NCBI RefSeq assembly: GCF_000281715.2
Contig: NZ_CP124576.1
Location: 1,061,501-1,125,500, forward strand
Direction of reading: 5' to 3'
Length of the DNA: 64,000 bases
DNA from: Sphingobium sp. AP49
Lineage (GTDB): Bacteria > Pseudomonadota > Alphaproteobacteria > Sphingomonadales > Sphingomonadaceae
Under the pieces are notes generated by a model, which ran no database searches, was not told the DNA's origin, and saw only the letters and a program-made list of their open reading frames with translations. The position numbers and the translations under genes were made by a program. Position 1 is the stretch's first letter. Each line of letters begins with the position of its first letter. Shown in pieces: positions 1 to 64,000 of this stretch.

Positions 1-1
1 G

Positions 2-712
2 GCGGGCTATGGTGCGCCAAAGCCCTTCATCGATGTGCTCGGCAAGCCGATGCTGACCCATGTGCTGGACAATGTTGCGATCCGGGACGCGCAGTACACG
101 CTTTTGCTGAGAGAGGCACATCTTGGGCTGTCGCCGGATGCGGAGGCGGAAATCGCCCGTCGATCAGCGCATATCATTCCGGTCGCACGGTTGACCGAGG
201 GGACGGCCTGCACCGTCCTGCTGGCACGGTCAGCCTTTGATGATGAAGCGCCCCTGCTTGTGGTCAATTCCGACCAACTGGTGAATTTCAGTTGCCAGGA
301 TTTCGTCGATGATGCCCGTAGGCGTGGGTTGGACGGCTCCATTCTTGTGTTCCGCGATCCGCATCGCGACCCCAAATGGTCGTTCGCAGCGATAGATGAT
401 GCCGGCTTTGTGACGGAGGTTGCCGAGAAGCAGCCGATCTCGGATTTCGCCACGGTTGGCATCTATCTGTTCATGGAGGGCCAGAGCTTTGTCCGGGCGG
501 CGATCGACATGATCGCCAACAATGACCGGGTGAATGGCGAATTCTATACCTGCCCCGTTTATAATTACATGATTCGCGCAGGCGCCAGGATCGGCATCTA
601 CGAAGTGCCGTTCGATGCGATGACGGGGCTGGGGACGCCCGAGGATATGGAAGCCTATCTAACGTTGAAGGGCGGCCCGGGTACCCGTTCGGCCGATGCC
701 CCGGTGGGCTGA
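2..712 (+). CDS. Sugar-nucleotidyltransferase-like protein (5' end outside window)
   Basis: The reading frame is already open at base 2, so this is the C-terminal 236 residues of a longer protein. It begins with a GAPKPFIDVLGKPM motif, the nucleotide-binding signature of GT-A-fold NTP transferases. A VVNSDQ metal-site motif, an EKQPISDFATVGIYLF stretch and GLGTPEDMEAYL at the end follow the order seen in capsule-cluster nucleotidyltransferases. The probable role is activation of a sugar or phospho-substituent for surface polysaccharide, but the substrate cannot be read from the sequence. It lies 5 bp upstream of a divergent relative on the same strand. The missing N-terminus should carry the glycine-rich loop. 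Confidence 0.7.
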   Translation, partial: AGYGAPKPFIDVLGKPMLTHVLDNVAIRDAQYTLLLREAHLGLSPDAEAEIARRSAHIIPVARLTEGTACTVLLARSAFDDEAPLLVVNSDQLVNFSCQDFVDDARRRGLDGSILVFRDPHRDPKWSFAAIDDAGFVTEVAEKQPISDFATVGIYLFMEGQSFVRAAIDMIANNDRVNGEFYTCPVYNYMIRAGARIGIYEVPFDAMTGLGTPEDMEAYLTLKGGPGTRSADAPVG

Positions 713-717
713 AGGCA

Positions 718-1410
718 ATGGAGGTCGTGGTCCCGCTGGCGGGGAATGATTTCGAGCGTCCCGATGGGACGACCAAGGCGGAAATGCTGGTCGACGGGCA
801 GCCATTGCTGTTGCAGGCATTATGGTCACGCTCCTGGTGGCGACGTGGCGATGTGGCGGCATCGAACTTCTGCTTCGTCCTGCGCGATACAGCCGTCGGC
901 CGGCGCTTCGCGGAGGGGCCGCTAACGGATTGGTTTCCCGGCGCTCGCCATGTCTTTCTCTCGCACATGACGGCGGGGGCCGCTTTCTCTGTGGCAGCGG
1001 GCGTGGCTTTGTGCGACCCGCTGGCGCCCTTGTGCATCGATCTGGCTGACATTCTCTATCAGGAAGATTTCGATGCGACGGCGACATTCGCGGCGGACGC
1101 CGGGCTGGGTGGTATCGCCCTGACCTTTTGTTCGGATCTGCCTGTCTACAGCTATGTGCGCACGGATGAACAGGGCCGCGTGCTGGAAGCGGCGGAAAAG
1201 CGCGTGATCTCCGGCCAGGCGTCGGCTGGCACATATTTTTTCCGTAACGCCGGTATCTATGCGCAGGCGCTTGGACATGCGGTGGCGCATCGGGAAAGCC
1301 AGACCCATCAAGGCATCTATTTTGTCTGTCCGCTATTCAACGGCGTGATCGATGCCGGACTGGATGTGCGCAGCGTACCGGTCCGCGAGATATTGGACGT
1401 AAAGGTCTAG
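718..1410 (+). CDS. Second nucleotidyltransferase-like protein, divergent
   Basis: This 230-residue protein follows the upstream nucleotidyltransferase after 5 bp and is probably co-transcribed with it. The N-terminus MEVVVPLAGNDF resembles the VIPMAG start of the family, and AEKRVISGQASAGTYFF parallels EKQPISDFATVGIYLF next door, so the two look like an old tandem duplication. The PKP lysine motif is weak (TTKAEMLVDG), and the aspartate of the metal site reads CIDLADIL rather than VNSDQ. It may have a different substrate or be a non-catalytic partner. It is convergent with the next gene, and the stop codons overlap (1407-1410). No exact function is assigned. Confidence 0.6.
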   Translation: MEVVVPLAGNDFERPDGTTKAEMLVDGQPLLLQALWSRSWWRRGDVAASNFCFVLRDTAVGRRFAEGPLTDWFPGARHVFLSHMTAGAAFSVAAGVALCDPLAPLCIDLADILYQEDFDATATFAADAGLGGIALTFCSDLPVYSYVRTDEQGRVLEAAEKRVISGQASAGTYFFRNAGIYAQALGHAVAHRESQTHQGIYFVCPLFNGVIDAGLDVRSVPVREILDVKV

Positions 1411-2306
1411 GCCTCGATCATCCAGCGCAGGGTGTCTTCCAGCGGGGGGCAGGGCAGGGCGCCTGCCAGTCGGTCCATTTTTCGTCGATCGCCCCAAAGG
1501 GTCGGAATCTCGTTGGTGCGCACAAATGATGGATTGACTGTCATGCGCATGGGATGGCCCGCAATCTGGCTGGCCATGCCGACAATCTGACGCAGGCTGT
1601 AAGCGCGGCCGGCGCAGATGTTGACCTTCTCGCCGATAGCCGCGGGATTGTCGAATAGCGCGAGGCAGACCGCGACGATGAAGCGGACGTCGGAGAAGTC
1701 GCGGGCTACGTCCAGATTGCCGAGTTCGATCACCGGCGCCCGGGCGCGCACATGCTCGACAATCTTGGGGATCAGGAAGCGCTGTGCCTGTCCAACCCCG
1801 CTATAGTTGAATGGGCGGACGATGGTGCAACGCAGGCGATCAGCGAACAACTGGGGCAATTGCTCCATTGCGAGTTTGCTGATGGCATAATCATTCACGG
1901 GGACAGGCGGGAAGGATTCGTCGATCGCGCCCTGCGCACCAGCGCCATAGATATTGGCGCTGCTCATCAGCAACACCCGGTCGACATCGGGGGCATGGTC
2001 GGCCAGCGCCTGTAACAGGTTGCGAGACCCGATCAGGTTGCTGTCATATATCTCCTGGACATCTCCATGCCCGACGAATGAAATCGCGGCCAGGTGCAAT
2101 ACCTTATCCGGCACAACGTTCGCCACTACCTGGTTGAGTGCCGGAAGGTCCGTCAAGTCCCCAATATGCGGCGTAAAAGCGGCATCAGCCGGACAGGGGG
2201 TGCCGGGCTTGATGAGGCCATGCACCTCATGTCCCTGCGCCCGTAAAGCGCGCACGAAATAGTGACCGGCAAAACCACCGGCACCCGTGATGAGGAAGCG
2301 GCTCAT
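1407..2306 (-). CDS. rmd: NAD(P)-dependent sugar epimerase/reductase, GDP-4-keto-6-deoxymannose reductase type
   Basis: This is a 299-residue extended short-chain dehydrogenase. It has a GAGGFAGHY Rossmann glycine motif at the N-terminus, an SSANIYG serine region and a YAISK catalytic tyrosine-lysine pair. It sits directly downstream of gmd, so the likely reaction is reduction of GDP-4-keto-6-deoxy-D-mannose to GDP-D-rhamnose in the cytoplasm. An epimerase acting on the same intermediate is also possible. I chose the internal ATG at 2306 because it gives the standard MSRFLITGAGG start and leaves a 16-bp gap after gmd. The longer frame from 2345 would overlap gmd. Confidence 0.8.
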   Translation of the reverse strand: MSRFLITGAGGFAGHYFVRALRAQGHEVHGLIKPGTPCPADAAFTPHIGDLTDLPALNQVVANVVPDKVLHLAAISFVGHGDVQEIYDSNLIGSRNLLQALADHAPDVDRVLLMSSANIYGAGAQGAIDESFPPVPVNDYAISKLAMEQLPQLFADRLRCTIVRPFNYSGVGQAQRFLIPKIVEHVRARAPVIELGNLDVARDFSDVRFIVAVCLALFDNPAAIGEKVNICAGRAYSLRQIVGMASQIAGHPMRMTVNPSFVRTNEIPTLWGDRRKMDRLAGALPCPPLEDTLRWMIEA

Positions 2307-2322
2307 TGTCGGCTCATGCGCA

Positions 2323-3360
2323 TTAAAAGGAGAAACCTTCTTCAATGCGACGCAAATCCGCCTGGACCATCATGTCGCACAATGTCTCGACTGGGGTGGT
2401 CGCAGTCCAGCCCAGTTCCGTGCGGGCCTTGCTGGCGTCGCCGATCAACAGGTCGACCTCCGCCGGGCGGTAGAAAAGCGGATTGATACGCACCACAGTC
2501 CGGCCGCTGGCGATGTCCACGCCAATTTCGCCCAGATCCTGTCCCTTGTAGGCGATATCGATGCCCGCTGCCTTGAACGCCAGGGTGACGAAGTCGCGCA
2601 CGGCAATGGTCCGGCCAGTGGCCAAGACAAAGGTGTCAGGCTGCTCGGCCTGCATCATCCGCCACATGCCCTCGACATATTCGTCGGCAAATCCCCAGTC
2701 CCGCTTGGCATCCAGGTTACCCAGTTCCATGCAGTCGAGTTTGCCCAGCGCAATTCGGGCGACCGCGTCGGTGATCTTGCGGGTGACGAATTCGCGTCCG
2801 CGCAGAGGACTCTCATGATTGAATAAAATGCCACTGCATCCGAAAATGCCGTAGCTCTCGCGATAATTGATGGTGGTCCAATGCGCGAATAACTTTGCGA
2901 CACCATAAGGGCTGCGCGGATAGAAGGATGTGCTTTCCGATTGGGGCATGGCCTGGACCTTGCCAAACATTTCGGATGTGCTGGCCTGGTAGAAACGGGT
3001 CTTTGGATTTACCAGCCGGATCGCCTCCAGCATATGCAGCGCGCCGATGCCGGTAATCTCGGCCGTCGTGATCGGTTGATCGAACGATACGCCAACGAAG
3101 CTCTGAGCGGCGAGATTATAGACTTCGGTCGCTTCACTGTTCTGCAACAGGCGCACGTTCGACGACAGGTCGGTCAGGTCGCTTTCCACCAGTTTGAGAT
3201 TAGGATGGTCGGCAATGCCTAAATCGGCGATGCGCCAGAAATTCACCGAACTTGTCCGCCGGAATGTTCCGAAGACCTGATAGCCTTTTCCTAGCAGCAA
3301 CTTGGCCAGATAGGCGCCATCCTGGCCTGAAATCCCCGTGATGATTGCATTTGGCATCAA
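2323..3360 (-). CDS. gmd: GDP-mannose 4,6-dehydratase
   Basis: The 345-residue protein converts GDP-D-mannose to GDP-4-keto-6-deoxy-D-mannose, the first committed step to GDP-rhamnose, GDP-fucose and related sugars. It has the family signatures: an [21 protein letters not shown] loop, [10 protein letters not shown], a [10 protein letters not shown] catalytic Tyr-Lys motif, and [17 protein letters not shown]. The length is normal for the family. It heads a two-gene unit with the reductase 16 bp downstream and follows the large polysaccharide protein on the same strand after about 100 bp. A second ATG one codon in (3357) is an equally possible start. Confidence 0.95.
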
Positions 3361-3463
3361 TGTCGCTTTTCACTCTGATTGGGCATGTGATGTGGCTCGG
3401 TAGCCCGGCTTTGCGTTGGATAGGGTAGGGGGATGCGGATTGGAACTGGGATAGCGTGCGATC

Positions 3464-6007
3464 TCAATCCTGCGTGTCGGCTTTCGACGGCAGCAGGTCG
3501 GGTTCTGGTGGGGCATGTGGTTCCACGGAAGCCTGCTCGGCATTCGTCGGGGCGGGACCAGCGTCTGATGGTGCTGGCAATGCCTCGGGTTGTTCGGGCT
3601 GTACCAGAGGCTCTGCTGTCGTTTCCTCCTGCAGCGCAGCTATGATCTGTTCGGGCGCGGTTTCGGGCTGCGGAGCCTGATCGAGCGGCATGGCGCATTC
3701 CACCTCGGTCGTCGGCAGTTCCTCGATCATCATTGATTCGGACTGCAGCACGGCCTGGAGACCCCGATCGGGTTCGATACTCAGGCTGGCAATCGCCAGT
3801 TTCGAGCCGACCGTGCCCGGGGTCAGGAGAAGATGATGTTCTCCTTCAAGGACCAGCAGATCCAGCGGCGTGCGTTGCATTGTCTCTGCAACCGATGCCG
3901 CAGGCATGAGATATCGTTGATTGCCCATGATCCCGGCCCCCGGGTCGTTCGCCGACATAGCGATCGCCAGATGGCATGTCGGCAGGGTGTCCGCAGCGGC
4001 GCCTATTGCGATCAGCGCCCTATCGAAAGGTTCCTGCGACGTGAGGCTGTCGCAGGACGGAAGGGGGCATGGCTCACCTTCATAGGCCCAGTTCTCCTCG
4101 ATCATCTCAATCCGCAAATTGACCAGGGCCAGCCATAGTCTGCGGGCTTCATCCGGGAGGGGCGGTGGCGCAACATGGCTGGCGATGCGGAAGCGCAGAG
4201 TCGTAATGCCCGGTGCCAGGCACAAGAGCGTGCGATCGGAGATGCCCTCACCCTGGAGAGAGACAACCTGACCATTGGGCATGATCAGATCGGTGCGGCC
4301 ATCATCGATGATATGACGATAGGCGAAACTCAGTGCGCTAAACACCGGAAAGGCGTTCGGATTGAGCAGGGTCAATTCCGCCAGATCCTCAAGCCAGTTG
4401 AGATATTGGCCGTCGTAATTTTCCCGGGGATAGGCGCCAAGCTTGAAATCGGACAAGATTGGTACGACCGATCGCACATCCATCACACGCAAGGCAGCGA
4501 TTGGATGGGGCGTGGAGCGCGCCTCGGTAAGGATAGCAGGCCGCGCAGCATCGCGAAATTCGACCATCGATCCACCTCCGGCAGACTGACGAACGGACAG
4601 GATCGTGTCACATTCGGGCTTGACGGGTGTCCAGCCGACGGCAGTGGTACGATATTCGACGGCCTCCTGGCCCATTGGCCTGACCGCCAAGCGTACGGTC
4701 ATTCCGGATGGTGGCATATCGGGCGCATTGTTCGCGAACAGGGCGAGTGTTTCACCGGCTCGCAACACGGCGTCCCGTTCCGACACCATATAATCCGGGT
4801 GCTGCCAGCGATATTGGCCAGGGCCGTGAAGGCCGGCCCGGTTTTGGTTCAGCAGAAGCAGGCCATGATCCAATATATTCTGGAAATGGGCGCAATGTTT
4901 CTTTGAGATGCCATCGGTGACGGCGCGACCCATCGGGTTGTAGCGGGGGATGATGCCATGTTGCCGGAGCAGAACCGCGAATTCGGCATCCTCAGCCTGA
5001 TTCCAGAAGCATAGGTCATTGAGCGGCAGCGCGGTTAGGACCGACTTCTTGATGATGAAAAAGCCGCCATTCACATAGACATTGTCGATAAAGCCGGCAT
5101 CGTCCGGGACATAATGGAGCCGGTCGAGTTGCAGTCCGCCGACTTCTCCGATGGCGGGGAATGTCTGGCCGTCGGGAAAAGATTGGTGGACAGTGGCAAA
5201 ATCGAAATCCGTCCCGAAATCATCGAAACTCTCGAAAAATCCATCGTCCAGATAATAGCGGTCGTGGCAGATCAGCAGATTTTCATGTCGTGCTTCCGCA
5301 CCCAGAATATTCTTTTTCTTGGAAATCTCGTTCAGCAGCGGATTGATGTCATAGTCGGCTTCATCCAGGAAGCGCACGCCTTGGTCGTCTAGTCCCTCGA
5401 AATGCGGGCCAAAAATTATAATATCAACCGCCGCCCCGCGCGCGCTGGACCGAATGGACTGGACCATCCTTTTGACAATTGGCGTGCGCTGTCCCGATGC
5501 CAGGATCGCCACCGACCAGTCACGCGCGTTGGCGGCATCGAACAAGGTCCGTTCAACCGCGATGATGGTTTGGATCCCGCTTGGAAGTGCCAGTTCATCG
5601 ACGATGCTGCAGCGAAAACCGAACTTGCGCTTCAGATAATTTTTGATGCGCGCCATTTCGCTGAAATGCGCGGGTATATGCAATACCAGATGGCCATTCC
5701 GGCCGATCAGGCGAAGCGCTTCGTCCAGCAGGATCGGCCAGTTCTCTCCACCATGCGCGTCAGGTGTTGCGCACCATATGACGTCGAATTGTCCATGGAG
5801 CGGCGCGGCCGCCCGGAAACCGGTTGCGATGCTGATATCAATCGCCGTGCAATCGAAAGGGGGGTGATTGCCTATCCAGGCGTGACGATTACCCGATGAG
5901 AATAGCGGTTCCAGGTTGAGGCCTCGGACCTGACGCGGCGTGTAGGGATCGTGCGAGCCGGGTTCTTTCAGGGCCGGAGAGTAGAGAAGGCTGCTCAAAT
6001 CCTGCAT
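3464..6007 (-). CDS. Large multidomain polysaccharide biosynthesis protein (methyltransferase-like plus GT-A-like)
   Basis: This 847-residue protein has no single family I recognise across its length. Residues about 20-160 resemble a class I methyltransferase half (FDVIWCATPDAHGG, then a LLDEALRLIGRNGHLVLHIP strand-helix pattern). Residues about 165-380 look like a GT-A glycosyltransferase core, with NLLICHDRYYLDDGFF as a possible metal-binding stretch and NVYVNGGFFIIKK. The middle-to-C-terminal part is unassigned. The last 85 residues are a Pro/Glu-rich, probably disordered tail. It lies with gmd and rmd on the minus strand. The ATG at 6007 has a GGGAA Shine-Dalgarno-like stretch; the frame also extends to an ATG at 6070 without one. 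Confidence 0.6.
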   Translation of the reverse strand: MQDLSSLLYSPALKEPGSHDPYTPRQVRGLNLEPLFSSGNRHAWIGNHPPFDCTAIDISIATGFRAAAPLHGQFDVIWCATPDAHGGENWPILLDEALRLIGRNGHLVLHIPAHFSEMARIKNYLKRKFGFRCSIVDELALPSGIQTIIAVERTLFDAANARDWSVAILASGQRTPIVKRMVQSIRSSARGAAVDIIIFGPHFEGLDDQGVRFLDEADYDINPLLNEISKKKNILGAEARHENLLICHDRYYLDDGFFESFDDFGTDFDFATVHQSFPDGQTFPAIGEVGGLQLDRLHYVPDDAGFIDNVYVNGGFFIIKKSVLTALPLNDLCFWNQAEDAEFAVLLRQHGIIPRYNPMGRAVTDGISKKHCAHFQNILDHGLLLLNQNRAGLHGPGQYRWQHPDYMVSERDAVLRAGETLALFANNAPDMPPSGMTVRLAVRPMGQEAVEYRTTAVGWTPVKPECDTILSVRQSAGGGSMVEFRDAARPAILTEARSTPHPIAALRVMDVRSVVPILSDFKLGAYPRENYDGQYLNWLEDLAELTLLNPNAFPVFSALSFAYRHIIDDGRTDLIMPNGQVVSLQGEGISDRTLLCLAPGITTLRFRIASHVAPPPLPDEARRLWLALVNLRIEMIEENWAYEGEPCPLPSCDSLTSQEPFDRALIAIGAAADTLPTCHLAIAMSANDPGAGIMGNQRYLMPAASVAETMQRTPLDLLVLEGEHHLLLTPGTVGSKLAIASLSIEPDRGLQAVLQSESMMIEELPTTEVECAMPLDQAPQPETAPEQIIAALQEETTAEPLVQPEQPEALPAPSDAGPAPTNAEQASVEPHAPPEPDLLPSKADTQD

Positions 6008-6111
6008 AAAGTTCCCGCTGGCTATGGTTCCGGGAAAGCTGTGCGGTCTGCCCTGATCCCCGTTCGCCATATCTAGCGTGGCTAGGGAGGGATGGCTAGG
6101 CTGTCCTGCGG

Positions 6112-6774
6112 CTATCGGATTTCCAGGCTGATGAGGCCCAGGCCAAGCGGTCGCTGATCCGGCGAGTTTAGCATATCGCCGGGCGCTATGGGGCCGCTAT
6201 GCTGGAGTTGCAGGAAGATGTCGCCGTTGCCAATGCAACTGGGCGTCATGCGCAGGCGAAGGCGGCGAGGGTGGGACCGCAGCGTGAAATGCCCAAGAAA
6301 ATAGCCGTTGGCGGTGGCGCTGATCTGCGCTTCCTCCATATTCGGTACAGGAAATCCCTGAACGTTGAGGATCACATCGATAAAGCCGCCAACATATGAG
6401 CTATCGAGCGCGAAGCGCAGGCAATGTTGGTCTTCTTTCCCCCAAACGCCCCATTGTTCCTGGGGCCACCACCCTCCGAAGAGGTAGAGGCCGACATTCT
6501 GCCCATCGGCAAAAAATATCGGGGTGTGGCGTGCCAGATAGGGGAAACCACCCGGCGTCATCTCGATATGGTTGATATCGCAGATGTCGGCATCGTCCAA
6601 GTTGGACCGAGGGGCGACCTTCGTCAGGTCCCACTGATCTTGCATGGTGGCTATTTGTGCCTCCATTGCGTGTAGGCGCTGCTCATTTTGCATTAGCGTC
6701 TGACGCAACAATGCCACGTCCATTCGCAATTGCTCCATGGAGACTTTGTCATCTGCAAGGGCGTGGTTAGTCAT
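6112..6774 (-). CDS. Polysaccharide-locus protein with coiled coil and beta-sandwich-like domain
   Basis: This 220-residue protein begins at ATG 6774 (MTNHALADDKVS). The frame runs back to 6933 but the extension has no family character. Residues 12-50 form a heptad-like coiled coil rich in Gln and Met. The rest contains LYLFGGWWPQEQWGVWGKE followed by alternating hydrophobic strands. From memory this GW-x-x-E-x-WG-x-W pattern resembles an accessory beta-sandwich domain (DUF7024-like) appended to surface-polysaccharide enzymes; that similarity is an inference. It is probably co-transcribed with the downstream large protein and may bind carbohydrate. No catalytic motif is visible. Confidence 0.55.
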   Translation of the reverse strand: MTNHALADDKVSMEQLRMDVALLRQTLMQNEQRLHAMEAQIATMQDQWDLTKVAPRSNLDDADICDINHIEMTPGGFPYLARHTPIFFADGQNVGLYLFGGWWPQEQWGVWGKEDQHCLRFALDSSYVGGFIDVILNVQGFPVPNMEEAQISATANGYFLGHFTLRSHPRRLRLRMTPSCIGNGDIFLQLQHSGPIAPGDMLNSPDQRPLGLGLISLEIR

Positions 6775-7060
6775 GATATCTCGAACCGGATGGCGGGTTT
6801 GGCATGTTCGCCCTGCGTCCAACCCGCTGCGCTCCTGATGGTTTCTGAACAATGCGGCGCCATGGCACAATCTATGGAGAGCGGATGGTTGTTTGGCAAT
6901 CTCGATCCGCCGATCGCCGTGCGTCGCTCGCATGCAGCGTGTCCGCGTTCAAGAAGGGCAGAGAAAGGGTTGCGAGCCTTTTGCATTGCCTATTCCTGAG
7001 CGCAGGCTAGTCAGGTTTCTGTGAAGCAATGAACCTTTTTGGATTGTCCTATACCTGGGG
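6775..7060. promoter_or_regulatory. Divergent intergenic region of the polysaccharide locus
   Basis: This 286-bp gap separates two divergently transcribed polysaccharide genes and must hold both promoters. Base composition falls toward the plus-strand gene. I could not identify a confident -35/-10 pair. No repeat or hairpin stands out. Confidence 0.4.
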
Positions 7061-8131
7061 ATGGGTGTGAGCAACGTTATTAGTGCATTTCAGTATTACT
7101 TCGGTCGGTATCCGGAAAATGAAGATGTCATTGCATCCCATGAAGGGATGAGTGGCGGAAATTTTGATGCCATGCGAGAGAATTTTTCGCTTTCTGAAGA
7201 GTATAGGCAAAATTATTTTACCGTCACAAAGCCGAGAAATGGTACATTTTTTCGGCCTATGCAGGATGGTGTAAAGATATGCGTTCTTGGTAATTGCCAG
7301 GGGCCGAATATAGCGATGGCTATTGCATCTTTGGCTCAAGCGCCGGTTTCGGTCTGTGGTCTGGAGATCATGGATTTTTCGGAAACATCTGGTGAAATGG
7401 CTTCTATAATAAAAGATGCCGATTACGTCGTTGCGTGCAAGACCTATAATGAAAATTATAAATCTGTATCTCCTGATTACATAAGATCGGAATATGGAAA
7501 GAAGACATTTGAATATTCTCCGGTTCATTTTACCGGTCTTCAGCCAGACATTCTCGTTCTTGGTCATTATGGACAGCGTATCCGTGGGCCTCTGGGGGAT
7601 TATAATTCCCGTGTCGTTCTTTCGGCTTTCTGCCGGGGCATGACTGTTTCTGAATGCGTCGGTGCGTTCAACGAGGATACTTATCAACGTGCCGCTTATT
7701 TCGCCGAATTTGGTTGGTCGCGCGATACTATGTTGCAGAGAGAGGCTGCGCTGGACGAGGATGGTCTTCGTATCGCGGACTGGTTTCTCGATAATATCCG
7801 GCGGACACCGCTCCTCTATAGCGTCAATCATCCAAATTCACGCGTCTTCGCGCATTTCGCTCAACTTATTTTGAGCAAGATTGGTGTGCCGGCACGTCGG
7901 ATGCCTGTCGACATGATCCCCAATACGTTGGCGTCGCAGGTTATCTGGCCAGTCGCCCCCGAATTGGCGCGAGCCAATGGTGTCGGATATGACACCGATC
8001 TCGCCTATTGGTGCAACAATGTCATGCTGAACCTGGATGAGATGGTCTGGCGGAGTTACAAGACATATGAAACCCTGGGGCGCGACTTTCTGATTGAAGC
8101 GATGGGGGAGCGGGCCATCAACTTCGGCTAA
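7061..8131 (+). CDS. WcbI-family polysaccharide biosynthesis protein, putative acetyltransferase
   Basis: The 356-residue protein carries VKICVLGNCQG at residues 71-81, the nucleophile-loop signature I associate with WcbI-type capsule proteins (SGNH-hydrolase-like, implicated in acetyl transfer). A PDILVLGHYG strand and a C-terminal NHPNSRVFAHFAQ motif are also present and fit that fold. Residues 8-50 (YYFGRYPENED through SLSEEYR) resemble a DUF4214-type tail module, which is unusual at this position. The first half of the gene is clearly AT-richer than its neighbours, which suggests recent acquisition. The ATG at 7061 follows a GGGG stretch. The exact substrate is unknown. Confidence 0.7.
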   Translation: MGVSNVISAFQYYFGRYPENEDVIASHEGMSGGNFDAMRENFSLSEEYRQNYFTVTKPRNGTFFRPMQDGVKICVLGNCQGPNIAMAIASLAQAPVSVCGLEIMDFSETSGEMASIIKDADYVVACKTYNENYKSVSPDYIRSEYGKKTFEYSPVHFTGLQPDILVLGHYGQRIRGPLGDYNSRVVLSAFCRGMTVSECVGAFNEDTYQRAAYFAEFGWSRDTMLQREAALDEDGLRIADWFLDNIRRTPLLYSVNHPNSRVFAHFAQLILSKIGVPARRMPVDMIPNTLASQVIWPVAPELARANGVGYDTDLAYWCNNVMLNLDEMVWRSYKTYETLGRDFLIEAMGERAINFG

Positions 8132-8168
8132 CGCAGAATCGGATCCAACTATATTGGCTCCTATGTGC

Positions 8169-8273
8169 TAGAGCGTAATCCGTTCATACTGAATCGGATC
8201 ACGCTCTATTTTTCTTTTGTTTTCCGCATTTTCCGAGCCAGCAGATGATGCCATCTGCTTCGAAAATGCTCTA
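8169..8273. repeat. 105-bp compound palindromic repeat
   Basis: The segment is bounded by TAGAGC and GCTCTA. Its first part is an imperfect inverted repeat (TAGAGCGT at 8169 pairing with ACGCTCTA ending at 8208) followed by a T-rich run, so it could end the upstream WcbI-like transcript. A second hairpin, AGCAGATG/CATCTGCT, spans 8240-8258. The layout resembles a dispersed repeat family I recall from many alphaproteobacterial genomes. It does not overlap any gene. Confidence 0.6.
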
Positions 8274-8290
8274 AGTTATTGATTTGCGCA

Positions 8291-8335
8291 GTATTCCAAT
8301 TCGGCAGGCCATTTCGCCTGTTGAATTGGAATGCT
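8291..8335. repeat. Intergenic hairpin next to the compound repeat
   Basis: A long imperfect inverted repeat pairs TTCCAATTC...CAGGC with GCCTG...GAATTGGAA, using two G-T wobbles inside the stem. It follows directly on the 105-bp element and ends near another ATGCTCT motif, so it may be a further module of the same element. It fills most of the 316-bp gap between the convergent WcbI-like gene and the giant glycosyltransferase. The remaining bases up to 8447 show nothing recognisable. Confidence 0.5.
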
Positions 8336-8447
8336 CTGGATGTCGTCGGGCCATGATGGCCTTGGGCCGGCTGCCCGTGCAATCGCGCCTCCCTGACCAG
8401 AAGAATATGGCCGCAGCGGTGGATTCACCCCGATGCGGCCATATGGA

Positions 8448-11400
8448 TCAGTTGGCGGATTTGGCCTTGCTCGTCTGATAGACTTCGTTGGCAAGCCAGC
8501 GTGTCGCCGCATCCTGTTCTGCGGCACGCACTGCCTGGCTTGCGCCCTGGGCCGCCATCCGGACGGCCAGCAGTCTTCCATCCTGGCCCAGGAAACAGTC
8601 GTTTCTAATTGGGAATGCGTCCGTCAGGGCAACGACCTCGCCAGAAAGATAGCGATCGGCACGATAAGAGGCTGCGAGAATGCGGCCAAGCAACTCGCCG
8701 CCCGTCGGACTGGCGGGCGAAGAGCCATGATAGTGGCGCTCCACATTATTGACCACGCCTTCGATCGCTTCGGTGACTTCCGGCTGGTCCGGATTGGCAT
8801 AGAGTATGCCCAGGTCCAGCCCCCACAATATACCTGCATTGGCACGAGCAGTGCGGAAGACCGCCAGGCCCTTGTCATGTGCAATCGACATTGGGTTCAC
8901 GAAGCGGATGTCGGCATCGAGGATCAGGCCACCGGTCTTTGCGAGCAAGCAATAGCGCGCAAGATCTGCCTTGTAGCTGGAAGGGGTCAGGGCATCATAG
9001 GCCTGAATGACCTCCTTGGGAAAGTTTTCACCGATAAAGGCCCGTAGCAAAGGCGGCGTCCACAGCTTGTATGACGCGGTGGGATGCATCTGTTTGATGG
9101 CGTGCTGGTTGGCCTCAATATCCTTTGCATGCATCGACCTTTTGCTGGCGTAAAGGATTTGGTGGACGAAGTTGACCGTCTGGCTTGCAGGATAATCCGT
9201 CCCGCTATCGTCGGGACGGGCCGCCGGGACGCTGCCACTCTTGCGGCTGGCGGCCGTCATATCCTTCGCAAGAGTGAGGTCCAGGAAGTCGCCGGCAAAG
9301 CGGCCATTGGTTTCCAGGCTGGCGGCTATGCTCGATCGTTCGTTCAGTTCGAATGACAGGGCAACGCATCCTGTTTCATCGGGAGCGATTTTTTGTGCAG
9401 AAGCGATGACCTTGCGGGCCTTGTCGCCCATGATGGCGAGGTCCACCGTGCCGATGGCTGTTGTAGGATTGAAGCGGAAGGTGGCGGTATAATGCCCGCG
9501 GGGTAGGTCGAGCGGATCGCTGGCGATTAGATGGCCTTTGTCACCCTGGGTTATGGTGGCGCCCATTTCGGTTAATGAGACGCGCGCGCGTAGCTGCGGG
9601 TGATCATAAGGCAGGTAGATCTGACCCTCGCCGTAAATTTCGCGTCGATCCCACATCTCGCCATAGACGTTGGTGTCTTTAAGGCCGAGTTGGGAGGGCT
9701 TGCCGCCGCCGCCTTGCAGGCGCACGGCCACCAATGTTCCATCCGGTGCAACATAGCAGGAGCGGTTCAATGCGCCTTCGACCTGAAGGTTGAGAGCCTC
9801 GCCGATATGATATGCATCGCACCGTCCGAGCGCAGCAAAGACGCGCCCAAAGAGTACCGGCCCTGACGGCGCGAGCGAACTAACGCCATAATCCTTCTTC
9901 TGCACATTGGCGACGACCAGATCGATTGCCAGCTTGATTTCTGGTTCCTGCGGTTCGGCGTAGATGATCGTATTTTGCGCCATCCAGACGGCGCCGTGTA
10001 ATGGCTTATGATCCCGAAAACAGGCGAGTGTCTTGCCCTGTGGCAAAGCCAGAGGATTGAGAAAGTGATTGCTGAGATCGGAATAGAGCCCGCCTTCGAT
10101 GTACAGCAGGCAATAGCGCGCCAGATCGGCTTTCAAGGCATAGGCCTTCAATGAATCGAAGGCGTCGAGCACATCTCGCTCAAAATGAGCCTTGATAAAG
10201 GCGCGCAGTTCCCATGCACCCCAGAGCTTGTAGCTCGCTTTGGGATGCTGCGCCTTGATCGAGGCAATATTCTCCCGCACGGCGAAGGGCATATTATTCG
10301 GGACAAGGCCGCTCTGATTGATGAAGATTTGATGGATCTTCGTGACCTTTGTTGCACTTGCCTTGGTAGCCGTCGCGACAGGCGCTTTCGCAGCGACTCC
10401 CGCCATTGCATCGCTGGTCCCGGCTGGCAAAAGCTTCAGCAATTGTTCGACAGGCGTAGCAAAGGCAGGCGCATTGTGATCGCCACGGCCGCCACGGGCG
10501 ATCAACTGACCGACCAGTGTCCCCAGTTCGTTGCCCAATCGCATGATGCGCTGGGACACCAGGCCACCGTCCGGAGCGGGGAGGGGCGTTCCATCGGCAT
10601 GGGCTGCGAGGCGTTCCTGAAGACCTTCCAATTGGTGGGCATGTTGCTGGCCTTCGTCCGACCCGGCAAGCGAGGCAAGGACTTCGATCCGGTTCAGGCC
10701 GTGCCGTAGTGCGTTGGTATAATAGTCGAGACCGCCGTCATCCACGCTGCGTCCCAATATGGCGTGATAGGCCATGGCCACGAATGCCCGGTCGTTCAGG
10801 CGCAGCAGGTCGTCGACATGGTGGATGGAACCGGCAGGGTGGGAAGCGGACAGGGTGACCGGCGGAGGAACCAGATAATGTTGCAGTCGGCGCACCTGCT
10901 CCTCGATCCGCTGGACGCGGCGCTCGTCGTTTTCGACACGAGGAGCCGGGCGGCCAAGAAAATGCAGGGTCCTGGCGAGGAGGCTCCGTTCGATCGTGCC
11001 GACTTCCTCCAGGCCCACGATCTCGAATGCCTGGCGGCGTCCCTCCTCGGATCCGCGCAGTTCGTTGAGGATCTTCACCTTGTCATAGCCGCGCCGCAGA
11101 CGCCGCAAATAGGTGCTGAGACCGGACTTATCGACCTCGCGGCCCAATACCGCATTATAGGCGAGGCGAAGGAAGGTTTCGTCGTCGAATTTCAGCAGCT
11201 CTTCCGCATCGCGGATGGGAGGAAGGTCGCTGCCGCGTCCGCCTGCCATGACATGCTTGATGGCCTGATAATGGGGGTGAAGGTCGTTCAGGTCGTATTC
11301 GGCTTCCTTGGACAGCTGATCGGCAGAGACTTTCTGGCTGTCCTCGATGAATTCCAGCAGTCGATTATAGACCTTGATATCGTGCAGGCTCATATAATTG

Positions 11401-12623
11401 ACCGACGAGTCATGGTCGAACAATTCGACGTGCAATTCCTTGTCGCCGCGCATGACCTGTTCCAGGCTGGCGACCAGATCTTCCACCTTGGCTGAAGCTG
11501 GCGGAATGACCGGGTCGGCGATTGCCGCAACGGGCTCGCCCAGTGCATTCAGCAATTGTGCAGACACGACGTCGGCCGTGTATGTTTCGAGTATCTGCTG
11601 TTGGATGCCGAGAATTTCGCCACGCACTTCAGGGCGCAGGGCTGCGACGGTGCAAGCGGCAAAACGATATACGTCGAAGGTTGACGGTGCAAACGGGTGG
11701 TCGCGCAAAAGATCCGAAAACGCGCTGGATGCCCAGGCCACAACCGGCAGATGGCTGCGCATGGCTTCAAACACCGGCATGCCGAAGCCTTCATGTTCCG
11801 AGAGGCACATGAACACCGTGGCTTTCTGATAGATCGTCCGCAATTCTGCGTCCGACACAGCTCCAGTAAAGCGGGCATTGATGCCGTTGCGGCTCGCAAT
11901 ATCCTTCAGATCGTCAGTATAGTTTTTCAATCTCTCCTCGACCGATCCGACAAAGATGACCTCGATCGGGCGCTTCAGGAAGGATTGGGTCAGGGCAGCG
12001 ACAGACAGGATATGCCGATGCCCCTTGTGCGGCACGACGCGCCCGACGAACAGGATCTGTATGGGTTCGCTGCCAGATTTGGCCACGGCGCGCTTAGGTG
12101 CGCTTGTCTTGCCCTTTTCAAGGAACTGGCTCGCCGGGAAGACGGTGTGGATATGCGCAGGATTGCCGTCCAGCGCCTCTAACTGACGGCGACTGAATTC
12201 GGAATTGACCATGAACTGCACCGACTCTGCGCGGGCGAACTTGTTCATCGTCTGGAAACCGCGAACGCATCCCTTGGCGAAATCCAGCGCATCGAGGGCG
12301 TAGAACCAGGGCGTCGTATTATTGTGCCAGCGCACAAAACAGTTGGTAACATTGTTGATCAGGAAATCGTCCACCCCGTCCCAGCCATCACAAAAATGAT
12401 AGATGACCGTGGCGTCCGGGTGCTTCTTGATGAAGCCGTAGAAATCCTTGAAGGGCTCGATTGGGATACCCTTGTGGATCGATGTGTCGAATTCCACCGA
12501 AAATATCCGGATATCGGCCTTTTGGCCATAAAAACTCCGAAGAACCTTATATTCAAACAGGCAATCGTATCCGATTGAGTCCGTCAAATGTGCCAGATTC
12601 TGAACGATGAATGCGATGTTCAT
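8448..12623 (-). CDS. Giant three-module glycosyltransferase with DUF4214 linkers
   Basis: This single 1391-residue frame contains, in order, a GT4 glycosyltransferase (1-365, with FVGRVVPHKG at about 192 and SEHEGFGMPVFEAM at about 275), two DUF4214 repeats (about 478-535 and 605-665, each with an LGR-x-VD-x-x-GL core), a GT32-like module (760-990), a beta-rich linker (1000-1120) and a second GT32-like module (1150-1380). The second GT32 has an intact DXD (D1236-A-D1238 in GGLILDAD). The first reads GGLYSDLS, so the second Asp is Ser851. The protein probably adds several sugars during surface-polysaccharide or adhesin glycan assembly. The N-terminal ATG is followed by a clean Rossmann start. 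Confidence 0.8.
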   Translation of the reverse strand: MNIAFIVQNLAHLTDSIGYDCLFEYKVLRSFYGQKADIRIFSVEFDTSIHKGIPIEPFKDFYGFIKKHPDATVIYHFCDGWDGVDDFLINNVTNCFVRWHNNTTPWFYALDALDFAKGCVRGFQTMNKFARAESVQFMVNSEFSRRQLEALDGNPAHIHTVFPASQFLEKGKTSAPKRAVAKSGSEPIQILFVGRVVPHKGHRHILSVAALTQSFLKRPIEVIFVGSVEERLKNYTDDLKDIASRNGINARFTGAVSDAELRTIYQKATVFMCLSEHEGFGMPVFEAMRSHLPVVAWASSAFSDLLRDHPFAPSTFDVYRFAACTVAALRPEVRGEILGIQQQILETYTADVVSAQLLNALGEPVAAIADPVIPPASAKVEDLVASLEQVMRGDKELHVELFDHDSSVNYMSLHDIKVYNRLLEFIEDSQKVSADQLSKEAEYDLNDLHPHYQAIKHVMAGGRGSDLPPIRDAEELLKFDDETFLRLAYNAVLGREVDKSGLSTYLRRLRRGYDKVKILNELRGSEEGRRQAFEIVGLEEVGTIERSLLARTLHFLGRPAPRVENDERRVQRIEEQVRRLQHYLVPPPVTLSASHPAGSIHHVDDLLRLNDRAFVAMAYHAILGRSVDDGGLDYYTNALRHGLNRIEVLASLAGSDEGQQHAHQLEGLQERLAAHADGTPLPAPDGGLVSQRIMRLGNELGTLVGQLIARGGRGDHNAPAFATPVEQLLKLLPAGTSDAMAGVAAKAPVATATKASATKVTKIHQIFINQSGLVPNNMPFAVRENIASIKAQHPKASYKLWGAWELRAFIKAHFERDVLDAFDSLKAYALKADLARYCLLYIEGGLYSDLSNHFLNPLALPQGKTLACFRDHKPLHGAVWMAQNTIIYAEPQEPEIKLAIDLVVANVQKKDYGVSSLAPSGPVLFGRVFAALGRCDAYHIGEALNLQVEGALNRSCYVAPDGTLVAVRLQGGGGKPSQLGLKDTNVYGEMWDRREIYGEGQIYLPYDHPQLRARVSLTEMGATITQGDKGHLIASDPLDLPRGHYTATFRFNPTTAIGTVDLAIMGDKARKVIASAQKIAPDETGCVALSFELNERSSIAASLETNGRFAGDFLDLTLAKDMTAASRKSGSVPAARPDDSGTDYPASQTVNFVHQILYASKRSMHAKDIEANQHAIKQMHPTASYKLWTPPLLRAFIGENFPKEVIQAYDALTPSSYKADLARYCLLAKTGGLILDADIRFVNPMSIAHDKGLAVFRTARANAGILWGLDLGILYANPDQPEVTEAIEGVVNNVERHYHGSSPASPTGGELLGRILAASYRADRYLSGEVVALTDAFPIRNDCFLGQDGRLLAVRMAAQGASQAVRAAEQDAATRWLANEVYQTSKAKSAN

Positions 12624-12997
12624 AAGGTTCCCTGGAATTTGTAGATATCTAGCGATCTGAATATTCTAAATTAGAGTTTTAAGAATCTTAACCATGCGGG
12701 CGCAGCGTTGGTGGCATATGTCGATTACGCTGCGATGTCATATGATATTCAACGCAAAAGCTGGCTTCGATACAAAGGAGGGGATGTGCAACTATATGCG
12801 CGCCGCAGATTCTCATCGGCTCGGTTCGATGTCGCCAGCCAAGTGAATGGCGAACGCCATTTGCGCATTTTCGTTCAATCACAGACCCCCCTGTGCTGCA
12901 CCTGATACAAGCAGCCGTGCTTTCAATCCAGAGACGTGTCTCGGATTTTTTCGCTTTGCAGCATAAGTTGGGACAGGTCGTCGACGATGAACGCAAG
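12624..12997. other. 374-bp intergenic region with possible plus-strand small transcript
   Basis: The stretch just upstream of the giant glycosyltransferase is AT-rich and presumably holds its promoter. On the plus strand AAAGGAGGGG (12774-12783) sits directly before an ATG at 12784 that opens a 20-codon frame ending at 12846. An imperfect hairpin at 12927-12945 followed by six T residues (12946-12951) looks like an intrinsic terminator on the same strand. No homology is recognised. Confidence 0.35.
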
Positions 12998-13642
12998 TTA
13001 TGGAGCGAGATGGGGCATGTCGAGGATATCGTCGGTCAGATATTCCAGTTCCCGCCGATCGTGACTGACATAGAGGATCGGGATGTTGGTCACGGCATGG
13101 GTTCGAGTGATCATTGCCAGGATATCCTGGCGGCGGGACTGATCCAGTCCGGTAAGCGGTTCGTCCATCAGCAGCAATCGAGGCGCGGATAGGAACGCTC
13201 TGCCGATCGCCACCCGTTGAGCCTCTCCGCCTGATAGGTTGTGAGAATGGCGCCGCAGTAGATGGTCTATTCCTAGCAGGCTGACGATTGAATCCAAGTC
13301 TGTCGTCTCGGAGCCGGGGGAGTGATCGTGCGAGCGGCGACTGCCATACAGAAGGTTGGAGCGGACGGTCATATGAGGAAATAGACGTAGATCTTGAAAC
13401 ACATAGCCGCAGCGCCGCTGGGCGATCGGTAGATCGATTTGTCGTGCCTGGTCAAACAGTGTCACGCCATCAATGGTGATGCGTCCATCGTCCGGGCGCA
13501 GCAGGCCTGCAATCATGTTGAGCAGGCTGCTCTTGCCCGCTCCCGATGGCCCGAACAGGCCGAGTATGCCCTGTGGCCGTGTTATGTCGACGGCGAGCCG
13601 TAAGCGTCCTAACTGGCGACTAACGCAAATCTCAAAGGACAT
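12998..13642 (-). CDS. modC: Molybdate ABC transporter ATP-binding protein
   Basis: This 214-residue ATPase has Walker A GPSGAGKSS, signature LSGGEAQRVAIGRAF, Walker B LLLMDEP and a switch histidine in VSHDRRE. It energises molybdate import with ModB at the inner membrane. It is much shorter than full ModC (about 350 residues) because the C-terminal molybdate-binding (MOP/TOBE) domain is absent. It overlaps the modB end by 11 bp. The ATG at 13642 has an upstream AGGAAAG; the frame also runs back to 13663. Assignment to molybdate rather than another anion rests on modB and modA nearby. Confidence 0.85.
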   Translation of the reverse strand: MSFEICVSRQLGRLRLAVDITRPQGILGLFGPSGAGKSSLLNMIAGLLRPDDGRITIDGVTLFDQARQIDLPIAQRRCGYVFQDLRLFPHMTVRSNLLYGSRRSHDHSPGSETTDLDSIVSLLGIDHLLRRHSHNLSGGEAQRVAIGRAFLSAPRLLLMDEPLTGLDQSRRQDILAMITRTHAVTNIPILYVSHDRRELEYLTDDILDMPHLAP

Positions 13643-14333
13643 GGGCCGGCTTTCCTGGTTCAATGCGGCGAGCCAGCAATTCGGACAGCATCAAGGCACC
13701 GAGCGAAAGCAGGATCGACATGAAGGCAAGGCGCATCACGCTGTCTTCACTTCCAGGCCGTTGCAGTGCAGCGTAAATGGCGATCGGCAAGGTGCGGGTC
13801 TCACCCGGAATATCCGAAACGAAGGTGATCGTCGCGCCAAATTCGCCGATCGAGCGGGCAAAACCCAGAACCAGACCCGCCAGGATGCCGGGCAGGGACA
13901 GGGGGAGGGAAATACTCAGGAAAACGCGGATCGTTCCTGCTCCCAAGGTCTGGGCCGCAGTCTCCAGCCGGCGATCAATCGCTTCGATCGACAGGCGCAT
14001 CGCACGCACCATCAGCGGCATTGCCATGATTGCCGCTGCCAGCGCTGCACCGGTCCAACGGAACAGCAGGGTCACGCCGAACCAGCTTTCCAGCCAGCGG
14101 CCAACTGGTCCGTGCGCGCCAAACAGAAGTAGTAATAGCCAGCCAGTCACGACGGGCGGCACGACCAGCGGCAGGTGGACCACCGCATCGAGCAGTAACT
14201 TGCCCGGAAACCGATGGCGCGCGAGCAGCCAGGCCAAGGCGAAGGCGACGGGAAGCATAACTGTCACGGCGATCACACTGACCTTGAGCGATAGCAGGAC
14301 GATCGCCCATTCTTCATTGCCAAAGCCGGTCAT
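13632..14333 (-). CDS. modB: Molybdate ABC transporter permease
   Basis: This 233-residue permease has five to six hydrophobic segments and the binding-protein-dependent transport loop ARSIGEFGATITFVSDIPG, which is characteristic of ModB. PLVVPPVVTGWLLLL is another family hallmark. It forms the membrane channel for molybdate and overlaps modC. The frame begins at GTG 14348, and the ATG at 14333 gives a normal N-terminus; neither has a strong ribosome-binding site. Upstream is an opposite-strand HAD gene instead of modA, so the operon is interrupted. Confidence 0.9.
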   Translation of the reverse strand: MTGFGNEEWAIVLLSLKVSVIAVTVMLPVAFALAWLLARHRFPGKLLLDAVVHLPLVVPPVVTGWLLLLLFGAHGPVGRWLESWFGVTLLFRWTGAALAAAIMAMPLMVRAMRLSIEAIDRRLETAAQTLGAGTIRVFLSISLPLSLPGILAGLVLGFARSIGEFGATITFVSDIPGETRTLPIAIYAALQRPGSEDSVMRLAFMSILLSLGALMLSELLARRIEPGKPAHVL

Positions 14334-14517
14334 CGGCGCATCAACCACGCATGCTGTTCATGGCGAATGTCATGGGTATGCCATCTTCGTGCGTCATCCG
14401 CTCTTTTTGTCGCGCATTGCGTGAAAGGATTGTTGTTTCGTCTTGCAGGCGATAGCAGCACGGCAGCCTTTTACAGCTTATCCGCTTTCCCGCCATTTCC
14501 TTTTTCAGGTATTTTGA

Positions 14518-15264
14518 ATGAAACAACTCATCGCGTTCGACCTTGACGGCACTCTGGCCGAAAGCAAGCAGCCGCTGGGCGCGGCGATGGGGGAGGCGCT
14601 GACCCGCCTGCTGACCGTTGCCCATGTCGCCGTGATTTCCGGTGGCGACTGGCCGCAGTTCGAGAAGCAGGTGGCGAGCCGCCTGCCGGCCGATGCGGAC
14701 CTGTCGCGGCTGTGGCTGATGCCCACGACCGGCACCAAGCTCTACACTCATCAGCAGGACGGCTGGACCCCGGTCTATGCCGAACTGTTCGACGATGCGC
14801 AGAAGGCGGCGATCCTGACGGCGTTCGACGCGGCGCTGGAAGCGACCGGCTTCGTTCCCGAACAGACCTGGGGCGAGCGGATCGAGGATCGCGGCAGCCA
14901 GATCACCTTCTCCGCGCTGGGCCAGCAGGCGCCGATCCACGCCAAGGAAGGCTGGGATCCCGACTTTGCCAAGCGCAAGATCATCCAGGCCGACCTGCGC
15001 CAGCGCCTGCCGGGCCTGTCGATCAACATGGGCGGCGCGACGTCGATCGACATCACCCGCGAGGGCGTGGACAAGGCCTATGGCCTCAAGAAGCTGCGCG
15101 ATGCGAGCGGCATCGCGCTCGATGCGATGATGTTCATCGGCGACGCCATCTTCCCGGGCGGCAACGACTATCCGGCCAAGGAGCTGGGGCTCGACACGGT
15201 GCGCGTGCGCGATCCGCAGGAAACGCTGTCGGTGATCGACGCGATCGTCGCCTGCCAGAAATAG
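14518..15264 (+). CDS. HAD-IIB hydrolase, phosphomannomutase-like
   Basis: The 248-residue protein has the HAD nucleophile motif FDLDGTLAE (D8, D10), the VISGG motif II and the C-terminal FIGDAIFPGGNDYP motif. The last closely follows the GD-x-x-x-PGGND of eukaryote-type phosphomannomutases. That enzyme interconverts mannose-6-phosphate and mannose-1-phosphate and would feed GDP-mannose to the gmd/rmd route in the same window. A sugar phosphatase is the alternative. It is transcribed against the mod genes and lies between modB and modA. Confidence 0.75.
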   Translation: MKQLIAFDLDGTLAESKQPLGAAMGEALTRLLTVAHVAVISGGDWPQFEKQVASRLPADADLSRLWLMPTTGTKLYTHQQDGWTPVYAELFDDAQKAAILTAFDAALEATGFVPEQTWGERIEDRGSQITFSALGQQAPIHAKEGWDPDFAKRKIIQADLRQRLPGLSINMGGATSIDITREGVDKAYGLKKLRDASGIALDAMMFIGDAIFPGGNDYPAKELGLDTVRVRDPQETLSVIDAIVACQK

Positions 15265-15283
15265 ACAGCGAAAGTGACAGGGG

Positions 15284-16069
15284 TCAGGGCGCGCTGAAGC
15301 CGTAACGGCCAAGGATCGCCCGGCCCTGCGCCGACAGCAGGAAGCGACGGAAGCCTTCCGCGTCACGGTGGCGACTAGCGGTCAGCCGTGCCAGCGGATA
15401 GCGGATCGGGGGATGGCTGTCGGCCGGGAAAGACCCGACCGTCTGCACCGATTTCGAGGCACGGGCATCGGTCGCATAGACGATGCCCAGCGGGGTGGCG
15501 CCGCGCTCGACCAAGGCGAGGGCGGCGCGCACGCTGTCGCCGCGCGCGACCTTGTCCGCGACCGAGGGCCAGACATTGAGCGCTATCAGCGCCGCCTTGC
15601 CATATTTGCCGGCCGGCACGGCGTCGGGGTCGGCCATGGCGAGGCGACCGCCGTTCAGCGCCGCGGCCAGCGGCATGTTGCGGCCGATGCGCAGTCGCAC
15701 CGGCTTGCCGGCCGGGGCCACGAGCACAAGGCGGTTGCCAGCCATGTCGGCGCGGCTGCCGCGCGCGACGAATCCGGCCTTCTGGATATCGTCCATCCAA
15801 TCCTCGTCGGCGGAGGCGAACAGGTCTGCGGGGGCGCCGGCCTTGATCTGCCGGGCGAGCGCCGAGGAAGCCGCGAAGGAGAGGGTGGGGCGGGCATGGC
15901 CCTGCCGCGCCCAGGCATCGGCGGCGGCGTTCATCGATTCCTGCAGGCTGGCGGCGGCAAGCACGAGTGGCCCGCGCCTGTCCTGCGCGGCAGCCCAGGA
16001 TGGTGACAGCAAAAGTGACAGGAGCGCGAGCGCGCGCAGCAGGAGCGGAATCGGATGAAGGAAGCGCAT
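15284..16069 (-). CDS. modA: Molybdate ABC transporter substrate-binding protein
   Basis: The 261-residue periplasmic protein starts at ATG 16069 with a typical signal peptide (RFLHPIPLLLRALALL, cleavage near SWAAAQ). The mature protein begins VLAAASLQESMNAAADAW, the ModA ligand-binding start, followed by FAASSALARQIKAGAPADLFASAD and LVERGATPLGIVYATDA. It captures molybdate or tungstate for ModBC. The frame upstream of 16069 lacks signal-peptide character. It is divergent from the molybdoenzyme-like gene, with a 143-bp spacer that shows no operator I can name. Confidence 0.93.
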   Translation of the reverse strand: MRFLHPIPLLLRALALLSLLLSPSWAAAQDRRGPLVLAAASLQESMNAAADAWARQGHARPTLSFAASSALARQIKAGAPADLFASADEDWMDDIQKAGFVARGSRADMAGNRLVLVAPAGKPVRLRIGRNMPLAAALNGGRLAMADPDAVPAGKYGKAALIALNVWPSVADKVARGDSVRAALALVERGATPLGIVYATDARASKSVQTVGSFPADSHPPIRYPLARLTASRHRDAEGFRRFLLSAQGRAILGRYGFSAP

Positions 16070-16212
16070 GATTGCCTTGTGCGCCCGGCGCCGCGGCCAT
16101 GCAATTGTCGGCACATGCTTTTGTCGCTGTGTCCGATCCGCTAAGCAGGCGATGGTGATGCCGATATTTCCTCCCTTCGTCCGTTCCGGCCGGACCCGCG
16201 CAGCCCGTTGAC

Positions 16213-17847
16213 ATGGCAGTGATACGCACGCTTTGCGGCCGGTGCGGCGTTGGTTGTGGCCTGCGCGCCATGACCGGCGAGGATCGCGACCTGATGGTCG
16301 AGGGCGACCGGATGCATCCGGCCAATGCCGGGCGACTGTGCGGGCGTGGACTGGAGATCGCGGAAGAGGTCGGGCTGGACGGGCGACTGCTCCAGCCGAT
16401 GATCGATGGTCGGCCGCAACGCTGGGAGAAGGCGATCGCGCAGGCTGCCCGGCGCCTGTCGGCGGTGATTGCCCAGCATGGCCCGGACAGCGTGGCGCTG
16501 CATGTTGGCGGCGGCCTGCTGACCGAGGATTATTATGTCGCCAACAAGCTGATGAAGGGCTTCATCGGTTCGGCTCATGTCGATGCGGGCTGGGCGGCGA
16601 ATGACGGCGCGGCGCTGGCGCAGCGGGCGGCCTATGGCGAGGATGTGATGCCCGCCGCCTATGAGGATATCGAGCGGGCCGAACTGATCCTGATGATCGG
16701 CGCGGATCTGGCGCAGGATCATCCGGTGCTGAATGCGCGGATCGCGGCGGCGCGGGCCGAGTTGGGTGTCGAACTGTTGCTGCTGGCGGCGCCGGGCGAG
16801 GGGACGAGCATCGAGGCGGATCTGCGCATCGAAGTGCCGCGTGACGGCATGGCGGCATGGATCGCCGGGCTGCTGCGCCATTGCCATGATGTCGGCGCAA
16901 CCGATGGCGACTATCTGGCGCGCAGTGTCAGCGTACCGGACGATTTCTGGGCAATGCTGCGGACCCGCCATGACCTCTGGTCGGTGGCGCGCAGCTGTGG
17001 CTTGTCGCCGGTGGAATTGCGCGCGCTCTATGACCGGATCGCGGCCGTGCCGCGGATCGTAACGCTGTTTGGCGGCGCGGACGAGGGGCTGGCGCGGGCG
17101 GTGATCGATTTCCATCTGGCGACGGGACGGATCGGCAGGCCGGGTGCGGCGCCCTTTGCCATGACGGCGGTGGCCAATGGCATGGGCGGGCGCGAGGTCG
17201 GCTGCCATGCGACGGACCTTGCGGCGCATCGCGGCTTCACGGCGGAGGCGATGGCCGAGATAGCCCGTTTCTGGTCGGCCGAGGCGATGGCGAACGGGCC
17301 AGGGCTGGACGGCGCGAAGCTGGCCGAAGCGGTGCGGGACGGCCGCATCCGCGCACTGTGGAGCATTGGCGGCGACGGCATCGATCCGGCCTGGCTGCGC
17401 GCGGCGCTGGACGCGGTGCCGCTGGCGATCCGGTCGATCCCCTGGGCGGATCCCGACCGGGACGGGCGCGGCATCCTGCTGCCATCGGCCAGCTGGGTCG
17501 AGAAGGACGGCACGCTGACCGGGGCGGACCGCCTGATCAGCCGCCAGCGCCGGCTGTTCCCGCTGCCCGGTGAAGCGAAGCCGGACTGGTGGATCGTCAC
17601 CCAGGTCGCCCGTGCGATGGGCTGGCAGGCGGCCTTCCATTATGAATGGGCGGCGGAAATCTATCGCGAGCATGTGCGCCTGACCGCCTATGGCAATGAC
17701 GGCGCGCGGCTCTTGAACCTGCGCCGCCATGCCCCGATTTCCAACCCCGCCTATGACGAGCTGACCCCCTGGCGCTGGGGCGAGTTGCCGTTCGACGAGG
17801 GGCGTTTCCCGACGCCGGATGGCAAGGCCCGCCTGCTACCCCCCTAG
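16213..17847 (+). CDS. Truncated nitrate-reductase-like molybdopterin oxidoreductase
   Basis: The 544-residue protein matches the N-terminal part of NasA/formate-dehydrogenase-like enzymes. Cys ligands for a [4Fe-4S] cluster are at residues 8, 11, 15 and 43, followed by the NAGRLCGRG motif. It stops at RFPTPDGKARLLPP, exactly where the C-terminal molybdopterin-dinucleotide domain normally starts, so roughly 300 residues are missing. The usual Mo-ligand Cys around residue 128-132 is also absent (VDAGWAANDGAA). It may be a decayed assimilatory nitrate reductase or a non-catalytic derivative. The stop overlaps the convergent M20 gene by 3-4 bp. The nearby mod genes support a molybdoenzyme origin. 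Confidence 0.75.
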   Translation: MAVIRTLCGRCGVGCGLRAMTGEDRDLMVEGDRMHPANAGRLCGRGLEIAEEVGLDGRLLQPMIDGRPQRWEKAIAQAARRLSAVIAQHGPDSVALHVGGGLLTEDYYVANKLMKGFIGSAHVDAGWAANDGAALAQRAAYGEDVMPAAYEDIERAELILMIGADLAQDHPVLNARIAAARAELGVELLLLAAPGEGTSIEADLRIEVPRDGMAAWIAGLLRHCHDVGATDGDYLARSVSVPDDFWAMLRTRHDLWSVARSCGLSPVELRALYDRIAAVPRIVTLFGGADEGLARAVIDFHLATGRIGRPGAAPFAMTAVANGMGGREVGCHATDLAAHRGFTAEAMAEIARFWSAEAMANGPGLDGAKLAEAVRDGRIRALWSIGGDGIDPAWLRAALDAVPLAIRSIPWADPDRDGRGILLPSASWVEKDGTLTGADRLISRQRRLFPLPGEAKPDWWIVTQVARAMGWQAAFHYEWAAEIYREHVRLTAYGNDGARLLNLRRHAPISNPAYDELTPWRWGELPFDEGRFPTPDGKARLLPP

Positions 17848-19358
17848 ACCACCGCCATCTGGTAGAGAAAATCGACGAAGCCGGCGGTGGCGCCGTCATA
17901 GCCCATCACCTTGGGATTGCTGCTGTCGATCAGCAGATATTCGTCCGGCGCATGGGCGCCCGATCCATGGCCGAGGCCAAACTGGCCGGCGGGCAGCGAC
18001 ACCGGGGCGGAGGTGAAGACATAGCCCGGCCAGGACCCGGCGAGGCGGGGATAGACGCTGGTCTTCACCCCGGCGCGTTCATAGGTGGCGCGTTCCGCCT
18101 TGATGAGCGGGCTGTCCTCCGCCGTCTCGGTCGGGTCATAGCCGCCCGAGACATTGACCGCGATGTCGCCATAGCCGCGCTTGGCGAGATGCGCCTTCAG
18201 CTTGGCGACGCAATCCGCCATTGTCTGGTTCGGCACCAGCCGCAGGTCGAGCTTGGCGACGGCGCGGCCAGGCAGGATGGTCTTGCCGCCCGGACCGGTA
18301 TAGCCCGACATCAGCCCCTCGATATTGACGGTCGGCATCGCTGCCAGCCGCTCCAGCGTCTCCTGCCAGCTTGTCTCGCCGACCCATTGCTTGACGCCGA
18401 GCTGCTTCAGTTCGTCGGCGGAGGAGCGCTTGGCCGCGCTCTCGGCGATCAGCGCTTTTTCGCGCGCGGTGAGCGGGCGAACCTGGGCGAACCAGCCGTC
18501 GATCGCGGGCGTGTTGCCATCGGGCGTGACCAGCGTGCCCAGCGCCTCGACCAGGCGCCAGGCGGGGCTGTCGACGATCGCCTTGTAGCTGGAATGGATG
18601 TCCTTGGCCGGACCCCGGCCCCAGGCCTCGCCCGAGGCGACCAGTTCCAGTTCCACCACGCCCTTGGCGCCCAGGTTGATCGACACGCCGCCATCGACCG
18701 GGCTCTGCCAGGAGGCGGGGATGATGACGCCGCTGCACGGCTTGAGCGCGGCCAGCACATCGGGGCGGCGGACGATCTGGGCGAAATGGGGCGATCCGAT
18801 CTCCTCCTCACCCTCCGCCACCAGCACCAGATTGACCGGCGGCCTGATGCCGGCGGTGCGGAAGGCGTGGAGGGCGGCCAGCATCGCGCTTTCCGGCCCC
18901 TTCTGGTTGGTGGCGCCGCGACCGACCATCACCTTGCCCAGCCCCGGCCTGTCGACGATCCGCCCTTCGAGCGGGGGCGAACTCCATTCGGCCGGGTCAT
19001 ATTGCTTGACGTCATACATGAAATAGAGGCCGAGCGTGCGCTTGGCGCCATTATCCATGGTAGCGAAGACGCCGGGTGCGCCGTCGGTCGGTACCCGCTC
19101 CACCTTCTGGAAGCCGGCGTCCTTCGCCAGCATCATCATATGGGCGCAGCCCTTTTCCATGTCGCGGTCCTCGGCCGCGATCGAGGGCAGGGCGATCCAG
19201 TCGCGCAGCCGGGCGACGGCGGCGTCATGATTGGCGGCAATCGCCTGATCGAGCTTTGCCCGGTCGCCGCCGGCGGCCAGCCCCGCGCCCGGCGCCAGCA
19301 GCGCCGCCCCCATCGCCGCGCCCTTCAGCATGGTCCGTCGATCCGCCTGTTCCATCAT
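17844..19358 (-). CDS. M20 family peptidase-like protein with Tat-type signal
   Basis: The 504-residue protein has a twin-arginine-like N-terminus (DRRTMLKGAA, then an Ala-rich h-region), so it is probably exported. Conserved M20 landmarks are the AEGEEEIGSP catalytic glutamates (184-186) and the C-terminal GSGAHAPDE histidine. Two other metal positions differ from the family: the GHYDV motif reads FMYDV (Met at 114), and the bridging Asp in RGAT-D-x-KG is Asn151 (RGATNQKGP). It may be a divergent dipeptidase or a catalytically inactive member. It converges on the truncated molybdoenzyme gene. Confidence 0.75.
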   Translation of the reverse strand: MMEQADRRTMLKGAAMGAALLAPGAGLAAGGDRAKLDQAIAANHDAAVARLRDWIALPSIAAEDRDMEKGCAHMMMLAKDAGFQKVERVPTDGAPGVFATMDNGAKRTLGLYFMYDVKQYDPAEWSSPPLEGRIVDRPGLGKVMVGRGATNQKGPESAMLAALHAFRTAGIRPPVNLVLVAEGEEEIGSPHFAQIVRRPDVLAALKPCSGVIIPASWQSPVDGGVSINLGAKGVVELELVASGEAWGRGPAKDIHSSYKAIVDSPAWRLVEALGTLVTPDGNTPAIDGWFAQVRPLTAREKALIAESAAKRSSADELKQLGVKQWVGETSWQETLERLAAMPTVNIEGLMSGYTGPGGKTILPGRAVAKLDLRLVPNQTMADCVAKLKAHLAKRGYGDIAVNVSGGYDPTETAEDSPLIKAERATYERAGVKTSVYPRLAGSWPGYVFTSAPVSLPAGQFGLGHGSGAHAPDEYLLIDSSNPKVMGYDGATAGFVDFLYQMAVV

Positions 19359-19518
19359 GCCCGCTCCATCATGATTGTCTTCCCTGTGAAGCGGCCATGG
19401 TTGCGGATCGGCGGTGGGAAGGAAAGGGGGCTGGTGCGCCAGCGCGACGCGACAGTGCGAAGTTCACAGTGTCGTGCGGCATGGGGCTGGGCGTTTTCGG
19501 CGGATTTCCGTGGGGCTG

Positions 19519-19639
19519 GTCGGGACGACGCGACAGCGACGCGACGGTGAGGCGACTGTCCCGCGTCTGGGACGCGACAATGAAGCGACACCGACGCGAC
19601 AGCGAATGGACAGCGAAGCGACAATGGCGCGCCGGCGGC
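19519..19639. repeat. Degenerate tandem repeat with an 11-bp period
   Basis: GCGACA-like hexamers recur at 19530, 19541, 19552, 19563, 19574, 19585, 19596, 19607 and 19618, exactly 11 bp apart, with five variable bases between them. On the minus strand the core reads TGTCGC. The array lies about 160 bp upstream of the M20 gene start in non-coding DNA. An isolated GCGACA also occurs at 19448. An 11-bp step is close to one helical turn and is the repeat spacing of OmpR/PhoB-type operators, but simple slippage could also produce it. Confidence 0.7.
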
Positions 19640-19763
19640 GGCGATGGGCGAGGGGGAGAGGCGTCGGGTGCCATGGAAGATTATGGAACAGAAACGGCGC
19701 GGGTAGGAAAGGGGGCGGCGGTGAAGAGGGGGGGGCGTGGATGGCCTGGAAGGAATCCATCCC

Positions 19764-19832
19764 CGTCATTGCGAGCGTAGCGAAGCAATCCATCTCGCGC
19801 TGGTGGATTGCTTCGCTACGCTCGCAATGACG
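19764..19832. repeat. 69-bp palindrome, family A copy 1
   Basis: Two perfect 29-bp inverted arms begin with CGTCATTGCGAGCG and surround an 11-bp loop. The variable base in the arms is T on the left and A on the right, so pairing is kept. It is intergenic, in the gene-poor island. Confidence 0.9.
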
Positions 19833-19857
19833 ATATTGGGTTTTGACGGCTAACGAC

Positions 19858-20008
19858 CGAGGCTGTGTAAAAACATCTCATCGCAAGCGAAATGAGCACC
19901 ATCTGAATCCGGGTGGTCGCCTTGCCGCACGAAAAGAATCCGGCGCGGGCAATCTCCGAATCAATCGTGCGCCGTTGGGCCGCGCGTTCGCGTTTTTACA
20001 CAGCCTCG
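19858..20008. mobile_element. MITE-like element with 17-bp terminal inverted repeats
   Basis: CGAGGCTGTGTAAAAAC at 19858-19874 is repeated in perfect inverted form at 19992-20008, giving a 151-bp element without a coding capacity I can support. Such ends suggest a non-autonomous relic mobilised by a transposase elsewhere in the genome. No clear target-site duplication is visible, and no transposase gene lies in the window. Confidence 0.65.
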
Positions 20009-20056
20009 ACCAGAAAGTGTCATAGGCCGGAACGCCTCTAAATTCACAAAGCGGAA

Positions 20057-20377
20057 CTAGGCCGACCTTCGTGGCCCTCCAAAGAACCCACGAAGGGCAA
20101 GCGAGCGAATGCTTTCTCCTCGATCAGCGGCCCGCCTTAAACGCTCAATCGTACGTCGCCGAATGAATAGGTCTGGATAGTGCTTCCTGAGAGAGCGGCA
20201 ACAATCGAATGAGGGCTTTTCCCCGGCCATCAATCCCCGTTTCATTACTCTCATCGTCGATACGTAGCGTTGAGCATGTATCGCAGAATAAGGCCCCAGT
20301 CTTTTACGCCGTATCGAAAATGCTGCCTGCCACCAAATTTGGTAATCGGGGCAACATGGATCGAGAAAAGATTGCAT
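20057..20377 (-). CDS. Hypothetical protein in low-GC island
   Basis: This 106-residue frame is rich in Arg and Cys (PDLFIRRRTIERLRRAAD) and I do not recognise it. The local base composition is lower than in surrounding genes, and the frame lies between a MITE-like element and a glycosyltransferase gene. A small hairpin, CCTTCGTGG/CCACGAAGG, sits inside its 3' end. No convincing ribosome-binding site precedes the ATG. It may be a remnant of transferred DNA or not a gene at all. Confidence 0.3.
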   Translation of the reverse strand: MQSFLDPCCPDYQIWWQAAFSIRRKRLGPYSAIHAQRYVSTMRVMKRGLMAGEKPSFDCCRSLRKHYPDLFIRRRTIERLRRAADRGESIRSLALRGFFGGPRRSA

Positions 20378-20477
20378 TCCGCGTTTCTAAGGGCGGCTTT
20401 GTCAAAAATCCATGAACAAAGCGGACCGTCTGAAAGCCACCCAACGCCGCCATCCCGGCGGCATATTCTGGATAGCT

Positions 20478-21647
20478 TCAGCCTCGCGCGATGCTTGTGA
20501 GATGATCGAGCAGGGCGTCGCCATTGGCGGTCCAGGTGAAGCGCAGGGCGGCGGCGCGGACGGCTTCGCGCTCGGGCGGGTCGGCGAGCAGGTCGGCGAT
20601 CGCTTCGGCCAGGGCTTCGGCTTCGCGCTCGACGATCTTGCCGGCTTCCGGGCGGTCGAGCAGTTCGCGGGCACCGCCGACATCGGTGATGACGATCGGC
20701 GTGCCGCAGGCGAGCGATTCCACCCAGGCATTGGCGAGCCCTTCGGATTGCGACGGCAGCGCCATCACGTCGGCGGCGGCGTACAGGCGGGGCAAGCGGT
20801 CGTGCGGCACCGACCCGAGGAAGCCGATGCGCCGTTCGACACCCAGTTCCTGCGCCAGATTTTCGAGCGCGCGGCGATATTGCCCCTGGCCGGCGAGCAG
20901 CAGGGTGAAGCCGGGCAATTGCGGCAGGGCGCGGACGAGAATATCCTGGCCCTTGCGCGGGATGAGTGCGCCGACGCAGAGGATGAGCGGCCCTTCAAAG
21001 CCGAGCGCGGCCTTGGCCTGGTCGCGGTCGCCAATTTCAAACCGGTCGAGGTCCACGCCGGTATAATGGACCCGGATCTTGTCGGTATCGATACCCATCC
21101 GGCCCATGGAGCGGCGCATCGCGGCCGATACGGCGAGCAGGCCGGCGGCGCCGTCAGCGGCGCGCTTCACCATCTTCTTCGTGCCGCGCTGCGTGCCCCA
21201 ATGATGAATGTCGGCGCCGCGTGCCTTGACCGAATAGGGGATGCCGAGCGCCTTTGACAGGCGTTGGGCCACCGGACCGTCGGGGAAGAAGAAGCTGGCG
21301 TCGATGACGTCGAACGGGGTCTGGGCGTGCAGCCGTTTCACCAGCGGCAGGATGGCGCGGGTCATGGTGTAGACATTGGTGCGGCCGCCGAATTTCGGGA
21401 TGATCGGGAAGGTCGGCCGATAGACGGTCAGATCCTTCCACCGTTCCTTGGCCGGCAGGGCGCGCAGCGGGGCATAGCGGCCGGCGCGCGACAGCGGCCA
21501 GGGCGGCATGCCGAGCGGTGCGACGACCGTGACGCTGACGTCGGGGCGGCTCGCCAGTTCGCGTGCCTGCCGTTCGACGAAGACGCCGAAATTGGGCCGG
21601 CTCATGTCGGGAAAGAGGGTGGAAAGCATGAGGACGTTCAGCGTCAC
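20478..21647 (-). CDS. GT4 family glycosyltransferase
   Basis: This 389-residue retaining glycosyltransferase has an N-terminal acceptor domain (MLSTLFPDMSRPNFGVFVERQ), a nucleotide-sugar domain starting ILCVGALIPRKGQD, and the family motif SEGLANAWVESLACGTPIVITDVGG near the C-terminus. It probably transfers a sugar onto a lipid-linked glycan at the cytoplasmic membrane face. The start is GTG 21647, supported by an AGAGGGA element about six bases upstream; ATG 21629 is an alternative. It stands outside the main polysaccharide locus, next to a regulator gene on the same strand. Confidence 0.88.
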   Translation of the reverse strand: MTLNVLMLSTLFPDMSRPNFGVFVERQARELASRPDVSVTVVAPLGMPPWPLSRAGRYAPLRALPAKERWKDLTVYRPTFPIIPKFGGRTNVYTMTRAILPLVKRLHAQTPFDVIDASFFFPDGPVAQRLSKALGIPYSVKARGADIHHWGTQRGTKKMVKRAADGAAGLLAVSAAMRRSMGRMGIDTDKIRVHYTGVDLDRFEIGDRDQAKAALGFEGPLILCVGALIPRKGQDILVRALPQLPGFTLLLAGQGQYRRALENLAQELGVERRIGFLGSVPHDRLPRLYAAADVMALPSQSEGLANAWVESLACGTPIVITDVGGARELLDRPEAGKIVEREAEALAEAIADLLADPPEREAVRAAALRFTWTANGDALLDHLTSIARG

Positions 21648-21706
21648 GGGGTCCCTCTCTACTTTATTCTGATGAAGCGAGGCTTAGGCATGGCGGCGGC
21701 GCTTGG

Positions 21707-22270
21707 CTATAGCCGTCGGACGAGTTGCACCGCCACTGCGCCCCAGGGCGGGTCGGTCAGCACCTGTTGCCGGGCGCCATGGCCAAGTGGCAGGATCTGC
21801 AGTCGATCGCCCTCACGCCCGATCAAGCGGCCGAACAGGAAGCGGCCGGCGGGGCGGGGGAAAAGGACGTCGCGGTTCAGGGCGCTGGCAAAATCCGCCG
21901 GCGCGATGCGGCGGCACCAGATGGCGTCGCCGCTGCGATAGTCGCCGATGCTGGCCTGGACCTGGATACCGACCATGGCGTCGGCGGGTACCGGCGGCGG
22001 GAAGGACAGGGAGCGGACCGGCGCGCGGGCGCCTTCGGGGCCGAGCAGCGCGGCCACCGGCACCTCGCTCTGGCCGGGCAGGGCAACCAGTTCGGCGCTA
22101 GTGACGCCGAGCGCATCGGCGATACGGTTGAGCCATTTGACCGATACCGTGCGGGTACCGGTTTCGAGCCGGCCGATCGTCTGGGCGGTGGTGGGCGGCG
22201 TACAGAGCAGGCCCACCTGTTCCAGGGTCAGGCCCTTGGCCTTGCGGACCTCGCGGATGCGGGTGATCAT
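21707..22270 (-). CDS. XRE-family transcriptional regulator with S24-like C-terminus
   Basis: The 187-residue protein starts with a Cro/CI helix-turn-helix (residues about 3-62; IREVRKAKGLTLEQVG, then a TIGRLETGTRTVS recognition region and LNRIADALGV). The C-terminal half (MVGIQVQASIGDYRSGDAIWCRRI and later strands) resembles the LexA/S24 peptidase fold without a visible Ser-Lys catalytic dyad. It probably acts as a DNA-binding repressor that senses a small ligand or a partner protein. The gene is divergent from the DUF6456 gene, and the spacer between them likely carries its operator. Confidence 0.8.
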   Translation of the reverse strand: MITRIREVRKAKGLTLEQVGLLCTPPTTAQTIGRLETGTRTVSVKWLNRIADALGVTSAELVALPGQSEVPVAALLGPEGARAPVRSLSFPPPVPADAMVGIQVQASIGDYRSGDAIWCRRIAPADFASALNRDVLFPRPAGRFLFGRLIGREGDRLQILPLGHGARQQVLTDPPWGAVAVQLVRRL

Positions 22271-22368
22271 GGCAGCCTCATTTGATAACCTATTTGGTTT
22301 CCTCTTTCCTACATATTATCCCTCGTGGCAAGCCCCGCTCTCCCACCCATCTGCCAGGAGATGCCGCC

Positions 22369-22827
22369 ATGGCCGCCCATCATGTCGACCGGATGATTGA
22401 AGATCCCGCAGGCCAGATGCAGGCGGTGAAAGTGCATCTGGGCGAATCGCCGCTCGGCTGGCTGCATGCGCGCGGCCATGTGAGCGACCGGCAACTAGCG
22501 GCGGGGGAGAGGCTGCGCTGCGACTGGGAGCGGGCAGGACTGGGCGCGCGGGTGACGATGCGCTGGGACGGGGCGCCATGCGAACGGCAGCGGGGTCGGA
22601 CGGGGGCGATGCCTGACCCCAGTGCCGCGCAACTGTCGGCGCGCGATCGGTTCGACGGCGCGGTGCGGGCGGCGGGGCCGGGACTGGCCGATATATTGTG
22701 GCGGGTGGTGTGCGCCGGCGAGGGGCTGGGGCCAGCCGAACGGGCGCTGGGCTGGCCCAGTCGCGCGGGCAAGCTGGTGCTGGGGCTGGCGCTCGACCGG
22801 GTGGCGGACTGGTATCGGGTGGGGTGA
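22369..22827 (+). CDS. DUF6456 domain protein
   Basis: The 152-residue protein starts at ATG 22369, with AGGAGA six bases upstream; the longer frame from 22282 is rejected for that reason. The C-terminal part (SARDRFDGAVRAAGPGLADILWRVVCAGEGL, then AERALGWPSRAGKLVLGLALDRVADWY) matches the helix-turn-helix-like DUF6456 domain found in alphaproteobacterial regulators. The function is unproven, and DNA binding is plausible. It is divergent from the XRE-type regulator and converges on the Nudix gene 12 bp away. Confidence 0.7.
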   Translation: MAAHHVDRMIEDPAGQMQAVKVHLGESPLGWLHARGHVSDRQLAAGERLRCDWERAGLGARVTMRWDGAPCERQRGRTGAMPDPSAAQLSARDRFDGAVRAAGPGLADILWRVVCAGEGLGPAERALGWPSRAGKLVLGLALDRVADWYRVG

Positions 22828-22839
22828 GGCCGCGTGGGG

Positions 22840-23382
22840 TCAGGCGAGGAAGCCGGCACCGAGCAGCAGCAGCAGCTTCACATCCATCGCGAAACCTTCT
22901 GTGCGCCAGGCGGCGATCTGTTGCGGCAGCGCGGCGAGGGGGATGCGGTGGACGCGGATATCCTCGCTGTCGACGCCGCCGCCCTCGCCGGTCTTCACCA
23001 GATCATGGGCGCGGAACAGGGTGAAGCTTTCCGAGACCATGCCGGGCGAGCTGAAAAATTCGCCGAGCGATTCAAGGCGGCCGGGGAGATAGCCGGTTTC
23101 CTCCTCCAACTCGCGGCTGGCGGCCAGGCTGGCGTCCTCGCCGGCGTCATGATCGCCGACCAGGCCGGCGGGCAGTTCGATGCAGCGCTGGCCGAGCGGC
23201 ACGCGATACTGGTCTACCAGCAGCACATGGCGGCCGTCCGCATCCTCGTCGATCGCCAGGATGACGGCAGCGCGGATGCCCCGCGCGCGGCCGACATATT
23301 CCCATTTGCCGCGCTTCTTCGCGCTGATGAAGCGCCCGGTCCACATGGTTTCCTCGGGCGCATTCCAGTCATTGTCGCTCAT
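22840..23382 (-). CDS. Nudix hydrolase, ADP-ribose pyrophosphatase type
   Basis: This 180-residue enzyme carries a Nudix box (GLVGDHDAGE, then AASRELEEETGY), and the preceding VDQYRVPLGQRCIELPAGL is typical of ADP-sugar pyrophosphatases. It probably hydrolyses ADP-ribose or a similar nucleoside diphosphate sugar in the cytoplasm, using Mg ions bound by the REL-EEE glutamates. Its ATG overlaps the stop of the preceding TPM-domain gene (ATGA), so it is the last gene of the lemA-TPM operon. That operon position is unusual for this enzyme. Confidence 0.88.
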   Translation of the reverse strand: MSDNDWNAPEETMWTGRFISAKKRGKWEYVGRARGIRAAVILAIDEDADGRHVLLVDQYRVPLGQRCIELPAGLVGDHDAGEDASLAASRELEEETGYLPGRLESLGEFFSSPGMVSESFTLFRAHDLVKTGEGGGVDSEDIRVHRIPLAALPQQIAAWRTEGFAMDVKLLLLLGAGFLA

Positions 23383-24056
23383 AATTCGATCAGTCTGTCC
23401 GGTAGTTCGTTGATGTCGTCGGCGGCACGGGGGAAGTGCGGCGCCAGGATCGCGCCGACCCGGCCAACGGCCAGGGCCAGGCCTTCGCCCGGCCGGTTGT
23501 CGCGCACCGCATCGATCAGCAGCGCCATCGCCTCGCCCCAGGCTTCGGGCGTGACCTTGTCATTGATCGCCTTGTCGGCGACGATTTCGGCGCGATGCTC
23601 GTCGAGCGAGAGATAGATGAGGACGCCGGTGCGACCGGCGGTACGGGCCTCGGCGGCGGCGCGGAACAGCAATATGGCGCGGCGCCGGACTCGACGCGCC
23701 TTGGTCGCGCGCGGGGTGAGCGCCATGCGGAGCGGCATGATCGCGAGGAGGTAGCGCACGACCAGGAAATCGAGGATGAGGTCGCCGAGCAATATGGTCA
23801 GCATCTTCCAGTCGGCGACCTGATGGTCCCAGTCGCCCATCAGCCGGCCGGCCAGGTCGCGCAGATGTTCCGGAAAGAAGGCGAAGAAGGCGAGAGCGAC
23901 GAACACGGTACCGATCGCCCAGTGCAGGCCGACATCATGATAGGCGTCGGAACGGCGCGCGACGATCGGCACGATCTCGCCCGATGTCTGCTTTTCCGCC
24001 TCCCTGACGGCGGCCGAGACCAGGGCATGATCGCCTTCGCTGAACTGTACCTGCAT
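23379..24056 (-). CDS. TPM-domain membrane protein
   Basis: The 225-residue protein combines an N-terminal TPM-like start (FSEGDHALVSAAVREAEKQTSGEIVPIVA) with two central hydrophobic segments (about 45-62 and 88-108), followed by RTGVLIYLSLDEHRAEIVADKAI, the second half of a TPM (TLP18.3/Psb32/MOLO-1) domain. The topology suggests a membrane-inserted TPM protein. The ATG at 24056 overlaps the preceding stop (TGATG). It is the third TPM gene in a row and is followed by the Nudix gene with an ATGA overlap. The biochemical role is unknown. Confidence 0.75.
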   Translation of the reverse strand: MQVQFSEGDHALVSAAVREAEKQTSGEIVPIVARRSDAYHDVGLHWAIGTVFVALAFFAFFPEHLRDLAGRLMGDWDHQVADWKMLTILLGDLILDFLVVRYLLAIMPLRMALTPRATKARRVRRRAILLFRAAAEARTAGRTGVLIYLSLDEHRAEIVADKAINDKVTPEAWGEAMALLIDAVRDNRPGEGLALAVGRVGAILAPHFPRAADDINELPDRLIEL

Positions 24057-24859
24057 CACCAATCCCCCGAAGCGCCGCCGCCGCCGAAGCTGCCGCCACC
24101 GCCGGAAAATCCGCCGCCGCCGCTGCCCCAGCCACCACCTCCGCCGCCCCAGCCCGAACCGCCACCGCTGCCGCAGCCCCCGTCGGACGGACCCCAGATG
24201 ATCACCGGGCCGGCGCCACCGCGAAAGCGGCGACCGCGACCGCCGCGGCTGGCGAACATCGAGATGGCGACGATGACGATCACGATGAGCCAGAAGACCA
24301 GCATCACGGCGCCGCCGGCGTTGGAATCGTCGCGTGCGGCGGCGGCAACCTTCTGCGCATAGGCGCGGGCTTCCTCGGGCGGCAGGGTCATCAGCTTGCC
24401 GATGGCGTCGGCGCCGGCGTCGATACCGCCGGGCATGTCCCCGGCCTTGAAGCGCGGGGTGATGTCATGGCGAATGATCTGGGACGAGACGGCGTCGGTC
24501 AATATGCCTTCCAGCCCATAGCCGACCTCGATCCGTATCTTGCGCTCGGACGGGGCGACGATCAGCAGGGCGCCGTCATTCTGCGCCTTGCTGCCGATCC
24601 CCCAGGCCCGGCCCAGGCGATAGCCATAATCGCTGATGTCATAGCCCTGGAGATCGGGGATGGTGGCGACAACCAACTGACGCCCGCTCTGCTGGTTGAG
24701 TGCGGCCAGCTTGGCGGTCAACGCCTGTTCCTGCTGCGGCGAGAGCAGGTTGGCGTCATCGACCACCTGGCCGGTCAGCTTGGGGAAGGTCTGTGCCTGC
24801 GCCGCCGGCATGAAGGCCAGCAGCGCAAGGACCAGCAGCATAAAGCGAAGCATCTTCAT
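24056..24859 (-). CDS. TPM-domain protein with glycine-rich C-terminus (YgcG type)
   Basis: This 267-residue protein has a signal peptide (MKMLRFMLLVLALLAFMPAA), a TPM domain (FPKLTGQVVDDANLLS to about residue 170, including YDISDYGYRLGRAWGIG), one transmembrane segment near residue 200, and an extreme Gly/Trp/Ser-rich tail ending GGGASGDW. The architecture matches YgcG-like proteins that commonly accompany LemA. The start at ATG 24859 gives an ATGA overlap with the upstream gene, which decides it against the longer frame to 24988. It is probably anchored in the inner membrane with the TPM domain outside. Confidence 0.85.
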   Translation of the reverse strand: MKMLRFMLLVLALLAFMPAAQAQTFPKLTGQVVDDANLLSPQQEQALTAKLAALNQQSGRQLVVATIPDLQGYDISDYGYRLGRAWGIGSKAQNDGALLIVAPSERKIRIEVGYGLEGILTDAVSSQIIRHDITPRFKAGDMPGGIDAGADAIGKLMTLPPEEARAYAQKVAAAARDDSNAGGAVMLVFWLIVIVIVAISMFASRGGRGRRFRGGAGPVIIWGPSDGGCGSGGGSGWGGGGGGWGSGGGGFSGGGGSFGGGGASGDW

Positions 24860-25365
24860 GCAGCGACCTTCCGAACGGGGCGATGTTCCAGCACGCCGAT
24901 CATGGCGCCCGAACCGGCGAGAATCGCGGATTGCGGATCGCCGGCCCTGAAATGCGGCATCATCATGTGGCGGATGATCTGGTCGCACACCTCGTCCTTC
25001 ATCACCGTCTCCAGGCCCTTGCCTACTTCAATGCGGACCTTGCGCTCGGTCGGTGCAACGAGAAGCAACAGGCCGTCATTGCGCTCCTTGCTGCCCAGTG
25101 CCCAATTGCGCGCAAGCCGGAGCGAATAATCGTCGATCGCCTCGCCATCGAGGGAGGGCGTCGTGGCGATCACCATCTGCACGCCAGTCTGGCGTTCCAG
25201 TCTGGCGAGGCGGGCGGTCAGGGCCGTGGCCGTCGTGGCATCAAGCAAGCCTGCCTTGTCCACCACGCGGCCCGTCAGTTCCAAGGCTGGCTTGGCCGTA
25301 TCTGCTGCGGCCCCGCTGCATGCGGCAAGCAAGGGCAACAGGACCAGCAGCAGGCGCCTTATCAT
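24856..25365 (-). CDS. TPM-domain lipoprotein
   Basis: The 169-residue protein has a lipobox (LLPLLAAC, Cys16) directly followed by a TPM domain (LELTGRVVDKAGLLD, then DDYSLRLARNWALGSKERNDGLLLLVAPTERKVRIEVG). It lacks the C-terminal membrane segment and glycine tail of its neighbour, so it is a compact paralogue, probably tethered by lipid in the periplasm. It lies 10 bp after lemA and overlaps the next TPM gene by 4 bp. The function of the family in bacteria is not established. Confidence 0.82.
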   Translation of the reverse strand: MIRRLLLVLLPLLAACSGAAADTAKPALELTGRVVDKAGLLDATTATALTARLARLERQTGVQMVIATTPSLDGEAIDDYSLRLARNWALGSKERNDGLLLLVAPTERKVRIEVGKGLETVMKDEVCDQIIRHMMMPHFRAGDPQSAILAGSGAMIGVLEHRPVRKVAA

Positions 25366-25375
25366 CGTCTTCGGC

Positions 25376-25978
25376 TCAGTTGCCGAAGTCGACCTTGGGC
25401 GCTTCTTCCGCGCCGGGCGTGACCGCCTGGAACGGAGCCATCGGCTTGGCGCCGTGGATCAGCTTGGCGCCGATCGCGTCGGGGAAGGTGCGGATGCGGG
25501 TATTATAGGCCTGCACCGCTTCGTTATAATCGCGGATCGAGACGGCGATGCGGTTTTCCGTGCCTTCCAGCTGCGACTGGAGTTGCAGGAAATTCTCGTT
25601 GGTCTTGAGGTCGGGATAGGCCTCGACCGAGGCGAGCAGGCGGCCAAGCCCCTGGCTGAGCTGCGCCTGTGCGGCCTGATATTGCGCGACCTTGGCCGGA
25701 TCGGACAGGTCGGTGGCATTGATCTGGATCGAGGTCGCCTTGGCACGCGCCTCTGTGACGGCGGTCAGGGTCGCCTGTTCCTGCTTGCCCGCCGCCTTGA
25801 CGGTGGCGACGAGGTTTCCGGTGAGGTTGGCGCGGCGCTGATATTGCGCCTGGACGTCGGCCCATTTGGCCTTGGCATTTTCCTCGGCTGTGGGGACGCT
25901 GTTGATGCCGCAGGCCGAGAGCGCAAGTGCGCCCATGACCGGCAGCATAAGGCGGGAAAGGCGACGCAGGAGCAGCAT
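25376..25978 (-). CDS. lemA: LemA family protein
   Basis: This 200-residue protein begins at ATG 25978 with a signal/lipobox (PVMGALALSACG) and continues with the LemA helical domain (AKWADVQAQYQRRANLTGNLV, AAQAQLSQGLGRLLASVEAYPDLKTNENFLQLQSQLEGTENRIAVS in separate helices). It forms the first gene of an operon with three TPM-domain genes and a Nudix gene. LemA proteins are helical bundles often paired with a TPM protein in a membrane-stress module. The 5' extension to 26044 lacks signal character. Confidence 0.9.
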   Translation of the reverse strand: MLLLRRLSRLMLPVMGALALSACGINSVPTAEENAKAKWADVQAQYQRRANLTGNLVATVKAAGKQEQATLTAVTEARAKATSIQINATDLSDPAKVAQYQAAQAQLSQGLGRLLASVEAYPDLKTNENFLQLQSQLEGTENRIAVSIRDYNEAVQAYNTRIRTFPDAIGAKLIHGAKPMAPFQAVTPGAEEAPKVDFGN

Positions 25979-26080
25979 GGAACATCCTCGGCTTTGTTTC
26001 GCTGTCCGAAATAGGGCGTTGTCGGATGCCGTGCAACGGGCCATGCAGAGTTTATCGAAGGCAGTATAAGAGGTTTGATT

Positions 26081-26515
26081 ATGGGGCTGATTACCGAGTT
26101 CAAGACTTTCATCAATCGCGGCAACGTCATGGACCTGGCGGTGGGCGTGATCATCGGCGGCGCATTCGCGACCATCACCAAGTCGCTGACCGATGACCTG
26201 ATCATGCCGGTGATCGGTTATGTTTTCGGCGGTGCGGACTTTTCCCGCTACTTCGTCCGGCTGGGCGAGTTGCCGGCCGGATTCAAGGGCAATCCGGAAA
26301 GCTATGCCGACCTCAAGGCGGCCGGTGTCGCCATGTTCGGCTGGGGCCAGTTCCTGACCGTCCTCGTCAACTTCATCATCCTCGCTTTCGTCATCTTCCT
26401 GCTGATGAAGTTCGTGAACAAGCTGCTGGCCAAGCCGGTGGAAGAGGCTGCGCCCGCCGCAACGCCCGAGGACATCATGTTGCTGCGCGAGATCCGCGAC
26501 TCGCTGAAAAAATAG
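26081..26515 (+). CDS. mscL: Large-conductance mechanosensitive channel
   Basis: The 144-residue inner-membrane channel opens under membrane tension to release solutes during osmotic downshock. It shows the MscL pattern: an N-terminal amphipathic helix ([28 protein letters not shown]), TM1 with closely packed Gly/Ala, a periplasmic loop, TM2 ([20 protein letters not shown]) and a charged C-terminal helix. The ATG at 26081 has AGAGG seven bases upstream; another ATG lies two codons earlier. It is divergent from lemA. Confidence 0.95.
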
Positions 26516-26659
26516 GCGCCGTTGCGACGAACGGAGCGCGTCGCCGGAACCATAACGGACCCGACCAGTTGATCGGCGTCAGGGCCTGGAATGGTGATAT
26601 GCCGGCCAGGCTCCGTGCCAAGAAAGTCTGCCCCAGGGGGCGCAACAGGAGAAAACGCC

Positions 26660-26932
26660 GTGAAAACCTTCGTCACAGTGCTTGGCCTTGCCAGCATGGT
26701 TGCGCTCGCCGCGTGCGATTCCAAGCAGGAAAACAAGGTCGAGAACGTATACGAGAATCAGGCGGACGCTCTCGACAATCAGGCCGCTAACATGGAGGCG
26801 ATGGCCGACAACCTGTCTGGCAATGCCGAAAACGCCGCCGAAAATGCAGCCGACGCGCTGGAGAACAAGGCGGCGGCCACGCGGGAGGCGGGTGATGCTG
26901 CGGCCGACGCGGTGGAAAAAAAGCAGCATTGA
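26660..26932 (+). CDS. Small lipoprotein with Asn/Ala-rich heptads
   Basis: I take GTG 26660 as the start because an ACAGGAG element lies just upstream and the product then begins with a standard lipoprotein signal (VKTFVTVLGLASMVALAAC). The mature 71 residues are a highly charged, Ala/Asn/Glu-rich helix (ENAAENAADALENKAA), probably a coiled coil in the periplasm, like other small entericidin- or Lpp-like proteins. The longer frame from 26591 has no signal at its N-terminus. A strong terminator follows after 23 bp. No specific function is assigned. Confidence 0.7.
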   Translation: MKTFVTVLGLASMVALAACDSKQENKVENVYENQADALDNQAANMEAMADNLSGNAENAAENAADALENKAAATREAGDAAADAVEKKQH

Positions 26933-26955
26933 TCGAGCGCACCAGCTGCGCTGAC

Positions 26956-26989
26956 AAGGGCGCCGCGATCCTTCGCGGCGCCCTTTTTT
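26956..26989 (+). terminator. Intrinsic terminator after the small lipoprotein gene
   Basis: AAGGGCGCCGCG pairs with CGCGGCGCCCTT around a six-base loop and is followed by a T run. It separates the lipoprotein gene from the chemotaxis cluster. Confidence 0.9.
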
Positions 26990-27065
26990 CATGGTCCGGG
27001 CGCCTTTAACGCCCCCTTAACCACGCCCCGCCATGGTGCTGCTGCGCGCAGCCAAGGGTCTGGGA

Positions 27066-29420
27066 ATGGACGATCTACTTCAGGAATTCATATCCGAAAC
27101 GCAGGAAACCCTGGAGGCGCTGGCCGGCGAAGTCGTCGCCTGGGAGGCTGACCCCGGGGATAGTACGCGGCTGGATGCCATTTTCCGGTTCTTTCACACG
27201 GTGAAGGGTAGCTGCGGCTTCCTCAATCTGCCGCGATTCGAGCGGCTGAGCCATGCGGCCGAGGATGTTCTGTCGGACATCCGTGCCGGGCAGCGGCAGG
27301 CCGACCCTGCCACCGTCAGCGCGGTTCTGGCGATCATGGACCGGATCGGCGAACTGGCGGAGGCGGTCGCGATGGGCACCGCGTTGCCGAACGAGAATGA
27401 CGATTATCTGATCGGCGCGCTCAGCCAGCGCGAGGAAGGCGCGGTCGAGGCCGTTGCCCCGCCCGTCGCCGTCGCGCGCCAGGGCCATGGACAGGCGCTG
27501 CGGACCATCCGCCTGCCACTGTCGCTGATCGACCAGTTGATGAACGGCGTGTCGGACATGGTGCTGGCGCGCAATGAGCTGTCGCGCAAGCTGCGCGATC
27601 GGTCGGCCGATCCCGAACTCGACAGCGCGTTCGAGCGGCTGTCCACCTGTGTCGCGGACATGCGCGACGTGATTTCCAAGACGCGCATGCAGCGGGTCGA
27701 GCGGTTGTTTGCCGCGATGCCGCGCATGGTTCGCGACCTGAGCCGCGATCTTGGCAAGCGCATCGACCTGGACCTGGAAGGCGGCGACGTCGAAATGGAC
27801 CGCGAGATGGTGGAGATGGTCGTCGACCCGCTGACCCACATCGTGCGCAACAGTATCGATCATGGCATCGAAACGCCCGAACGGCGTCGTGCACTGGGCA
27901 AGCCTGAAGCAGGGCGACTGCGATTGGAGGCGCGCCAGTCGGGCAATCAGATCGTGATCGAGATCAGCGACGATGGCGCGGGCATCGATACCGCGCGGCT
28001 GGTCGAAAAGGCGATCCTGGCCGGGCGACTGAAGCCCGATGCCGCTGCGCGCCTGACCGAGCAGGAGCGGCTGGACCTGATTTTCCAACCCGGTCTTTCC
28101 ACCGCCGCCAAGGTGACGGCCGTGTCCGGACGCGGCGTTGGCATGGATGTGGTGCGGGCCAATGTCGAGCGGATAGGCGGGGTGATCGCGCTCGACAACT
28201 GGCCGGGCAAGGGGTTGCACATCACGCTGCGCGTGCCGTTGACGCTGACGATCATTCCCGGCCTCATCGTCCGCGCTGGGGGCCTGCACTTTGCCATTCC
28301 GCGCGCTGCGGTGGTGGAAATATTGCACGACAATAACGAGATGCTGCAGATCGCCGACGTGGGTGGCGCGAAGATCGCGACGATCCGGTCGGTGCGCCAT
28401 TCGATGATCGAACTGGAAGATGTGCTGGGCATGGCCAGGCCCGAGCAAGCGGGGCCACGCGCGATCATGGTGGTGCGTTCCGCGACCGGTGTGCCCTATG
28501 CCATGGGCGTGTCGGCGGTCGAAAATCATGAGGAACTGGTGATCCGGCCGGCTTCGCCGCTGGTGATGGCGAGCGGTGTCTATGCGGGCATGACCCTGCC
28601 CGACAACGGCAAGCCGATGCTGCTGCTCGACGCTGCCGGCCTGGCCAATGCCGCGCGCCTGCCCAACATCATCGATGATCGTGCCAGCCGAATCCAGGAT
28701 GACACCGCCGATGCGGATGCCGGCGTGGAAATGGTGGCGGCGCTGCGTTTCGAGGAATTGTCGGGTCAGCGGCGGCTGCTGCGCCTGTCCCTGATCGAAC
28801 GGGTCGAGGATATCGACGCGGGCCTGTTCGGTCGTTCGGGCGGCCAGGCGTTCGTCAGGCTGGACGGCCGCCTGATCCCGGTTGCCAATGGTCTTCACAG
28901 TTTCGAGCAGGACAAGGTCTGTGCGCTGCGGCTGCGTGATGGCCAGCAGGAGACATGTTATCCGGTCGCGGCGGTGCTGGATATCGTGCAGATGCCGCTG
29001 GTACCGGACATGGTCGCCATGCACGGCATGCTGAGCGGCGTCGCCGTGGTCGATGGCGAGCATCTGGAAGTGGTCAACCCCTTCGCCCTCTTCGCCGCCT
29101 TGCCGCAAGAGCCCATTGCCCCGCGCATGCGCGGACGCTGCCTGCTGGCCGACAGCGACGATGGCTGGACGCGCGAGATTCTGGCGCCGTTGTTGCGGCA
29201 GGCCGGTCATGAGGTCGTGCTGGGTCTGCCGGGCGAAGCCGTCGATGTGCAGGACATCGTGTTATGCACGGGTGTGGATGCGGTCCAGGCGGCTGAAATC
29301 ATGGGATGCCGGGTCGTTCATCTGCGTGCGACCCCGCGATCGCAGGGGCCGCAGGATGCCAGCATCTATCGGTATGATCAGGACGCGCTGATGGCTGCCC
29401 TTGGCAGCGCGCGGGCATAG
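27066..29420 (+). CDS. cheA: Chemotaxis histidine kinase with extra C-terminal modules
   Basis: This 784-residue kinase phosphorylates CheY and CheB in response to chemoreceptors. It has an HPt domain (His44 in FRFFHTVKGSCGF), a short linker without a clear P2 domain, a dimerisation helix pair (about 150-205), an ATPase domain (NSIDHGIE, DDGAGID and GRGVGMDVV) and a CheW-like domain to about residue 500. A second CheW-like stretch follows (about 545-690), then a receiver-like fold starting CLLADSDDGWTREILAPLLRQAGHEV that lacks an acceptor Asp (DIVLCTG). The start at 27066 gives the standard MDDLLQEF. It is the first gene of cheAWYBR. Confidence 0.93.
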   Translation: MDDLLQEFISETQETLEALAGEVVAWEADPGDSTRLDAIFRFFHTVKGSCGFLNLPRFERLSHAAEDVLSDIRAGQRQADPATVSAVLAIMDRIGELAEAVAMGTALPNENDDYLIGALSQREEGAVEAVAPPVAVARQGHGQALRTIRLPLSLIDQLMNGVSDMVLARNELSRKLRDRSADPELDSAFERLSTCVADMRDVISKTRMQRVERLFAAMPRMVRDLSRDLGKRIDLDLEGGDVEMDREMVEMVVDPLTHIVRNSIDHGIETPERRRALGKPEAGRLRLEARQSGNQIVIEISDDGAGIDTARLVEKAILAGRLKPDAAARLTEQERLDLIFQPGLSTAAKVTAVSGRGVGMDVVRANVERIGGVIALDNWPGKGLHITLRVPLTLTIIPGLIVRAGGLHFAIPRAAVVEILHDNNEMLQIADVGGAKIATIRSVRHSMIELEDVLGMARPEQAGPRAIMVVRSATGVPYAMGVSAVENHEELVIRPASPLVMASGVYAGMTLPDNGKPMLLLDAAGLANAARLPNIIDDRASRIQDDTADADAGVEMVAALRFEELSGQRRLLRLSLIERVEDIDAGLFGRSGGQAFVRLDGRLIPVANGLHSFEQDKVCALRLRDGQQETCYPVAAVLDIVQMPLVPDMVAMHGMLSGVAVVDGEHLEVVNPFALFAALPQEPIAPRMRGRCLLADSDDGWTREILAPLLRQAGHEVVLGLPGEAVDVQDIVLCTGVDAVQAAEIMGCRVVHLRATPRSQGPQDASIYRYDQDALMAALGSARA

Positions 29421-29430
29421 GGGAACAGGC

Positions 29431-29868
29431 ATGGATCAGCTCTATTTGCTGGCGACGCTCGCGGGTACGCGGATCGCGGTCGATACCGGGGAGGTGGAGG
29501 CCGTGGTCAAGCTGACCGATATCTCGCCCGTACCGGGCATGGGCGCCCATGTCGCGGGCCTGTCCGCACTGCGCAGTCGCGTCCTCACCATCATCGACGT
29601 CGCGGCGCTGATCCATGGCGCGGCGACCCCGGTGGACCGTCGCGGCCTGGCGATCATCGCCGATATCAGCGGGCACAGCTATGGCCTGATGGTCGATGCC
29701 GTGTCGGACATCTGCCATGTCCCGGAGGGTGAATTGCCGCTCCGCGGTCAGATCGATGCCGCCTGGGCACCATTTGCAAGGGGCATCGTCGAGCATGACG
29801 CGCAACCCTATCTGCTCGTGTCGCTGGCCGGCTTCATCGAAGCCGGTGCTTTGGCCCAGGCGGCCTGA
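29431..29868 (+). CDS. cheW: Chemotaxis coupling protein
   Basis: The 145-residue CheW domain protein links chemoreceptors to CheA. SH3-like strands are recognisable (YLLATLAGTRIAVDTGEVEAV, LSALRSRVLTIIDVAALI, YGLMVDAVSDICHV). ATG 29431 follows an AGGGGAA element and lies 10 bp after cheA; the frame upstream overlaps cheA and is rejected. It is normal in length for CheW. Confidence 0.88.
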   Translation: MDQLYLLATLAGTRIAVDTGEVEAVVKLTDISPVPGMGAHVAGLSALRSRVLTIIDVAALIHGAATPVDRRGLAIIADISGHSYGLMVDAVSDICHVPEGELPLRGQIDAAWAPFARGIVEHDAQPYLLVSLAGFIEAGALAQAA

Positions 29869-29952
29869 TCAACTCGCCGTGTCGTTTACCATTTCCTCGG
29901 CTTTGCCATTTAGGCCTGTGCACCCGGCACGTAAAAATCAAAGGGACGCTTC

Positions 29953-30318
29953 ATGAAGAACTGCCTGGTCGTCGATGATTCCAAGGTCATCCGCAAAGTC
30001 GCGCGCCATATATTGGAATCGCTGGACCTGACCGTCAGCGAGGCGGTGGATGGGCAGGATGCCCTGACCCAGTGCGAAACATCGCTGCCCGACGTCGTGC
30101 TGCTGGACTGGAACATGCCGGTCATGACCGGCATGGAGTTCCTCCAGGCGCTATCGACCGCGAAGCTTGCCGCGCGTCCCAAGATCATTTTCTGCACCAC
30201 CGAAAACGGGATCGGCCATATCAAGGCCGCTGTCGAAGCGGGTGCCGACGAATATGTCATGAAGCCTTTCGATCGCGAAACGCTGGAAAGCAAGCTGGCG
30301 ATCGTCGGGGTCATCTAG
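29953..30318 (+). CDS. cheY: Chemotaxis response regulator
   Basis: This single receiver domain has 121 residues. The acidic pair is D8-D9, the phospho-acceptor is D52 (VVLLDWNMP), the conserved Thr is in IIFCTTEN, and the conserved Lys is in YVMKPFD. After phosphorylation by CheA it should bind the flagellar switch. It sits between cheW and cheB on the same strand with an 84-bp gap before it, and an AAGGGACG ribosome-binding element precedes the ATG. Confidence 0.92.
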   Translation: MKNCLVVDDSKVIRKVARHILESLDLTVSEAVDGQDALTQCETSLPDVVLLDWNMPVMTGMEFLQALSTAKLAARPKIIFCTTENGIGHIKAAVEAGADEYVMKPFDRETLESKLAIVGVI

Positions 30319-30383
30319 GCCACGCCCGTCCCCGTCGGGGCGCCATCCGCCATTTCCCAGTCCGTTCGCGCAGAAAGCCTTCA

Positions 30384-31466
30384 ATGACCGCCATCGTGCC
30401 GACCATGGCCAGCCACAGGAGCGACACCCTATCGGTGCGTACGCTGGTGGTGGATGATTCCGTGGTGGTGCGTACCGTTATCGAACGCATCCTGAACAGC
30501 GACCCCGCCTTCACGGTGGTGCACAAGACCAACAGCGCGGAAAATGCCCTCGAATATCTGGCCGGCCATGCCGTCGACCTGGTGCTGCTGGATATCGAGC
30601 TGCCCGGGCAGAGCGGTCTTGCCGCGCTGCCGGCGATCCTCAAGGCCAATCCATACGCGAAGGTCGCCATTCTGTCCGCGCGCTGCGAGGAAGGGAGTGC
30701 CGCCGCGATCGAGGCACTGGCCTTGGGCGCGCGCGACATCGTGTCCAAGCCGGGCAGCGGCAGTTTCGGCGATCAGTTTCCCCAGGCCCTGATCGAACGG
30801 CTCAACCGGCTTTTTGGCAGCGATGCCCCGGTGATGCCACCGCCACGCCCGTCATGCGACGCGCCCGTGCCCCAGGCGATCGAGCCGCTCGCCTGCCTGG
30901 GCATTGGTGCTTCGACCGGCGGCATTCATGCGCTCAGCCAGCTTTTCAATGGCCTGTCCGCCCCCTTGGGCGTACCCATATTGCTGACGCAGCACCTGCC
31001 CGTCAGCTTTACCGGTTATTTCGCGCAGCAATTGGCACGGATGACCAGCCTGCGCGTCAAGGTGGCGGAAAGCGGCGATCTGCTGGTGCCTGATACGGTG
31101 TTCGTTGCGCCTGGCGATGCCAGTGTGCGCCTGCGTCGCGGCCTGCGGGGGCGGGTATCGATCGTGCTGGATCCCGAACGGACGCCGTCGGGCAATCTGC
31201 CCGGCGTCGACCCGATGTTCTCCGCCATGGCCGAAGTCTTTGGCGCCGGTGCCGCAGGCGTCGTGCTGACCGGCATGGGGCGCGACGGCACATTGGGTGC
31301 CCGCGACATCGTGGCGGCAGGCGGCTGGATCGTGGCGCAGGATGAGGCGAGCAGCGTCGTGTGGGGGATGCCGGGATCGGTCGCCAGCGCGGGCCTGACC
31401 TGCGGCCTGGTCGAACCCCATGCGATCATGGATTTTGTCGCGCGACGCGGAAAGGTGAACGGCTGA
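30384..31466 (+). CDS. cheB: Protein-glutamate methylesterase
   Basis: The 360-residue protein combines a receiver domain (acidic pair in VVDDSVVVR, acceptor Asp70 in LVLLDIELPG) with a C-terminal methylesterase domain. The esterase catalytic triad motifs are visible as GASTGG (Ser), TQHLP (His) and MGRDGTLGARD (Asp). It removes methyl groups from, and deamidates, chemoreceptors during adaptation. ATG 30384 was chosen because the upstream frame overlaps cheY. Its stop overlaps the cheR start (TGATG). Confidence 0.93.
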   Translation: MTAIVPTMASHRSDTLSVRTLVVDDSVVVRTVIERILNSDPAFTVVHKTNSAENALEYLAGHAVDLVLLDIELPGQSGLAALPAILKANPYAKVAILSARCEEGSAAAIEALALGARDIVSKPGSGSFGDQFPQALIERLNRLFGSDAPVMPPPRPSCDAPVPQAIEPLACLGIGASTGGIHALSQLFNGLSAPLGVPILLTQHLPVSFTGYFAQQLARMTSLRVKVAESGDLLVPDTVFVAPGDASVRLRRGLRGRVSIVLDPERTPSGNLPGVDPMFSAMAEVFGAGAAGVVLTGMGRDGTLGARDIVAAGGWIVAQDEASSVVWGMPGSVASAGLTCGLVEPHAIMDFVARRGKVNG

Positions 31467-32338
31467 TGGCATTACCTCCTGCCCGGATTGCCTCCGGGGC
31501 GGCCCGCATCCTGTCGGGGCTGCTCGAATCCCGGACGGGTCAGGTGCTGTCCGAAGGTCGCGCCTGGCGCATGGAAACGGCGCTCAAGCCGGTGCTGCGC
31601 GACCATGGCTTCAAGGATATCGATGAACTGGCGGGCAAGCTGGTGCGCAGCCGCGATCCGCGGCTGGACGAAGATGTCGTCAACGCACTGCTCAACAATG
31701 AAAGCAGTTTCTTCCGCGACCTGCAGATGTTCGACATGATCCATCGGCAGATCCTGCCGCGCATTCAGGCCGAACGCGATGACCGGACGCTGCGGATATG
31801 GAGTGCGGGCTGCTCCACCGGGCAGGAAGCCTATTCGCTGGCGATCCGCCTGAGCAATGATCTGGCGCGCTGGAGCGGCTGGCGGATCGAGATATTGGCG
31901 ACGGATATTTCCACGTCCGCGATCGACCAGGCCAAGACGGGCATCTTCACCCAAATGGACGTGCAGCGCGGCTTGCCTATCGGCGACCTCATCAAATGGT
32001 TCGAGCCTGCGGGCGACGACTGGCGTGCCAGTCCCGACCTGCGGCGCATGATCGATTTTCGGCAGGACAATCTGTTCGATTCCCATGTGCCCCATGGTCA
32101 ATATGATCTGCTGCTGTGCCGCAATGTCCTGCTCTATTTTTCGCCGGAGCGGCGGCAGGAGGTGTTCAACCTGCTGGCACGGCATAGCCATGAACGCTCG
32201 ATCCTGATGCTGGGGGCGGGCGAAACCGTGATCGGCCAGAGCGAGGATTTCATGCCGCATCCCGAATTCCGGGGCAGCTATGCGCGCAAGGGGACGATGC
32301 CGGTGGGCGCCGGCGGGCCGATGCGTCGCACGGGTTGA
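31466..32338 (+). CDS. cheR: Chemotaxis protein methyltransferase
   Basis: The 290-residue SAM-dependent methyltransferase methylates glutamates on chemoreceptors. It has the N-terminal helical CheR domain, the NNESSFFRD motif, the SAM-binding IWSAGCSTGQEAYSLAI loop, and DLLLCRNVLLYF. It starts within the cheB stop codon, which implies translational coupling. It closes the cheAWYBR cluster, and a CheD gene is not present. A 152-bp spacer without visible features follows. Confidence 0.93.
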   Translation: MALPPARIASGAARILSGLLESRTGQVLSEGRAWRMETALKPVLRDHGFKDIDELAGKLVRSRDPRLDEDVVNALLNNESSFFRDLQMFDMIHRQILPRIQAERDDRTLRIWSAGCSTGQEAYSLAIRLSNDLARWSGWRIEILATDISTSAIDQAKTGIFTQMDVQRGLPIGDLIKWFEPAGDDWRASPDLRRMIDFRQDNLFDSHVPHGQYDLLLCRNVLLYFSPERRQEVFNLLARHSHERSILMLGAGETVIGQSEDFMPHPEFRGSYARKGTMPVGAGGPMRRTG

Positions 32339-32490
32339 CCGCAATCCCCGCCTGTCGGCGGGCAGGGGCCTTCACCAAGCTTGATTGATCCGCCGGTCTC
32401 GGCCATTGTCCCGACATGGCGGTTTTGCGCCGCGACCGGGGCCGGAAAAGGGCGCGAGACTAGAAAGCTTTTGGTGACTGGCCTTTCCCG

Positions 32491-33189
32491 ATGACCGACA
32501 TTCCCATGATCGAAACGCCGTCACCCAATTTCGACGAGCGCAGCCTGCCTGTCACCATGCTGGTGCTGCACTATACCGGCATGCCGGACGCGGCTAGCGC
32601 CATCAACTGGCTGGCCAATCCCGAATCCAAGGTGTCGGCCCATTATGTCGTGACCGAGGATGGCCAGATCATCCGCATGGTCGGCGAGGACAAGCGGGCC
32701 TGGCATGCCGGCCGGTCGCACTGGCGGGGGATCGACGATGTCAATTCCGCCAGCATCGGCATCGAGATCGTCAATCCCGGGCATGAATGGGGCTATCGTC
32801 CTTTCCCCGAGGCGCAGATGGGCAGCCTGATCCCGCTGATCCACGACATCGTCCAGCGGCATCGCATCACCCGCGGCAATATCGTCGGCCACAGCGACAT
32901 CGCCCCTGCACGCAAGCAGGATCCGGGTGAGCTGTTCCCCTGGGGCCAACTCGCCCGTCTGCGACTGGCGTTGCCGCGTCCGACCAAAAATCTGATGGAC
33001 CCGCATTGGACCGACAGCGGCTTCATGCTGGCGCTCGAACGGTTCGGCTATGACATCGCCGAACCGCAGCCGGCGGTGGTCGCGTTCCAGCGCCGGTTTC
33101 GCCCCGAACTGATCGACGGCATCGTCGATGGCGAGTGCCGGGCGATCCTGCTGGCATTGCTGCTGCCCAAGCCGACAGGGGATGACTGA
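32491..33189 (+). CDS. N-acetylmuramoyl-L-alanine amidase, AmpD-like, with peptidoglycan-binding domain
   Basis: The 232-residue zinc amidase cleaves the bond between MurNAc (or anhydro-MurNAc) and the stem peptide. Zn-binding landmarks are VLHYTG, the conserved AWHAG and VGHSDIAPARKQDPG. Residues about 170-225 form a small peptidoglycan-binding helical domain (FMLALERFGYD, then VVAFQRRFRPELIDGIVD). No signal peptide is visible, so it probably acts in cytoplasmic muropeptide recycling. It ends 29 bp before RNase P RNA. Confidence 0.9.
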   Translation: MTDIPMIETPSPNFDERSLPVTMLVLHYTGMPDAASAINWLANPESKVSAHYVVTEDGQIIRMVGEDKRAWHAGRSHWRGIDDVNSASIGIEIVNPGHEWGYRPFPEAQMGSLIPLIHDIVQRHRITRGNIVGHSDIAPARKQDPGELFPWGQLARLRLALPRPTKNLMDPHWTDSGFMLALERFGYDIAEPQPAVVAFQRRFRPELIDGIVDGECRAILLALLLPKPTGDD

Positions 33190-33218
33190 CCGGTTCGACC
33201 TGTGTATAGGCGTGCCCA

Positions 33219-33610
33219 CCAGAGGGTCGGGCGACCGCGGCGTGGCGGGTAACTGCCACGGCGAGGAAAGTCCGGGCTCCACGAAATGACGGTGCCGGCT
33301 AACGGCCGGCTGGAGTGATCCAAGGGACAGTGCAACAGAAAGCAGGTCGCCCAGTCTTCGGACTAAGCCTTCGGGCGGGCGAAATTGAAAGGGTGCGGTA
33401 AGAGCGCACCGCGTCTGCGGCAACGCAAGACGGCACGGTAAACCCCACCGGGAGCAAGACCGAATAGGGGCGGCGCGCAGCTTGTCTGCTAGGCTGATTT
33501 CGGCTGAGACCGCCCGGGTTGGTTGCTTGAGGGCCGGAGCAATCCGGTCCCTAGAGGAATGGTCGCCTAACCCTTCGGGGTGGACAAAACCCGGCTTATA
33601 GACCCTCTGG
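33219..33610 (+). ncRNA. rnpB: RNase P RNA, bacterial class A
   Basis: The catalytic RNA of RNase P, which matures tRNA 5' ends. The first and last helix strands CCAGAGGGTC (33219-33228) and GACCCTCTGG (33601-33610) pair to close the molecule. Inside are the universal GAGGAAAGTCCGGGCTCC, the ACAGAAA motif and the 3' CCCGGCTTATAGACCC element. Length (392 nt) and motif order fit the type A alphaproteobacterial form. It fills the gap between the amidase gene and the TPR gene. Confidence 0.97.
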
Positions 33611-33665
33611 TATTTCCCCTGTTGCGAGACTATCGCAATAGCCGGTCTGTTTGGGGGATTCGGTT

Positions 33666-35642
33666 ATGCGTGTCAGGCACTTGGCTCTGTCGATCGCGGT
33701 GGCGGCCCTTCCCGTTGCAGGCCATGCGATGCAGGACGGAACGCCGGCCGCGCCCGTCCCGGTCCAGCAATTGTTCGACGAAGCGGCGCGCGCGACCGAA
33801 GCGGCGGACTATCCCCATGCCCTGGAATTGCTGACCACGCTGGAAGGGCGCGCGGCACGCAACCCCCGCAGCCTGGCGATCATACGCGTGCGCAAGGCGA
33901 TGGTGCTGGTCGAACTGTCGCGCTGGAACGAGGCGCGCGCCCTGCTGAAACTGGCGGCGCCGGCCCTTCCCAAGGATGATGCCAGCCTGTCGGTCGACCG
34001 GCTGCAGGCTGCTTACACGCTGGGGCGGGCGGCGCTGGGCGACCTCGACTATGCGGGCGCACTGGCGCATTTCGATACGGCGCTCAGCGAGGCACAGGGG
34101 CCTGCTGCGCGCGTCCAATCCTTGTTGGGCCAGGCCCAGGCCGCGACCTTCATCGACCCGCAGCAGGCGTTGCGGGCCGCAGACGAGGCCAGCGCGATCG
34201 CTGCGTCGGACCCCAAATTGTTCGATCGCAAATCCTTGGCGCAGGTCGACCTGGTCCGGGGCCGTGCGTTGCTCAATCTGGGGCAGTTCGATGTGGCGGA
34301 ACGGCTGTTCGCCAAGGCGGTGAAGCAGCAGGGCGGGCTGACCACGCGGGTCGACTATGATGATCTGGTCACACGGTCGGACGCATCGATCGCGGCGATG
34401 CTGGCAGGGCATCGTGATGCCGCGCGCAACTATCTGGTCTATACCGGTGCCGGCCGGTTGCCCAAGCAGGATTTCACCCAGGGGGCCGACATGGCCTTGC
34501 CGCGTTGTGGCGAGGAGGACGTCCGTCCTGACGATTATGCGGTGGTCGAATTCGGCATCGCCGACAGCGGAGCGATTGCCTATGCCCGTCCGGTCTATGG
34601 ATCGCGGCCGGGGGCGATGGCGCTGGTGTTTGCCCGCGCCGTGCGGGAATGGACCTGGCGTCCCGATGATGTGAAGAATATTCCGCCGTTGTTCCGTTTC
34701 GTCACGCGGCTGGAATTGCGCTGTTCGATGGCCGAGGGTGGCCCATCGATGCTGGCCGGCCCGGGCAAGGCGCTGGCCGACTGGCTGGACGCGAAGAAGG
34801 TGCCGGCGCCCGTGCTGGAGAATGTGCCCGTCACCGGGCGGCGCGCCTTGTTGCTGCAACGGGCCGAGGCGATCCGTGCGCAGAAGGGGGACGAGGCGCT
34901 GGAACTGGTGCCGGTGCTGCTGCCGCTGCTGGCCGGGCCGATGGCCGCGCGCGAGGATGTCGAGACCTATGGCCCGTTGCTGCGTCGGGCAGTCCGCGCC
35001 GCAGGTGCGCCGCCCATGGCGCTGCTGTTGGTCGACCGGGTGGTCCATGATGCGGCCGACCGGCTGGATATCCGCATCAGGATCGGTACGCCCTATGCAC
35101 TGGACGCTGCCGATTATCGCGCGGACCCGGAGGCACGTGCCACCTATGCGATCCTGGCCTATGATGACCTGGCGCCCCGGGAGAAGGCCGGTGCGCAAGA
35201 TCTGCTGAACGGGGTCATCAATGATTCCGCCCTGGCGGTGGACGATCCGATGCGCGTGGCGGCCCTGGTGCGCCGGGCCAGCCAGCAGGCGACGAGTGGG
35301 AATCTGGACGCGGCCCGGACGGACTATGCCGCGACGGGCCTGTCGGCGCAGCAATGTTCGATTGTCGACGCCAAGCCGAATCTGCGCCGCGCACCGGTGT
35401 CGTCGGCCGACTATCCCACCGACATGGTTTCGGTTGGGGTCGAAGGTTGGACCCGCGTCCAGTTTGATGTCGCGGCGGACGGCACGACGCGCAACCAGCG
35501 GGCGGTCATCACCTATCCGCCGATGATTTTCGGCACGAACGGTACCAAGATCCTGACCCGCGCCAAATATGAGCAAAGCTATCGGCCCGATGGCGGACTG
35601 GGCTGTGGCGGGAGTACGCAAAGCGTCGTGTTCCGCCGTTAA
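33666..35642 (+). CDS. TPR-containing protein with two TonB-C-like domains
   Basis: The 658-residue exported protein has a signal peptide (HLALSIAVAALPVAGHA) and helical TPR-like repeats from about residue 25 to 260. A TonB-C-like fold follows at about residues 280-355 (DYAVVEFGIADSGAIAYARPVYGSR, then AVREWTWRP). The last 75 residues are a second one (GWTRVQFDVAADGTTRNQ). There is no N-terminal anchor helix as in TonB, so a role as an energy transducer is doubtful; a periplasmic scaffold seems more likely. The ATG at 33666 has GGGGGA upstream. Confidence 0.7.
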   Translation: MRVRHLALSIAVAALPVAGHAMQDGTPAAPVPVQQLFDEAARATEAADYPHALELLTTLEGRAARNPRSLAIIRVRKAMVLVELSRWNEARALLKLAAPALPKDDASLSVDRLQAAYTLGRAALGDLDYAGALAHFDTALSEAQGPAARVQSLLGQAQAATFIDPQQALRAADEASAIAASDPKLFDRKSLAQVDLVRGRALLNLGQFDVAERLFAKAVKQQGGLTTRVDYDDLVTRSDASIAAMLAGHRDAARNYLVYTGAGRLPKQDFTQGADMALPRCGEEDVRPDDYAVVEFGIADSGAIAYARPVYGSRPGAMALVFARAVREWTWRPDDVKNIPPLFRFVTRLELRCSMAEGGPSMLAGPGKALADWLDAKKVPAPVLENVPVTGRRALLLQRAEAIRAQKGDEALELVPVLLPLLAGPMAAREDVETYGPLLRRAVRAAGAPPMALLLVDRVVHDAADRLDIRIRIGTPYALDAADYRADPEARATYAILAYDDLAPREKAGAQDLLNGVINDSALAVDDPMRVAALVRRASQQATSGNLDAARTDYAATGLSAQQCSIVDAKPNLRRAPVSSADYPTDMVSVGVEGWTRVQFDVAADGTTRNQRAVITYPPMIFGTNGTKILTRAKYEQSYRPDGGLGCGGSTQSVVFRR

Positions 35643-35692
35643 AACGGGCGTCGGGGCTGGCTTTCTGGCCGCGCCTTGCCTAATTTGGGGGG

Positions 35693-36241
35693 ATGGCAAG
35701 ACAGAGCCGATCCAATGACTGGGGTTTTCCCCGCTGGCGTGCCTATGGTGCGACGCGGGAAGCGCAGCGCGTGCGCATTTGCGACCGCTTTGGCTGTGAC
35801 CAGCCGGGCAATTGCCCCGCGCCCAAATCGCCCAATAGCCGCGACCGCTGGTATTTCTGCAGCGAGCATGCTGCCGAATATAACCGCAACTGGGACTATT
35901 TTCAGGGCCTGGACGAGGAAGAACGGGCCGAGCGGGAGCGCACCGAGCGGCGTGATGCCGGCGGTTATCAATCCAGCGCCCATCATGGCTGGGGCGGTCC
36001 CGGCGACGGCAGCCGGTCGCGCGACGAGATGCACGCATTGCAGGCGCTGGGCCTGGAGGATGACGCGGATTTCGAGGCGGTTCGCAAGAGCTGGCGCAGC
36101 CTGGCCAAGGAATATCATCCCGACGTGAAACCGGGCGATGCCGAGGCAGCGGTGCAGTTCCAGACGATCCAGGCGGCGTATGAGGTGCTGCGTGCCGCCG
36201 AAGAGCGGCGGACGTGGAAGCCGCGGGGAGCGACGGATTGA
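35693..36241 (+). CDS. J-domain protein with N-terminal Cys/His-rich motif
   Basis: The 182-residue protein ends in a J domain (MHALQALGLEDDADFEAVRKSW, then EYHPDVKPGD with the essential HPD), which should stimulate a DnaK ATPase. The N-terminal part has a CDRFGC...CPAP...FCSEH spacing that could bind zinc, preceded by basic residues. It resembles the DjlA-unrelated small J proteins of alphaproteobacteria. It overlaps the next gene by 28 bp if that gene starts at 36214, suggesting a coupled pair. Confidence 0.85.
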   Translation: MARQSRSNDWGFPRWRAYGATREAQRVRICDRFGCDQPGNCPAPKSPNSRDRWYFCSEHAAEYNRNWDYFQGLDEEERAERERTERRDAGGYQSSAHHGWGGPGDGSRSRDEMHALQALGLEDDADFEAVRKSWRSLAKEYHPDVKPGDAEAAVQFQTIQAAYEVLRAAEERRTWKPRGATD

Positions 36242-36564
36242 AGGACCATGTCCGGTCCAACTGGCATAATGCCGTGCTGGTATGCCGCAAATGCTCCAAG
36301 AAGCTGGATGGCGGTTTCGGTCCGGGCGGCGACGAGCGGCTGTCCAAGGCGTTACGCCGGCATCTGGCGTTGAAGAAGGGGCGTAAGGCGGCGGCCGGCA
36401 TTGTCGAGGTCAATTGCCTGGGCGTCTGCCCCAAAGGGGCAGTGACCGTGGTGAATGGTGCCGACAGCCGCGACTGGTTGCTGGTGCGGGCGGGTGCCGA
36501 TCTGGATCTATTGGCCGGGCAACTGGGGCTGTTGCCGCTGGCGGATCGGGCTTCAATCGATTGA
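36214..36564 (+). CDS. Thioredoxin-like [2Fe-2S] ferredoxin
   Basis: The 116-residue protein has the cluster-ligand arrangement of thioredoxin-like ferredoxins: CRKCSKK in the N-terminal half, then VNCLGVCPKGAVTVV about 45 residues later. Length and basic middle region (RRHLALKKGRKAA) fit. It probably carries electrons to an unidentified partner. The ATG at 36214 lies inside the J-domain gene; TTG 36238 is an alternative start that nearly removes the overlap. Confidence 0.75.
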   Translation: MEAAGSDGLKDHVRSNWHNAVLVCRKCSKKLDGGFGPGGDERLSKALRRHLALKKGRKAAAGIVEVNCLGVCPKGAVTVVNGADSRDWLLVRAGADLDLLAGQLGLLPLADRASID

Positions 36565-36635
36565 TTTGCGCATTTTGCGTAATTTATGCGTCGTCATTAA
36601 AGCTATCCTTACCAAATCTGCCTAGCTCGGACGCC

Positions 36636-36959
36636 ATGCGGACCTGGCTTTTCTCTGCGCGTGGCGTGATTTTGGGCATGCAGCTTTCGCTCGTGCTGGT
36701 CGGTCTGGGCCTGCTCTACGGAGAGCCGCCCGCCAGCGGGCGCATGTTGCTGATCCCGATGACGCCACACGCCCGGACGGAACTGGTGCCGGCTGCGGTC
36801 GCGCACGGCGCGCGTCTGGTCGCCAGCGGCCGCATCGCCGGTTCGCTGGTCGTCGAAGGGCGGCGGGACCAATTGGCCGTGCCCTTGCTGCGCAGGGGGA
36901 TATTGCCGGTACGCGCCTTTGCCGGTGCGTGTGGCGAAACAGTGGAAGGAGTCGTCTGA
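36636..36959 (+). CDS. Small membrane-anchored protein coupled to the chemoreceptor gene
   Basis: This 107-residue protein begins with one hydrophobic segment ([19 protein letters not shown]), followed by a soluble part ([38 protein letters not shown] in pieces) that resembles nothing I can name. Its TGA overlaps the ATG of the chemoreceptor gene (TGATG at 36957-36961), so the two are translated together. It might be a periplasmic partner of the receptor; that is an inference from gene order. Confidence 0.6.
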
Positions 36960-38488
36960 TGGCGATGCAGAGCCTTGATCGCCTGCGCCTGCATGGCTTG
37001 CGCATCCTGTTGCTGGCCAGCCTGATATGGACGGTGCTGATCGGCATGGGCGGCATGCTGATGGGCAATGAGCGGGCCGCACCCGCCCTGCTGCTGTCGG
37101 CACTGGCCAATATCCTGCCAACCTGGATGGTGATGCGCCGGCGCAACGACCTGGAAGTACGCCTGGTCATGGGGACGCTGGCGGCGTTGCAGCCGGCGAT
37201 CACGCTGTTCCTGCTCAGCGGCCATGTGTGGCAGATGGACGCGCACATGTATTTCTTCGTCGCGCTGGCCGCGCTGACGGTTCTCTATGACTGGCGCCCA
37301 ATCCTGCTCGCCGCGGCGCTGATCGCGGTGCATCATCTGGTGCTGACCTATGTCGCGCCCAACTGGGTCTTTTCCGGTCAGGCCGAAATTGGCCGTGTGA
37401 TCGTCCATGGTGTTGCGGTGGTCCTGCAAGGCACGATCCTGGCCTATCTCAGCATCAAGCTGCAGGCCTTGCTGCTGGGGCAGGATGCGCATGTCGCGGA
37501 TGTCGCCCGGCTGGCGCGCGAGGCGGAGGCGGGGCGTGGCGTCGCTGAATCGGCGATGGATGCGCAGCGTCAGGCCGATGCGCGCGAAAGCCAGTTGCGC
37601 ACCGAACGCGAGCTGGAAAAGGGCCGCATGATGCGGGAACGCCGGGCCGAGACGCTGGCGCTTGTCGGGGCATTCCGTCAGTCGGTTGCCGGCATCGTCG
37701 GCGCGGTATCGGCCGCGACCACCGAACTGGAAGAATCGGCGGTATTGCTGAACGACCTTGCCCGTAACGCCAGCCTTGGCACGGGCGAAACCATGGCCGC
37801 GGCCGGGCAGTCGTCCGCCAGCGCGGCCGTGCTGGCGCGCCGGATCGAGCAATTGTCCGAATCGATCAGCGCCATTGCCGCCGCCGCCGGCCAGCAGGCC
37901 AGCCTTGGTGGCGAGGCGCAGCGGGTGTCGGCCGCCGGGCATGAGGCGGTGCAGCAGTTGGAAGGCCGTACCTCGTCGATCACCAGCTTTGCCGATTCGA
38001 TCACCGAAATCGCCGCCCGTACCAATTTGCTCGCGCTCAACGCCACCATCGAAGCGGCCCGGGCCGGGGATGTGGGGCGCGGCTTTGCCGTCGTCGCGGG
38101 CGAAGTGAAGCAACTGGCAAACCAGACGGCGAGTGCGACCGGCGAGATACAGTCGCTGGCCTGGGCGGCCCGCCAGGGCGCGGGCGTGGCGCAGGAGGCC
38201 CTGTCCGAGGTGGCCGGTAGCGTCGAGGAACTGGCCCGTGCCGCTCATGCGATCCAGCTGGCGGTGGCCGACCAGCGCGACGCGACCGCCGCCATCGGCC
38301 AGTCGGCGCGGGACACCGCCCGTGACGCCAACCATATGGCGGAAAAGATGGCCAATGTCGCCGATGTGGCGCGCAGCACCGAAAACCTGTCGGGACGGGT
38401 GTCCAGCGCGGCGACCGGCCTGTCGCGCACGGCCCAGGAGCTGCAGCGGGCAACCGACCTGTTCGTGGCCCAGCTGGAGGCGGCCTGA
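36959..38488 (+). CDS. Methyl-accepting chemotaxis protein with polytopic membrane sensor
   Basis: The 509-residue receptor has about six hydrophobic segments in its first 170 residues instead of a periplasmic ligand domain, so it probably senses through the membrane or via an intramembrane ligand. A long helix leads to the signalling domain, whose hairpin tip includes [20 protein letters not shown] and [13 protein letters not shown]. No HAMP domain is evident. It would couple to the CheA/CheW encoded 7.5 kb upstream. The start overlaps the small membrane protein gene, with GGAAGGAG upstream. Confidence 0.88.
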
Positions 38489-38495
38489 CCGGCGG

Positions 38496-38930
38496 TCAAC
38501 CGGCGCGGGCGACCGGCGTTCCGGGTTGCTGTTCGGCGCTGGCCAGCGGATAGAGAATATTGTCCTCGCGGTCGATACGCTGGGTCAGCGCGTTCAGGAT
38601 ATGCAGGGTTTCGGTGCAGAAGCTGCGCCATTCCCGGCTGATCCGTTCGTCGCTCCAGGCGGACATATAATGGGCGAAGCTTTCCGCCAGGCTGCCGATT
38701 TCGGCCTGGATCCGGGCGGCGGTCAGGCGGACCCGTTCGTCGGGCAGGCGTTGCATGGCGGGGTAGAGGATGCGGTCCTCAAGCGCCAGATGGGCCATCA
38801 GCTTGCGGGCGAGCTGCCATCGCAGGGCGCTGACCGCCTGGCTTTTTTCCGGATCGGCTATCGCCTGGCGCAGCTGTGCCGCGATCTGGCCGATCTCCTC
38901 ATGTTGCTCGCGCAATTCGCTGATATTCAT
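38496..38930 (-). CDS. Hemerythrin-like HHE domain protein
   Basis: This 144-residue four-helix protein carries the histidine/glutamate pattern of hemerythrin HHE domains (REQHEEIGQI, LMAHLALEDRILYPAM, FAHYMSAW, REDNILYPLA). It is likely to bind a di-iron centre and may sense oxygen or nitric oxide, or take part in iron-centre repair. It is convergent with the chemoreceptor gene with only 7 bp between the stops. No signal peptide is present, so it is cytoplasmic. Confidence 0.8.
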   Translation of the reverse strand: MNISELREQHEEIGQIAAQLRQAIADPEKSQAVSALRWQLARKLMAHLALEDRILYPAMQRLPDERVRLTAARIQAEIGSLAESFAHYMSAWSDERISREWRSFCTETLHILNALTQRIDREDNILYPLASAEQQPGTPVARAG

Positions 38931-39014
38931 GTTTCATCCTCGCATCCCGCGCCGACTGTGAGGCCGTGCGCGTTAAGAAAGGATTGTCGGGGCTTTGAGA
39001 GAAAACATGAAAAG

Positions 39015-39051
39015 GATACCGCCCGACGCTAGGGAAAGGCCGGGCGGTATC
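39015..39051 (-). terminator. Intrinsic terminator of sodB
   Basis: An 11-bp stem GATACCGCCCG/CGGGCGGTATC with a 15-base loop lies just past the sodB stop on the minus strand and is followed there by a CTTTTC run. Confidence 0.75.
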
Positions 39052-39058
39052 TTCAGGA

Positions 39059-39673
39059 TCAGGCCGGCTGGTCGGCGCGGCTGGCGCCTTCGCCATCAAG
39101 GTTGAGGGCAGCGAAATCCCAGTTGATCGCTTCCTTCAGCAGCTTTTCGGCATAGGCCGGGCGCAGGTTGCGATAGTCGATATAATAGGCATGTTCCCAC
39201 ACATCGAGGATCAGCAGCGGGGCGTGGCCTTCATGCGCGACCGGGGTGTCGGCGTCATGATAGCTGGTCACTTCCAGCTTGCCGTCCTTCAGGATCAGCG
39301 CGGCCCAGCCGCTGGCGAAGTGGCCGACGGCCTCTGCCTTGAGCTTCTCGATCAGCGCGTCGACCGAACCAAAGGCTTCCTCGATCTTGGCGAGCAGTTC
39401 GCCGGTCGGGGCGGTCTTCACCGGCGACAGCGAGTTCCAGTAGAAGGTGTGGTTCCAGATCTGGCCGACCTGGTTGAACAGGCCGCCCTTCGACGACTTG
39501 ATCAGCTCGACCAGCGACTTGCCCTGCAGGCTTTCGTCGGCGGCGACCAGTTCATTGGCCTTCACGACATAGGCATTGTGATGCTTGCCGTGGTGGAAGT
39601 CGAAGGTTTCGACCGACAGGATGTCGCCAAAGGCGTCCTTGGCATAGGGAAGGTCGGGCAGAACAAAGGCCAT
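39059..39673 (-). CDS. sodB: Superoxide dismutase (Fe/Mn family)
   Basis: The 204-residue cytoplasmic enzyme dismutates superoxide to oxygen and hydrogen peroxide. Metal ligands appear in FHHGKHHNAYV, IWNHTFYWNSL and the LDVWEHAYYIDYRN signature. The iron form is favoured by the pattern but metal preference cannot be proved by reading. ATG 39673 is preceded by an AGGAG-type site; the frame extending to 39784 adds a non-homologous basic leader and is rejected. Confidence 0.95.
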   Translation of the reverse strand: MAFVLPDLPYAKDAFGDILSVETFDFHHGKHHNAYVVKANELVAADESLQGKSLVELIKSSKGGLFNQVGQIWNHTFYWNSLSPVKTAPTGELLAKIEEAFGSVDALIEKLKAEAVGHFASGWAALILKDGKLEVTSYHDADTPVAHEGHAPLLILDVWEHAYYIDYRNLRPAYAEKLLKEAINWDFAALNLDGEGASRADQPA

Positions 39674-39892
39674 GGCGGAACTCCTCGGGTTCGTTATGGG
39701 GCGGCCGGGCAATGGCTGGCGCGGCCGGTTGATTCTATGGTCCGGGCGGGGCGTTGACGCCTCCGACGCTTCCCATATGCGCACCCAACGCCCAAGAAAA
39801 CCAATATGTGCCTATTGCGAAACGATCGCAGAAACAGGGGCTTGGCGGGGCTTTCGGGCAACAATGGTCGGGGCGTGCGCGCGGTGCCTTGC

Positions 39893-39921
39893 TTGACAGG
39901 CCGACCGGCGCCGAACATGAT
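39893..39921 (+). promoter_or_regulatory. Predicted sigma-70 promoter for the Rnk-like gene
   Basis: TTGACA at 39893 and CATGAT at 39916 are separated by 17 bp. The predicted start of transcription lies about 165 bases before the ATG at 40094, leaving a long leader that includes the 39994-40033 hairpin. Confidence 0.5.
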
Positions 39922-39993
39922 TGCCGCCATGCCATTCGGGACCATCTTTGCGCGCTTCCGCCATCATGGGGGACAGCTTCTCGCGGGCGATCC

Positions 39994-40033
39994 GCCCCGG
40001 ACCTGACAGGCACGCTGCCGGCAGGTCCGGGGC
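39994..40033 (+). promoter_or_regulatory. Stem-loop in the leader of the Rnk-like gene
   Basis: GCCCCGGACCTG pairs perfectly with CAGGTCCGGGGC around a 16-base loop. It is located 60 bases before the start codon. No long T run follows, so it is a better candidate for a regulatory or stabilising structure than for a terminator. The rest of this 420-bp gap (39674-40093) shows only the promoter. Confidence 0.6.
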
Positions 40034-40093
40034 ACCCTTCTTGACGCTTTGCGTCCGAGGACCGGGCGCGCACCCCTATCAGGAAGTTTTCCC

Positions 40094-40504
40094 ATGAGCC
40101 TGCAACAAAATTGGGCGGCCGTGCCGCCGATCCATATCGTCGAATCCGAAGCCGACATGATTTCCGACCTTGCCTGGGCGGCGCGCGACCGCTTCCCGGA
40201 CGTCAGCCAGCTGTTGCTGGAGGAGGTCGGACGGGCGCAATTGTGCAGCCGGGCGGAATTGCCGGAGGATGTGGCGGCGATGGGATCGATCATCCGCTAT
40301 CGCGATGGCGTGCGCGGCGTGCCGCGCCGGGTGGAACTGGTCTATCCCAGCCATGCTGACGTGGCGCTGGGCCGGATATCGATCCTGACGCCGGTCGGCG
40401 CCGCGCTGATCGGGATGCGGGCGGGCAACGCGATATTGTGGCCGGACCGCGACGGCCATCTGCGCGACATCATGGTGGACGAGGTGGTTCAGGCGGAAGC
40501 CTGA
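40094..40504 (+). CDS. rnk: Rnk-like regulator of nucleoside diphosphate kinase (GreA/GreB C-terminal family)
   Basis: The 136-residue protein matches Rnk in layout: a short N-terminal helical part (SEADMISDLAWAARDRFPDVSQLLLEEVGRA in two helices) followed by a GreA/GreB-type C-terminal domain (GSIIRYRDGVRGVPRRVELVYP and ISILTPVGAALIGMRAG). It probably binds RNA polymerase near the secondary channel. ATG 40094 was chosen over the upstream frame because it follows the leader hairpin and begins the homologous region. A strong hairpin spans its stop codon. Confidence 0.8.
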   Translation: MSLQQNWAAVPPIHIVESEADMISDLAWAARDRFPDVSQLLLEEVGRAQLCSRAELPEDVAAMGSIIRYRDGVRGVPRRVELVYPSHADVALGRISILTPVGAALIGMRAGNAILWPDRDGHLRDIMVDEVVQAEA

Positions 40505-40512
40505 ACCACCTC
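40481..40512. terminator. Hairpin shared by convergent rnk-like and yciB ends
   Basis: GAGGTGGTTCAGGC pairs perfectly with GCCTGAACCACCTC around a GGAA tetraloop, spanning the stop codon of the Rnk-like gene. It could block read-through from either side, though no long T run follows on either strand. Confidence 0.65.
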
Positions 40513-40526
40513 AAAAGCGGGGCCGG

Positions 40527-41195
40527 TCAGCCCTGTGGCGGGGTGGTTTCGCCGATTTCGTCGGCGGCCGGTTCCTCGCCCAGGGTCAGGCCGTGGCGCA
40601 GCAGCATCGGGATGTTGGCGCCCGCGAAGACGACCGAGACGATGGTCACGCCCCAGACCTTGACCGCGAGCCAGGTGTCGAAGCTCATCGTCCGTCGCAT
40701 GACTTCGTTGGCGACCGCCATCGCGACGAAGAACAGCGCCCAGTTGCGCGAGAGCTTCATCCAGCCTTCTTCAGACAGCCCGTCATAGGCGGCCTGGAGC
40801 AGATATTTGAGCAGCGGCTTGCCACGCAGCAGGCCGGCGAACAGCATCAGCGCGAAAAAGGCATAGATGATGGTCGGCTTGGTCTGGATGAAGCGCTGGT
40901 CGTGGAAATAGATGGTGAGGCCGCCGAAGAAGAGGATCAGCAGCGCCGAGAGCCATAGCATCGGCGAGACCCGGCCGAGCTTCACCTTCGAGATGATGAC
41001 GGCGATGACGATCGACACCATGAAGGCGGCGGTGCTGAAGGTCATGGCCGTGATCGGGTTGCCCGCCCCCCAGAACCAGCCAGCGCCCTTATAGGTCAGG
41101 AAGAAGACCAGCAGCGGCCCGAAATCGAGCGCCAGGCTGAGCGTGCCGCCATGGGCGGGCTTTGCGGCGGGTTTGGAAGGCTTGGTGTCAGCCAT
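40527..41195 (-). CDS. yciB: Inner-membrane protein YciB / intracellular septation protein A
   Basis: This 222-residue polytopic protein has five to six membrane segments and the family features FLTYKGAGWFWGAGNPITAMTF (in pieces), YLLQAAYDGLSEEGWMKLSRNWALFF and NEVMRRT. YciB contributes to cell envelope integrity and septation. It starts with a Lys/Ala/Pro-rich cytoplasmic segment. It is convergent with the Rnk-like gene and lies downstream of ftsY on the same strand, separated from it by an 82-bp palindromic element. Confidence 0.9.
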   Translation of the reverse strand: MADTKPSKPAAKPAHGGTLSLALDFGPLLVFFLTYKGAGWFWGAGNPITAMTFSTAAFMVSIVIAVIISKVKLGRVSPMLWLSALLILFFGGLTIYFHDQRFIQTKPTIIYAFFALMLFAGLLRGKPLLKYLLQAAYDGLSEEGWMKLSRNWALFFVAMAVANEVMRRTMSFDTWLAVKVWGVTIVSVVFAGANIPMLLRHGLTLGEEPAADEIGETTPPQG

Positions 41196-41205
41196 AAATC
41201 TACTC

Positions 41206-41287
41206 CGTCATGCCAGCGAAGGCCGGCATCTCACTTTCTCAATGAGATCAGGAAGGAAGAGAGACCCCAGCCTTCGCTGGGGTGACG
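41206..41287. repeat. 82-bp inverted-arm element, family B copy 1
   Basis: A left arm starting CGTCATGCCAGCGAAGG and a right arm ending CTGGGGTGACG are inverted relative to each other, about 28 bp apart. Each arm folds on its own around a GAAG/CTTC loop. It fills the gap between ftsY and yciB. Confidence 0.85.
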
Positions 41288-41299
41288 AAAAAGGGGGCG

Positions 41300-42238
41300 T
41301 CAGCGGGCATAGGCCGTCCCCGCAATCGCGCGTGCCATGTCGCCGGCATCGAAGGGGCGCAGATCCTCGATCTTTTCGCCCACGCCGATGGCGTGGATCG
41401 GCAGGCGGAATTTCTCCGCCGCCGCGACCAGCACGCCGCCGCGCGCGGTGCCGTCCAGCTTGGTCATGACCAGGCCGGTGACCTGGGCGGTTTCCTTGAA
41501 CACTTCGATCTGGTTCAACGCATTTTGTCCCGTGGTGGCATCGAGGACCAGGACAACGTCGTGCGGGGCGGCCGGGTTCAATCGGCCGAGCACGCGGCGC
41601 ACCTTGGCCAGTTCGTCCATCAGTTCGGTCTTGTTCTGCAGGCGGCCGGCGGTGTCGACGATCAGCACGTCGATGCCGGTTGCCGTCGCCTGCTTGACCG
41701 CGTCGAACACGATGCCCGCCGCGTCGCCGCCTTCCTTGCCGGCGACGATCGGCACGCCCAGCCGATCGGCCCAGACCTTCAATTGGCCGATGGCGGCTGC
41801 GCGGAAGGTGTCGCCCGCCGCCAGCATCACGCCATAATCCTGTTCCAGGAAATTATTGGCGAGCTTGGCGATGGTGGTGGTCTTGCCCGAACCGTTGACG
41901 CCGATCACCAGGATCACCTGCGGACGCGGAAAGGCTTCGATCTCGAGCGGGCGCGCGACCGGGGCCAGCACCTTCTCGATCTCCTCCGCGATGATCTCGC
42001 GCAGATATTCCTCGGTCAGTTCCTTGTTGTAGCGTCCCTCGGCCAGGCGATCGCGCACCCGGCCGGCCATGGCCGGGCCGAGATCGGACATGATCAGGGC
42101 TTCCTCGATCTCGTCGAGGGTCTGGTCGTCGAGCGCGGCCTTGGTGAAGAGGCCGGTCAGATTCTCGCCGAGCTTGTCGGATGTGCGCTTGAGGCCGCCG
42201 AAGAGGCGGTCGCGCCAGCTGGTGCCGGTGTCAGTCAT
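41300..42238 (-). CDS. ftsY: Signal recognition particle receptor FtsY
   Basis: This 312-residue GTPase delivers ribosome-nascent chain complexes bound to SRP to the Sec translocon. The NG domain is complete: GVNGSGKTTTIAKLA (G1), DTAGRLQNKTEL (G3), TKLDGTARGG (G4) and the helical N-domain. The acidic A domain of enteric FtsY is missing, as is common in alphaproteobacteria. Its start codon overlaps the mtaB stop, so the two are co-transcribed. Confidence 0.95.
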   Translation of the reverse strand: MTDTGTSWRDRLFGGLKRTSDKLGENLTGLFTKAALDDQTLDEIEEALIMSDLGPAMAGRVRDRLAEGRYNKELTEEYLREIIAEEIEKVLAPVARPLEIEAFPRPQVILVIGVNGSGKTTTIAKLANNFLEQDYGVMLAAGDTFRAAAIGQLKVWADRLGVPIVAGKEGGDAAGIVFDAVKQATATGIDVLIVDTAGRLQNKTELMDELAKVRRVLGRLNPAAPHDVVLVLDATTGQNALNQIEVFKETAQVTGLVMTKLDGTARGGVLVAAAEKFRLPIHAIGVGEKIEDLRPFDAGDMARAIAGTAYAR

Positions 42239-43479
42239 TATTGCGCCTCTTGCGCGATCAGCGCGCCATTCTCAAGGCCGCTGATGCGGGCCGCGACGAT
42301 CGTGGAGGGGGGCTGGGGCGTGGTGAAGCGCACCGGCGCGAAATTTTCCGCATGGCCCGACAGGCCATTGCGTTCGACCAGCACCGACTGACGGGTGCCG
42401 ACCAGGCGGGCGAGCCAGGCGTCGCGCTGCGCCGTGCAGGCGTCGCGCAGCAGGGCGGCGCGCGCCTTGATGGTGGCGCGATCCAGCTGGGGCATGCGCG
42501 CGGCGGGCGTGCCGGTGCGCGGCGAATAGGGGAAGATATGGCCATGGACGATGTCGCAATCGGCGACCAGCGCCAGGCTGTTGGCGAACATCGCATCATC
42601 CTCGGTCGGGAAGCCGGCGATGATGTCGGCGCCGATGCTGATGTCCGGCCGGGCGGCCTTCACCCGCTCGACGATGCGGACGGCGTCGGCGCGGGCATGG
42701 CGGCGCTTCATGCGTTTCAGGATCATGTCGTCGCCGGCCTGTAGCGAGAGATGCAGATGCGGCATCATGCGCGGCTCATGGGCGATGAGGTCGAACAGCC
42801 GCTCGTCAATCTCGACACTGTCGATCGAGGAGAGGCGCAGCCGGGGCAGGTCCGGGACATGGCGCAGCAGCCGTTCGACAAGCTGGCCGAGGGAGGGGCT
42901 GCCGGGCAGGTCGGGGCCATAGCTGGTGACGTCGACGCCGGTCAGCACGATCTCGCCATAGCCCGCATCGACCAGTTGCTTCGCCTTGTCGATCACCGCG
43001 CCGGCGGGGACGGAGCGGCTGTTCCCCCGGCCATAGGGGATGATGCAGAAGGTGCAGCGATGGTCGCAGCCATTCTGCACCTCCAGAAAGGCGCGGGCAT
43101 GTTCGGCAAAGGCGCTGGCCATGTGCGGCGCGGTGTCCCGCACGGCCATGATGTCGGAGACGTTGACCTTGTCCGCCACCGGGGCGAAGGCGGCGGCCTC
43201 CAGCTTCTCGCGATTGCCGATCACGCCGTCCACTTCCGCCATGGCGGCGAAGGTCTGGGGTTCGGTCTGGGCAGCGCAGCCGGTGACGAGGATGCGGGCG
43301 TCGGGGCGGTCTCGTCTGGCGCGGCGGATCGCCTGCCGGGTCTGGCGCACGGCCTCGGCCGTCACGGCGCAGCTATTGACGACGATCAGGTCGTCCTGCG
43401 CGCCGGTCATCTCCCGGATCGCTTCGCTCTCCGCGATGTTGAGCCGGCAGCCCAGGGTGATGATATCGGGACCGGGCAT
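42238..43479 (-). CDS. mtaB: tRNA t6A37 methylthiotransferase
   Basis: The 413-residue radical SAM enzyme adds a methylthio group to t6A37 of tRNAs. It has an N-terminal MTTase domain (CRLNIAESEAI, NSCAVTAEAV, VTGCAAQTEP provide three cluster cysteines), a radical SAM motif CDHRCTFCIIPYGRG and a short TRAM-like end. ATG 43479 begins the homologous MPGPDIITLGC; the extension to 43524 is just the translated palindrome (MDCFAALAMTG) and is rejected. It is coupled to ftsY. Confidence 0.9.
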   Translation of the reverse strand: MPGPDIITLGCRLNIAESEAIREMTGAQDDLIVVNSCAVTAEAVRQTRQAIRRARRDRPDARILVTGCAAQTEPQTFAAMAEVDGVIGNREKLEAAAFAPVADKVNVSDIMAVRDTAPHMASAFAEHARAFLEVQNGCDHRCTFCIIPYGRGNSRSVPAGAVIDKAKQLVDAGYGEIVLTGVDVTSYGPDLPGSPSLGQLVERLLRHVPDLPRLRLSSIDSVEIDERLFDLIAHEPRMMPHLHLSLQAGDDMILKRMKRRHARADAVRIVERVKAARPDISIGADIIAGFPTEDDAMFANSLALVADCDIVHGHIFPYSPRTGTPAARMPQLDRATIKARAALLRDACTAQRDAWLARLVGTRQSVLVERNGLSGHAENFAPVRFTTPQPPSTIVAARISGLENGALIAQEAQ

Positions 43480-43494
43480 CGATATCTTGCCCCC

Positions 43495-43563
43495 CGTCAT
43501 TGCGAGCGCAGCGAAGCAATCCACGTCAGCGCGGTGGATTGCTTCGCTGCGCTCGCAATGACG
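43495..43563. repeat. 69-bp palindrome, family A copy 2
   Basis: Perfect 29-bp arms starting CGTCATTGCGAGCGCAGCG surround an 11-bp loop. It differs from copy 1 by C instead of T in the left arm, with G in place of A on the right. It lies between mtaB and dapF. Confidence 0.9.
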
Positions 43564-43581
43564 ATGAGAATGGGGGCCATG

Positions 43582-44394
43582 TCAGAAGCGGTCCCAGTCC
43601 GCCTCGCCGTCGAACACATGGGTGGCGGGGCCGGTCATGCGGATCGTACCGCCCGGTGCCCAGTCGATCTCCAGGTCGCCGCCCGGCAGGCTGACCGTCA
43701 CCGGGCCGACCATCAGCTTGCGGCGGATTGCCGCGACGGCGGTGGCGCAGGCGCCGGTGCCGCAGGCGCGGGTGAGGCCGGCGCCCCGTTCCCAGACGAT
43801 CAGGCGCAGATGTTGCGGGCCGACGACTTGCGCGAAATTGACGTTCACGCGGGCGGGGAAGAGCGGGTCATGCTCGATCAGCGGGCCGAGGCGCTCGAAA
43901 TCCACCGCGTCCAGATCCTCGACGAAGAAGATCACATGCGGGTTGCCGACATTGACGGCGGCCGGCGCGGGCAGGTCTTCCCAGCTCGCGCTCATGGTGA
44001 GCGTGTCCATCGGCATGCCAAGCGGAATCGCGTCCCAGTCGAAGCGGGGCGCGCCCATGTCCACGCTGGCGCCGCCGTCCACGCTTTTCGCGCCGAGCAG
44101 CCCGGCCCTGGTGCGGATCAGCACGTCCTTGCCGACGAACAGCGGCACGCAGCGCGTGGCATTGCCGCAGGCTTCCACTTCCGAACCGTCGGAATTGAAG
44201 ATCAGCATCGACACATCGGCCTGATCGCCCGCTTGCGGGGAGCCGATGACGATCAGCTGGTCGCAGCCGATGCCGGCATGGCGATCGGCAATGGCGCGGG
44301 CGCGCGCCTCCGTCATCGCAACCGGCGCACTTCGCGCGTCGATCACGACGAAATCATTGCCCAGACCATGCATCTTGGAAAAGCGGCTCATCAT
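43582..44394 (-). CDS. dapF: Diaminopimelate epimerase
   Basis: The 270-residue cytoplasmic enzyme converts LL- to meso-diaminopimelate for lysine and peptidoglycan. Its catalytic cysteines sit in EACGNATRC and RACGTGACAT, and the N-terminal FSKMHGLGNDFVVID is typical. Length is normal. Two ATGs begin the gene; the second gives MSRFSKMHG. It is the gene upstream of mtaB on the same strand, separated by a palindromic repeat. Confidence 0.97.
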   Translation of the reverse strand: MMSRFSKMHGLGNDFVVIDARSAPVAMTEARARAIADRHAGIGCDQLIVIGSPQAGDQADVSMLIFNSDGSEVEACGNATRCVPLFVGKDVLIRTRAGLLGAKSVDGGASVDMGAPRFDWDAIPLGMPMDTLTMSASWEDLPAPAAVNVGNPHVIFFVEDLDAVDFERLGPLIEHDPLFPARVNVNFAQVVGPQHLRLIVWERGAGLTRACGTGACATAVAAIRRKLMVGPVTVSLPGGDLEIDWAPGGTIRMTGPATHVFDGEADWDRF

Positions 44395-44457
44395 GGCGCC
44401 GCATTTAGTGTGGCGGGGGCGAAAAGGCCAGACTTCGCTGAGGACTGGTCTTTGCGA

Positions 44458-45086
44458 TTATGCTGCCACCTTGAACGTCACGCGCAGGCTGCGGATCATG
44501 GATATCGGGTTGCCGTCATTATCCTTGGTCACGTCCAAGGAGAGCGCGCTTGCCTGCGCGCAGGCGACAGCGACCAGTTTCACGGCGTCGCGATCATTCT
44601 TGGAGCCCTCACAGAAAGCGACATGACCTGATGTGTCGACCCGGGTGATGACCGTGATGCTCTTTTCAAGTGCGCCGTCGGGCAGCTGTTGCACCTGCAA
44701 TTCGATGTCGGATTGCGGCAATCGGTTGAGCGCTCCGGCAGGAATCTTTGCTGGTTGTTGCCCAGGGAGCGTCCAATTGATGGCGCCGGACCATATATTA
44801 TAGGTCGAATTGCCTTGCTCGTCTGTCGCGGCTTTGAACTTGGCGCGGCGAACGAGCACGACGCAGGTCTGGGCATCGAGATCCGCAGAGCCACTTGTCC
44901 GTGTAACGCCGCACTGCATTACGCTGCCATCGGGGCAATCAGAATTTGATAGCCGACCATGCCCTCTTCATGGCGCGCCTGGGCGCCCGGTGGGTAATCC
45001 AGGTCCGACATCCAATTGCCGGGATTATTAGCCGGCGCCGCATTGGCGATCGCGCTCGCCAGGATCAGTCCTATCACGACGCTCAT
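44458..45086 (-). pseudogene. TonB-C-like periplasmic protein broken by a one-base frameshift
   Basis: An ATG at 45086 opens a frame with a signal peptide (MSVVIGLILASAIANAAP) and DYPPGAQARHEEGMVGYQILI, but it stops at 44917-44919. The continuation (PDGSVMQCGVTRTSGSADLDAQTC and on to 44458) is in another frame. One added base near 44935-44936 turns ATTGCCCC into I-D-P and gives an uninterrupted TonB-C domain of the sphingomonad type (LxxDPDGxVxxCxVTxSSG). It is either a real pseudogene or a sequencing error. The C-terminal 153 residues can also be read as a separate frame from 44919. Confidence 0.75.
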
Positions 45087-45157
45087 TCTTCCCCCTCGAC
45101 CTCCAAATGGCCAGTCGCAACCCTAGCGCAAAGGGATGCGCGATCAAGGACCTGCGG

Positions 45158-46147
45158 TCAGGCGCTTCCGTCGATGATCGCGGCATAATCTTGCGGATCG
45201 ACATTGGCGCCGGAGATGACGAGGGCGGTGGCGCCGTCGGTCGGCGGGGCGAGGCCGGCGAGCATGGCGGCGAGCGCCACCGCGCCGCCCGGTTCGACCA
45301 CCAGCTTGAGGGTGGTGAAGGCGAAGCGCATCGCGTCGCGCACCTGATCGTCGCTGACGACCAGGCCACCGGCGAGCAGGGCGTGGTTGATCGGGAAGGT
45401 CAGCGCGCCGGGGCTGGGCGCGAGCAGCGCGTCGCAGATGCTGCGCGCGTCGGGCGAGACGGTTTCGCGCACGCCGCTGGCGAGCGAGCGGGCGGTGTCG
45501 TCGAAGCCGGCGGGTTCGACCGCATAGACGCTGATGTCCGGGCGGGCGGCCTTGACCGCCGTCGCCGTACCCGCGACCAGCCCGCCGCCACCGCAGCAGA
45601 CGAGAATCTGGCTGAGGTCGGCGCCGGCGGCCTGCGCCTGCTCCAATATTTCGAGTCCGATCGTGCCCTGGCCGGCGATGATGAAGGGATCGTCGAAGGA
45701 GGGAACCAGCGTCGCGCCGCGTTCGGTGGCGAGGGCGGTGGCGATGGCCTCGCGGCTCTGGGTGAAGCGGTCATAGGGGACGACATCGGCGCCGAGCGCG
45801 CGGGTGTTGGCGGTCTTGATCGCGGGGGCGTCGGCCGGCATCACGATCGTTGCCGGGATGCCGAGCAGCCGTGCGGCGAAGGCGACGCCCTGGGCATGAT
45901 TGCCCGAGGACCAGGCGACCACGCCCGCCGCCCGCTCGGCCGGGTTCAGGCGGGCGAGGCGGTTATAGGCGCCGCGGAACTTGAACGATCCGCTATGCTG
46001 GGCGCCCTCGAACTTCACCAGCACCCGCCGGCCGCAGCGATCGTTGAGCGCGGCATTCTCGATCAGCGGGGTGCGGACCGCCGCCGGCGCGATCAGCCGC
46101 GCGGCATCGGCGACGTCGGCGGCAGTGATGGCAAGCGAATCGGTCAT
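45158..46147 (-). CDS. Threonine/serine dehydratase, PLP-dependent
   Basis: This 329-residue fold type II enzyme deaminates threonine or serine to 2-oxobutyrate or pyruvate. The PLP lysine lies in SGSFKFRGA, and the phosphate-binding glycine loop is CCGGGGLVAG. It lacks an ACT regulatory domain, so it resembles the short catabolic form rather than full IlvA. ATG 46147 begins the homologous MTDSLAITAADV. It is divergent from the cobalamin riboswitch region. Confidence 0.88.
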   Translation of the reverse strand: MTDSLAITAADVADAARLIAPAAVRTPLIENAALNDRCGRRVLVKFEGAQHSGSFKFRGAYNRLARLNPAERAAGVVAWSSGNHAQGVAFAARLLGIPATIVMPADAPAIKTANTRALGADVVPYDRFTQSREAIATALATERGATLVPSFDDPFIIAGQGTIGLEILEQAQAAGADLSQILVCCGGGGLVAGTATAVKAARPDISVYAVEPAGFDDTARSLASGVRETVSPDARSICDALLAPSPGALTFPINHALLAGGLVVSDDQVRDAMRFAFTTLKLVVEPGGAVALAAMLAGLAPPTDGATALVISGANVDPQDYAAIIDGSA

Positions 46148-46300
46148 GTCGGCTCCTTCGGTAAGTGGCCCCTGCATAGCCGGCAGTCGGCATCGCGCAA
46201 CGATCCGCCGGGGCGATCCTGGCCCGCTTGGCAGGGCTTTCGCTTTGGCCTATGGCGGCGGCGCGCCGGGGTGGTCAAACGCCCCGGACGCGCATGATCG

Positions 46301-46512
46301 CGCCGGTGCCCGACAGGGCTGAAAACGGGAATGCGGTGCGGGGGGCGCAGGCCTTCCAAATCCGCGGCTGTCCCTGCAACTGTAAGCGGTGAGCGCGATG
46401 CGCAGGGTCCGGCGCCTTCCCAGGGGAGGCGCGGACCGGCCACTGGATCGATAGGGTCCGGGAAGGCTGGCGCATCGTTGCCCTGACCCGCGAGCCAGGA
46501 GACCTGCCGGCG
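46301..46512 (+). promoter_or_regulatory. Cobalamin riboswitch
   Basis: The B12-binding leader shows all the landmark stretches in order: GGGAATGCGGTGCG, CCGCGGCTGTCCCTGCAACTG (in parts), AAGCGG, CCACTGG and GAGCCAGGAGACCTGCCGGCG near the end. The 5' CGCCGG and the 3' CCGGCG can form the closing helix. It is about 180 bases upstream of btuB and should repress it when cobalamin is plentiful. The remaining leader to 46694 has GC-rich sequence and no obvious gene. Confidence 0.93.
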
Positions 46513-46694
46513 TCTGGTCGCTCTTGCCCTGGCCCAGGGGATGGCCATGGCGCGGTGTTTCCGTCGAGCGACGCCCATGGCGGCCGGGGCCGCATCGGTG
46601 CGTGGGGCGGGGCGCTGGCGTCTTCCCGATCCATGCAGCGACCGTGTGTGCGGACGCCCCGGTTCCAAATCGACGGACGCCGGGGGACGATAAA

Positions 46695-48539
46695 ATGAAG
46701 ATGTTGGGGATTTCGCTGATCGCGCTGCTGGCCGCTACGCCGGCACTGGCCCAGGATGATGACATCGTCGTCACCGCTTCGGGCATTGCGCAGCCGCGTG
46801 ACGAGGTCGGCCAGGCGATCACGGTGATCGATGCCGACACGATCAGGACGCGCCAGGCGGTCGATGTCGTCGACCTGCTCGCCACCACGCCGGGCGTCCG
46901 CTTCAGCCGCAATGGCTCGACCGGCGGCGTCGCCGGCGTATCACTGCGCGGCGCGGAGACGACCCAGACGCTGGTGCTGATCGACGGGGTCAAGGTCAAC
47001 GACCCGAGCGGCATCGGCGACGGCTATGATTTCGGCCATCTGCTGACCGGCAATATCCGCCGGATCGAAGTGCTGCGCGGGTCCAACTCGGTGGTCTATG
47101 GCAGCCAGGCGATCGGCGGCGTGGTCAATGTGATGACCGGCGCGCCGAGCGAGGGTTTCGCGGCCAATGCCTCGGCCGATTATGGCTATAGCGACACGCT
47201 GAACGCCAAGGCCGATGTGTCGGGCACGCGCGGCGCGGTGTCGGGCGGCGTGGGCGTCGCCTATTTCAACACCGACGGCATTTCGTCCGCTTCGCGCGAC
47301 TTTGGCGCGAGCGAGCGCGACGGCTATGAGAATATCGCCACCAACGCCAAGCTGAAGATCGCCTTCACCGACACGCTCAGCCTCGACCTGCGCGGCTATT
47401 ATATCCATGCCGATCTCGACTATGACAGCTTCTTTGGCGCACCGGCCGACAGCGCCGACATCAGCAAGCTCGACCAATATGTCGGCTATGCCGGGATCAA
47501 CCTGGCGCTGTTCGATGGCAAGCTGACCAACCGTGCGGCGGTCACCTGGCTGCGCAACGACCGCGACTATTATTTCGTGCGCGGCACCGACCCGGACTAT
47601 GGCTATTCGGGCACCAACCTGCGCTTCGAATATGAGGGCGTCTATGCCCCGGTCGATCAGGCCAAACTGATCTTCGGCTATGAGCATGAGCGGCCGGACT
47701 ATGATTATTTCGGCTTTGGCAGCATCGATAGCGCGAGGGCGAATATCGACAGCGTCTATGCGCTGGCGGTGGTGAAGCCGCTTACCGGCCTCGCCGTCAC
47801 CGGCGGGCTGCGCCATGACGATCATAGCCAGTTCGGCGGTGCGACCACCTTTGGTGCCAACGCCAATTACACGCCGAACGCGGGCGCGACCAATATCCGC
47901 CTCTCCTATGGCGAGGGGTTCAAGGCGCCGTCGCTCTATCAGCTTTACGATACCTATAGCGGCAACAGCGCGCTGCGGCCGGAACGGTCGAAAAGCTATG
48001 ATATCGGCTTCGACCAGAGCCTGGACGGGGACAAGGCGGTGCTGTCGCTGACCGCCTTCCAGCGCGATACCAGCAACCAGATCAATTATGATTATGCGAC
48101 CTACACCTACGGCAATCTCGATCGGACCCGGGCCAAGGGCGTGGAAGCGACCGTGACGCTGAAGCCGGTCGAGGCGCTGACGGTGGCGGCAAGCTACTCC
48201 TATGTCGATGCGCGCGACCGGTCGGGCGGGGTGAATGATGGCAATCGCCTGCCACGCCGGGCCGCCAATGCGGTCAGCGTTTCGGCCGACTATCTCTGGT
48301 CCTTCGGCCTGTCGACCGGCGCGACCCTGACCATGGTCGGCGACAGCTATGACGACACGGCCAACACCCGCCGGCTCGACGGCTATGGCCTGGCCGGGCT
48401 GCGCGCGTCCTTCCCGGTGGGCGAGCATCTGGAAGTCTATGGCCGGATCGACAATCTGTTCGATGCGGATTACGCCACCGCCTATGGCTATGGCACCTAT
48501 GGCCGATCGGCCTATGGCGGCGTGCGTGTCCGCTTCTAA
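46695..48539 (+). CDS. btuB: TonB-dependent vitamin B12 receptor
   Basis: The 614-residue outer-membrane receptor has a signal peptide (LLAATPALAQ), a TonB box (DDIVVTAS, about 22-29), a plug domain (VVDLLATTPGVRFSRN, TQTLVLIDGVKVND, RRIEVLRGSNSVVYGSQAIGG) and a 22-strand-type barrel ending in Phe (YGGVRVRF). The preceding riboswitch and the btuC and btuD neighbours indicate cobalamin as substrate. ATG 46695 is chosen because it begins the signal peptide. No btuF homologue is seen in the operon. Confidence 0.92.
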   Translation: MKMLGISLIALLAATPALAQDDDIVVTASGIAQPRDEVGQAITVIDADTIRTRQAVDVVDLLATTPGVRFSRNGSTGGVAGVSLRGAETTQTLVLIDGVKVNDPSGIGDGYDFGHLLTGNIRRIEVLRGSNSVVYGSQAIGGVVNVMTGAPSEGFAANASADYGYSDTLNAKADVSGTRGAVSGGVGVAYFNTDGISSASRDFGASERDGYENIATNAKLKIAFTDTLSLDLRGYYIHADLDYDSFFGAPADSADISKLDQYVGYAGINLALFDGKLTNRAAVTWLRNDRDYYFVRGTDPDYGYSGTNLRFEYEGVYAPVDQAKLIFGYEHERPDYDYFGFGSIDSARANIDSVYALAVVKPLTGLAVTGGLRHDDHSQFGGATTFGANANYTPNAGATNIRLSYGEGFKAPSLYQLYDTYSGNSALRPERSKSYDIGFDQSLDGDKAVLSLTAFQRDTSNQINYDYATYTYGNLDRTRAKGVEATVTLKPVEALTVAASYSYVDARDRSGGVNDGNRLPRRAANAVSVSADYLWSFGLSTGATLTMVGDSYDDTANTRRLDGYGLAGLRASFPVGEHLEVYGRIDNLFDADYATAYGYGTYGRSAYGGVRVRF

Positions 48540-49530
48540 GGGGCGGCGGCATCCTTTGTTGCTGCCGGGGCTGATTGCCCTGCTGCTGGTCGCGGGAATC
48601 GCGTCGGTCGCGCTGGGATCGGTGACGATCGCGCCGGCGCGCATCCTGGCGGTGCTGGCGGGCGGCGGCGACATGGTAGCGCGCGCGATCATCATCGACC
48701 TGCGCCTGCCGCGCATGGCGATCGGCCTGCTGGTCGGCGCCATGCTGGGCCTGTCGGGCGCGGCGCTGCAGGGCTATCTGCGCAATCCGCTGGCCGAGCC
48801 CGCCGTGCTGGGCGTGTCCAATGCGGCGGCGCTGGGGGCGGTGATCGCGCTCTATTTCGGCCTGTCCGAACTCCATCCGATGGCGTTGCCGCTGCTGGCG
48901 ATCATCACCGCACTGGCGGCGATCGGTGCGCTGTTCCTGCTCGCCGGGCCGTCGGAAAGCCCGCTGACGCTGATCCTGGCCGGCATTGCCGTCGCGACGC
49001 TGGCGGGGGCGGGGATCAGCCTGGCGCTCAACCTGTCGCCCAATCCCTTTGCCGCGATGGAGATCATGAGCTGGCTGATGGGGAGCCTGGAAAATCGCAG
49101 CATCGACCATCTGCTGCTGGCGCTGCCCTGCGTCGCGGTTGGCACGGCGCTGCTGCTTTATGACGGGCGCGCGCTCGACGCGCTTACCCTGGGCGAGGAT
49201 GGCGCGCGGGCACTGGGCGTCGACCTGTCGCGGGCGCGGCTGCGGCTGATGGCGGGCGTCGCGATCGGCGTCGGCGGCGCGGTGGCGGTGACCGGATCGA
49301 TCGGTTTCGTCGGCCTGATCGTGCCGCATCTGGTGCGGCCTTTGACCGATCGGTCGCCTTCCGCGCTGCTGCTGCCGTCGATGCTGGGCGGCGCGGTGCT
49401 GCTGACCCTGGCCGATATCGGCGTGCGCATCATCCCGACCAGCAGCGAATTGAAGCTGGGCGTGGTGACGGCGATCCTGGGGGTGCCGGTCTTCCTCATT
49501 CACCTGATGCGGGAGCGGCGGCTATGGTGA
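48526..49530 (+). CDS. btuC: Cobalamin ABC transporter permease
   Basis: The 334-residue polytopic protein has the FecCD/BtuC layout of ten membrane helices. The motifs GLSGAALQGYLRNPLAEPAVLGVSNAA and SIGFVGLIVPHLVRPLTD are specific to this family. The start is uncertain: GTG 48526 (14-bp overlap with btuB, GGCGG upstream) or ATG 48514. It acts with the downstream ATPase in the inner membrane. It overlaps that gene by 7 bp. Confidence 0.9.
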   Translation: MSASKGRRHPLLLPGLIALLLVAGIASVALGSVTIAPARILAVLAGGGDMVARAIIIDLRLPRMAIGLLVGAMLGLSGAALQGYLRNPLAEPAVLGVSNAAALGAVIALYFGLSELHPMALPLLAIITALAAIGALFLLAGPSESPLTLILAGIAVATLAGAGISLALNLSPNPFAAMEIMSWLMGSLENRSIDHLLLALPCVAVGTALLLYDGRALDALTLGEDGARALGVDLSRARLRLMAGVAIGVGGAVAVTGSIGFVGLIVPHLVRPLTDRSPSALLLPSMLGGAVLLTLADIGVRIIPTSSELKLGVVTAILGVPVFLIHLMRERRLW

Positions 49531-50297
49531 CCCTGTCGACCGAGCAACTGGACGTCCGGCTGGGCCGCCATCTGGCGGTGCGCGGCGTTGATCTGACCAT
49601 GGCGCCGGGTCAGTTGATCGGCGTGATCGGCCCCAATGGCGCGGGCAAGTCGACCTTGGTGCGGGCGCTGCTGGGGCTGGTGAAGCCGGCCGCCGGACGC
49701 GCGCTGCTGGACGGCACGCCGGTCGAGCGTCTGTCGCGCCAAGCGGTGGCGCGGTCCATCGCCTATCTGCCGCAGGGCCAGACCTTGCATTGGCCCCTGG
49801 CGGTCGAGCGGCTGGTGGCGCTGGGGCGGTTGCCGCATCTGGGGCCGCTGTCGCGCCTGACCGCCGACGATGAGGCGGCGATCGAGGATGCGATGGTCCG
49901 CGCCGATGTCACCGGCTTCAAGGGCCGGATCGCGACCGAGCTGTCGGGTGGCGAGCGGGCGCGGGTGCTGCTGGCGCGGGCGCTGGCGGTGGGCGCGCCG
50001 GCGCTGATCGCCGACGAGCCGCTGGCCGCGCTCGACCCCGGCCACCAGATCGACGTGATGGCATTGCTGCGGGCGCAGGCGCAGGGCGGGGCGCTGGTCG
50101 TCACCGTGCTGCACGATCTGGCCATGGCGGCGCGCTATTGCGACCGGCTGCTGCTGATGGATGGCGGCGCGCTGGTGGCGGACGGGGCGCCGATGGTGGT
50201 GCTGACGCCGGAGCGGCTGGCTTCCGTCTATGGCGTTACCGCGCGGATCGACGTCAACGATGGCCTGCCGCTGATCGTGCCGACGGCGCGGGTCTGA
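49524..50297 (+). CDS. btuD: Cobalamin ABC transporter ATP-binding protein
   Basis: This 257-residue ABC ATPase has Walker A GPNGAGKST, signature LSGGERARVLLARAL, Walker B ALIADEP and a His switch in VLHDLAMAARYC. It completes a riboswitch-controlled uptake operon with btuB and btuC. The ATG overlaps the btuC end (ATGGTGA). A dedicated periplasmic binding protein is not encoded here. A bidirectional terminator follows directly. Confidence 0.9.
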   Translation: MVTLSTEQLDVRLGRHLAVRGVDLTMAPGQLIGVIGPNGAGKSTLVRALLGLVKPAAGRALLDGTPVERLSRQAVARSIAYLPQGQTLHWPLAVERLVALGRLPHLGPLSRLTADDEAAIEDAMVRADVTGFKGRIATELSGGERARVLLARALAVGAPALIADEPLAALDPGHQIDVMALLRAQAQGGALVVTVLHDLAMAARYCDRLLLMDGGALVADGAPMVVLTPERLASVYGVTARIDVNDGLPLIVPTARV

Positions 50298-50307
50298 TCT
50301 ATAACGA

Positions 50308-50331
50308 AAAGGGGGCCTTTCGGCCCCCTTT
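50308..50331. terminator. Bidirectional intrinsic terminator between btuD and lppC
   Basis: AAAGGGGGCC pairs with GGCCCCCTTT around a TTTC loop. It has T-rich tails on both strands, so it can end both convergent operons. Confidence 0.9.
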
Positions 50332-50333
50332 GC

Positions 50334-51494
50334 TTAGTTGCCGAAGCCGCGCGGGGCGGGATCGACCACGCTGATCGTGCCGGCGCCGACCTCGCTCACT
50401 TCCAGTGCGCGTTCGGCGATGCCGTTGCGGTTGAAGCGGAAGGCGCCGTCGATACCGGCAAAGCCGCCCGCATCGCGCAGCCGCGCGGTCGGGAAGGGCG
50501 CGCCCGGCTTCCAGTCCTGGGCGATCCGCACCGTCAGCAGCACCGCATCATAGCCCATCGAGGACAGGCGGAAGGGCGCGCTGCCGTAACGGGCGCGATA
50601 TTTGGTCGCGAGCTGGCGATAGAGGCCATCCGACACGCTGGCATACCAGGCGCCGCGCAGCACGGGGCTGGCGGCCAGCGATTCCTCGGCATTCCAGATT
50701 TCGGTGCCGAGCAGGCGGGCATTGGCGCCGCCATTCTTGCGCACGATCGGCGCGACCTGCAGCGCGACCCGGCCGCTGTCGGCGATCAGCAGCGCGTCAT
50801 AGCTGGACGAAGCCTGCAATTTCTTGACCGCAGCGGTGATCGAGGCGGGGGTGCGATCGAAGGTCTGCATCGACACGACCGTGCCGCCGGCCTGTTCGAC
50901 CGCGCGCAGCAGCGCATTGCCGGCGCGCTCGCCATAGGTGCCGCGCGGCACCAGTGCGCCGAAATTGGACAGGCCCTTTTCACGGGCGAAGCCGATCACG
51001 CGCTCGATCGACTGGTTGGGGGTATAGCCCATCAGGAAGATGTTGCTGCCCGCGACGCTGGTGTCGTTGGAAAAGCTGATGACCGGCACATTGGCCTTGG
51101 CCGCGATCGGGCCGACGATGCGGGCGTCATCCGCCAGCAATGGCCCCAGGATCAGGCGGTTGCCGTCGGCCAGCGCCCGGTTGGCGGCGGCCGCCGCGCC
51201 GGTGGCGGTGTCATAGGTGGTGATGCGGACCTTGTCGGTCTTGATGTCCATCAGCGCAAGCGTGGTGGCGTTGGCGATCGACTGGCCCACGCCCGCATTG
51301 GGGCCGGACGTCGGCACCAGCAGCGCGACGCGGTGGCGCGCAGTGTCGGTCGGCAGGCCCTGGGTCACGTCCGGGCCGGTGGGCTGGGCGGGGCCGGTGG
51401 GCTGAACGGGGCCTGGCCCCTTGGGCACGATCGACTGACAGGCGGCCAGCATGATGGTGCTGGCAACGAACAGCAATCGCGCGCTGCGCTTCAT
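50334..51494 (-). CDS. Penicillin-binding protein activator, LppC/LpoA family lipoprotein
   Basis: The 386-residue protein has a lipobox (IMLAACQS) after a short signal, a Pro-rich linker and a periplasmic-binding-protein-like fold (ALLVPTSGPNAGVGQSIANATTLAL, then VISFSNDTSVAGSNIFLMGYTPNQSIERVI). This fits LppC/LpoA-type activators of peptidoglycan synthases or amino-acid binding proteins. I used ATG 51494 because it starts at the signal peptide; the frame extends to 51539. The conserved neighbours rsmI, yraN and gshB support LppC. Confidence 0.87.
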   Translation of the reverse strand: MKRSARLLFVASTIMLAACQSIVPKGPGPVQPTGPAQPTGPDVTQGLPTDTARHRVALLVPTSGPNAGVGQSIANATTLALMDIKTDKVRITTYDTATGAAAAANRALADGNRLILGPLLADDARIVGPIAAKANVPVISFSNDTSVAGSNIFLMGYTPNQSIERVIGFAREKGLSNFGALVPRGTYGERAGNALLRAVEQAGGTVVSMQTFDRTPASITAAVKKLQASSSYDALLIADSGRVALQVAPIVRKNGGANARLLGTEIWNAEESLAASPVLRGAWYASVSDGLYRQLATKYRARYGSAPFRLSSMGYDAVLLTVRIAQDWKPGAPFPTARLRDAGGFAGIDGAFRFNRNGIAERALEVSEVGAGTISVVDPAPRGFGN

Positions 51495-51550
51495 CGCCGC
51501 GAACATGTTCGCTTGCCGGGGGGCATCCGTCTCTGTCATCTGGGATCCTT

Positions 51551-52408
51551 ATGGAAACTATATTGGCATCCGGGCTTGAGCCCGGGCTTTACATCGTGGC
51601 GGGGCCGATCGGCAACCTTGGAGACCTTACGCCGCGCGCGGCGGAAGTCCTGCGGTTGGCCGACGTGGTCGCCGTGGAAGATACACGGGTCAGCGCAAGG
51701 CTGCTGCGCCATGCGGGGTCGGATCGACCGATGATTCCCTATCATGACCATAGCGCGGAAAATGTGCGGCAGCGGCTGATCGAGCGGATGGCGAGCGAAT
51801 CGGTGGCGCTGCTGTCGGACGCGGGGACGCCGCTGATTTCCGATCCGGGTTACAAGCTGGTGCGCGATGCGCGGGCGGCCGGGCGCAGGATCACGACCCT
51901 GCCGGGACCGAGCGCGGCGATCGCGGCGCTGACCCTGTCAGGCCTGCCGACCGACCGATTCCTGTTCATGGGCTTCCTGCCGAGCAAGGCGAAGGCACGC
52001 GGCGACGTGCTGGCCGAAGTGGTGGCGCTGCGCGCGACCCTGGTCTTCTACGAAAGCGGGCCGCGCCTGTCGGAAAGCCTGTCGTCGATGGCCGCGCATC
52101 TGGGCGATCGCGAGGCGGCGGTCAGCCGCGAGATCAGCAAGACGTTCGAGGAAACCGCGACCGGGACGCTGACCGAACTCTCTGCCCGCTATGCCGATGC
52201 CCCGCCCAAGGGCGAGATCGTCGTCATCGTCGGCCCGCCCGGCGAGGCGCCGCCGGCCAGCGCCGAGGATGCCGATGCGGCGCTGCGGGAGGCGCTGACC
52301 CGGCTGCCGGTGTCGAAGGCGGCGGGCGAGGTGGCCAAGAAGCTGGGGCTCGACCGGCGGGCGCTCTATGACCGGGCGAACGAGCTGAAGGGAGAACGGG
52401 AAGCGTGA
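51551..52408 (+). CDS. rsmI: 16S rRNA (cytidine1402-2'-O)-methyltransferase
   Basis: The 285-residue SAM-dependent enzyme methylates C1402 in the ribosomal P-site. It has the tetrapyrrole-methylase fold: YIVAGPIGNLGDLTPRA, VVAVEDTRVSARLLRH, LLSDAGTPLISDPGYKLV and TLPGPSAAIAALTLSGLP. It diverges from lppC and overlaps yraN by 4 bp (GTGA). Confidence 0.95.
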   Translation: METILASGLEPGLYIVAGPIGNLGDLTPRAAEVLRLADVVAVEDTRVSARLLRHAGSDRPMIPYHDHSAENVRQRLIERMASESVALLSDAGTPLISDPGYKLVRDARAAGRRITTLPGPSAAIAALTLSGLPTDRFLFMGFLPSKAKARGDVLAEVVALRATLVFYESGPRLSESLSSMAAHLGDREAAVSREISKTFEETATGTLTELSARYADAPPKGEIVVIVGPPGEAPPASAEDADAALREALTRLPVSKAAGEVAKKLGLDRRALYDRANELKGEREA

Positions 52409-52758
52409 ACCGCCAGCAGGCGGAGAAGCGCGGCCGCCAGGCCGAACGCATCGCCGCCTGGTGGCTGCGCCTCAAGGGCTGGCAGATTGTCGGCCAGCGC
52501 CTGCGTACCCCCGCGGGCGAGGTGGACCTGGTCGCGCGCAAGGGGGCGATGCTGGCCTTTGTCGAGGTGAAGAGCCGCGCGACCGACGCCGAACTGGACG
52601 TCGCGATCGACCAGCGCCGACTGGCACGGGTCGCGGCGAGCGCCGAAATATTATGGCATCAGCTGGCAAGGCCCGGAGACGACATGCGAATTGATGTCAT
52701 CCTCCTTGCGCCGGGCCGCCCGCCACGCCATCTGGCCAATGTCTGGCATGGGGGGTGA
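52405..52758 (+). CDS. yraN: YraN family (UPF0102) endonuclease-like protein
   Basis: The 117-residue protein has the restriction-endonuclease-like core (EVDLVARKGAMLAFVEVKSRAT, with the E-x-D...E-x-K catalytic layout) and an N-terminal arginine-rich helix RQAERIAAWWLRLKGW. Its GTG start overlaps the rsmI stop. The cellular role is not settled; the family is linked to DNA processing. It follows rsmI and precedes gshB, an order common in alphaproteobacteria. Confidence 0.9.
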   Translation: MNRQQAEKRGRQAERIAAWWLRLKGWQIVGQRLRTPAGEVDLVARKGAMLAFVEVKSRATDAELDVAIDQRRLARVAASAEILWHQLARPGDDMRIDVILLAPGRPPRHLANVWHGG

Positions 52759-52770
52759 AGGCTCTCCATT

Positions 52771-52874
52771 CCGTTCGGGCTGAGCGAAGTCGAAGCCCAC
52801 GCCTGAGCGCCAGCGAAGGCAAGTCACCTCGCTAACGCTCGGCGGAGCCCTTCGACTTCGCTCAGGGCGAACGG
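52771..52874. repeat. Family C paired palindromic repeat
   Basis: CCGTTCGGGCTGAGCGAAG (52771) and its inverted counterpart ending CTCAGGGCGAACGG (52874) frame 46 bp. Each arm forms its own hairpin, GGGCT/AGCCC on the left and GCCCT/AGGGC on the right, so the stem bases are swapped but still pair. It ends just before the gshB ribosome-binding site. Confidence 0.8.
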
Positions 52875-52882
52875 TAAAAGGA

Positions 52883-53863
52883 ATGAAGATGACCGAACTC
52901 AACCCCCTGACCGTCGCCATGCAGATGGACCCGATGGACGGGATCAAGATCGCCGGCGATTCGACCTTCCACATCATGCTGGCGGCGCAGGCGCGGGGGC
53001 ATAAGCTCTATCATTATCTGGCGCCTGACCTTAGCTATCGCGACGGCCGGGTGCTGGCCAAGGCGCGGCCGGTGAAGGTGCAGAAGGTGCAGGGCGATCA
53101 TTATGCGCTGGGCGAGCCGGAGATGCTGGACCTGGGCCGCGACGTCGATGTCGTGTGGATGCGGCAGGATCCGCCCTTTGACCTGAGCTACATCACCGCC
53201 ACCCATTTGCTGGAGCGGGTGCAGGAAGAGACTTTGGTGGTGAATGACCCGGCCAGCGTCCGCAATGCGCCCGAAAAGCTGTTCGTGCTCGACTATGCCC
53301 GCTTCATGCCGCCGACGATGATCACCCGCGACCTGGCCGAGGTGAAGAGCTTCCTGGCGGAGCATGGCGAGATCGTGGTGAAGCCGCTCTATGGCAATGG
53401 CGGCGTCGCGGTATTCCATGTCGGCAGCAATGGCGCGAACCTGTCGTCGCTGGTGGAACTGTTCAAGGCCTCGTGGGTCGAACCCTTCATGGTCCAGGCC
53501 TTCATCCCCGGTGTCGCGCAGGGCGACAAGCGCATCGTGCTGGTCGATGGCGAGGTCGCGGGCGCGGTCAACCGCATTCCGGGCGCGGGTGAGATCCGCT
53601 CCAACCTGGCGGTCGGCGGATCGGCGGCCAAGACGGTGCTGACCGATCGCGAGCGCGAAATCTGCGAGGCGATGGGGCCGGAATTGAAGCGCCGTGGCCT
53701 GTTGTTCGTCGGCATCGACGTGATCGGCGGCGAATGGCTGACCGAAATCAACGTGACGTCGCCGACCGGCATCGTGTCGATCGACGCGTTCGACGGCACC
53801 GACACCGGCGGCATGATCTGGGATGCGATCGACGCGCGCCTGGCGGCGCGGGCGGCGGCCTGA
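52883..53863 (+). CDS. gshB: Glutathione synthetase
   Basis: The 326-residue ATP-grasp enzyme joins gamma-glutamylcysteine and glycine. Family motifs include MDPMDGIKIAGDSTFHIMLAAQ (in parts), VWMRQDPPFDLSYI, VVKPLYGNGGVAVFHV, and the C-terminal ITEINVTSPTGIVSIDAF. Length and motif order are standard. An AAAGGA element lies just after the family C repeat, so the repeat sits immediately upstream of its translation start. Confidence 0.96.
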   Translation: MKMTELNPLTVAMQMDPMDGIKIAGDSTFHIMLAAQARGHKLYHYLAPDLSYRDGRVLAKARPVKVQKVQGDHYALGEPEMLDLGRDVDVVWMRQDPPFDLSYITATHLLERVQEETLVVNDPASVRNAPEKLFVLDYARFMPPTMITRDLAEVKSFLAEHGEIVVKPLYGNGGVAVFHVGSNGANLSSLVELFKASWVEPFMVQAFIPGVAQGDKRIVLVDGEVAGAVNRIPGAGEIRSNLAVGGSAAKTVLTDREREICEAMGPELKRRGLLFVGIDVIGGEWLTEINVTSPTGIVSIDAFDGTDTGGMIWDAIDARLAARAAA

Positions 53864-53880
53864 TTTTCATGATCCTTCTC

Positions 53881-53962
53881 CGTCATCCCAGCGAAGGCTG
53901 GGATCTCTCTTTCTGGCTTCGGAATAGAAATAAGTGGGATGCCAGCCTGCGCTGGCATGACG
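53881..53962. repeat. 82-bp inverted-arm element, family B copy 2
   Basis: The left arm CGTCATCCCAGCGAAGGC and the right arm ending GCGCTGGCATGACG are inverted. The element has the same length as copy 1, and the arm pairs keep their stems (CCC/GGG on the left, GCC/GGC on the right). It lies between gshB and the DedA gene. Confidence 0.85.
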
Positions 53963-53981
53963 GAAGAGGCAGGACGCACCC

Positions 53982-54581
53982 ATGACCGACTGGGTTCTGC
54001 GGCTGATCGATGCGGGGGGCTATTGGGGGATCTTCCTGCTGATGATCCTCGAAAATGTGTTTCCGCCGATCCCGTCGGAACTGATCATGGGGATTGGCGG
54101 CATCCGCGTCGGCCAGGGGCGGATGGCGATGGAGTGGCTGCTGCTGGCGGGCACGCTGGGCACCACCATCGGCAATTATTTCTGGTATCTGGTCGGCCAT
54201 ATATTGGGCTTCGGGCGCTTGAAGCCGCTGGTCGATCGCTATGGTCGCTGGGCGACGCTGGAATGGCGCGATGTCGAGGCGCTGGACCGGTTGTTCGGCA
54301 AATATGGCCAGATCGTCGTCTTCGTCTTCCGCTTCATGCCGGCCTTTCGCACGATGATCTCGCTGCCCGCCGGCCTGTTCCGCATGGGGCATGTCCGCTT
54401 TCTGGTGTGGACCGCTGGCGGGGCGCTGATCTGGAACATCATCCTGGCCTATGCGGGATTTTTCCTGGGGCGTAATTTCCGCGATATCGACAAATATGTG
54501 GGGCCGGTGGCGACCGCCTGCGTGATCGGGGCGGTGATCTTCTATCTGTGGCGGTTGGCGACCTGGAAGCCCAAGGGCTGA
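53982..54581 (+). CDS. DedA family membrane protein
   Basis: This 199-residue protein has the DedA/SNARE-associated pattern: NVFPPIPSELIMGIGGI, the GTTIGNYFWYLVGH segment, FGKYGQIVVFVFRFMPAFRTMISLPAGLFRM and two C-terminal membrane helices. DedA proteins are undecaprenyl phosphate or lipid translocase relatives involved in envelope homeostasis. It starts 19 bp after an 82-bp repeat and ends 6 bp before a convergent gene. Confidence 0.92.
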   Translation: MTDWVLRLIDAGGYWGIFLLMILENVFPPIPSELIMGIGGIRVGQGRMAMEWLLLAGTLGTTIGNYFWYLVGHILGFGRLKPLVDRYGRWATLEWRDVEALDRLFGKYGQIVVFVFRFMPAFRTMISLPAGLFRMGHVRFLVWTAGGALIWNIILAYAGFFLGRNFRDIDKYVGPVATACVIGAVIFYLWRLATWKPKG

Positions 54582-54587
54582 GGTCGC

Positions 54588-54887
54588 TCAGAAGGGCAGC
54601 TTGATGCCGACCATCACCCGCTGCGAGGTGGTGCCATTGCCCATGCCCTGGCTTTCGACATGGAGATTGCCCTTCACCTTGCCGAACAGCGGCATTTCCG
54701 CGCGACCGAGCGGGGGTTCCTCGCTGGTCGCCACCATGTCGCGATCGACGCGCTGGCTCTGGCGCCGGGCGGTGACGACGATGGCGTTGGGATCGGACGA
54801 AGGCTGCACCTGCTTCAGGTCGAAATCGGCGGGGATTTGGGCCGGGCCAATAGTTTGCAGGGCCAATAGCAGACGCAGCATGGACAT
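54588..54887 (-). CDS. Hypothetical exported protein
   Basis: The 99-residue protein begins with a short hydrophobic segment (MSMLRLLLALQTIG) and then a polar body with VVTARRQSQRVDRDMVA, a stretch reminiscent of a TonB-box VVTA motif but too short to interpret. I do not recognise the family. It is convergent with DedA and lies between DedA and xerC. The N-terminal segment is only weakly signal-like. Confidence 0.5.
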   Translation of the reverse strand: MSMLRLLLALQTIGPAQIPADFDLKQVQPSSDPNAIVVTARRQSQRVDRDMVATSEEPPLGRAEMPLFGKVKGNLHVESQGMGNGTTSQRVMVGIKLPF

Positions 54888-54947
54888 CCCTTCCTTACCC
54901 CCGGAAATGGGAGGCTGACGCAGGATTACGGCGAATCCGTGACCATT

Positions 54948-55838
54948 TCAGGCGCGGGGATGGGCGGCGCGATAGACGTCGAGCAGATGGGCGGCATCGA
55001 CCTGCGTATAGACCTGGGTCGAGGTCAGGCTGGCATGGCCGAGCAGTTCCTGCAGGCTGCGCAGGTCGGCGCCGCGGCCGAGCAGATGGGTTGCGAAACT
55101 GTGGCGCAGCGCATGGGGCGTGGTCCGGTCCGACAGGCCGAGACGCCCGCGCGCGCCCTGCACCGACCGGCGGATCAGCGCGGCCGAAAGCGGACCGCCG
55201 CGCGCGCCGCGGAACAGCGGCTGGTCGCGCTCCGGGGACCAGGGGCATTGCTCGGCATAGGCTTCGATCGCGGCGCGGACCTGCGGCAGCAGCGGCACCA
55301 GCCGCGTCTTGTTGCGCTTGCCGGTGACGCGCAGCGTGTCGCCCAGCGGCAATATGTCGCCCATCAGCCCCATCGCCTCGCCAATGCGCAGGCCCGCGCC
55401 ATAGAGCAGCAGCAGCACCGCCCAGTCGCGCGCGCCGATCCAGTCCTCGCGCGCGCCCTCGGCAATGTCGGCCGCCAGCGCCAGCGCCTCGTCGGGGGAG
55501 ATGGGGCGGGGCAGGCCGCGCTTGACCCGTGGTCCCTTGAGCTGGGGCACGCGGGCTTCTGCGCCGCCGACGAACTTCAGGAAGCCGCGCACGGCGGAGA
55601 GTTCACGCGCGGCGGAGAGATTGCCGATGCCGTCGACCCGGCGGCTGGCGAGATAGGCGCGCAGGTCCGCCTGCTCCAGCCGGGCGAGGCTGGCGGCGGT
55701 CACGGCCTGGCCCTGATGCTCGGCGAGGAAGGCGATCAGCCGCTCGGCCGTGGCGACATAGGCCCGCACCGTATGGGTGGAGCGCCGCCGGTCGAGGCTG
55801 AGATGCTGGCGCCAGCGTTCGGGGAGGGAGGGGGTCAT
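54948..55838 (-). CDS. xerC: Tyrosine recombinase, XerC/XerD type
   Basis: The 296-residue recombinase resolves chromosome dimers together with a partner Xer and FtsK. It has an N-terminal SAM-like core-binding domain (WRQHLSLDRRRSTHTVRAY) and a catalytic domain with R (LLYGAGLRIGEAMGL), H-x-x-R (TPHALRHSFATHLL), H (LLGHASLTSTQVYT) and Tyr in the last motif. ATG 55838 is the chosen start; the 5' extension to 56045 is the translated repeat (DPSLRWGDD) and is rejected. Confidence 0.92.
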   Translation of the reverse strand: MTPSLPERWRQHLSLDRRRSTHTVRAYVATAERLIAFLAEHQGQAVTAASLARLEQADLRAYLASRRVDGIGNLSAARELSAVRGFLKFVGGAEARVPQLKGPRVKRGLPRPISPDEALALAADIAEGAREDWIGARDWAVLLLLYGAGLRIGEAMGLMGDILPLGDTLRVTGKRNKTRLVPLLPQVRAAIEAYAEQCPWSPERDQPLFRGARGGPLSAALIRRSVQGARGRLGLSDRTTPHALRHSFATHLLGRGADLRSLQELLGHASLTSTQVYTQVDAAHLLDVYRAAHPRA

Positions 55839-56008
55839 GTTGGAAATGCCGCGCTTAACTTCGCATATTTCCCGCACATTTTGATAGGTTGAAACAAGAG
55901 TAGGAAATCTTGTTTCGCGGAGTGGGGCATGCGGGGAGGGGCTGCGTTGCGCATGGCGGCAGCCTAGCAGAGGGGGGCGAGGTAGGACAGGTGGCCCTCC
56001 TATCTGAT

Positions 56009-56035
56009 CGTCACCCCAGCGAAGGCTGGGGTCTG
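56009..56035. repeat. Left half-arm of the family B element
   Basis: CGTCACCCCAGCGAAGGCTG and the following bases match the left arm of the 82-bp element. It ends 6 bp before the stop codon of the GIY-YIG gene. There is no right arm next to it. Confidence 0.85.
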
Positions 56036-56041
56036 TGGCCT

Positions 56042-56332
56042 TCAAACGATATGGTCGAAGAGATCATCCCAATCCGGGTTGGCCTGTTCGATCAGGCGGA
56101 TTTCCCAATCGCGCTTCCAGGCCTTGAGCGCTTTCTCCCGACTGATCGCCAGCAGGATATCCGTGTGATGTTCGACGAGGACCAGACGTGTCAGCCCATA
56201 TTTGCGGCAGAAAATCGATCCGGTGCCGCGCCGAGGTTGATCGATGCGCGCGGCGAGATCGGCGGTGACGCCGATATAGAGGACGCCGCACGGCTTGTTG
56301 GTCATGATGTAGGTATAGCCGCCCTGCGCCAT
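56042..56332 (-). CDS. Small GIY-YIG nuclease
   Basis: The 96-residue protein is a stand-alone GIY-YIG domain. GYTYIMTNKPCGVLYIGVT contains both halves of the name motif, followed by an Arg, a Tyr/Arg helix and REKALKAWKRDWEIRLIEQANPDW. Most relatives have WEH-x-x-G where this one has IDQPRRG, so one conserved His is lost. Such proteins are predicted DNA endonucleases and occur in many copies in sphingomonads. Here both flanks are half-arms of a dispersed palindrome (56009-56035 and 56358-56384), which suggests that the gene and repeat move together. Confidence 0.88.
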   Translation of the reverse strand: MAQGGYTYIMTNKPCGVLYIGVTADLAARIDQPRRGTGSIFCRKYGLTRLVLVEHHTDILLAISREKALKAWKRDWEIRLIEQANPDWDDLFDHIV

Positions 56333-56357
56333 CCGGCGATGCTACATATATAGGCCT

Positions 56358-56384
56358 GAGATGCCAGCCTTCGCTGGCATGACG
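56358..56384. repeat. Right half-arm of the family B element
   Basis: GAGATGCCAGCCTTCGCTGG followed by CATGACG matches the right arm of the 82-bp element. It lies 25 bp upstream of the GIY-YIG start codon and pairs with the left half-arm at 56009 in inverted orientation. Confidence 0.85.
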
Positions 56385-56423
56385 GTCATCTGCGGCCCTT
56401 GAAATCCGCCCGAAAATGGGCAC

Positions 56424-57311
56424 ATGGGAGCCATGGCTACCCCGTTTGATCCGGCCGATTTGCCGACCGGCATCCTGATGACGCTGTCGCCGCTGGTGGC
56501 GCGCGTGCTGGCGCCCAATCCGTCGCCCTTCACCTATACCGGCACCCAGACCTATCTGGTCGGCGGCGCGGATGTGGCGGTGATCGATCCGGGGCCGGAC
56601 GAGGCCGAGCATCTCGACGCGCTGATCGCCGCGATCGGCGGGCGGCGCGTGGTGGCGATCCTGTGCACCCATACCCATCGCGACCATAGCCCGGCGGCGC
56701 GGCCGCTGAGCGCGCTAACCGGCGCGCCGATCATCGGCTGTGCGCCGTTGACGCTGAACGATGACGGGCCGCGCGCGGACGCGGCCTTCGACGCGGACTA
56801 TCGGCCCGACCGGGTGCTGGGCGATGGCGAGGTGGTGGCCGGCACCGGCTGGACGCTGGAGGCGGTGGCGACGCCGGGCCATACGTCCAATCATCTCTGC
56901 TTTGCGCTGGCGGAAGACAAGGCGCTGTTCACCGGCGATCATGTGATGGGCTGGTCGACCAGCGTCATTTCCCCGCCCGATGGCGACATGACCGCCTATA
57001 TGCGATCGATGCAGCGGCTGCTGGAGCGGGACGATGTCGTCTATTATCCCGCCCATGGCGAGCCGGTGGAAAATCCGCAGCGGCTGGTGCGCGGCATGAT
57101 GGGCCATCGCAAGCAGCGCGAGGGCCAGATCATGCGCTTCCTGGAGCGCAATGGCGACAGCGCCATCCCCGACATGGTGGCGGAAATGTACAAGGGCGTG
57201 GACCCGCGCCTTTATGGGGCGGCCGGGCGATCGGTGCTGGCGCACCTCATCGACCTCAATGGCCGGGGCATGGCCGCACCGCTGGAGGATGGGCGATGGC
57301 AGATGCGCTGA
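56424..57311 (+). CDS. MBL-fold metallo-hydrolase
   Basis: This 295-residue protein has the metallo-beta-lactamase fold with the zinc motif THTHRDHSPA, a second His in ATPGHTSNHL and an Asp in FTGDHVMG. A winged-helix-like C-terminal part (IPDMVAEMYKGVDPRLYGAAGRSVLAHL) follows, typical of the LACTB2/MBLAC2-type hydrolases. The substrate is not known. The start may also be ATG 56433. It overlaps the DUF4230 gene by 16 bp. Confidence 0.88.
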   Translation: MGAMATPFDPADLPTGILMTLSPLVARVLAPNPSPFTYTGTQTYLVGGADVAVIDPGPDEAEHLDALIAAIGGRRVVAILCTHTHRDHSPAARPLSALTGAPIIGCAPLTLNDDGPRADAAFDADYRPDRVLGDGEVVAGTGWTLEAVATPGHTSNHLCFALAEDKALFTGDHVMGWSTSVISPPDGDMTAYMRSMQRLLERDDVVYYPAHGEPVENPQRLVRGMMGHRKQREGQIMRFLERNGDSAIPDMVAEMYKGVDPRLYGAAGRSVLAHLIDLNGRGMAAPLEDGRWQMR

Positions 57312-58009
57312 AGCGCTATGCCGGGCCGGTCGCGGTCGCGCTGCTGATCCTGATCGTCGGCGGGGCGATGCTGGTCGGCTGGCAACGCTATAATCGCGAC
57401 TATGTGGTGAGCGTCGAGGATGACGGCACGGCGGTGACCAAGGTCATTGCCGAAAAGATTGCCGGCACCAGCAGCCTGAAGGTTTCGGAACTGAGCGGCA
57501 CGATCCAGAGCAGCGCGCGCGATGTGCGCGGCTTTGGCTGGCTGAAGTCCGACCAGGTGGTGAAGATGCCCTTTTCGGTCGACTATTTCGTCAATGTCGG
57601 CGCGATCGGCGCGGATGATCTGGAATGGGATGCGGAGCGCCGCACCCTGATCGTCAATGCGCCTGACGTGACCGTCGGCAAGCCCAATGTCGACGAGAGC
57701 CAGCGCACCCTGGTGCGGACCAGCGGCCTGTTCGTGACGCGCGAGGCGGGCGAGGAACTGAGCCGGCGCACATCCGCCTATGCCCAGGCGCGGGCCGCCA
57801 AATCGGCCGGGTCGCCCGAGCGGATGGCGCAGGCGCGCGACTATGGCCGGGCCGCGCTGGTGAAGCTGATGGCGGCGCCCTTGGCGGCGGCTGGGCAGGG
57901 CGATGCGCGGGTGATCGTCACTTTCCCGGCGGAGCGGCCGAACAGGGAACAATGGGACGTGACCACGCCGATCAACGAGGTACTGGCCAACAAGCGGCAG
58001 CAGCGCTAG
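57296..58009 (+). CDS. DUF4230 domain membrane-anchored protein
   Basis: The 237-residue protein has one N-terminal membrane anchor (VAVALLILIVGGAMLVGW) and a DUF4230 body (VVKMPFSVDYFVNVGAIGADDLEW, then RTLIVNAPDVTVGKPNVDE). It is probably exposed to the periplasm. The function of the domain is unknown. Its start lies inside the metallo-hydrolase gene, so the two are probably translated together. nadA follows after 44 bp. Confidence 0.82.
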   Translation: MADALKRYAGPVAVALLILIVGGAMLVGWQRYNRDYVVSVEDDGTAVTKVIAEKIAGTSSLKVSELSGTIQSSARDVRGFGWLKSDQVVKMPFSVDYFVNVGAIGADDLEWDAERRTLIVNAPDVTVGKPNVDESQRTLVRTSGLFVTREAGEELSRRTSAYAQARAAKSAGSPERMAQARDYGRAALVKLMAAPLAAAGQGDARVIVTFPAERPNREQWDVTTPINEVLANKRQQR

Positions 58010-58053
58010 GGCGCGGGCAAAGGGCCGGACATGGGACCGAGGAGTATCAGGGT

Positions 58054-59040
58054 ATGAACGCCATCACCGGCATTCCGCAGGGTCTGGACCTGCGTGCCGA
58101 AATCGACCGCCTGCGCAAGGAGCGCAACGCCGTCATCCTGGGCCATTATTATCAGTCGCCCGAGATTCAGGATCTGTCCGATTTCGTCGGCGACAGTCTG
58201 GAACTGTCGCGCAAGGCGGCCGAGACCGATGCCGATGTCATCGCTTTCTGTGGCGTGCGCTTCATGGCCGAAACGGCGAAGATCCTGTCGCCGCAGAAGA
58301 TCGTCGTGCTGCCCGACATGGACGCCGGCTGCAGCCTGGAAGACAGCTGCCCGCCCGCCCAGTTCAAGGCGTTCCGCGAGGCGCATCCCGATCATATTGC
58401 GCTGAGCTACATCAACTGTTCGGCCGAGGTGAAGGCGCTGTCCGACATCATCGTGACGTCGTCGTCGGCCGAGAAGATCCTGGCGCAGATCCCCAAGGAT
58501 CAGAAGATCATCTTCGGCCCCGACAAGCATCTGGGTGGCTACCTCAAGCGCAAGCTGGGCCGCGACATGCTGCTGTGGCCGGGCGTGTGCATCGTGCATG
58601 AAGCGTTCAGCGAGACCGAATTGCTGAAGCTCAAGGCCCAGCATCCACAAGCGCCGGTCGCCGCGCACCCGGAATGCCCGCCCTATATCGTCGACCATGC
58701 GGATTATGTCGGGTCGACCAGCGGCATCCTCGACTTTGCTAAGACGATGCCGGGCGACACGCTGATCGTCGCCACCGAACCGCATATCATCCACCAGATG
58801 CAGAAAAGCGTGCCGGACAAGAATTTCATCGGCGCGCCGGGTGCTGACGGCAACTGCAACTGCAATATCTGCCCCTATATGGCGCTCAACACGATGGAGA
58901 AGCTCTATCTGTCGCTGCGCGACCTCAGCCCGCGTATCGAAATGGACGAGACGCTGCGCGTCGCCGCCAAGAAGAGCCTGGACCGGATGCTGGAAATGGC
59001 CAGCGGCACGGTCGGCCAGGGCGATCTGGGCGCACGCTGA
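58054..59040 (+). CDS. nadA: Quinolinate synthase A
   Basis: The 328-residue enzyme condenses iminoaspartate and dihydroxyacetone phosphate to quinolinate in NAD biosynthesis. Cluster cysteines are visible in AGCSLEDSCPP, the HPECPPYIVD region and GNCNCNICPYM. Other landmarks are ILGHYYQSPEIQDLSDFVGDS and STSGILDF. ATG 58054 follows GGAG in the leader. nadC is in the same window 4 kb further on, but nadB is absent here. Confidence 0.95.
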   Translation: MNAITGIPQGLDLRAEIDRLRKERNAVILGHYYQSPEIQDLSDFVGDSLELSRKAAETDADVIAFCGVRFMAETAKILSPQKIVVLPDMDAGCSLEDSCPPAQFKAFREAHPDHIALSYINCSAEVKALSDIIVTSSSAEKILAQIPKDQKIIFGPDKHLGGYLKRKLGRDMLLWPGVCIVHEAFSETELLKLKAQHPQAPVAAHPECPPYIVDHADYVGSTSGILDFAKTMPGDTLIVATEPHIIHQMQKSVPDKNFIGAPGADGNCNCNICPYMALNTMEKLYLSLRDLSPRIEMDETLRVAAKKSLDRMLEMASGTVGQGDLGAR

Positions 59041-59055
59041 GATGTCATTGCTACC

Positions 59056-59124
59056 CGTCATTGCGAGCGTAGCGAAGCAATCCATTGCAGACCCGTGGAT
59101 TGCTTCGCTACGCTCGCAATGACG
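59056..59124. repeat. 69-bp palindrome, family A copy 3
   Basis: Perfect 29-bp arms starting CGTCATTGCGAGCGTAGCG are joined by an 11-bp loop. It lies between nadA and cls and is the same subtype as copy 1. Confidence 0.9.
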
Positions 59125-59168
59125 AAGTGTGGGTAGCGAACGGATCGCTTGACGGGGAGAAAAGGCAC

Positions 59169-60572
59169 ATGGTCAACCTCCCCGACAGCGACTTCGGCCT
59201 CGCTTATTATATCCTTGAATGGGCGATCCGCATCGGCGCGCTGATCGCGGTGCCCTTTCGCCGCAGCGCGGCCGCGACGCGGGCCTGGCTGCTGCTGATC
59301 TTCTTCCTGCCGGTGCCGGGGCTGATCCTGTTCTGGATCATCGGCAGCCCGCGTTTCCCCGAATGGCGACGCGAGCGCTTTGGCGAGCTCGACCCCTGGT
59401 TCGGCGGCATTGGGGCGCGGCTGGCCATTCATGCGCCACCCCGTGATCCGATCGTCGACCTCGCCGCCAAGCTGGGCAAGATGCCGGCGACCGGCGGAAA
59501 CCGGGTCGATCTGATCTTCGACTATATCGTCGCGATCGACCGGCTGGTGGCGGACATCAATGCCGCGCGGCACAGCGTCCGCATCCTCGTCTATATCTTC
59601 GCCGACGATGCGGTGGGGCAGCGCGTGGCCGATGCGCTGGGCGCGGCGGTCAAGCGCGGCGTCACCGTGCAGGTCATGTATGATCCGGTGGGATCGCGGC
59701 CGTGGCGCAGGGGGATGGAGGCGATGCTGAGCGCGGCGGGGGTGGAGCTGTGCGCCGCCCTGCCGTTCCGCTGGATCCGCGGGCGGACAAGGCGCGACAT
59801 GCGCAACCATCGCAAGCTGTTCGTGATCGACGGGACGATCGGCCATGTCGGGTCGCAGAATATCGTCGCGCGCGATTTCAAGCCCGGCATCGTCAACCAG
59901 GAACTGGTGGCGCGGGTGACCGGGCCGGTGGTGGCGGAGCTGGAGGCGCTGGTGCGGGCCGACTGGTATATGGAGACGCGCCAGCTGCCCGAGGGGCCAG
60001 TGATCATTCCTGAACCGGTTGGCGAGGCGGTGGCGCAATTGCTGCCGAGCGGGGCCAATTATCCGCTGGAAGGGTTCAAGACGCTGCTGGTGTGGCAGCT
60101 GCATCAGGCACGCAGCCATGTGATGCTGGTGACGCCCTATTTCATTCCCGACGACGATCTGGTCGATGCGATGCGCACGGCGGTGGTGCGTGGCGTCAAG
60201 ATCGACCTGATCGTGTCCAAGCCGGTCGACCAGTGGCTGGTCCATGCGGCGCAATCCTCTTATTATGCCGAGCTGATGGCGGCGGGCATCGGTATCCACG
60301 CCCATCGGCCCGAATTCGTCCATGCCAAGACGGTCAGCATCGACGGCCGGCTGGCGGTGGTCGGCTCCGCCAATGTCGACATGCGCAGTTTCGAGCTGAA
60401 CGAGGAGGCGAGCCTGCTCCTCTATGACGCCGAAACGGTGGCGGCAGTCGAAGTCGTGCAGCGCCGCTTCATGGCGCGGGCGGAGACGCTGGACCGCGAG
60501 CAGTGGCGCGCCCGCCCGCTCTATCGCAAGGTTGCGGAAAATGTCGCGCGGATGGTCGGCTCGCTGCTTTGA
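59169..60572 (+). CDS. cls: Cardiolipin synthase, phospholipase D family
   Basis: The 467-residue membrane enzyme joins two phosphatidylglycerols to cardiolipin. Two hydrophobic N-terminal segments precede two phospholipase D motifs, HRKLFVIDG (near residue 215) and HAKTVSIDG (near residue 385), each H-x-K-x4-D. The PM-R-x-FRNHRK-type stretch TRRDMRNHRK is also typical. ATG 59169 was chosen; the upstream extension is the translated palindrome. The gene is bracketed by family A copies 3 and 4. Confidence 0.92.
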   Translation: MVNLPDSDFGLAYYILEWAIRIGALIAVPFRRSAAATRAWLLLIFFLPVPGLILFWIIGSPRFPEWRRERFGELDPWFGGIGARLAIHAPPRDPIVDLAAKLGKMPATGGNRVDLIFDYIVAIDRLVADINAARHSVRILVYIFADDAVGQRVADALGAAVKRGVTVQVMYDPVGSRPWRRGMEAMLSAAGVELCAALPFRWIRGRTRRDMRNHRKLFVIDGTIGHVGSQNIVARDFKPGIVNQELVARVTGPVVAELEALVRADWYMETRQLPEGPVIIPEPVGEAVAQLLPSGANYPLEGFKTLLVWQLHQARSHVMLVTPYFIPDDDLVDAMRTAVVRGVKIDLIVSKPVDQWLVHAAQSSYYAELMAAGIGIHAHRPEFVHAKTVSIDGRLAVVGSANVDMRSFELNEEASLLLYDAETVAAVEVVQRRFMARAETLDREQWRARPLYRKVAENVARMVGSLL

Positions 60573-60579
60573 CAATATC

Positions 60580-60648
60580 CGTCATTGCGAGCGCAGCGAA
60601 GCAATCCATGTTGCACCGATGGATTGCTTCGCTGCGCTCGCAATGACG
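60580..60648. repeat. 69-bp palindrome, family A copy 4
   Basis: Perfect 29-bp arms starting CGTCATTGCGAGCGCAGCG are joined by an 11-bp loop. It starts 8 bp after the cls stop codon and belongs to the same subtype as copy 2. Confidence 0.9.
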
Positions 60649-60706
60649 ATTAAACGGGTACTAACCCGCTGGCATAGCCCCGCATCATCGCCTATCGCAT
60701 CGGGCC

Positions 60707-62833
60707 ATGAGACATAAGCTGACGCTCCGTTCCGCCCTGATGGCGATCGCCATCGCTTCCGCTCCTGCCCTGATCGCCGCCGCGCCCGCCACGGGTGACG
60801 ATCCCTATCTCTGGCTGGAGGATATCGAGGGCACAAAGGCGATCGCGCAGGTCGAGCAGTGGAATGGCGAGACGGAAAAGCTGTTGCGTGCCAGCCCGCG
60901 TTTCGAGGCGGACCGGGCGCGGGCGCGCGCGATCCTGGACGATGAAAGCCAGATTGCGGTGCCCGACAAGGTGATGGGCGACCGGGTCACCAATTTGTGG
61001 CGGGACGCGAAGAATCCGCGCGGCCTGTGGCGGTCGAGCGACCTGGCCTCCTACCTCGCCGGCAAGCCCAACTGGACGACGATTATCGACGTCGATGCGC
61101 TGGGCAAGGCCGAGGGCAAGAGCTGGGTCTGGCATGGCGCCGACTGCCTGGCGCCCGATTACAGCCGCTGCCTGATCTCGCTGAGCGCCGGCGGCACCGA
61201 TGCCGATGTCGTGCGCGAATATGATCTGACCACCGGCAAGTTCGTCGAGGGCGGCTTTACCCTGCCCGAAGCCAAGAGCGACGTCGCCTGGGCGGACAAG
61301 GACACGCTGCTGGTCGGCACCGACTATGGCGCGGGATCGCTGACCGCGTCGGGCTATCCGCGCATCGTCAAGCGCTGGAAGCGGGGCACGCCATTGTCGG
61401 CGGCGACCTTGGTCAAGGAAGGCGTCGACAGCGACATTTCGGTGCGGCCGCGCGTCGAGCAGGATGGAGCCAAGCGTTGGGTCTTCATCGACCGGGCGCT
61501 GACCTTCTACACCAACGACCTCTATATCGAGGGTGCGAACGGCCAGCTGATCCGCACCCCGGTGCCCGACACGGCCGATTTCCGCGGCCTGATCGGCGGG
61601 CAGATGATCGTGCTGCTGAACAAGCCGCTGGGCGACATTCCGACCGGATCGCTGGTGTCCTGGCCGATCGCCGATGTGGCGGCGGGCAAGGCGGGGGTGC
61701 CGCAGGTCGTGCTGAAGCCGACCGCGACCACCGTTGTCGAGGAAGTGCGCACCACCGACCATATCCTGTGGGTGAAGCAGCTCGACAATGTGTCGGGCGC
61801 GCTGCTGGCGATGACTCGCGACCCCGCCACCGGCCGCTGGACCAGCCGTTCGGTGCCGCTGGCCGACAAGGCGACGGTCCATCTGGTCGGCACCGACGAC
61901 AAGGGCGACCGGGTCTTCGCTTCGGTCGAGGGGATGCTGACCCCGCCGAGCCTGATGGTGGCGGGCGCGCAGGGGCCGGCGCGCACGATCCAGCAACTGC
62001 CCGCGCGCTTCGACGCCAGCCAGTTCGTGGTGGAGCAGCGCTTCGCGACGTCGAAGGACGGGACGAAGGTGCCCTATTTCCTGGCGCGCAAGAAGGGCGT
62101 GACGGGGCCGGTCCCGGCGTTCATCCATGCCTATGGCGGGTTCCGCGCGGCGCAGACGCCGACCTACCTCACCACCGAACCCTATCGCGCCGGGCCGCTG
62201 GGCCTGTTCTGGGTCGAGGATGGCAATGCCTATGTCCTCGCCAATATCCGGGGCGGCGGCGAATATGGTCCGGCCTGGCATCAGGATGCGCTGCGCGAGA
62301 AGCGCCAGAATGCGTTCGACGATCTGGCGGCGGTGGCCGAGGATCTGGTGAAGACCGGCGTGTCGACCAAGGGCAATATCGGCATTTCCGGCCGCTCCAA
62401 TGGTGGCGTGCTGGTCGGCGCGGCGATGACCCAGCGGCCCGACCTGTATGGTGCGGTGATCGCGGGATCGCCGCTGGAGGATATGAAGCGCTATTCGCAT
62501 CTGTCGGCCGGCGCGTCCTGGGTGGCGGAATATGGCGATCCCGATGTGCCGTCGGACTGGGCGTTCATGCAGCGGTGGTCGCCCTATCAGAATGTGAAGA
62601 CCGGGGTGCACTATCCGCCCGCCTTCTTCTACCTGTCGACCAAGGATGACCGGGTGCATCCGGGCCATGCGCGCAAGATGGCGGCGAAGCTGAAGGCGAC
62701 CGGCAGCACGGTCTATTATCATGAATATCGCGAGGGCGGCCATTCGGTCGGCGCCGACCATGCCGAGGATGCGGTGCGCGCGGCGCTCTTGCACGCCTTC
62801 CTGACCCGCGAACTGGTGGAGAAGAAGAAGTGA
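60707..62833 (+). CDS. Prolyl oligopeptidase family (S9) peptidase
   Basis: The 708-residue peptidase begins with a signal peptide (LRSALMAIAIASAPALIAAA), so it is probably periplasmic. An N-terminal beta-propeller is followed by an alpha/beta-hydrolase domain with GISGRSNGGVLVG (nucleophile Ser near residue 562), Asp in TKDDRVHP and His in EGGHSVG. It should cleave short peptides after proline. The start lies 58 bp after a palindromic repeat. It is followed by a small gene and nadC. Confidence 0.93.
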   Translation: MRHKLTLRSALMAIAIASAPALIAAAPATGDDPYLWLEDIEGTKAIAQVEQWNGETEKLLRASPRFEADRARARAILDDESQIAVPDKVMGDRVTNLWRDAKNPRGLWRSSDLASYLAGKPNWTTIIDVDALGKAEGKSWVWHGADCLAPDYSRCLISLSAGGTDADVVREYDLTTGKFVEGGFTLPEAKSDVAWADKDTLLVGTDYGAGSLTASGYPRIVKRWKRGTPLSAATLVKEGVDSDISVRPRVEQDGAKRWVFIDRALTFYTNDLYIEGANGQLIRTPVPDTADFRGLIGGQMIVLLNKPLGDIPTGSLVSWPIADVAAGKAGVPQVVLKPTATTVVEEVRTTDHILWVKQLDNVSGALLAMTRDPATGRWTSRSVPLADKATVHLVGTDDKGDRVFASVEGMLTPPSLMVAGAQGPARTIQQLPARFDASQFVVEQRFATSKDGTKVPYFLARKKGVTGPVPAFIHAYGGFRAAQTPTYLTTEPYRAGPLGLFWVEDGNAYVLANIRGGGEYGPAWHQDALREKRQNAFDDLAAVAEDLVKTGVSTKGNIGISGRSNGGVLVGAAMTQRPDLYGAVIAGSPLEDMKRYSHLSAGASWVAEYGDPDVPSDWAFMQRWSPYQNVKTGVHYPPAFFYLSTKDDRVHPGHARKMAAKLKATGSTVYYHEYREGGHSVGADHAEDAVRAALLHAFLTRELVEKKK

Positions 62834-62845
62834 GCGGGGGCGGCC

Positions 62846-63124
62846 ATGCCCTATTATGAATGCTCGATCAGAGGAGCGCATTTTCCGGCTGAATTGATAG
62901 GCAAGAAAGGCATGTGTGGTTTCAACACCACGCGATGGTTGGAAGCCGATGATCCCGATGATGCCGAGATGAAAGTCGTTCAGATGCTGCGTGGAGAGCG
63001 AAGCTTTCAATGGCGTGGCAAGCCAGAGCGAATGGCTGACGCACGGATATTCGTAGAGACCGTCCGTGAGATCAAGAAACTTCCCAAGTCCCAAGGTGGC
63101 GGCGCAACATGGTACACAGAATGA
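62846..63124 (+). CDS. Hypothetical protein upstream of nadC
   Basis: This 92-residue protein (starting PYYECSIRGAHFPAELIG) is unlike any family I know. It has a Cys-containing N-terminal strand and a hydrophilic remainder, and lower GC than neighbours, which hints at later insertion. Its TGA overlaps the nadC ATG (ATGA), so translation of the two may be linked. A role in NAD synthesis cannot be supported. Confidence 0.6.
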   Translation: MPYYECSIRGAHFPAELIGKKGMCGFNTTRWLEADDPDDAEMKVVQMLRGERSFQWRGKPERMADARIFVETVREIKKLPKSQGGGATWYTE

Positions 63125-63972
63125 ATAGCTTTACCCTGGAGGCGTTCGACCTCGACGCCTTTGTCGCTGCGACGCTGGCGGAGGATCTGGGGCCGGATGG
63201 CCGCGACGTCACCAGCGAGGCGGTGATCCCGGCTGATGCGATCTTCGACGGGGTGATGGACAGCCGCGACGCGGTGACGCTCGCCGGCCTGCCGATCGCG
63301 GTCGCCTTCTTCCGCGCGCTCGATCCCGATGTCGAGATCGAGCTGCTGCATCAGGATGGCGACCGGGTGGCGGCGGGGACCGACATCATGCGCATTCGGG
63401 GCAAGGCCCGCGCGCTGCTGACGGCCGAGCGTTCGGCGCTCAACACGGTGCAGCATCTGACCGGCATCGCCACCATGACGCGGACCTATGTCGACGCGAT
63501 CCTGGGCACGGGCGCGACCTTGCTGGATACGCGCAAGACGATCCCCGGCCTGCGCCGGCTGGAGAAATACGCCACCCGCATGGGCGGCGCGACCAATCAT
63601 CGCATGGGCCTGTGGGATGCGGCGATGATCAAGGATAATCATGTCGCGGTCGCCGGGTCGGTCGAGGAAGCGGCGCGCCGGGCGGTGGCCGCCGGCATCG
63701 CCCAGATCATCGTCGAGGTCGACCGGGTCGACCAGATCGAGCCGGCGCTGGCCGCTGGCGCCACCCATTTGCTGCTCGACAATATGGATGCAGCCACGCT
63801 GCGCGGCGCCGTCACCCTGGTCGGCGGGCGGGTGCCGACCGAAGCATCGGGCGGCGTCACGCTGGAGACGATCCGCGCCAAGGCGGAGACTGGCGTCACC
63901 TATATCAGCGTCGGCCGCCTCACCCAATCTGCCCCTGCCGCCGACATCGGACTGGATTTCTCCCATGCGTAA
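63121..63972 (+). CDS. nadC: Nicotinate-nucleotide pyrophosphorylase (carboxylating)
   Basis: The 283-residue enzyme turns quinolinate and PRPP into nicotinate mononucleotide. Signature regions are LAEDLGPDGRDVTSE, LTAERSALNTVQHLTGIAT, LDTRKTIPGLRRLEKYA and GLWDAAMIKDNH. The ATG at 63121 is chosen over 63109 because it lies in an ATGA overlap with the small upstream gene. Confidence 0.96.
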   Translation: MNSFTLEAFDLDAFVAATLAEDLGPDGRDVTSEAVIPADAIFDGVMDSRDAVTLAGLPIAVAFFRALDPDVEIELLHQDGDRVAAGTDIMRIRGKARALLTAERSALNTVQHLTGIATMTRTYVDAILGTGATLLDTRKTIPGLRRLEKYATRMGGATNHRMGLWDAAMIKDNHVAVAGSVEEAARRAVAAGIAQIIVEVDRVDQIEPALAAGATHLLLDNMDAATLRGAVTLVGGRVPTEASGGVTLETIRAKAETGVTYISVGRLTQSAPAADIGLDFSHA

Positions 63973-64000
63973 CCTGATTTTCGCTCTCGTCCCCATTCTG
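63965..64000 (+). CDS. Start of a further gene, cut by window end
   Basis: An ATG at 63965 overlaps the nadC stop and opens MRNLIFALVPIL, a hydrophobic signal-like start with a basic residue at position 2. Only 12 codons are available, so no product can be assigned. Confidence 0.5.
   Translation, partial: MRNLIFALVPIL

Follow-up and report, generated by a model that had tools for sequence, protein, structure and literature searches.

A small GIY-YIG nuclease gene of Sphingobium sp. AP49 lies between two inverted REP-type hairpins, each tagged with CGTC, and most homologous genes that we collected are framed in a similar way, with the hairpin sequence following the nuclease clade. The partnership between nuclease and REP is well supported by sequence comparison, which shows framing, its generality, clade-specific pairing, genome-wide co-occurrence, repeated cassettes, presence/absence polymorphism, one inversion and one apparently collapsed locus. 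Based on these data, we propose that the locus is probably a REPtron-like element, in which a clade-specific GIY-YIG nuclease bounded by its own inverted CGTC hairpins would drive their spread. The locus lies in a window of 64 kb, the whole stretch of DNA that was analysed (G000:C1:1061501-1125500 of the 4.5-Mb AP49 genome, G000). Coordinates without a prefix refer to this window.

The nuclease gene occupies 56042..56332 on the minus strand and encodes 96 aa, a single catalytic domain matching Pfam PF01541 (E 3.4e-9, 37.3 bits against a cut-off of 22.6); a search of the NCBIfam models gave no match. The left hairpin (56009..56035, plus strand) reads CGTC-ACCCCAGC-GAAG-GCTGGGGT-CTG, with the CGTC tag pointing outward, an 8-bp stem, a GAAG loop and a CTG tail. 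The right hairpin (56357..56384, minus strand) is inverted relative to the left one, also has its tag outward, and reads CGTC-ATGCCAGC-GAAG-GCTGGCAT-CTCA on the other strand. The two arms are not identical, with 81% complementarity over 37 nt. As single-stranded DNA the left hairpin is predicted to fold at -9.5 kcal/mol (z -4.7), a value equalled by none of 200 shuffles, and it is of the same family and orientation as the hairpins at other nuclease loci. The earlier note had placed two arms and a 291-bp nuclease gene at 56009-56384, positions that the sequence bears out, and had described the arms as halves of a palindrome; each is instead a full 27-base hairpin of the CGTC-tagged REP type. 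The gene-less 82-bp elements that it reported at 41206 and 53881 are likewise present (41206..41287 and 53881..53962); each consists of two copies of this hairpin whose tags point outward. Of the relatives compared, two lack the first of these pairs at the syntenic position and a third has it.

CGTC REPs, according to Di Nocera et al. 2013 (PMC3733652), comprise CGTC-1 to CGTC-4, including Neisseria dRS3 and Rickettsia RPE-4/RPE-6; they carry a CGTC, TGTC or CCTC tag, a stem of 8-9 bp, a loop of 4-5 nt and a short tail, commonly occur in pairs, and have sphingomonads among their carriers. The window elements have the CGTC tag, an 8-bp stem, a 4-nt loop, a 3-nt tail and paired copies, and their hairpins fit the CGTC-1 type. 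Tails of the 369 hairpins from the collected loci mostly begin with C, with CCA in 168.

A second REP family, CGTCATTGCGAGCGNAGCGAAGCAATCCA, is represented by four gene-less pairs within the 64-kb window. One pair lies at 19764..19832; that at 43495..43563 is missing at the syntenic spot in three relatives and present in one; that at 59056..59124 is missing in L176, L177 and L180 and present in L172; and that at 60580..60648 is missing in all six relatives displayed for the spot. The nuclease-bearing cassette of this family lies at G000:C1:2350740 (L003). The repeats of a further pair, at 52771..52874, form a third family (CCGTTCGGGCTGAGC...GCTCAGGGCGAACGG); elsewhere, repeats of this type frame a second subfamily of GIY-YIG nucleases. 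The spacer of one dimer, at G000:C1:3372937, resembles the joined inner ends of a nuclease cassette by eye, and from this one spacer comes the idea that gene-less pairs might be MITE-like.

Profile search located PF01541 at six places in the source genome. Translation identifies one as UvrC (L005), and in another (L001, G000:C1:2009366) a methyltransferase frame, presumably of the TrmJ type, is fused to a GIY-YIG domain that belongs to the second subfamily; the flanks of L001 hold a weaker inverted repeat (score 17.5). The remaining four are small free-standing GIY-YIG genes, the ones that the search family built on the four nucleases finds in this genome; all are framed by inverted CGTC hairpins (4/4), which fall into three REP families. 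The GAAG-loop family frames two of them, the window gene and L004; L002 is framed by CGTC-ATGCTGAA-CTTGT-TTCAGCAT, and L003 by the second-family hairpins. A 25-base pattern of the window hairpin occurs 25 times across the 4.5 Mb of the genome, and the backward control has none. Four of the 25 copies frame two small GIY-YIG genes, that of the window and that at G000:C1:3546184.

The structural model of the window nuclease (pLDDT 93.5) is a bare 96-aa domain without a separate DNA-binding domain. Its nearest folds are UPF0213 protein BH0048 (1ZG2) and then Slx1, at probabilities of 1.00 and 0.98 with weak E values of at least 0.0075; 1ZG2 was also matched by sequence profile (E 1.6e-7). The catalytic Y, Y, R, E and N of the GIY-YIG superfamily, to which the above-cut-off Pfam match also assigns the protein, are highly conserved: Y8 in 117/117 relatives with a letter at that position, Y19 in 116/118, and R29, E66 and N85 in 118/118 aligned relatives. 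His33, which we equate with His31 of I-TevI, is kept in 115/118, and the window nuclease is one of the three exceptions, with Pro33. Its orthologue in a sister species (G166) has His at position 33, and the other cassette framed by this REP family, at G000:C1:3546184, also keeps the histidine. The substitution may therefore have inactivated the window copy, so the GAAG REPs of this genome may depend on the other one.

To see how general the framing is, the four source-genome nucleases were aligned and used for a search, from which 80 loci in named genomes were taken, the best 80 of at least 577. A locus was counted as framed when the inverted-repeat score between its 200-bp flanks was 15 or higher. 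Framing was found at 67 of these best 80 of at least 577 nuclease loci versus 6/572 other ORFs in the same loci, 2/136 control ORFs of 450 bp or less, and 50/7281 intervals of the same length. Under a strict rule, with a tagged hairpin and outward tag on both sides, the counts were 48/80 nuclease loci versus 1/572 ORFs. Grouped by record titles, many of them of MAGs, the framed loci among these best 80 of at least 577 were 47/50 in Alphaproteobacteria, 12/16 in other or unspecified Proteobacteria and 8/14 in others, the last including records of Nitrospirae, LCP-89, Bacteroidetes, Omnitrophica and Uhrbacteria. Within the window's own family, a homologue is present in 107/149 genomes, and 53/56 loci were framed at the threshold with 250-bp flanks. 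A Pseudomonadota sample was chosen against the bias of best hits toward the neighbourhood of the window: 299 genomes of the phylum were searched, 75 matched, and 60 full-length places outside the window's family were taken down the match list in order, with a few skipped. Of these, 45/60 were framed versus 0/68 control ORFs. A homologue in Neisseria gonorrhoeae has CGTCATTCCCGCGCAGGCGGGAATC-type, dRS3-like repeats on both sides.

These results support the earlier note's reading of the locus as a REP/RAYT-like layout with a GIY-YIG nuclease. Two doubts raised there, that copies in other genomes might have no arms and that arms might be equally common around other genes, are not borne out: unframed copies are a minority (13 of the best 80 of at least 577, 3/56 in the family, 15/60 in the phylum sample, and 8/27 in the second subfamily), and framed control ORFs are rare in both samples. 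Both plasmid homologues inspected, in Rhizobium tumorigenes and Rhizobium sp. K1/93, are unframed too (score 7.5), and in S. meliloti pSymB the hairpin rule gave no hairpin within the first 50 kb.

The second GIY-YIG subfamily is represented by L166 (genome G016), a nuclease of a different GIY-YIG type framed by CCGTTCGTCCTGAGCCTGTCGAAGGACGG, with homologues in 25/190 genomes of the class. Framing was detected at 19/27 testable loci of this subfamily, mostly by repeats of the CATCCTGAGCTTGTCGAAGGATG kind, versus 0/14 ORFs, a small control, and 2/211 intervals. The repeat that frames this subfamily is of the widespread CTGAGCTTGTCGAAG type, so the association between nuclease and repeat is not confined to CGTC REPs.

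The hairpins that frame a nuclease follow its clade. By eye, nucleases with GGW-YI-TNK pair with CCAGC-GAAR-GCTGG REPs, those with RxPCVYILAS pair with CTGAACTTGTTTCAG REPs, and those with GGWVYIMADRYRG pair with CCCGGGCTTGACCCGGG REPs. Among the loci used for statistics (118/133, those with framing), REP similarity between genomes correlated with protein identity at a Spearman coefficient of 0.36 over 6846 non-independent pairs. The relation also holds inside single genomes: nuclease pairs less than 50% identical shared their REP in 0/25 cases, those 50-70% identical in 9% of 11, and those more than 70% identical in 21/21. When REPs were shuffled among the nucleases of each genome, which holds genome and lineage fixed, none of 500 shuffles reached the observed correlation of 0.43 (shuffle mean 0.18). 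Part of this covariation is accounted for by the copying of whole cassettes, in which gene and flanks are inherited together.

Nuclease clade and REP also co-occur across the 149 genomes of the family, under thresholds that we set ourselves and in tests that ignore phylogeny. REP1 (GAAR) was present in 18/19 clade-1 genomes versus 30/130 others, with mean copy numbers of 12.3 versus 1.8, and REP2 (CTTGT) in 26/26 clade-2 genomes versus 34/123 others, with 20.2 versus 2.9 copies. Cross-pairing was much weaker: the GAAR REP occurred in 13/26 clade-2 genomes versus 35/123 others, and the CTTGT REP in 11/19 clade-1 genomes versus 49/130. After subtraction of two framing copies per carrier, REP1 stayed in 16/19 and REP2 in 22/26 genomes. 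One clade-1 genome had no REP1, and the REP-bearing genomes among the others (30/130 for REP1, 34/123 for REP2) had no matching clade.

Cassettes are also multiplied, gained and lost. Copies within one genome (G139, G111, G071 and G021) resemble one another over the whole cassette, both REPs included, and the resemblance ends within about 0-50 bp outside; G071 has 17 nuclease matches, and several of the multiplied copies carry in-frame stops, as in a decaying mobile family. For the window locus, synteny was followed through nadA in 61 genomes of the genus, with 40 regions compared. The cassette is present in one close relative, L177; L176 and L178 have short spacers, the corresponding spacer of L171 and L174 holds a gene-less pair, and L172 has a remnant of the right REP. 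The second GAAG cassette of the source genome (L024, G000:C1:3546132-3546528) is 397 bp long, as is its counterpart in G177 (L238). These two lie at the same place and share outer flanks, with the gene inverted (88% identity inverted, 61% direct).

Four inspected records of Sphingobium megaplasmids (TomMM15, TomTYG73, TomTYG46 and TomMM7A; L269-L272) carry a cassette between fnrL and the gene of a response regulator, and that of TomTYG73 has a frameshift. At the same spot TomTYG64 has a single palindrome that bears CGTC on either end (L275), TomTYG74 has a slightly degraded one (L277), and no cassette was seen in TomTYG72, TomTYG65 or S. herbicidovorans. The TomTYG64 palindrome looks like a scar left when a cassette collapsed over a direct repeat of 8 bp; the palindrome may instead have preceded the cassette. 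Host recombination, or slippage from one REP to the other, could also have turned the gene round and produced the collapsed palindrome without the nuclease.

The arrangement recalls the REP/RAYT system, in which an HuH enzyme and GTAG REPs stand in a REP-gene-REP layout (PMC8266576). The two systems have several traits in common (PMC8266576, PMC3733652): inverted REPs on either side of a small nuclease-like gene, gene-less pairs scattered through the genome, a hairpin with a tetranucleotide tag next to it, and co-variation of enzyme and REP. As in a REPtron, the REPs that border the gene here also occur dispersed at other places of the genome. However, the two defining features differ, as the enzyme is GIY-YIG (PF01541 only) rather than HuH/Y1 and the tag is CGTC rather than GTAG, and there are many cassettes per genome, whereas TnpA-REP is described as mostly single copy. 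The CGTC super-family spans five phyla and is entered in PMC3733652 with 'association to TPAse genes: -', seemingly without a dedicated transposase; here, in contrast, the linked gene is a GIY-YIG nuclease. The term GIY-YIG does not occur in PMC3733652 or in a 2025 survey of REPs (PMC12306157), and a light search of the literature found no paper linking GIY-YIG genes to REPs. MITEs and insertion sequences also have terminal inverted repeats around a gene and gene-less derivatives, but here there is no DDE, serine or Y1 transposase, and the inverted repeats are themselves hairpins. With respect to fold, the closest proteins are UPF0213 and other small GIY-YIG proteins (1ZG2, 1YWL) and Slx1, a eukaryotic nuclease that works in complex with Slx4. 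Unlike the window nuclease, the 1ZG2 and 1YWL proteins had no reported link to repeats that we saw.

We propose a plausible route by which the nuclease could move REPs. When the DNA becomes single-stranded, as it does in replication, a REP would fold into a hairpin, and the cognate nuclease would recognise its stem, loop and tag and nick at or near CGTC. The freed REP-(gene)-REP unit would then be copied or rejoined by host repair in a different intergenic region, and the same nuclease would act in trans on gene-less REP pairs, which would be non-autonomous derivatives. The sequences strongly imply pairing and recognition; recognition of the hairpin as such, tag cleavage, the repair step and the role of the nuclease as the cause of REP spread are what we infer. 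GIY-YIG chemistry is hydrolytic, and we know of no strand transfer by GIY-YIG nucleases; the nuclease alone could therefore not join ends, which counts against the proposal. The ragged junctions, the minority of unframed loci and the REPs in genomes that lack the matching clade weigh against it as well.

The most serious rival is a homing-type endonuclease that targets REPs, a parasite that cuts REP pairs already in place, lodges between the two REPs and spreads by repair copying, while the REPs themselves spread otherwise, e.g., through a Y1 transposase. GIY-YIG domains do occur in homing endonucleases, and those of the I-TevI/I-BmoI type nick at specific sites and spread by repair. The nuclease shares its catalytic domain and residues with them, the gene-less pairs of the same family that occupy the intergenic slot of the window cassette in L171 and L174 speak for it, and specificity for one REP family would likewise yield covariation between clade and REP. 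However, the flanks are two whole REPs, not the halves of a split site, and the single domain has neither an intron nor the additional DNA-binding domain of the homing enzymes. The matching REP is also far commoner where the nuclease is present, in both clades, as would more readily be expected of a nuclease that spreads the REPs; moreover, PMC3733652 reports RAYT/IS200 genes in many CGTC carriers and none flanked by CGTC units. We thus regard the homing-type reading as unlikely.

Less likely still is a conservative host function, in which a domesticated structure-specific nuclease trims or resolves REP hairpins or cruciforms, the flanking REPs serve as regulatory sites or terminators, and their spread is not its doing. 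The resemblance to Slx1, a nuclease of branched DNA, would suit this reading, as would the intergenic position of REPs, often near gene ends (PMC3733652). Gain and loss between close species, multiplication within one genome, decay by stops and frameshifts, and different REPs on different copies nevertheless indicate the behaviour of a mobile element, not of a housekeeping gene. That common intergenic repeats merely happen to surround a small gene, the REPs being only terminators, is very improbable. REPs are indeed common between genes, but control ORFs are rarely framed, including those of small size, and pairing is clade-specific within genomes; unless the control ORFs are biased, they already refute coincidence.

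The REPtron-like reading matters because palindromes of the REP type rank with the most common repeats in bacteria, yet no enzyme was known for the CGTC super-family in the 2013 survey (PMC3733652). The pairing of nuclease and REP, readable from sequence, names a candidate enzyme for CGTC REPs, and the many natural enzyme-substrate pairs inside one genome lend themselves to specificity tests, making the origin of REPs directly testable. If the nuclease drives the REPs, a second, unrelated enzyme class would have reached the REPtron layout, and the family would be a source of small hairpin-specific nucleases. A broader proposition, which seems to us evenly poised, is that most of the bacterial palindromic repeats that have no RAYT are served by small free-standing GIY-YIG nucleases as their dedicated enzymes. 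Each clade would have its own stem-loop as both end and dispersed substrate (CGTC REPs, including dRS3-like ones, and the CATCCTGAGCTTGTCGAAGGATG type), moved by hairpin cleavage and host repair in Pseudomonadota and several other phyla. Were this true, it would amount to a route of DNA mobility without the usual transposase.

No target-site duplication was seen in the species-level comparisons (nadA synteny and flanks in four close relatives), in which the junctions were uneven and 10-25 extra bases stood outside the tags, and we therefore claim neither a target site nor a duplication. Different REP families share one intergenic slot in sister species (L212 and L214 versus L003), which suggests hot spots. 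A GCGGAC/GTCCGC hairpin motif recurs in the flanks of the cassette copies of G139, G021 and G111, which raises the idea of an insertion target. Outside the REPs near L113, L143, L144, L152, L157, L160 and L162 there is a GCGGACGT/ACGTCCGC motif, which may be a favoured target or an earlier palindrome.
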